From IMG/VR virus record IMGVR_UViG_3300027306_000018, positions 1 through 21,083 of that record: DNA of 21,083 nucleotides. One strand, given 5' to 3'. Below, in pieces: positions 1 through 21,083 of the stretch. A program made the translations under genes and the position numbers. Every line of letters starts with the position of its first letter. Positions within the stretch are counted from its first letter, which is position 1. Source of the DNA: a virus. The notes below the pieces were generated by a model. It did not search any database and was not told the DNA's origin. It saw only the letters and a list, made by a program, of their open reading frames with translations.

Positions 1-893
1 GCCCCGCCGCCCGCTACCATCGGCTCCGTCGCCGGGGTAGGGGCCACGGACGAAGCCGTCGGCACGCCCGGGGCGATCGACACAGCCCCGCCGCGCATGC
101 CCATCAAGGCCGCGTTGTCCGGTCCGGCCACATTCGTGTACAGCGTGCGGCCGTCCGGCGTGGTGACACGACGCACGCTGTTGTCGCTGGTCGTGTCCAG
201 TGCTCGGGCTCGCCAGTCAGCGGGGAGGTCGTTCGTGACCTGCGGGCCGCTGCCCGGCGGGGTGTTGCTCGGGTACACAGGTGCGCGCAGGTCTGCACTT
301 CCTGCGGCCGGGGCGACGAACTGATGCGGCACAACGTCGGGTGCGCCGGGGTTGTCTTGGTAGAGCTTGCCCGCGAGACCGCCGGTCAAGTGGTTGCCCA
401 GGTCCGAGGCGAACCCGCCCGCCCGCAGCGCTGCGAACTTGGCCATGTCACCAAAGCTGCCGTCGCCCGTGGGCTCGCTTACGCCGAAGCGTTTGGCGTA
501 GCGCGCGGTGCTGTCGTCTTGCATGGAGTCACCGATGGCTTGCGCGGCGGCAACCGCGCCGCCGGCTTTGATCATCCCGGACACTTTGCTGTTGTTGAGC
601 ACCTGCCGCGCGGTGTTGCCCGCCGCGCCCGCGACCGATCGCAAACCGCTCAGCGTCGTGGTTGGCTGCCCAGGCACGGATGGCGGCGCGCGCATCGCGC
701 CAGCCTGCTGCGAAGCACGGAACGCCTGCGCTTCAGCGCTCGGTGCGCCGGTGCCGACGTTCGGGTTTCGGATGCCGGCCGAACTCGGCTGCGATCCGTA
801 TTCAGTGACTTCCACACCCTGCATGGTGCGCGGGCTTCGCATCGTCGGGCTCAGTTCATCGACCTCGAGGCCGGGGATTCGGGGAGTTGCCAT
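1..893 (-). CDS. Unknown Ala/Gly/Pro-rich phage protein, 3'-truncated
   Basis: An open frame starts at ATG 893 (MATPRIPGLEVDEL...) and runs without a stop off the left edge, so 297 codons are visible and the C-terminus is missing. A clear SD (AAGGAG) sits 6 nt before the ATG, in the 9-nt gap after the preceding gene's stop. The first ~95 residues are rich in Pro, Ser, Ala and Gln and probably disordered. Residues ~105-120 form a small Ala/Gly patch (AGGAVAAAQAIGDSM). A Gly/Ala-rich stretch with KFAALRAGGFASDLGNHLTG follows, then another Pro/Thr-rich region. I do not recognise the family. Its place at the end of the tail module, after a helical virion-type protein, suggests a virion-associated or ejected protein; that is inference from position only. 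Confidence 0.75.
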   Translation of the reverse strand, partial: MATPRIPGLEVDELSPTMRSPRTMQGVEVTEYGSQPSSAGIRNPNVGTGAPSAEAQAFRASQQAGAMRAPPSVPGQPTTTLSGLRSVAGAAGNTARQVLNNSKVSGMIKAGGAVAAAQAIGDSMQDDSTARYAKRFGVSEPTGDGSFGDMAKFAALRAGGFASDLGNHLTGGLAGKLYQDNPGAPDVVPHQFVAPAAGSADLRAPVYPSNTPPGSGPQVTNDLPADWRARALDTTSDNSVRRVTTPDGRTLYTNVAGPDNAALMGMRGGAVSIAPGVPTASSVAPTPATEPMVAGGG

Positions 894-902
894 GTCGGCT
901 CC

Positions 903-1898
903 TTACAGAGATTCGTTTCCAGAGAACTGGGTCTGAGCGGTCAGGCCATTGAGGGCGGCGGCGGCCTGGGTTCCCAGGGACTGTGCAGCAGCCATTGTCG
1001 CCTGAACTCGCTGGTTCATTGCATCGACGCTCGCCCGCTGGTTCGCCTCGCTCGTGCGCTGCACCAGCTCTGCATTCGACAGGCGTGCGCGCAGGGGCAG
1101 TTCGGCGGCAGCCACTTGCGCGGTGTAGAAGCTAGACAGCGTCTGCGCCGCTTTGGCTTGAACGTCCAGCATCGCGGTGGTGATGGCAGCGCCCGTCTGC
1201 GGACCCAGCGCCAGCACACGGATGTACTCGCCTGCAGACTGCAACGCCTGCGTGCGCAGAGTGATGGCGCGCTCGACGGCAAAGCGCACGTTCTCGATCT
1301 CCATCGTCATCGCCTGGATGGCAAGCTGACGAGAGTTGTCGCCCAGGCGGTCGCCGGCCTCGCGACGGATGTTGGCGATGCTCGCCATCATGCTCCCTGG
1401 TGGAAGGCGATAGCGCTTGGCGGAGAAGCCGGTGATCGCTTGGCGTTCAGTACGGCGGGCCTCCGCCAGCACACGATCGCGGTCGCGGTCGTAGATCCGT
1501 TGCTCGGTAGCAGGGGTCAGGCCGGTGCCGCCCTCGGCGATGGCTTTGTGGAGCCAATCACCGGCGGCTGAAAACGCATCGGTGTTGCCGAAGTAGTCGC
1601 TGATGAAAGCTGTGAAGTTGTCGGTGAGCAGCGCCTTGATTTCATTGACCGTGGACGTGTAGAGCCCTGTCGCTTCCGCGATTGACATCGGCTCCGTCAA
1701 ACTCGGCGTGGTCGGGATCTCAGGCAGCGCCGCCTGCGGCGTCGACACGATCAGCGATGGCGTGGACGCACGGTCCACCGCGTCTTGCGACATGCTCAGC
1801 GCGTCGGCGGACTTCTGGAAGGCCAGATCCCACGCTTCGTTGTAGACGCCCGTGACGAACGCGGCGGCGACGGAAGGGCCGGTGTAAGTGAATGCCAT
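903..1898 (-). CDS. Helical virion-associated protein (putative)
   Basis: A 331-residue protein. Residues 1-130 are mixed and begin MAFTYTGPSVAAAF. From ~135 to ~320 it is almost entirely charged or alanine-rich helix (for example RDRDRVLAEARRTERQ and AVERAITLRTQALQSAGEY), consistent with long helical bundles or coiled coil. The start ATG overlaps the previous stop as TGATG, with CGGAGA just upstream, so translation is probably coupled to the 622-residue tail gene. No enzymatic motif is visible. Proteins of this shape at the end of podovirus tail modules are often tail-tip or DNA-ejection components, but that role is inferred from context. Alternatives are a chaperone or an internal virion protein. 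Confidence 0.7.
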   Translation of the reverse strand: MAFTYTGPSVAAAFVTGVYNEAWDLAFQKSADALSMSQDAVDRASTPSLIVSTPQAALPEIPTTPSLTEPMSIAEATGLYTSTVNEIKALLTDNFTAFISDYFGNTDAFSAAGDWLHKAIAEGGTGLTPATEQRIYDRDRDRVLAEARRTERQAITGFSAKRYRLPPGSMMASIANIRREAGDRLGDNSRQLAIQAMTMEIENVRFAVERAITLRTQALQSAGEYIRVLALGPQTGAAITTAMLDVQAKAAQTLSSFYTAQVAAAELPLRARLSNAELVQRTSEANQRASVDAMNQRVQATMAAAQSLGTQAAAALNGLTAQTQFSGNESL

Positions 1899-3766
1899 CA
1901 GATTCTCCGAGAGGTGGGGGCTGAGCGGAACTCGATGCGGTCGAGCTCAAAATCGTCGCCGTTGTCGTTGATGACTTCGAGCTCGAAGTAGGTGGCCCGC
2001 AGGCCCTTGCCGATGTCGACGCGCTGCATCTGCATCTCCGGGCTGCTGCTTCGCGCGGTGTAGAGGTACGCATTATCCCCTACCGTCACCCGCAGACGGA
2101 GTGGCCCTTCGGACGACGCCGCGAGGTAGCACTCCGATGCCCACTTCAGCAGCGAGGTGCCAGCGTCCACAGCCCCCGCGTTCACCGATGCTTGGATCGG
2201 CAGACCCGCGTCGGTATCGCCGCCCAGCAAAAAGATGCCATCTCGCGACAGGCCGTACGCGTCGTCGCCGATGTGGAAGTACGCCAGGAAGCCGTAGCCC
2301 TCGTAGCGGCTGAACGCCGACGTGTCGGCGTTCACGACGATCGTTTCGCCCGCGTTGTCCCACAGCGGCACCCCTGCGTATGTCTCAGCACGACTGGTCG
2401 CGATGGCCTCGAGCATCTGCACAACGTCGAAATCTCCGCTCGCCGTGGCCAATGCGAAGGCGTCGCTATCGACGACCGTGGCGACGGCCAACGTAGCCGT
2501 GCCGGACACCGCCATGTTGATAGCTGCGAAGGCGATCTGCGTACCCGCGATTTCGTGAGCCGTGATCGTGCGCGAGATGATCGATGCGTTTTCGTTGCCC
2601 TCGTACGCGTTGGCGTACGAGGTCAGGCGGGGCAAAGACACGACGGCTTCACCGTACACGCGGTCGCTGCCACGCGATACCAGCTTCGGCATGGTGAGGT
2701 TGCCGCTGATCACGCCGCCGGTCGTGCCCACGGCCGCCGCCGTCAGGTACGCCATGGAGCCTTTCGACAGCCCGTACGGCGGGACGACTTTGCTGGTGTA
2801 CGCGTCAGTCGTCAGCGCGGGCAATTGTGTCTTCGCTTGACCGTACGGACGCCCGTACGCAGATGCAATCGCAACAAGCGGCTGCATGGTGCACGCCATC
2901 GACGTGATCAGGTGCCCGCCGCCCGTGGATCGCAGCGACGCCATGTACGAAGCGGCGGCGGCGTACGCGCCCTCGCCGCCGGCGCTACGCAGCGGCTGCA
3001 TGAACGACGCGCCGGAGGCTTCGGTCGTGAGGATTGGGTCGTACACGTAGTCGCCGCCGGAGTACAGACTTGCCAGCAGGAACACGGGCGTCGTGCTCGG
3101 GGCGGTGGAAGTGAACACGACCGTGTCGTTGACCGTGTACGTGACCGTGCCGTTCTTGCGGCGAATGCCGAACACGTCGCCCGAGGCGAACGTCGTGTCC
3201 CCGCTACGGCGCACGCCCTTTTCGTAGATCGCGTACGTGCGGCCCTGGATGTAGAAGTTGTGGGACATCACGGTGTAGTCGTACAGCGCTGTCCAGCGCC
3301 CGACATAGACCGCTTCCAGCAGGCCGATCATGGCCCCGACGTTGTTGGTGTCCGCTTTGAATGACACGCGCCCGTCCGCGAGCAGCACATCGACCGACCG
3401 GGCCGTTCCTGTCCAGCCGAGGTTGTACTCCGTGACCACTGTGGGTGCGACGGCCGCGCGGTACGGAGTCGGCGCGATGTACGACTGCTCAGGGACATAC
3501 CGCGAGACGTACTCCGTCGTGCACAAGATCGCGTAGCTGATGTTGTACGCAAAAGTGCCCCCGGCTCCCGCCCCATTGAGCAACTGGTCTGCAAGCTCTT
3601 CGATGGACTGGCCAGTGTCGTAGTCGTCATAGTTGACGACGCGGCACACTTGTTGCGGTTCAGTCGCCCAATGCGCAGGGATGTACGGACGGCCAGGACT
3701 GGCGGGCACAGCAGACGAGCCCGGGAGCGTATAGGTGTACGAGTACTTGGTCAGGACGTTGCGCAT
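1898..3766 (-). CDS. Tail/virion protein with lectin-like domain and tandem repeats
   Basis: A 622-residue protein. Residues ~1-110 are Tyr/Pro-rich (GRPYIPAHW, EQSYIAPTPYR), a pattern I associate with phage tail proteins. Residues ~115-245 look like a concanavalin/SPRY-type beta-sandwich, with strands such as GRVSFKAD, TYAIYEKGVRR and GIRRKNGTVTYTVNDTVVF. Residues ~255-390 carry seven repeats with an [M/L]xxL core (separate entry). The C-terminus (~585-622: GKGLRATYFELEVINDNG, then DDFELDRIEF) resembles a conserved ending seen in several phage tail proteins. The ATG at 3766 directly abuts the previous stop (TAA at 3769-3767), which suggests coupled translation. Probable role: a structural tail component that may touch host glycans. 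Family membership is from pattern recognition and the exact function is unknown. Confidence 0.8.
   Translation of the reverse strand: MRNVLTKYSYTYTLPGSSAVPASPGRPYIPAHWATEPQQVCRVVNYDDYDTGQSIEELADQLLNGAGAGGTFAYNISYAILCTTEYVSRYVPEQSYIAPTPYRAAVAPTVVTEYNLGWTGTARSVDVLLADGRVSFKADTNNVGAMIGLLEAVYVGRWTALYDYTVMSHNFYIQGRTYAIYEKGVRRSGDTTFASGDVFGIRRKNGTVTYTVNDTVVFTSTAPSTTPVFLLASLYSGGDYVYDPILTTEASGASFMQPLRSAGGEGAYAAAASYMASLRSTGGGHLITSMACTMQPLVAIASAYGRPYGQAKTQLPALTTDAYTSKVVPPYGLSKGSMAYLTAAAVGTTGGVISGNLTMPKLVSRGSDRVYGEAVVSLPRLTSYANAYEGNENASIISRTITAHEIAGTQIAFAAINMAVSGTATLAVATVVDSDAFALATASGDFDVVQMLEAIATSRAETYAGVPLWDNAGETIVVNADTSAFSRYEGYGFLAYFHIGDDAYGLSRDGIFLLGGDTDAGLPIQASVNAGAVDAGTSLLKWASECYLAASSEGPLRLRVTVGDNAYLYTARSSSPEMQMQRVDIGKGLRATYFELEVINDNGDDFELDRIEFRSAPTSRRI
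2591..3004 (-). repeat. Seven ~20-residue [M/L]xxL repeats inside the 622-aa tail protein
   Basis: At residues 255-392 the motif [M/L]-x-x-L-x-[S/T/A/R] recurs with its first hydrophobic residue at 256, 275, 294, 315, 338, 359 and 378 (spacing 19, 19, 21, 23, 21, 19). Examples are FMQPLRS, YMASLRS, TMQPLVA, QLPALTT, SMAYLTA, TMPKLVS and SLPRLTS. Between them lie turns rich in Gly and Tyr (AYGRPYG, RVYGEA, NAYEG). The regular spacing suggests a fibrous or solenoid-like beta fold. At DNA level the [A/P]-Tyr-[G/A/E] turns create a cluster of CGTACG hexamers. Confidence 0.7.
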
Positions 3767-5668
3767 TTACTCACCCTTGAAATCATTGGGGAAGGCAGGG
3801 AACGGAGGGGCCAGTTTTTTGTTTGTCATGACCAGCAGGCCCGTGTCGCCGCCACATCCATCCGGGTCAAACTCACCGTACGGCAAGTCTACGCCCGCCG
3901 ACACCGTGAGCGCTTTCTTGAATGTGTCGAACAGGTCGGTTGTCTTCCACCAGACGATCTCTGTCTTCCCCACCACTTGCTGCCCGATCAAGATCGAGCC
4001 GTCAGAAACTCCGTCTTTCCACGGACTCTGAACGACCAGCGGCGGGCTACGGTACACCGCCGGCCACAGGTCTTCAGGTAGATCCTTCGTGACCCACGTG
4101 GCGCCGAAGTCGGTCGTCAGCATGATCTTCCACGCCTTCGGGTTCCAGTGACGGATAGGGACCATGATGCACCCCTCGCCGAATGACCAATGCTGACTCT
4201 TTGCTGCGTTGTCGGCCGCCCAGGACAGCGACGGACCTGCGCAATCGGCCGCGATGTCCCCGTAGTACGTCAAGCTGTACAGGTCGTTCCGCACGAAGTC
4301 GGCGGGCATTACTACCGAGGGGAACCCCCACGATGACAGATCCAGCGCCGTGTACGGCAAGCGCCATGTCGTGCCGCTGCGCCCCATCCACCCGCGCTGC
4401 CCGCGCGCGTCCATAGGGCCAGTGACCCGGGAGCGCCATGCATCAGCGGGCCACGACACTTGGGTGTATCCGTCATCGTCACCGATGAACAGGACTGGGC
4501 GCGTCGTCGTGCTCGGTCCTGGCGCAGCTTGCGTGACGTAGCCGGCCGTGTCGCCAGCGCTGAAGTACAGAAAATGCTTGCCGGCCCCTACGTACCCGAT
4601 CAATACGTGCGGCTCAATGCCCTGCAGGGCATTGGTGTTGTTCGGTAGCAGGTCCGCTGTCACCCACGGGCTGATCACGTCTTCCAGTACCGGTTCATGA
4701 ACGATCGACCATGTCTCTCCGAAGTCATCCGTCCGCACCGTGTACACGGAGAGGTTGTTCACGTTGTTGGCGGATACGTCGGCATCTGTGCAGGTCACGT
4801 ACAGCGCTCGCGCCTTACCGCGCCCGGTGCAGAACACGCGGGACATGCTGCTTCGCCCCGAGCCGACAGGCAGTACCGAACAATTTTTTGCGAACTTGTT
4901 GGTGATGGTTTTCGTCTTCGTGTTGCCGATGGCGATTTGGTGCCGGTACACACCGACACCCAGCGTGTATGTGAGCGAGCTGACGCCGAAGACATAGTCT
5001 CCATCATCGTTCTGCCCGAGCGCAAAGACTCCGTACGGGGTCGCGCTCATCGTCATGTCAGCGAGGTGTTTGGCAGTGGAGTACGTGACCGTGGGGCGGT
5101 ACTGCTGCAGCGAGGTTGCCGCCGTCAGCGCGTACGAGACCGACTTGGTGTCCTCGGCAGGGGTGTCTTCTGCCCCCGGGCGCTTGACGTACGTCAGCAC
5201 CGGCCACGTGCTCATGAACGACCAGTTGGTAGAGGGCACATCGCGTTGGTACGACTGCCGGCACCACAGGATATATCCACCGCCCACGTGCACCGCGCCC
5301 GTTCGTCCGTTGATGAACGACTTGGTGGTCCCCGGGATTGTTGGCACCACCGGCACGTCTCCCATCGTGCTCGTGACGTTGGTCCCCTTCGATGCGGAGC
5401 CCCCGGTGAGTGCTCGGCTCACGAGCGGCTTCTTGTTCGACGGCTCAGCGAAGTCCTGCTCAGTCGGCGTGCAGAACACCGTGACAAGCCCCAGGTCGTC
5501 GGGTGTCTCGATCGTGCGCACGTAAGAGAACTCACCCGCTTTGTCGGCGATGGTGTTGCCGACGCGGCGGGTGAGAAAAGGAGCGTCAACTGAGTCGAGC
5601 GCCCGCGAAGCGGCTTGGCCCACCGGGGACGGTGAGCCAAACACTTTAGGGTACGGAAACTTTTTCAT
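3767..5668 (-). CDS. Asp-box (BNR/sialidase-like) beta-propeller virion protein
   Basis: A 633-residue protein with two good Asp boxes (S/T-x-D-x-G-x-T-W): TDDFGETW at 313-320 and TTDFGATW at 518-525. Degenerate copies occur near 430 (RSGTTW) and in the C-terminal quarter (KTTDLFDTF). Strands typical of a propeller surround them (FLYFSAGD, SILIGQQVVG). Asp boxes mark the blade turns of sialidase/BNR propellers but do not show enzymatic activity by themselves, and I did not find the arginine triad of true sialidases. The first ~60 residues could be a virion-attachment segment. The ATG lies inside the previous gene (23-nt overlap) and has no good SD, so expression is probably coupled. Likely a tail protein that binds surface glycans; an enzymatic role is possible but unsupported. 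Confidence 0.75.
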   Translation of the reverse strand: MKKFPYPKVFGSPSPVGQAASRALDSVDAPFLTRRVGNTIADKAGEFSYVRTIETPDDLGLVTVFCTPTEQDFAEPSNKKPLVSRALTGGSASKGTNVTSTMGDVPVVPTIPGTTKSFINGRTGAVHVGGGYILWCRQSYQRDVPSTNWSFMSTWPVLTYVKRPGAEDTPAEDTKSVSYALTAATSLQQYRPTVTYSTAKHLADMTMSATPYGVFALGQNDDGDYVFGVSSLTYTLGVGVYRHQIAIGNTKTKTITNKFAKNCSVLPVGSGRSSMSRVFCTGRGKARALYVTCTDADVSANNVNNLSVYTVRTDDFGETWSIVHEPVLEDVISPWVTADLLPNNTNALQGIEPHVLIGYVGAGKHFLYFSAGDTAGYVTQAAPGPSTTTRPVLFIGDDDGYTQVSWPADAWRSRVTGPMDARGQRGWMGRSGTTWRLPYTALDLSSWGFPSVVMPADFVRNDLYSLTYYGDIAADCAGPSLSWAADNAAKSQHWSFGEGCIMVPIRHWNPKAWKIMLTTDFGATWVTKDLPEDLWPAVYRSPPLVVQSPWKDGVSDGSILIGQQVVGKTEIVWWKTTDLFDTFKKALTVSAGVDLPYGEFDPDGCGGDTGLLVMTNKKLAPPFPAFPNDFKGE

Positions 5669-6242
5669 TCGTCAGGTTGAAGAAGGTCCAGAACTCTCGG
5701 ATGGCAGCGGGGGCGCGGGTCGTGTTGCCGTCGATCTGCAGTCGCTCCACATACCCCGAGCCGAACGCCCGCACGGCGACACGGTGTGCGCGCCGCTCGT
5801 CTTCCGGTACTGTGATCAGGCTGGTCGTGGATGACTGCGTCGCGCCGTTGACATACAGCCGCTGCAGCGTCGGCGAGAACGACAACGTGACGGCAATGTC
5901 ATCTACGAGATTTGAGCCCGAGTCGGGGTAGTTCGACGTGTAGTTGCGCGGGTAGGACAACGCGGACGCCCACATCTCGGTGAACGAACCGGACGTATAC
6001 CGCATGTACCGCGAAGACACGATGATGTCAGCGAACGTGTCGTATTGCGGAGCATCCGGGTTGCGGAAGCAGCACAGCTGCAGGTAGCTCTGGTGCGCGG
6101 GGTCCACGGAGTCTTCGCCCATCGTCAACACGATGTCCACCCCGTGCACGCGCTGCTCGACCCCGTTCACGACGGGGTTCGTGGTGCTCGACATGCCCGA
6201 TACGATCAGGTCAAGCGTGAACTCGGATGGGTAGGTACTCAT
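5646..6242 (-). CDS. Lectin-like tail protein; likely second half of a split two-domain protein
   Basis: A 198-residue all-beta protein. Strands such as SEFTLDLIVSG, DIAVTLSF, QRLYVNGATQS and RVAVRAFGSGY parallel the adjacent upstream gene (IGLELQYQM, VYVRLKDTM, ARVYINGTMTN, LMTVREFGAY). This points to the same concanavalin-A/LamG-like fold. It lacks the opening strands of that fold, which instead appear at the C-terminus of the 338-residue upstream protein. The start overlaps that gene's stop as ATGA, with only a weak AAGG upstream, so termination-reinitiation is expected. It overlaps the next gene by 23 nt. Probable structural tail protein; ligand unknown. Confidence 0.75.
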   Translation of the reverse strand: MSTYPSEFTLDLIVSGMSSTTNPVVNGVEQRVHGVDIVLTMGEDSVDPAHQSYLQLCCFRNPDAPQYDTFADIIVSSRYMRYTSGSFTEMWASALSYPRNYTSNYPDSGSNLVDDIAVTLSFSPTLQRLYVNGATQSSTTSLITVPEDERRAHRVAVRAFGSGYVERLQIDGNTTRAPAAIREFWTFFNLTNEKVSVP

Positions 6243-7255
6243 TCGCCGACCTTCAATGCTTTGTCGCTACGGCCGCCGTACGGCAGGTACCGCGTGTTGA
6301 TGCCTGTGCCGTCGAGCACCGGGTCGCTGCCGGAGTAGCTCAAGCGGTTCTCCATGTACAGCTTGCCGGCCCCGGTGAGAACCGCAGTCGTATTGGCGTC
6401 AGTGTCGTTCACCCAGTTGCCGAATGCAGTGACTTCAGGAGCGCGACCTGATGGCACTTCCCCTGACGGCCCCTCCATTTCATCGCGCAGCAACGTGCTC
6501 AGATCCATCGGGAAGTACTCACCGCGGATCGTGAACATGCGGACGGAGTAGATGTCGGTCGTTCGGTATGCGCCAAACTCACGTACCGTCATCAAGAACG
6601 GCATGCGCGGCCGTCGTGCCCCGACGTCAACTTCGTTTGTCATGGTGCCATTGATGTACACCCGGGCCATCGTGTCTTTGAGCCGCACATACACGGTGGA
6701 CCGCAACGTGTTGGCGATCAGTCCACCAGACGTGGCGTCGATGACGTAGCGAGTGCCGCCGTTGCACACGATGACTTGCACGGCGTGTGTCGAGCCCGAT
6801 GGGGTGACTTTGATCTGCACGGACGTGACCGTCGCTGACGCGGACGAGCAATCCCGCACGTATGACTGCGCGGACGTGCCACCGTAATGGTGCGTCAACT
6901 CAAGCGGGAACGGCGTGCCCGTTGTGGACGGGGCTTGCATTTGGTACTGCAGTTCCAAGCCGATGTCTGCGTCGCGCGCATTCACGTCGCCTGGGAAATC
7001 CGTGAGTACCGACTCGGTGTAGGGCGTCGTGTACCACTCGCGCGGGTCCGTCACGCCTGAGCCCGGAGATGCAAACCGGGTGCCTGGATACATGGTGCCG
7101 ACCGAGAGGGTCTGTGCAGTGGAAGCGGGCGACCCCGTGGGGCGTCGCCACTTCGCGCCGGATGCTGCCTGGAACCCGATCAGGCCCCCGAGCGTCAACG
7201 AGTTCGTGCCGAGCACAGAAGTGTTTGACGCGAAGTCATCGAACACAGACAGCAT
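6239..7255 (-). CDS. Lectin-like tail protein (ConA/LamG-type), first part of a tandem pair
   Basis: A 338-residue protein. Residues 1-~255 form one lectin-like domain: it opens with FDDFASNTSVLGT, has a central strand IGLELQYQM, then VYVRLKDTMARVYINGTMTN and VREFGAY. Residues ~258-338 restart the fold with LLRDEMEGPSGEVPSG, then AFGNWVNDTDANTTAVLTG and KLYMENRLSYSG. It stops at KALKVGE with only the first part of a second domain. The rest appears in the overlapping downstream gene. ATG 7255 has a strong SD (TAAGGAGA). Phage proteins of this D-[EF]-x-G-x3-G / G-x-L type are common, poorly characterised virion parts. Function is inferred as tail structure or glycan contact. Confidence 0.75.
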   Translation of the reverse strand: MLSVFDDFASNTSVLGTNSLTLGGLIGFQAASGAKWRRPTGSPASTAQTLSVGTMYPGTRFASPGSGVTDPREWYTTPYTESVLTDFPGDVNARDADIGLELQYQMQAPSTTGTPFPLELTHHYGGTSAQSYVRDCSSASATVTSVQIKVTPSGSTHAVQVIVCNGGTRYVIDATSGGLIANTLRSTVYVRLKDTMARVYINGTMTNEVDVGARRPRMPFLMTVREFGAYRTTDIYSVRMFTIRGEYFPMDLSTLLRDEMEGPSGEVPSGRAPEVTAFGNWVNDTDANTTAVLTGAGKLYMENRLSYSGSDPVLDGTGINTRYLPYGGRSDKALKVGE

Positions 7256-7265
7256 CTTCGTCTCC

Positions 7266-7706
7266 TTACAGGGTCGGCAGGGCCACGCTGTAGTAGTCGA
7301 CCGTCTGAGTCGCGCCCGACGTCAGCGTGGTGCTGCTCAGGTTCAGCTCAGCGCCGGCTGTGGCGATCTCGCCTTGCAAACGGGCCTGGGTGGTCGAGGA
7401 CGCGCCGGTATCGCTGGCTGCCACATGGCGGTAGTACGTGGCAGCACCGGAGAGCGCGACGACGCCGGACCACGTCTCCGACGTGCTCTTGGCCAACACG
7501 CCGCCCGTGGCGGTGCTGGCCATGTTCACACCGGTGCCGGTGCTGTTCAGGCTGATCGTGCACAGCAGGCTGCCCGAGGCCGCGTCGTCGGCGCTCGCCG
7601 GCGGAGAGCCCGAGTAGATTTTGATGAGACCGCCCGCCATCAACGTGGCGAGGGAGCCGGTGTCCAGCAGCTTGTTGCGCAGGCCGGTCGAAACTTTCAA
7701 GGTCAT
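7266..7706 (-). CDS. Small all-beta virion protein (putative)
   Basis: A 146-residue protein beginning MTLKVSTGLRNKLLDTGSLATL, followed by a Gly-rich strand LIKIYSGSPPASADDAASG and then Ser/Thr/Ala-rich beta strands to the C-terminus. The opening (start, short helix, then IKIYSG.. and a G-x-LL strand) is a pattern seen repeatedly in tail modules of unrelated phages, where the product is usually annotated as hypothetical. ATG 7706 has an ideal SD (TAAGGAG) that overlaps the stop codon of the preceding gene. No enzymatic motif. Likely a structural component made together with the neighbouring 168-residue protein; role unknown. Confidence 0.7.
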   Translation of the reverse strand: MTLKVSTGLRNKLLDTGSLATLMAGGLIKIYSGSPPASADDAASGSLLCTISLNSTGTGVNMASTATGGVLAKSTSETWSGVVALSGAATYYRHVAASDTGASSTTQARLQGEIATAGAELNLSSTTLTSGATQTVDYYSVALPTL

Positions 7707-7715
7707 GGTGACTCC

Positions 7716-8222
7716 TTAGCTGGTGGAGACGAGAGAGATGCCGGCCGTCACGCGCAGGATCGAACCAACGTCGAGGACTTTGGGCGAGGAAAAACGGACC
7801 ACAGACAGCAGCACGCCCGCCGTGCTACCGATTGATTGGGCTGAGACGAGGAAGCCGCCGTAGATGGTTTCAGCCGACGCCATCGTGAACTCAGCCTTGT
7901 TGTCGTGGTTGTCGCAGACGCCACCCGACACGGTCGAGCCGACAAAGGCCAAACGGTTGGAACCGTAGCCGGATGATTCGACCGCGTTCGCGCTGATGTT
8001 CGCAGCCGTGTCGTTCGCGTTCGGTGTGTACGCGCCCTTGTACAGGCCGATGTACCACGAGGCAAACTGCGAGCTGCCTTTCAGGACAACGCCGAGCATG
8101 TGGTTGAGGCCCTGCAGCGGCATCAGGTTGTCGACGACTTCGCTGTCCGTGACCTCGCCGTCTTTGTTGACGACCTCGACCAAGTACTTGAAGCCGACGG
8201 GGAGAGTGGTGATGGCGTTCAT
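7716..8222 (-). CDS. Small beta-rich virion protein (putative)
   Basis: A 168-residue protein. Residues 10-60 give a short beta/helix segment (FKYLVEVVNKDGEVTDS, then GLNHMLGVVLKG) and a strand WYIGLYKGAYTP. The second half is beta-rich (AEFTMASAETIYGGFLVS, VLLSVVRFSS, ILRVTAGISLV). The layout 'leader, N-x-L, then WYIGLYKG' is familiar from phage tail modules, but I cannot attach a function. The start overlaps the stop of the nozzle-like gene as ATGA, so translation is coupled. There are no transmembrane or signal segments. Best guess: a tail or neck structural protein. Confidence 0.7.
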   Translation of the reverse strand: MNAITTLPVGFKYLVEVVNKDGEVTDSEVVDNLMPLQGLNHMLGVVLKGSSQFASWYIGLYKGAYTPNANDTAANISANAVESSGYGSNRLAFVGSTVSGGVCDNHDNKAEFTMASAETIYGGFLVSAQSIGSTAGVLLSVVRFSSPKVLDVGSILRVTAGISLVSTS

Positions 8223-9481
8223 GCGGTGTTCCTTCGCACAATTTCCGCGTCCATGAAACTCGAAGCAGCAGCGCGGGACTGCTCAGCTCCGAACAAAGTC
8301 GTAAGCATTTGGCGAAGACCGTTCTGTTCAACGAACATGCTGGCCCCCGCCTGTGCGTGCGGCGCGACGTTGTTCGCCTCTTGGATGTTCTTCACCTCGC
8401 CGGACTGATCACCCACGATTATGCCCTTCTCAGACATCCACCACACTTTGTTCTGGTTCGGGATGGCGCGGAGCGAGTACGGCACGGCGTCGTAGGGCAA
8501 CTGCGGGAGCACGTCGGCCCCGTCGATGTCGCCTGGGAGCCAGTAGGTCTCCCCAGCAGCGATGAAAGTGCCGGTCTCGAGCGATGCGAGCAGCGTCACG
8601 GGGTGTTCAAACAGCACGTAGCTTCGGTCGCGTGCGCACACGTGTCCTGAGAACGGCTCGCTGAAGAACACAGCGTTGCCGACTGCGCTCAGCACGCGTC
8701 CGCCGAGGGTGTCCATGAAGCGCCCAGCGGGCATCGGTTGAAGCCCCGCCACCCAGAACTCTGCGCCGTCTGAGGGTGCCACCGATAGCGTGATCGGCGG
8801 TGTCGGGGTAGAGCCCTGGCCGAACTCCATGACTTCCATCAACTCGCTTCCATCTGCGCGGGACATACCGACTACGATGGTAGCGCCTGATGGGAACGCC
8901 GACGGGAGGCCGCTCACGAGGATGCCGCCCGTCGTCACGTCGATCGATTGCACCTCAGGGGCGGCGTGCAGCGCGCCGTCATCAGCGCGATATGCCACCG
9001 ACACGCGGTACAGGCCGGGCGGCAGCGAGCCGGTTGTCTGCGTGCAAGAGAAGGTGGGTTGCGGGAGTGTCCAGGCGCGCACCTCGTTCTCCGGCGTGAT
9101 CAACTGGATCGTGTCCTCGTCAGACAACAGCGTGCCGGCGGGCGCGTCGCAAAACGCGGGGCGGCGTCCGGGCACGCACGCTCCGAGCACTTCCGCTTGC
9201 AGCCCGCCATTCTGCTGCCGCACGAAGAGGATCTGTCCGTTGTCGACGACGAGCGCACCCGCGGCGTGCTCTACGGCTCCCATGGCGTCAGTCATGGTCA
9301 GCGCCTGTGCAAACCCGCGGCGACGCGTCACGCGACCTTCGCCGTGTACGTCGGCGTTCACGATCGCGCGCGCGAACCGCCCTTGTTGCCCGACGGTCTT
9401 CTCGACCAAGTCGCGCGGCGAGCGGCGGTTGTTCTCCCCGAAGGGGAACGGACCGACGCGGATGGGGTTTGAAGCAGTCAT
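8219..9481 (-). CDS. Tail nozzle / DNA-stabilisation-like protein (putative)
   Basis: A 420-residue protein. The N-terminus (NPIRVGPFPFGENNRRSP, then ARAIVNADVHGEGRVTRRRGFAQ) resembles the start of podovirus nozzle/stabiliser proteins (T7 gp12 and P22 gp10 type), where a conserved 'N-x-D-x3-.G.-xRR.G' strand begins a beta-propeller. Later strands (GGRVLSAVGNAVFFSEPFSG, NQNKVWWMSEKGIIVGDQSG) fit propeller blades, and the C-terminal ~60 residues are helical. At 420 residues it is shorter than T7 gp12 (about 790) and near P22 gp10 (about 470). It opens the tail module just after lysis. ATG 9481 is the only start before an in-frame upstream stop (TGA 9511-9509), yet it has no SD and lies under a 9-bp hairpin. 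Confidence 0.6.
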   Translation of the reverse strand: MTASNPIRVGPFPFGENNRRSPRDLVEKTVGQQGRFARAIVNADVHGEGRVTRRRGFAQALTMTDAMGAVEHAAGALVVDNGQILFVRQQNGGLQAEVLGACVPGRRPAFCDAPAGTLLSDEDTIQLITPENEVRAWTLPQPTFSCTQTTGSLPPGLYRVSVAYRADDGALHAAPEVQSIDVTTGGILVSGLPSAFPSGATIVVGMSRADGSELMEVMEFGQGSTPTPPITLSVAPSDGAEFWVAGLQPMPAGRFMDTLGGRVLSAVGNAVFFSEPFSGHVCARDRSYVLFEHPVTLLASLETGTFIAAGETYWLPGDIDGADVLPQLPYDAVPYSLRAIPNQNKVWWMSEKGIIVGDQSGEVKNIQEANNVAPHAQAGASMFVEQNGLRQMLTTLFGAEQSRAAASSFMDAEIVRRNTA

Positions 9482-9606
9482 AGGTAGGGGCCGTGATATG
9501 CCAAGGACTCACACCACGGCCCCTGGCGGGGGTTGGAAACCGAGCCGAAGGTCTCGGATAGTGCCGCACACCGCGCTTTCGCGCAAACCCGCTGGTGCCA
9601 GTGACA
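9482..9606 (-). promoter_or_regulatory. Structured 125-nt leader between Rz and the nozzle-like gene
   Basis: This non-coding gap is long for this window. Read on the minus strand it offers three successive hairpins. The first is GCGC-GAAA-GCGC (a GNRA loop). The second is CCGAG...CTCGG enclosing CTTCGG. The third is a perfect 9-bp stem, CACGGCCCC paired with GGGGCCGTG (plus-strand arms 9487-9495 and 9515-9523, 19-nt loop), which ends 6 nt before the start codon. No T-tract follows, so it is not a canonical intrinsic terminator, and no SD is present. It may be a translational control element or an mRNA-processing site. GC-rich DNA makes short hairpins common, so only the 9-bp stem is striking alone. 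Confidence 0.45.
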
Positions 9607-10083
9607 CTATTTGGTTCGACTCAGCTCGATGTCAATGATGGTGTTGAGCTGGTCAGATATTTTCCCGTACTCGACTCGGCATTCTAAGAGCGCTTCGCTC
9701 ACATCGCGGTCTGTTGCGAAGGCTTCTTCGCTCCGCTCGCTTTCAGGTCGTTCAGGGGCTTTGGGCGCACGAGCAGGTTGCTCGGAAGGGCTGGGCACAC
9801 GACCTGCGGCGTTGAGCACGCGCACAGCGCGAGGCTCAAGGCAATGACGCCCAGTCGTTGCGCTGGCAAGCTGCGCTCTCGCTTCGTCTCGCTGCGCGGT
9901 GAGTGTTCCAACGAGTGCGTCATGTTCTTCGCCTTTTTTGCGGTACTCCCGCTCTTTCTGTACCCGCCGCTCAGCCGCCTGCTGTTCGGCTTTCAGCTGC
10001 TCGCGCTCCTTTGCGCCCTCGCCCGCGAAGAACGAAAGCACCGACGCTATCGCGATGAGGGCGAAGACGGCGTAGGCGTTCAC
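9607..10083 (-). CDS. Rz: Rz-like i-spanin
   Basis: A 158-residue inner-membrane spanin starting at GTG 10083, which overlaps the endolysin stop as GTGA. Residues ~2-20 (NAYAVFALIAIASVLSFFAG) form one N-terminal transmembrane segment. A long charged coiled coil follows (KEREQLKAEQQAAERRVQKE and onward), then a Pro-rich stretch near 107-125 and a C-terminal helix ending ELSRTK. This is the usual Rz architecture: anchored in the inner membrane with a periplasmic coiled coil that meets Rz1 and fuses the membranes after murein breakdown. The embedded Rz1 frame supports the call. A longer reading from an upstream ATG at 10188 exists but would run deep into the endolysin gene and has no support. 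Confidence 0.9.
   Translation of the reverse strand: MNAYAVFALIAIASVLSFFAGEGAKEREQLKAEQQAAERRVQKEREYRKKGEEHDALVGTLTAQRDEARAQLASATTGRHCLEPRAVRVLNAAGRVPSPSEQPARAPKAPERPESERSEEAFATDRDVSEALLECRVEYGKISDQLNTIIDIELSRTK
9699..9923 (-). CDS. Rz1: Rz1-like o-spanin lipoprotein, embedded in Rz
   Basis: A 74-residue protein read in a different frame wholly inside Rz. A basic n-region (ETKRERSLPAQR) leads to a hydrophobic core LGVIALSLAL and a lipobox LCAC at residues 33-36; cleavage before the second Cys would give CSTPQVVCPALPSNLL. The mature part is short and Pro-containing, as expected for Rz1. It would be lipidated, anchored in the outer membrane and bind Rz. ATG 9923 has a modest AAAGGCG-type SD. 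The 23-residue n-region is long, so a start nearer the core (for example a TTG) is possible. Nested Rz/Rz1 is a well-known phage arrangement. Confidence 0.88.
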   Translation of the reverse strand: MTHSLEHSPRSETKRERSLPAQRLGVIALSLALCACSTPQVVCPALPSNLLVRPKPLNDLKASGAKKPSQQTAM

Positions 10084-10589
10084 AGCTGCGCCTGCATGCA
10101 GCGCTTGTGCAGCGCCAGTCGGTTCGTCCACAGACCGCCGCACACCTTGTTCGGCTGCGAGCAGTCGATCTTCTTGTACATCTTCCACATCAAGATGGCT
10201 TCACACGCGCCCTGGTAGTCGCGCTCGTTGATGCGCTTGACGATCTGTGACGCGCAGAATGCACCGGCCCCGATGTTGTACGACAGGTCAAGGTACACGT
10301 CGTACTCTTCCTGGAACAGTGGCGCGCGGATGCACGTCTTGAGCGCCCCCTCGAACTTCATCACGTCACGCAGCGCGCGCTCGAGTGCAAGCGGCGGGGT
10401 GATGCTGTCGCCCATGGCCACGCCCTCGGTGGTACCGAACCCGATCGTCGGGACATCGCCCTTTGTCGGGATGATCGCTCGGTCGCTGTACCCCTCAGTC
10501 TGCATGCGCGCCACGAATGCCGCCGCCGACATTGTCAGCAGCGTCACCGCGACGCGCACCTTGAACTGGGTCGACACCGGGGGCGTCAC
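10080..10589 (-). CDS. SAR endolysin, GH24 lysozyme
   Basis: A 169-residue muramidase. The start is GTG 10589, overlapping the holin stop as GTGA, with AGGGGA 8 nt upstream; a longer frame to 10739 would lie inside the holin gene and is rejected. Residues ~11-28 (VRVAVTLLTMSAAAFVAR) form a weakly hydrophobic Ala/Ser/Thr-rich segment typical of a signal-anchor-release domain, with no signal peptidase site. The catalytic region follows: E32 (TEGYSD), D45 (KGDVPT) and T48 (PTIGFGTT). NIGAGAFCAS at 105-114 is the conserved GH24 helix. Six Cys follow residue 80, so disulfides may form in the periplasm. It cleaves peptidoglycan glycan strands once released by membrane depolarisation. Confidence 0.9.
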   Translation of the reverse strand: MTPPVSTQFKVRVAVTLLTMSAAAFVARMQTEGYSDRAIIPTKGDVPTIGFGTTEGVAMGDSITPPLALERALRDVMKFEGALKTCIRAPLFQEEYDVYLDLSYNIGAGAFCASQIVKRINERDYQGACEAILMWKMYKKIDCSQPNKVCGGLWTNRLALHKRCMQAQL

Positions 10590-10831
10590 AGGTAGTCCCC
10601 TCGGATCGCGCGCATCTGAGCGTCGTGCTGCTCTTGCTGACGGCGATCCTCGCGTCGCTTGAAATAGAAGTTCACGATGAAGCCGACGACGCCGAGGATG
10701 ATGCCGACGACTACGCCGGCCTCGCTCGTCGTCAGCCACCCGATGAAGCTCGTCCCTGCGCCGACGTACGTGGCCTTGGAGGCCACGGACGCGACAACAG
10801 CATCAGCGGTGTGTTCGTGGAGGTCGTTCAT
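10586..10831 (-). CDS. Holin (HP1-family-like, probable pinholin)
   Basis: An 81-residue protein starting at ATG 10831. Residues ~18-34 (SKATYVGAGTSFIGWLT) are a mildly hydrophobic, Gly/Ala-rich first segment. Residues ~39-57 (GVVVGIILGVVGFIVNFYF) are a strong transmembrane helix, followed by a basic tail KRREDRRQQEQ. The 'IGWL..., hydrophobic helix, N-x-Y-x-K-R-R-E-D-R-R' pattern matches small class II holins often annotated as HP1 family. A SAR endolysin immediately downstream fits a pinholin that depolarises the membrane instead of making large holes. The SD is weak. A longer frame from 10903 overlaps the SGNH gene and is unlikely. Confidence 0.85.
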   Translation of the reverse strand: MNDLHEHTADAVVASVASKATYVGAGTSFIGWLTTSEAGVVVGIILGVVGFIVNFYFKRREDRRQQEQHDAQMRAIRGDYL

Positions 10832-10854
10832 GGTGTTACTGCGGGTTGTGGTGA

Positions 10855-12348
10855 TTATTTGATGCGGCAGTAGAGGTACGGCACGGAGAACACGCCCGTG
10901 CATGCGCCCGCTCCGTACCCGATCTTCAGGTTGGCGCGGATGCGCGTGGTGCCCACCGGGATGACAAAACCGGGGGCGTGGAAAACGAGTTCGTTGGGGC
11001 TGAACTCGCCCTGCGGGTCGGATGCGCTTTCAGCCATGCAGGTCGATTCGAACAACGGCGTGTTCCCGTTGAGGGCTTCGATCTGCAGCTTGGCGTACGA
11101 GAAGTTCGACGACACGTTCGTGGCTTTGATGGCCATGCGCGCATAGTCGATGTAGTCAACACCGGGTGTGAGCGTCGCGCCCGATGCCATGTTCGCGAAC
11201 TGGGCAGACGCGTTCAGGATGGCAACGTCGTCAGCACCGTCCGTTTTTGTGCCGCTGAACGTCAGCGTACAGGCTGTGCCGCCAGGATCGCTGGCGTCAG
11301 CGACGTCGGCCGCCATGGTCACAAGCGCCGTTGATGTTCCCGAGCGCACGTACTGAATCTGCCACGAATCGGGTGCCACGCCGGCTGCGGGGGCAGTGAC
11401 AGTGCCTGCCGAACCCGAAAGCATCGGGTTCAACATGAGCTGTTTGGATTGGGCGTAACTTTGGCGGCAGTCCACGTTCGACGCAGGGGGCACGAACGGA
11501 TTCGAGAAGCTCTCGCGGGCGAAGTCTTTGGCGAACTGCCGACCGATGCGGACACCGCCCTTGGCGCCGATGTGCACGCCTGCAGTCGCTTGGTCGTACA
11601 GCATGCCGGGCAAGGCCGACCCGACGGCACTGGTGCGGTCGATGAGCGCACGGTGAGCGTTCGAGGCGATGGCCAAGTTATCTCGCACCAGATCCGCGAT
11701 GTATCGCTGAATCAACACCATGTTCTGCCGCACCGTGGTCGTACTGAACGAGCCATAACGCGGGGTCGTGTACACGACGCGCAAGGCCGCCCCGATCGCG
11801 CGGCACTTCAGCGCGTACTCGCGCAGGGCGACGCCGAACGCCACGCAGTTGTCCACATCGAGCAGGTTGTTCTGCCCTGGCATCAACAGCACCTCGTTCG
11901 GGCGATAGGCTGCCACCGACGAATCGAAGCGCGCCAGGATCTGCTGCATGGTCTCGCCGGGAACAGCGGACACCGCGACCACGTCATAGGGCCAGCCGAT
12001 TTCAGCCAAGCAGTGCACCCAGTACCCGCGCGACGACAGCAGACGGTATACGCCGGCCGACACAACGTCGCCGTTCTTGCTCTGGGAGTCGCCGTCCACG
12101 ACCATGGTACGGCGCGCGATGGTTGAACTGCCGGCCACCAGGGGAGAGTTCGATCCGGCGCGCTGCAGCTGTCCCGTCGCGCTGACGTACACGAGCTGCT
12201 GGATCGCGGCGTTCGTCGGGGCGCCGTACGTCGCCGAGCCCGCACTCACGAGAGCGGCGGCGGGCGACGTGTCGAGGTCATACGATACCCCGGCTTGCAG
12301 CCACACCCCTGCGTACGTGCGGCTTGCGGTCATCGTGATCACTGGCAT
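10855..12348 (-). CDS. SGNH/GDSL-type hydrolase with C-terminal beta domain (virion esterase)
   Basis: A 497-residue protein. After a ~75-residue N-terminal segment comes an SGNH domain. Block I is VVDGDSQS with Ser88, block II is the Gly in AVPGETM (Gly131), block III is PGQNN (Gly158, Asn160), and block V contains His259 in AGVHIG. The Asp usually three residues before the His is Ala256 here; the nearest is Asp252. Residues ~300-497 form a beta-rich domain like carbohydrate-binding modules. Such phage proteins remove acetyl groups from capsular or O-antigen polysaccharides as part of receptor binding. ATG 12348 has an ideal SD (AAAGGAG). It lies between adaptor and holin, away from the other tail genes. 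The esterase call is good; the substrate is unknown. Confidence 0.8.
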   Translation of the reverse strand: MPVITMTASRTYAGVWLQAGVSYDLDTSPAAALVSAGSATYGAPTNAAIQQLVYVSATGQLQRAGSNSPLVAGSSTIARRTMVVDGDSQSKNGDVVSAGVYRLLSSRGYWVHCLAEIGWPYDVVAVSAVPGETMQQILARFDSSVAAYRPNEVLLMPGQNNLLDVDNCVAFGVALREYALKCRAIGAALRVVYTTPRYGSFSTTTVRQNMVLIQRYIADLVRDNLAIASNAHRALIDRTSAVGSALPGMLYDQATAGVHIGAKGGVRIGRQFAKDFARESFSNPFVPPASNVDCRQSYAQSKQLMLNPMLSGSAGTVTAPAAGVAPDSWQIQYVRSGTSTALVTMAADVADASDPGGTACTLTFSGTKTDGADDVAILNASAQFANMASGATLTPGVDYIDYARMAIKATNVSSNFSYAKLQIEALNGNTPLFESTCMAESASDPQGEFSPNELVFHAPGFVIPVGTTRIRANLKIGYGAGACTGVFSVPYLYCRIK

Positions 12349-12359
12349 CGTCTACTCCT

Positions 12360-13019
12360 TTACAGACCGCCGTATGCGACGACGCGCGTCTTGTGGCGCA
12401 GGCGACGGTCTTCGATCTTGGAATCCTCGCAGTACTGCAGGAACGATTGTTCGAACTCGCGGGCCTTCGTCTTGTCGAAGGCTTCGGAGTCTTGTTTGCC
12501 GTACGCCCGGTGCTTGGCCCACCGCAAAAGGTGCTGGTGGTGCTGCACGTCTACCTCGAGCTGCGCGTTCTTCGTCGCGACGCTGACCGGTTGCAGCGGC
12601 AGGCGGAACACGGTCGTCTCGATGACGACGTCTTCGGATGGCAGGGGCCAGATGCGCACTTTGGAGCGCTCCAACCCGATGACCATGGCGTTTACTGGCC
12701 CGCTACGTCCGTCGAAGCGCATGCCCTGCGTCACGGTGTCTTCGATGTTGACGATGTCGACCGGTCGGCCGTTGTCGCGCCGAAGAGCAGTGCGCCATTT
12801 CAAAATGAGGGGACTGGTGATGTACCAGTCCTGACCCGCATTGACTTCGATGTTGACGATGTCGGCCGTCGAGGCGTCAGCGATTCCGTCCGTCTTGCGG
12901 CAGAACATCATCTGCGCGTCGTCGATGTACGCCAGGATTTCTGCGTCGGACCAGAGGTACGGCGCAACCAGATCGTTCATCTCCTGACGGAACAGCTGAA
13001 GCAGCTCTTGGCCGGTCAT
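12360..13019 (-). CDS. Head-tail adaptor protein (SU10/P22-type-like)
   Basis: A 219-residue protein. The N-terminal helices (TGQELLQLFRQEMNDLVAPYLWSDAEILAYIDDAQ) are typical of phage adaptors, which begin with a helical segment around a W-[ST]-D-x-E-[IL] motif. The middle is beta (IVNIEVNAGQDWYI, VRIWPLPSEDVVIETTVFRLPL) and the C-terminus is helical (HHQHLLRWAKHRAYG...DKTKAREFEQSFLQY). In known phages such proteins form a ring below the portal and dock the tail. Position after capsid and before tail genes fits. The start is 1 nt after the previous stop, with an AAGGA SD. Exact family not checked. Confidence 0.72.
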   Translation of the reverse strand: MTGQELLQLFRQEMNDLVAPYLWSDAEILAYIDDAQMMFCRKTDGIADASTADIVNIEVNAGQDWYITSPLILKWRTALRRDNGRPVDIVNIEDTVTQGMRFDGRSGPVNAMVIGLERSKVRIWPLPSEDVVIETTVFRLPLQPVSVATKNAQLEVDVQHHQHLLRWAKHRAYGKQDSEAFDKTKAREFEQSFLQYCEDSKIEDRRLRHKTRVVAYGGL

Positions 13020-13020
13020 G

Positions 13021-13389
13021 TCAGTCCTTGGCTTGGTATTCGAGCCACGCGGTGTCGCGCTCTTCAGCGCTGGGCTTCCAGCCCAGAGTGTCGCTCAGCG
13101 CCTTGATGCTCGGCGCACCGTTGGCACCGAAATCGTCGCGCGAGTTGCGCTCCACCATGAGGGCGATGGCCACAAGCAGCGCGTCCTGGCGCTCGGTCGG
13201 GTCGGTTGGCTCGACGATGGTCTTGTCACCCGCACCGCTGTCGTCCAGTTCTTCCTCCGGTGCGCAGCCCAGGTCGAGCACTTCTGCGTGCATTTCACGA
13301 GGGACAAACGTCGGCACACCCTTCTTGAACTCGATCGAGTGGCCGGTCAACGACGCGATGGTGCGATCGCGACTCGAGATGAATTTCAT
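13021..13389 (-). CDS. Small acidic head-region protein of unknown function
   Basis: A 122-residue protein. Residues 1-45 form a small beta segment (MKFISSRDRTIASLTGHSIEF, then GVPTFVPREMHAEVLDLG). An acidic linker follows (PEEELDDSGAGD). The C-terminal half is helical (RQDALLVAIALMVERNSRDDFG, then PSIKALSDTLGWKPSAEERD). Proteins of this size and layout often sit between capsid/decoration and adaptor genes of phages with N4-gp56-type capsids, but I know no function. ATG 13389 has an ideal SD (TAAGGAG) placed just after a UUCG hairpin. It could be a head-completion or connector accessory protein; that is inference from position. Confidence 0.7.
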   Translation of the reverse strand: MKFISSRDRTIASLTGHSIEFKKGVPTFVPREMHAEVLDLGCAPEEELDDSGAGDKTIVEPTDPTERQDALLVAIALMVERNSRDDFGANGAPSIKALSDTLGWKPSAEERDTAWLEYQAKD

Positions 13390-13405
13390 GTTCGGCTCCT
13401 TATGA

Positions 13406-13425
13406 GTCAGGGCCGAAGCCCTGAC
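13406..13425 (-). other. UUCG-tetraloop RNA hairpin in the head operon
   Basis: On the minus strand the sequence is GTCAGGGC-TTCG-GCCCTGAC: a perfect 8-bp stem closing an exceptionally stable C(UUCG)G loop. It lies in the 50-nt gap after the putative decoration gene and ends 4 nt before the SD of the next gene. No T-tract follows, so full termination is unlikely. It may protect the upstream mRNA from 3' exonucleases or tune expression. Confidence 0.6.
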
Positions 13426-13439
13426 GTGGTTGGTTCAGG

Positions 13440-13874
13440 TCAGGCGACCTGAACTTCGTTGGTGCGGCCGGTCACGATGTACTGGACGCGGACAGTCACC
13501 GTGCCTGCCGTGGCGTTGCCGTTGGCGTTGGCCAGGGTGATGCGGATGTCTTCACCGGCGCCGCGGTAGCCGGTGGGCACCAGTGCCGTGCGAGCCGCCG
13601 ACTTGATGCTGGTGGCGCTCAGGTAACGCGAAGCGCTGCCAGAGTCGCCCACGGCGATGGTCGCGGTACCAGTGTCGTTCGACGCGGTCTCGACAGTCAC
13701 ATCGCCGCCGACGACGACGGCGTTGGGCGGCAGACCGATGATGTCGGCCACGGGGGCGGCGACCGAGAACAACTTCTCGACGCTGTCGGTCATGACCATG
13801 GTGTCGGTCACGTTGAAGGTGAACTCTGCCGACAGTGCGTACTGCAGGCCTCGGTTCTTCAGGAGCTTGGCCAT
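13440..13874 (-). CDS. Putative capsid decoration/stabilising protein
   Basis: A 144-residue, mainly beta protein with no signal or membrane segment. It starts MAKLLKNRGLQYALSAEFTF and contains strands VVGGDVTVETASND, TATIAVGD and TVTVRVQYIV, ending GRTNEVQVA. It directly follows the major capsid gene, where many phages encode a cement or decoration protein of this size. ATG 13874 has an almost perfect SD (AAAGGAGG). Hairpins on both sides could allow separate control of this mRNA segment. The decoration role rests on position, size and predicted beta content and not on a recognised family; a head-fibre or minor head protein is the alternative. Confidence 0.6.
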   Translation of the reverse strand: MAKLLKNRGLQYALSAEFTFNVTDTMVMTDSVEKLFSVAAPVADIIGLPPNAVVVGGDVTVETASNDTGTATIAVGDSGSASRYLSATSIKSAARTALVPTGYRGAGEDIRITLANANGNATAGTVTVRVQYIVTGRTNEVQVA

Positions 13875-13907
13875 GACTGGCCTCCTTTCATGAGCTGGTT
13901 GTGCTAC

Positions 13908-13927
13908 GGGCCGGCGAGAGCCGGCCC
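13908..13927 (-). other. Perfect hairpin directly 3' of the capsid gene
   Basis: On the minus strand GGGCCGGC-TCTC-GCCGGCCC makes a fully GC 8-bp stem with a 4-nt loop, 7 nt after the capsid stop codon. No run of T follows (next bases GTAGCAC), so it is not a canonical intrinsic terminator. A role in transcript stability or partial attenuation between capsid and decoration genes is possible. Confidence 0.55.
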
Positions 13928-13934
13928 TTGCCCG

Positions 13935-15047
13935 TTACTGGGCGGCGTAGCAGGAGATCACGCCGAAGTCTTCGACGGAGCCGGCTTCGTAGATGTTGCC
14001 GAACTTGGGCTTCAGGAAGCCCAGGATCTTGCCCACCGAGATGCCTTGCTGGTTCTCGTAGTCGAAGCCCTTCTCGACCCACTCGGGGGCGCCGATGTCG
14101 GCCATGCCCAGCGCCTGTGCGCCGCAGAACAGGATCTGGCAGCCGTCGACGGTGCCGCTGGCGCCCCACTTGGAACCCGAGGCGGCGCCACGGGTGTTGT
14201 AGACGTGGCGGAACTCGTGCAGGTAGATGCCGTCGATCTTCACGCTGGAACCGGTGAACAGGGCGTTGTTCTTGTCGGCTTGCTGCGAGTGACGCAGGTT
14301 CAGCATGTAGTCGGGGTCTTGCTTGAGTTTCGCGAACGCCGAGGGGGTCAGGAAGGCGTGGTAAGTTTCCTCGCCGCCGTCTTCCTTGATGCCGCGGATG
14401 TAGCGCTCCTTGGCGTAGGCCTTGAGCTGCACGAACATGTTCCACGTCGGGGTGTCGGCAGCGGCCAACGCGGACGTGGCGGCCGAAGCGACCAGCGTCT
14501 TGTTGGTGCCGTCCCAGCGCAGGCGGCGGTTGGCAGACGGGGCGGCCACGTCGGAGCCGAACTCGAGGAACGGCAGGTCCGAACCGGTGCGGTTGGTACC
14601 GTTGTTCTTCTTGCTGTAGGCCACGCCGGACATGGTCAGGAAGGCCAGCTGGTCGATGCGGTCGGCCAGCCAGTAGGCCAGCACGTCGCGGCTGTTGCCA
14701 CGGAACTCGACGATCGACTTCTGGTCGGCCATGCGACCTTCATGGCGGTTGGCGTGACGCAGCTGGTCGACGCGGATCACCTGATCGAAGGTCTGCATCG
14801 CTTCTTCGTTGCCTTCCAGGGTGCGGTCGCCGGCCACGCCGTCGCCTTGCAGGTCAGCGAGCAGCGTGATGACAGCGCGGGCGCCCTTCTCGGTCTTCTT
14901 CAGCTCGGTGATGTGCTGGATCAGCGAGTTGGGGCCTTTGCCCAGGAAGCGGTTGACGAAAGACATGTTGCGGGCCTGACGCCAGAGGTCCATCGACCAA
15001 ACGGTCTTCTGTTCACTGGTCAGCAGGCCAAAGTTCGTGAGTGCCAT
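13935..15047 (-). CDS. Major capsid protein, N4-gp56 type
   Basis: A 370-residue protein. The start is ATG 15047 (MALTNFGLLTSEQKTVW), set by a perfect SD (AAAGGAG) 6 nt upstream; an in-frame GTG at 15101 adds 18 unlikely residues without an SD. The N-terminal region (residues ~10-80: WSMDLWRQARNMSFVNRFLG, then IQHITELKKTEKGARAVI and GDGVAGDRTLEGNEEAM) matches my recollection of the N4-gp56/DUF4043 capsid family. Later segments include GRMADQKSIVEF, WLADRIDQLAFLTMSG and AYAKERYIRGIKEDGGEE, with a beta-rich C-terminus ending GVISCYAAQ. It forms the HK97-like icosahedral shell around the scaffold. It is preceded by a terminator and its own leader, consistent with separate, high-level expression. 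Confidence 0.9.
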   Translation of the reverse strand: MALTNFGLLTSEQKTVWSMDLWRQARNMSFVNRFLGKGPNSLIQHITELKKTEKGARAVITLLADLQGDGVAGDRTLEGNEEAMQTFDQVIRVDQLRHANRHEGRMADQKSIVEFRGNSRDVLAYWLADRIDQLAFLTMSGVAYSKKNNGTNRTGSDLPFLEFGSDVAAPSANRRLRWDGTNKTLVASAATSALAAADTPTWNMFVQLKAYAKERYIRGIKEDGGEETYHAFLTPSAFAKLKQDPDYMLNLRHSQQADKNNALFTGSSVKIDGIYLHEFRHVYNTRGAASGSKWGASGTVDGCQILFCGAQALGMADIGAPEWVEKGFDYENQQGISVGKILGFLKPKFGNIYEAGSVEDFGVISCYAAQ

Positions 15048-15165
15048 GGGGCTCTCCTTTGACTGTGGGTTGAGGTACTGGCATTTGTCGTGTCTCGCCA
15101 CGACCAGCGAACTGAGAATGTGTCGTCATCTCGCACGATGGGAGCGAGTGTAATCTACTTTTTAC
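15048..15165 (-). promoter_or_regulatory. Capsid gene leader and possible promoter region
   Basis: A 118-nt non-coding stretch between the terminator and the capsid ATG. From the distal end it holds an AT-rich patch with inverted repeat GTGTAA-N8-TTACAC (plus 15148-15153 and 15162-15167), a small hairpin TCGTG-GCGAGA-CACGA (15088-15103) and the SD AAAGGAG. Because the terminator cuts the upstream transcript, a promoter is expected here, and the AT-rich patch (TAGATT, TACACT) is the best candidate. I could not find a convincing -35/-10 pair. The inverted repeat could be an operator; this is inference. Confidence 0.4.
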
Positions 15166-15167
15166 AC

Positions 15168-15200
15168 AAAAGAGAACAGCCCGCGGTGCGGGCTGTTCTT
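15168..15200 (-). terminator. Rho-independent terminator after the tailspike gene
   Basis: On the minus strand GAACAGCCCGC-ACC-GCGGGCTGTTC is a perfect 11-bp GC-rich stem (plus arms 15174-15184 and 15188-15198; an A-T pair extends it to 12). It is followed at once by TCTTTTGTG. This is a textbook intrinsic terminator, 15 nt after the tailspike stop codon. It would end the portal-scaffold-tailspike transcript before the capsid gene. Confidence 0.88.
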
Positions 15201-15213
15201 ACTCAGCAACGGA

Positions 15214-17913
15214 TCACGCGAAGTACGCGAGAGCGCCGCCCTTTTGCACCCAGCTCGATCCGTTGTAGACAAAGCGCGTGCTGCCGGTGGAGCCGGCGGC
15301 GGCTGTACCGTCGTTCGCCTTCTTGAACACCTCGTTCCACGTTACCGTCACCGCCCCGCCGGCCGGGTGCACGATGGTGATGTCCAGTTCGTCGCCTTTA
15401 CGTGCAGACGTGGGCGCGTTGATGGTCAGGTTTGCGCTGGGCTGCAAGATGATCTTGCGGCTCGCCAACATGCTGTGCGTCACGGACGCCGCTTTGTATA
15501 CACGCGTGTCGCACGTGATACCCAGGGTGTTCGTCACCGACAAGATGGGTAGGCCCATCACGTTCGTGCTCAGTGGCGTGATAACGCCGCTGAGGTCGCT
15601 GTCTTTGATGATCAGTCCGTTCCCGCGCACCGGCGAAGGCGATGCTGCGCCGATGCCGTACGACGACGCTCCACCGCGAATCGTGACTCGTTCCAGAGTG
15701 ACCGTGTTCTGCGTCAGCGCCGTGCGGCCAGGGGTCGTGACGGTAGCTCCGCGCAGACCGACGATCTCGTTGTTGAAGTCCTTGAGGTAGATGGTCGTGT
15801 CGCCGAACATCTTGTAGATCCAGTAGTACCCGTCGAGTGAGCCCCCGCCGGACAACACGTTGTCGAAGATGCCGACATAGTCACCGACGCGCCACCCGAT
15901 CGCGGGCGTACCGATCGGGCACTCGTAGTTGCCGAAGCCGTCCACGGTATCAGTCGCCGTCACGAAAACGTGCTCTTGCCAGTAATTGCCGTTGAACGCG
16001 AAGTTGACGGCTGCGCAGTCCACCTGAACGCCCTCGAGCAGGCAATCGCGCAAGATGGTATTGCGCGCGTTGGCCAAGGCCACGTGGCCTACCACGCCTG
16101 ACACGTTCGCATTGCTGACGAGGTGCCCAGAGATGCAGTTGTCGCGGGTCTTGTGCACCGTCGACGAGTTCACGATCTGAACACCGCCGTTACCCGGCAT
16201 GTTCTGGCAGTTGACCGTCGTCTGCGTGCCCTGGACGTCCTGCAGATACCCAACGCCGAAGCGGGTTGCCGAGCCAGTCGTGTCGTTGATGGTGACGCTG
16301 GCTTCGATCGACGTGTCCATCGTGCCGACGTTCGTCACGCCGAACGCGTTCACGCCGGAGTGAGTCAGTTCGAGGAACAACTGGCAACCAGAGCCGGTGC
16401 CGCCCGTGGGCAGGTTGGGGGTGGATGGCAGAGCGGTGTACTTGCCGCGCGAGATGGGGCGCACTGCCTCGACCTCGCCGTTGGGGCCGACCTGCGTGAC
16501 GCGGAACACGGCCGCTTCTTGCACAGAGCCGCCCGCTAGCGTCAAGTCGTCGCCGACGGTGTATCCGGTACCCGACGACACGTGGATCAGCTGACCGGAC
16601 GTCCAGGGGGCAAAAGCCGTGCTGTCCAGGCCCACAGTACTGCGGTAAGCGATGTCACTCAGGCCGAAGGTGTTGGCCGTGGGGATACGGACTTGGTAGA
16701 AACCCGTCAAGTTCTGCATACCGCTGGACGGAATGCCGATGAACGTGACCACTTTGCCCGTGGTCAATCCGTGCCCGTTGAGCGAGACGATGGCCTCGCT
16801 GGCGAGCGACACAGCCGAGGGCGAGCCGATCAGCGTGCCGGGTACCGCCGAATACACCCCGGTCCCATCGGTCCCGATGTCCAGATCGGCCTTCACGTGA
16901 ACGTCGCGCAGGTCCGCGATGACGCTGGTGTCGGGTGTGGCGTGGTTGATGAACGCCACGCCGCCGTTGCGCAGCTGACCGACACGGCCCGTGAACGACA
17001 CGCGCCCGCCGGACACGCGCCCGGTCTTCGTGTACCCCAGCTCGGCGGCAAAGGGCTTGGTCGCCGGCACGTACACCTTGCAGCCCATGCCGCGCGTACC
17101 AAGTGCCGACACGCCGACGGCCGAGAAGTTTTTGAGTCCCTGATCGTCGTAGTACTCGGTCGCCGTGATGCGGTCGTCACCGAAGGCCAAGCAGTCGTCG
17201 CCGGCTTCGATGTACCCGCCGATCACGTGGATGTTCTCGCCGAACAGGATGTGCAGGCCGTCTTGGAACACACGAGTGGCGCCCAGGATCGTCGGGTTCA
17301 CGATCGAGATGTTCTTGCCGCCGATGCGCGTGGACCAGTTCAGCGACCACAGGCCGGCGATGAGCGTCACGTCTTTGATCAGCAGGTTCTCGACGTTGAA
17401 GTACTCCATGATGGACAAATAGTCCTTGTTCGCAGAGTCCAGCGTGATGTCTTCGAGGCCCATGTAGCGTGCTGAGCCGTACCAACTGCCGTTCTTCTTG
17501 TTCCACTTGGCGCGGATGACTGACGACAACGGGCTGGTGAACAACCCGTTGTTGACATAGGCGGCGTTGGCTGTCTTGATCAGCGTGGTGCCATTGCCCT
17601 TGATGTGGATGAACTCCGGGTGCCACAGGCCGCTCACGAGGTACGGCGCTTGCCCGTACAGCTCGACAGTGCGGCGGCGCTTGGAGGCAGCAGCCTCCGC
17701 CCCCATGGTGTCCAGAAAGTCTTGCAGGATCGCGGTGTCGTCGTTGCCGCTCGGCTTGGGTGCGGCAAATGCCGCACCCGACGACACATCCGGCACCCAC
17801 CCGGCGCCCTCGTAGTAGACCCACGCCGAGCCGTCGCCCATGCTGATGGTGTCACCCGTTTTGTAGCCTGGGAGGTTGGAAGGGGAGGTAACGAGGTTCG
17901 AGGTGTAGTGCAC
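15214..17913 (-). CDS. Beta-helix tailspike with GH28-like motifs
   Basis: An 899-residue protein starting at GTG 17913 (SD CGGAGA). Residues 1-45 form a short N-terminal module (GDGSAWVYYEGAGWV) that could attach to the virion. From ~57 a pectate-lyase-like parallel beta-helix begins (NDDTAILQDFLD, FIHIKGNGTTLIKT, ENLLIKDVTLI, KNISIVNPTIL). FQDGLH at 216-221 and GDDCLAF at 238-244 resemble two conserved polygalacturonase (GH28) motifs, giving D218, D239 and D240 as candidate catalytic residues. The last ~80 residues form a beta-sandwich ending GSSWVQKGG. It likely binds and cleaves a host surface polysaccharide. It sits between scaffold-side genes and the capsid gene, followed by a terminator, which suggests an inserted module. 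Fold confident; enzyme activity plausible. Confidence 0.85.
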   Translation of the reverse strand: MHYTSNLVTSPSNLPGYKTGDTISMGDGSAWVYYEGAGWVPDVSSGAAFAAPKPSGNDDTAILQDFLDTMGAEAAASKRRRTVELYGQAPYLVSGLWHPEFIHIKGNGTTLIKTANAAYVNNGLFTSPLSSVIRAKWNKKNGSWYGSARYMGLEDITLDSANKDYLSIMEYFNVENLLIKDVTLIAGLWSLNWSTRIGGKNISIVNPTILGATRVFQDGLHILFGENIHVIGGYIEAGDDCLAFGDDRITATEYYDDQGLKNFSAVGVSALGTRGMGCKVYVPATKPFAAELGYTKTGRVSGGRVSFTGRVGQLRNGGVAFINHATPDTSVIADLRDVHVKADLDIGTDGTGVYSAVPGTLIGSPSAVSLASEAIVSLNGHGLTTGKVVTFIGIPSSGMQNLTGFYQVRIPTANTFGLSDIAYRSTVGLDSTAFAPWTSGQLIHVSSGTGYTVGDDLTLAGGSVQEAAVFRVTQVGPNGEVEAVRPISRGKYTALPSTPNLPTGGTGSGCQLFLELTHSGVNAFGVTNVGTMDTSIEASVTINDTTGSATRFGVGYLQDVQGTQTTVNCQNMPGNGGVQIVNSSTVHKTRDNCISGHLVSNANVSGVVGHVALANARNTILRDCLLEGVQVDCAAVNFAFNGNYWQEHVFVTATDTVDGFGNYECPIGTPAIGWRVGDYVGIFDNVLSGGGSLDGYYWIYKMFGDTTIYLKDFNNEIVGLRGATVTTPGRTALTQNTVTLERVTIRGGASSYGIGAASPSPVRGNGLIIKDSDLSGVITPLSTNVMGLPILSVTNTLGITCDTRVYKAASVTHSMLASRKIILQPSANLTINAPTSARKGDELDITIVHPAGGAVTVTWNEVFKKANDGTAAAGSTGSTRFVYNGSSWVQKGGALAYFA

Positions 17914-17928
17914 GGTGGTCTCCGAGAG

Positions 17929-18270
17929 TTAGGTGGCGTGGGTTCCTTCAACCCCACGTGCGATGCGGTCCTTGGTACGCGACTCGAGGGCCTGTGCGGC
18001 CAGCTCGATGTGGTTGATCGCGCGCTGGTTTTCAGCGCACGGGAACTTGCCGTTGAGCACCTTCATGCGGTGCGCCAGCACAGCGAGCAGAGCCTCGTTG
18101 GTCAGGCCATTGACGCCGGCCTCCTTGATCGGACCGAGCTGGAACGCCAAGCGGAAGGTGGAACGCCCGGCATGGACGTCGTACACGTGCCCCTCGACGT
18201 TGGTGCCATCGGACATGCCGGAAATCGCGTTCACATAGACGCCGTTGTGATCTGTGTGGATGCGGGTCAT
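17929..18270 (-). CDS. Acb2/Tad1-hairpin-like protein (possible anti-CBASS/anti-Thoeris sponge)
   Basis: A 113-residue protein. Residues ~28-48 are beta (HVYDVHAGRSTFRLAFQLG). GPIKEAGVNG (46-55) leads into a helix NEALLAVLAHRMKVLNG. A second helix (AENQRAINHIELAAQALESR) ends with the signature RTKDRIARGVEGT (98-110). The 'GPIxExGVNG..NExLLAV.. N..A...LE.A...L..RT..R..RGVEGT' pattern matches what I recall of the phage Acb2/Tad1 hairpin domain, whose members sequester cyclic oligonucleotides (CBASS) or gcADPR (Thoeris). It begins 2 nt after the scaffold stop with a GGAGG SD, inside the structural operon. The family call is recollection; the ligand is unknown. A simple structural role is the alternative. 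Confidence 0.65.
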   Translation of the reverse strand: MTRIHTDHNGVYVNAISGMSDGTNVEGHVYDVHAGRSTFRLAFQLGPIKEAGVNGLTNEALLAVLAHRMKVLNGKFPCAENQRAINHIELAAQALESRTKDRIARGVEGTHAT

Positions 18271-18272
18271 GC

Positions 18273-19310
18273 TCAGGCCTCCAGTTCATCGCCGCGCATG
18301 GCAGCCAGGGTCTTGTCGTCGAGCTTCATGAAGTCGTCCTGCGACATCTTGAGCACGTCCTTCGCGCTGATCTGGCCGCCGAGCTTGTCGTGGTCTTGGC
18401 CAACCTTCGTCGTCGCCGGAGGCTGTTTGCCGGCCACGTCAGCGTTTTTCTTGCGCTGCTCGAGGGCGCGCGCTTCCGCCTTGGCCTTGGCCGCGTCTTC
18501 CGCGCTGACGCGCGGGGTGGCCTCTGCCGCGACTTCCTGGGCCTTCGTCTTCGGCGGCATGACGAGCTTGATGGCCTTCTGCAGCGCCTGGGAGGGGGTG
18601 TAGCCGGTCGCTTGGTACGCGGCCTTGAGTTCCAGCACTTCGGCGGTCTTCGTCTTGTCGAAGTCGGTGTGCTCAGGGTTCAGCTGCGGGTAGGCCTCTT
18701 CCATCCGCTCAACCAGGGTGTCGTAGCGCACGCGCTCGACGGCGCGCGCCTCGGCGGCCTGGATGTCCATGGTCATGCGCTTGGAGCTGATGTCGCGGTC
18801 CATCATGCGGATTTCGCGCATGAGCGTGTTGGCCTTGTCCACCTCACCGTCGGTCACAGCCTTGTTGTACTCGGCCTCCTTGGAGATGAGCTTGTCTTCG
18901 AGCTGGGTGATCTCGTCGTTGGTCGCGGCGACCTGCTGGCCCTGCTGGAACTTCGAGAGCTGCTGCTCCAAGGCCTCGCGACGGCCGCGCTCAGCCTCGA
19001 GGATTTCCTTGTGACGGCTGAGCGGGATGCGCGCGTCGGCCTTCGTGGCCTTGCCGTCACTGCCTTTGTCCGGGTTGTCCGGGTCCACGTCATCTTCGTC
19101 CCCGCCGGTACGCAGAGACGCATCGGTCGTGGAGGCGTCCGACTTGGTGTCGGCCTGCGTGGCGTCGGGCTTGACGTCAGGCTTCTTGACTTCGTCCTCC
19201 GTGGACACCCAGTCATCGCCGCGGTCGACCGCGCCGCCGCCAGCACCGCCTTGGTCGGCGGAGTCTGCGGGCTTCATGTAACGCTTGAACATCCAGTGCA
19301 GCTTGATCAT
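18273..19310 (-). CDS. Capsid scaffolding protein
   Basis: A 345-residue, very hydrophilic protein. Residues ~15-95 are acidic and Lys/Asp/Thr-rich (TGGDEDDVDPDNPDKGSDG), probably disordered. Residues ~97-245 are long charged helices (RHKEILEAERGRREALEQQL, then EITQLEDKLISKEAEYNKAV). A second Ala/Lys/Glu-rich helix and a C-terminal helix (ISAKDVLKMSQDDFMKLDDKT) follow, the latter suited to binding capsid subunits. Composition, coiled coil and position directly after the portal fit a scaffold, which guides capsid assembly and leaves before or during DNA packaging. ATG 19310 overlaps the portal stop as ATGA, with an AAGGA SD inside the portal gene. No protease motif is visible. Confidence 0.82.
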   Translation of the reverse strand: MIKLHWMFKRYMKPADSADQGGAGGGAVDRGDDWVSTEDEVKKPDVKPDATQADTKSDASTTDASLRTGGDEDDVDPDNPDKGSDGKATKADARIPLSRHKEILEAERGRREALEQQLSKFQQGQQVAATNDEITQLEDKLISKEAEYNKAVTDGEVDKANTLMREIRMMDRDISSKRMTMDIQAAEARAVERVRYDTLVERMEEAYPQLNPEHTDFDKTKTAEVLELKAAYQATGYTPSQALQKAIKLVMPPKTKAQEVAAEATPRVSAEDAAKAKAEARALEQRKKNADVAGKQPPATTKVGQDHDKLGGQISAKDVLKMSQDDFMKLDDKTLAAMRGDELEA

Positions 19311-21083
19311 GCTGTTTCCTTCGGGTTGGTGGGTTGAGGTTGGTTGGCTTGCTTCACGGACACGGCGCGCTGAACTGCGGCGTCTTGTTCGCGAATACGG
19401 GCGTTCTGGTGCGCCTCCATCTGGCGCAGCCCGAACTCGAACTGCATTTTGCGCTCTTCCATGCTCATTTCGTGCTGGAACTTCTTCTCGCTCAGCGCGA
19501 TGTCGGCCTGCACCTTCATCACCTGAGCTTGAGCGCCGTTGTCTTCAGGGGGCGTAGCCGCCTCCTTCTCAGCCAGGATGCCCTCTTTGCGGGCCTTGGC
19601 GTGCTTGAGTCCTGCATCAGCCTGCTTGCCAGCTGCCTCTGCTTCAGTCTTGGCGACTTCGGCCTGCTGCCCGCGCATGGCGAGTGCACGCTGTGCCTGG
19701 GCTTCAGGGCTGTTGGCAGCCTCGGACATCTTCTTGATGATCTCACGCTTGCCGATCAGGCGGCTGTTCTCGATCAGCGTCTCGTCGGGGATGGCGACGC
19801 CGAGTTCTTTCAGCGCGACCGCCTGATCGAACTGGCTGTCTTCCAGGGTCTCGCGCTGCGGCACGCTCGATGTGACGGTGTCGTACTCACCGAGCATCAG
19901 GTCGTTCACGACGGTGCCGTCAGGGCTCATGCCGTTGATGGTGAACGTCTCTTCTTCGCCGGTGAGCTTGTCCTTGGTGATCGTCAGGATGCGTTCCTCG
20001 GTGTAGAACGCCTGCACGAGGTCAAGGATGTTGCGGGCCAGGACGAAGTCCGTGCGCGTCAGGCTGTCCAGCGGCTTGACGAAATTCGTGCTGCCCGCTT
20101 GGCGCTTCGCCTGGATCGCCTTGGCGGCCACGTCGGCGCGGTCCTGCCCCTGCATGCTGTCCGACACGCCAGAGATGCCCTTGAGGTGCTCTTCGGCCTT
20201 GTAGCTGATGCGGTCCAGGCCCTGCGGCACTTGGTTTGGCTGGATCTTGACCAGATCCTTGTCCGGGTCGCCGTTGACCTCGACCACGAGACCGGTCTCG
20301 GCGCCACGCTGCTCGAGCTCTTCGGCGCTCATGTTCACCAGGGCGCCGGCCTTGGCCTTCCAGCCGCTGTTCGCCGTGGTGTTGACGACGTGCAACTCCT
20401 GGCTCGAGACCTTGTTGAGCAGCTCCTGCGGCCCGATCAAGTTCTCAACGAGGCCGATGGTCGTGCCGTGGCGGAAGAACGGGAAGAACGGCACCACGGT
20501 GAAGTGCTTGTACGGGCTCCAGTCATCATGCAGCACGACGTTGTCGGCGATGACGGTCCAGCGGATTCGGTGAACCAGCTTCGGCACAACCTTGAAGCCA
20601 AACTTCTCCACGAACCACGCGATGCGGTCGCGATCGAAGTCAGCCGGAACGGCACGCATATCGCCTGTCGTGGGGTCCACGAAGTGCTTCTGCTTGTCCA
20701 GCTTGCGGTACTGACGTTCGATGAGGCGGATGTTACGCATCACGCTCGACTCATCGTACGTGCCGTTGTACATCGGGTTGAAGCGATCGCCAAAACGGTC
20801 GCGAGTGGACTGGATGCTGTCGTACCCGTACGGAAAGAAGCTTTGCTCGCGGTTGCGCAGAATTTCAGCGTCTTCCTTGTTGTACAGCACCGCGATGTCG
20901 TCAGCCGTCACCCACTTGGTCGTGAAGACCTCGTTCCACGTGTCGGGGTCGTACTGCTCGCCGTCCGGGTCGACGATCACGTTCTTGGGGTTCAGGTTCT
21001 CGATGACGACTTCGCCCTGCAGGCTGTCGTTGAACCCGATGCGCACGTCGAGGAACCCGCGCGACGTGATGATCCCGTCGGCG
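19307..21083 (-). CDS. Portal protein, P22-like, 5'-truncated
   Basis: The open frame continues past the right edge, so the N-terminus is missing; 591 residues are visible. An internal GTG at 21046 is not the start, because the in-frame upstream codons read ADGIITSRGFLD, a typical portal segment. Next come VRIGFNDSLQGEVVIENLNP and VIVDPDGEQYDPDTWNEVF, then a wing/stem-like region with FFPFFRHGTTIGLVENLIGPQ, SSQELHVVNT and SGVSDSMQGQDR. These are the hallmarks of P22-type portals (dodecameric DNA gate at the packaging vertex). The last ~150 residues are a charged coiled coil (EVAKTEAEAAGKQADAGLKH, then MSMEERKMQFEFGLRQMEAH), suggesting a helical barrel. It overlaps the scaffold gene by 4 nt; the terminase is presumably just outside the window. 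Confidence 0.88.
   Translation of the reverse strand, partial: ADGIITSRGFLDVRIGFNDSLQGEVVIENLNPKNVIVDPDGEQYDPDTWNEVFTTKWVTADDIAVLYNKEDAEILRNREQSFFPYGYDSIQSTRDRFGDRFNPMYNGTYDESSVMRNIRLIERQYRKLDKQKHFVDPTTGDMRAVPADFDRDRIAWFVEKFGFKVVPKLVHRIRWTVIADNVVLHDDWSPYKHFTVVPFFPFFRHGTTIGLVENLIGPQELLNKVSSQELHVVNTTANSGWKAKAGALVNMSAEELEQRGAETGLVVEVNGDPDKDLVKIQPNQVPQGLDRISYKAEEHLKGISGVSDSMQGQDRADVAAKAIQAKRQAGSTNFVKPLDSLTRTDFVLARNILDLVQAFYTEERILTITKDKLTGEEETFTINGMSPDGTVVNDLMLGEYDTVTSSVPQRETLEDSQFDQAVALKELGVAIPDETLIENSRLIGKREIIKKMSEAANSPEAQAQRALAMRGQQAEVAKTEAEAAGKQADAGLKHAKARKEGILAEKEAATPPEDNGAQAQVMKVQADIALSEKKFQHEMSMEERKMQFEFGLRQMEAHQNARIREQDAAVQRAVSVKQANQPQPTNPKETA

Follow-up and report, generated by a model that had tools for sequence, protein, structure and literature searches.

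Tad1 (Thoeris anti-defense 1) and Acb2 (anti-CBASS 2) are the described systems closest to the phage gene considered here. Tad1 is described as an N-terminal antiparallel β1-β4 sheet followed by two long C-terminal helices, and the same account gives Acb2 as two helices preceded by one short helix at the N terminus (PMC12043709). Acb4 (PF13876), Tad2 (PF11195) and RyDEP/RyR (PF02026) are also nucleotide-signal antagonists; their families differ from Tad1, and they occur in the same genomic slot as the gene described below. The sponge Acb4 belongs to PF13876 and reportedly lacks structural homology to Acb2, Tad1 and Tad2 (PMC11722364). PF11195 carries a Tad2-derived Pfam name, and members of PF02026 are reported to degrade or sequester 2'/3'cADPR, some of them being enzymes (PMC13232231).

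We analyzed a 21,083-base stretch of viral DNA, referred to as the window. A first-pass annotation, made from the letters alone, had proposed an Acb2/Tad1-like nucleotide sponge gene at 17929-18270. This gene proved to be real and to lie on the minus strand, which the annotation had left out. The explanation that best accounts for the evidence as a whole, and that we regard as highly probable, is that it encodes a Tad1-family sponge and is an exchangeable accessory gene in an antagonist slot of the head operon.

Organization of the head operon in the window

The gene order in the window is portal, scaffold-position protein, Tad1-like gene, spike-like protein and major head protein. The features are as follows.

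19307-21046, minus strand: portal protein, 579 aa (phrog_156, 1.8e-76)
18273-19310, minus strand: scaffold-position head gene, 345 aa; borders the slot on its upstream side, with its stop 2 nt before the ATG of the Tad1-like gene
18278-18282, minus strand: GGAGG Shine-Dalgarno sequence of the Tad1-like gene, 7 nt 5' of its ATG and within the end of the scaffold gene
17929-18270, minus strand: gene for a Tad1-family protein, a likely signal sponge, 113 aa (ORF; PDB profile match 4e-32; fold Z 12.0; dN/dS 0.12)
15214-17913, minus strand: large spike-like gene, 899 aa; second slot cargo (weak phrog_9703 match only; role assigned by reading)
15173-15199, minus strand: terminator-like hairpin in the gap between spike and capsid genes, 12 pairs with a T-rich tail (pattern match only)
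13935-15038, minus strand: major head (capsid) protein (phrog_334, 5e-79); downstream border of the slot

The portal protein is 579 aa long here versus about 711 in relatives, its gene being cut by the end of the 21,083-base record. The capsid gene start at 15038 was set from relatives, and the ORF itself opens at 15101. A PHROG search gave no confident family for the scaffold-position protein, whose syntenic relatives are 84% and 46% identical, and its scaffold role was assigned from position.

The tight spacing and separate Shine-Dalgarno sequence first described for the Tad1-like gene were both found: the ATG lies 2 nt past the scaffold stop and 7 nt past GGAGG, and the GTG of the spike-like gene begins 15 nt past the Tad1-like stop. 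Four other contigs contain 89% identical copies of the gene in an unchanged gene order, and comparison with one of these copies gave a dN/dS of 0.12, which points to purifying selection. The copies, their shared order, this ratio and a phmmer match to a solved Tad1 structure (2.4e-10) together argue that the ORF did not arise by chance.

A scan for terminator-like hairpins gave 4 sites versus a shuffle mean of 7.3, so that the hairpin at 15173-15199 is only suggestive. The sigma-70 promoter scan gave 1 site versus 1.1 in shuffles; thus, the timing of transcription is not readable from the sequence.

Assignment to the Tad1 family

The window protein was named by profile and fold searches. When compared with the PDB by phmmer, it matched CmTad1 (8kbb, 2.4e-10), gp184 (8y6v, 2.2e-7) and CbTad1 (7uav, 1.3e-5), and a profile of 47 aligned rows matched the same three proteins at 4e-32, 2e-20 and 4e-24, respectively. 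It is also 49% identical over 70 aa to a protein of phage SBSphiJ7 that is annotated as Tad1. Its PHROG matches were to families of unknown function, the best being phrog_2428 (4e-30).

Pfam gave no match for the window protein. The cut-off of PF24729 (Acb2_Tad1_hairpin) was reached neither by the protein nor by its copies in relatives' contigs, although this model, which is a database model and not a biological definition, was matched by 21 of the 47 alignment rows at E 0.01. The cut-off is 27; two relatives in the sub-branch described below scored 26.7 and 27.9, and the SBSphiJ7 Tad1, unlike the window protein, reaches it with 34.2. A PADLOC search did not place the protein in a usable family, and the sole NCBIfam match was to a prolyl isomerase, with 18.4 bits versus a cut-off of 198. 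As a separate observation, in a protein of Burkholderia phage FLC9 (L181:2242-3255; loci are designated by L and a number) a complete prolyl isomerase of the cyclophilin type (PF00160, 2.5e-44) is followed by a fused Tad1-type domain.

The structure of the window protein was predicted as a monomer from the 47-row alignment, with a mean pLDDT of 93.8. The model has strands at residues 2-6, 11-18, 24-34 and 37-43 and helices at 58-75 and 79-105. All 16 Foldseek matches to the PDB under 1e-3 were Tad1, and VIA-align superposed the model on CbTad1-gcADPR with a Z of 12.0 (rmsd 2.3 over 109 aa), the next unrelated chain having 7.1. Acb2 chains were absent from the Foldseek and VIA-align rows shown, an absence that carries no evidential weight. 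By Pfam's combined name for PF24729, the window protein has the C-terminal helical hairpin in common with Acb2. An Acb2 identity was nevertheless rejected, since Acb2 is by description without a β-sheet, whereas the window protein has a predicted four-strand sheet.

The kinship first proposed in general terms is therefore specifically with Tad1, by sequence (4e-32 with the profile) as well as by fold (Z 12.0), and membership in the Tad1 family, not merely a likeness to Acb2 or Tad1, is well supported. The suggestion that the N-terminal ~30 residues might add a function did not survive the comparison: the N-terminal 43 residues form the ordinary Tad1 β1-β4 sheet, which leaves no added module.

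Conserved residues and the short-loop sub-branch

The motifs pointed out in the first-pass annotation are present at residues 52-55 (GVNG), 81-85 (N-x2-A-I), 98-102 (RT-x2-R) and 105-110 (RGVEGT). The whole-length fold, FQ-G, N81/R98/R102 and the RGVEGT tail are common to the window protein and the Tad1 proteins CbTad1 (7uaw/8smd), CmTad1 (8kbb) and that of SBSphiJ7. Residues F43, Q44, G46, G52-V53-N54-G55, E59, L61, R68, N81, R98, R102 and G109 never change in the 47-row alignment. Three of them, N81, R98 and R102, are thus the same in 47 of 47 rows, and they align with the gcADPR contacts N92, R109 and R113 of CbTad1; these CbTad1 pocket numbers agree with the residue types and with the entry numbering in the alignments.

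The window protein differs from these Tad1 proteins by an inter-helix loop that is one residue shorter and by Leu in place of Phe. The shorter loop was found in 19 of the 47 rows (the window and 18 others), all with Leu72, and the longer loop in 28, of which 27 have Phe. Leu thus occupies the aligned position in 20 of 47 rows in all and Phe in 27, and CbTad1, CmTad1 and the SBSphiJ7 Tad1 all have Phe there. This position corresponds to F82 of CbTad1, presumably a ligand-contacting aromatic, which is not known to be essential. Judged by loop length and this residue, the window protein belongs to a distinct sub-branch of Tad1. The earlier suggestion of a new subfamily with another ligand therefore stands as to the sub-branch, and as to the ligand it stands only in the sense that the short-loop proteins could have a shifted preference.

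An unlikely extension of this idea is that the short loop and the Phe-to-Leu change have abolished sponge activity, or have adapted the protein to a quite different small molecule. The 19 short-loop rows with Leu, set against the Phe of CbTad1, CmTad1 and the SBSphiJ7 Tad1, are what such a change would look like. However, N81, R98, R102, F43, Q44 and GVNG are kept in 47 of 47 rows, the gene appears to be under purifying selection, and two other phage groups likewise have members of the sub-branch in their antagonist slots, as described below. These observations argue against such a loss or change.

A hypervariable slot in same-capsid relatives

The Tad1-like protein itself is one more Tad1, and the novelty lies mainly in the slot: the window gene differs from the known Tad1 genes in sitting within a podovirus head operon slot. 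Scanning with the capsid protein gave the best 80 of 312 related stretches, which together with L014, from a scaffold scan, made up 81 loci. In this set (best 80 of 312 plus L014), the capsid gene was present in 81 loci and the scaffold gene was visible in 75; the gap between the two ranged from 141 to 4,522 nt and was shorter than 260 nt in 17 of the 75. Tad1 was found in 5 of the 81 loci, some of which are incomplete. Four of the five are of the window species, and the fifth, L071, carries Tad1 between portal and scaffold. Four named phages were examined. In KPP25, AP1 and phiA008, no gene is annotated in the scaffold-capsid gap; AP1 has a gene between portal and scaffold, and ctwe8250 has several between portal and capsid. 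The portal-scaffold-capsid gaps are a hypervariable slot in the same-capsid relatives. The spike-like gene at 15214-17913 is slot cargo as well, carried only by the window species among the loci compared, and the slots of other relatives hold different fibre-like, lipase-like or lysis genes, or none.

We searched 105 of the 140 gap ORFs against Pfam, omitting 8 window-species copies and 27 others, mostly judged spurious. The matches comprised 16 to PF13876, 11 to RyR, 8 Tad2-like and 1 to Acb2_Tad1_hairpin, along with ones or twos of endonuclease VII, lipase, lysozyme, sigma factor, holin and others. By these matches, signal antagonists are the commonest recognised alternative cargo of the slot. 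In one slot (L036:4327-5265), RyR, Tad2 and Acb4 genes stand in a row.

As a control, the three Pfam families PF13876, PF11195 and RyR were scanned over 40 of the contigs, the longer ones, in 39 of which the gap was visible. This gave 33 matches (14, 5 and 14, respectively), of which 29 fell in the portal-scaffold-capsid gaps, which account for 52,031 of 1,744,983 bases (3.0%). The remaining four formed two PF13876-RyR pairs located outside the slot in the L048 and L054 contigs. Of the 40 contigs, 20 had one or more members of the three families in the slot. The binomial figure for 29 of 33 is 2e-40, which overstates the enrichment because the contigs are related; the number of changes on a tree is safer. 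Of the 73 rows in which the slot was visible, 34 carried at least one of four families (the three Pfam families and Tad1), and at least 19 changes were counted on a quick capsid tree. For these 73 rows, the window species was counted once, with the window itself included, and the state labels were assembled by hand, that of L081 by its likeness to L074. A scan with PF24729 over 46 records gave only two matches, both below the cut-off, and missed the window species; Tad1 was therefore not part of the 40-contig control. The PF13876 and RyR genes of L048 and L054 are adjacent, which suggests that the pair moves as a unit.

Slots beside other capsid types

Members of the short-loop sub-branch were also found beside two other types of capsid gene. 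In L114, the gene lies between a MuF-type head gene and the scaffold gene of a second capsid type (phrog_241, 206, 247), an arrangement shared by Acinetobacter sp. WC-141 (L185), and in L145 it lies directly 3' of the capsid gene of a third type (phrog_3437). Six of 11 loci from named genomes or MAGs were tested, and L185 alone matched a tested head operon; L183, L184 and L186-L188 had none of the tested head proteins nearby. No head gene was recognised alongside L004 and L005, whose homologues are 58-61% identical to the window protein, L004 being cut 327 nt upstream. Placement among head genes is therefore not universal.

The slots of the second and third types were scanned with profiles built from members of the first group's slots, together with the Tad1 alignment. 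The slot was visible in 69 of 80 loci with the second capsid type: 34 held Acb4, 4 Tad1 and 29 no known antagonist (one of these, L241, has a short Acb4 fragment), and 2 were empty. In the third type, all 28 slots were visible; 7 held Acb4, 2 Tad1, 2 Tad2 and 10 no known antagonist, and 7 were empty. Measured from the capsid gene, every match in these flanks occupied the slot position. Of the Acb4 and Tad2 picks compared with Pfam, 9 of 9 were confirmed, and a tenth protein, which is Tad1-like, had no match. Because both lineages had been chosen for Tad1 beside head genes, only Acb4 and Tad2 are informative there, and because many of the loci are near-identical prophages, the counts demonstrate exchange and not its frequency.

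Unlike signal-cancelling families thus replace one another at one narrow site in the head operon, beside three capsid types. This could amount to an "antidote slot", dedicated to the swapping of Tad1, Tad2, Acb4 and RyR next to scaffold and capsid genes in tailed phages with unrelated capsids; the antidote would then be produced at the same time as capsid assembly, which sets off the alarm. In our judgment, this reading is as likely as not. The exchange at this site turns the question of whether sponge production coincides with the capsid trigger into a testable one. This slot, with its interchangeable signal antagonists, most deserves further study, and through it new antagonists could be recognised from gene position even when their sequences resemble no known family. 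Word searches of the literature, with most subscription papers outside their scope, apparently returned no paper describing such a slot.

Proposed function and alternative explanations

By its family and its slot, the window protein is likely a signal sponge. Tad1 proteins form hexamers of three dimers and hold gcADPR and cyclic trinucleotides uncleaved, thereby blocking Thoeris or CBASS. The small protomers of the window protein would assemble, most likely as a hexamer, and would bind and sequester, without degrading, the cyclic ADP-ribose signals that TIR proteins of Thoeris make; cyclic nucleotides of CBASS may be bound as well. With the signal sequestered, the suicide effector of the host would never be switched on. 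Related phages carry Acb4, Tad2 or RyR-type antagonists in the slot instead.

The sponge is expected to be made together with the head proteins, when signalling that senses the capsid would fire. The first-pass annotation had considered late production with virion parts to be poor timing for a sponge. The location among head genes is as it described, but the objection is questionable, because the major head protein is itself a reported activator of Thoeris, in staphylococcal as well as streptococcal systems (PMC12578639). An interaction between a CBASS sensor and a prohead protease of a phage has also been reported (PMC12409349). The activity of SPO1 Acb4 and DyoEdafos RyDEP is apparently early or early-to-mid. 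Given this early activity and the hairpin before the capsid gene, joint expression with the capsid is only expected.

A different answer to the question of timing, less probable than a loss or change of activity, is that the sponge is packed in the head and injected with the DNA, and is active from the first minute, like gp184 of phage phiKZ. By profile, gp184 is a Tad1 homologue (PDB 8y6v, 2e-20), and we assume that the 8y6v chain is the phiKZ protein. It is reported as a validated injected protein (PMC10449902), a review states that phiKZ injects its Tad1 (PMC13282480), and the window gene does lie among head genes. However, gp184 is 230 aa long and its Tad1 part starts at residue 115, whereas the 113-aa window protein is without the extension of about 115 N-terminal residues. 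Nor is a common packaging signal apparent, because the slot members of other families are mutually unlike.

It is very improbable that a Tad1-fold protein has been re-used for head assembly or decoration without signal binding, as had also been suggested: the location between scaffold and spike and the expected late expression would fit, but Tad1 is present in only 5 of 81 same-capsid loci (best 80 of 312 plus L014), four of them of the window species, the gap is below 260 nt in 17 of 75, no gene is annotated there in KPP25, AP1 or phiA008, signal antagonists are the most frequent of the alternative cargo that was recognised, and the pocket residues are invariant. An essential head protein was rejected as a candidate, since Tad1 is not in every same-capsid operon. 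A signal sponge is thus favored over a head protein by the intact pocket, by slots that stand empty and by the families exchanged there, and the exchange seen in the slot sequences supports counter-defence over head assembly.

Other small proteins of the slot

If the antidote slot exists, uncharacterised small proteins of the same slot would be new signal antagonists, above all PF21825 (crAss001_48), which we consider a candidate. This small helical family shares these slots: in L293:5968-6519 it is fused to Acb4, and in L289:5937-6161 and L026:2701-2940 it stands alone. In L294:5981-6454, it is fused to an N-terminal adapter that is also found on Tad1 and Tad2 proteins. The adapter has the pattern GYL.EY.DGG...GYISWSP.DVFE.SY, and Tad1, Tad2 and PF21825 proteins carry it (L114:3713-4342, L288:5933-6502 and L294:5981-6454). 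The Tad2 protein of L036 has, by eye, an adapter-like stretch that gave no score in the adapter search. Two further small proteins, of 63 aa (L206:5433-5621) and 56 aa (L275:5196-5363), have no Pfam match and lie at the slot position that in relatives holds Acb4, Tad1 or Tad2.
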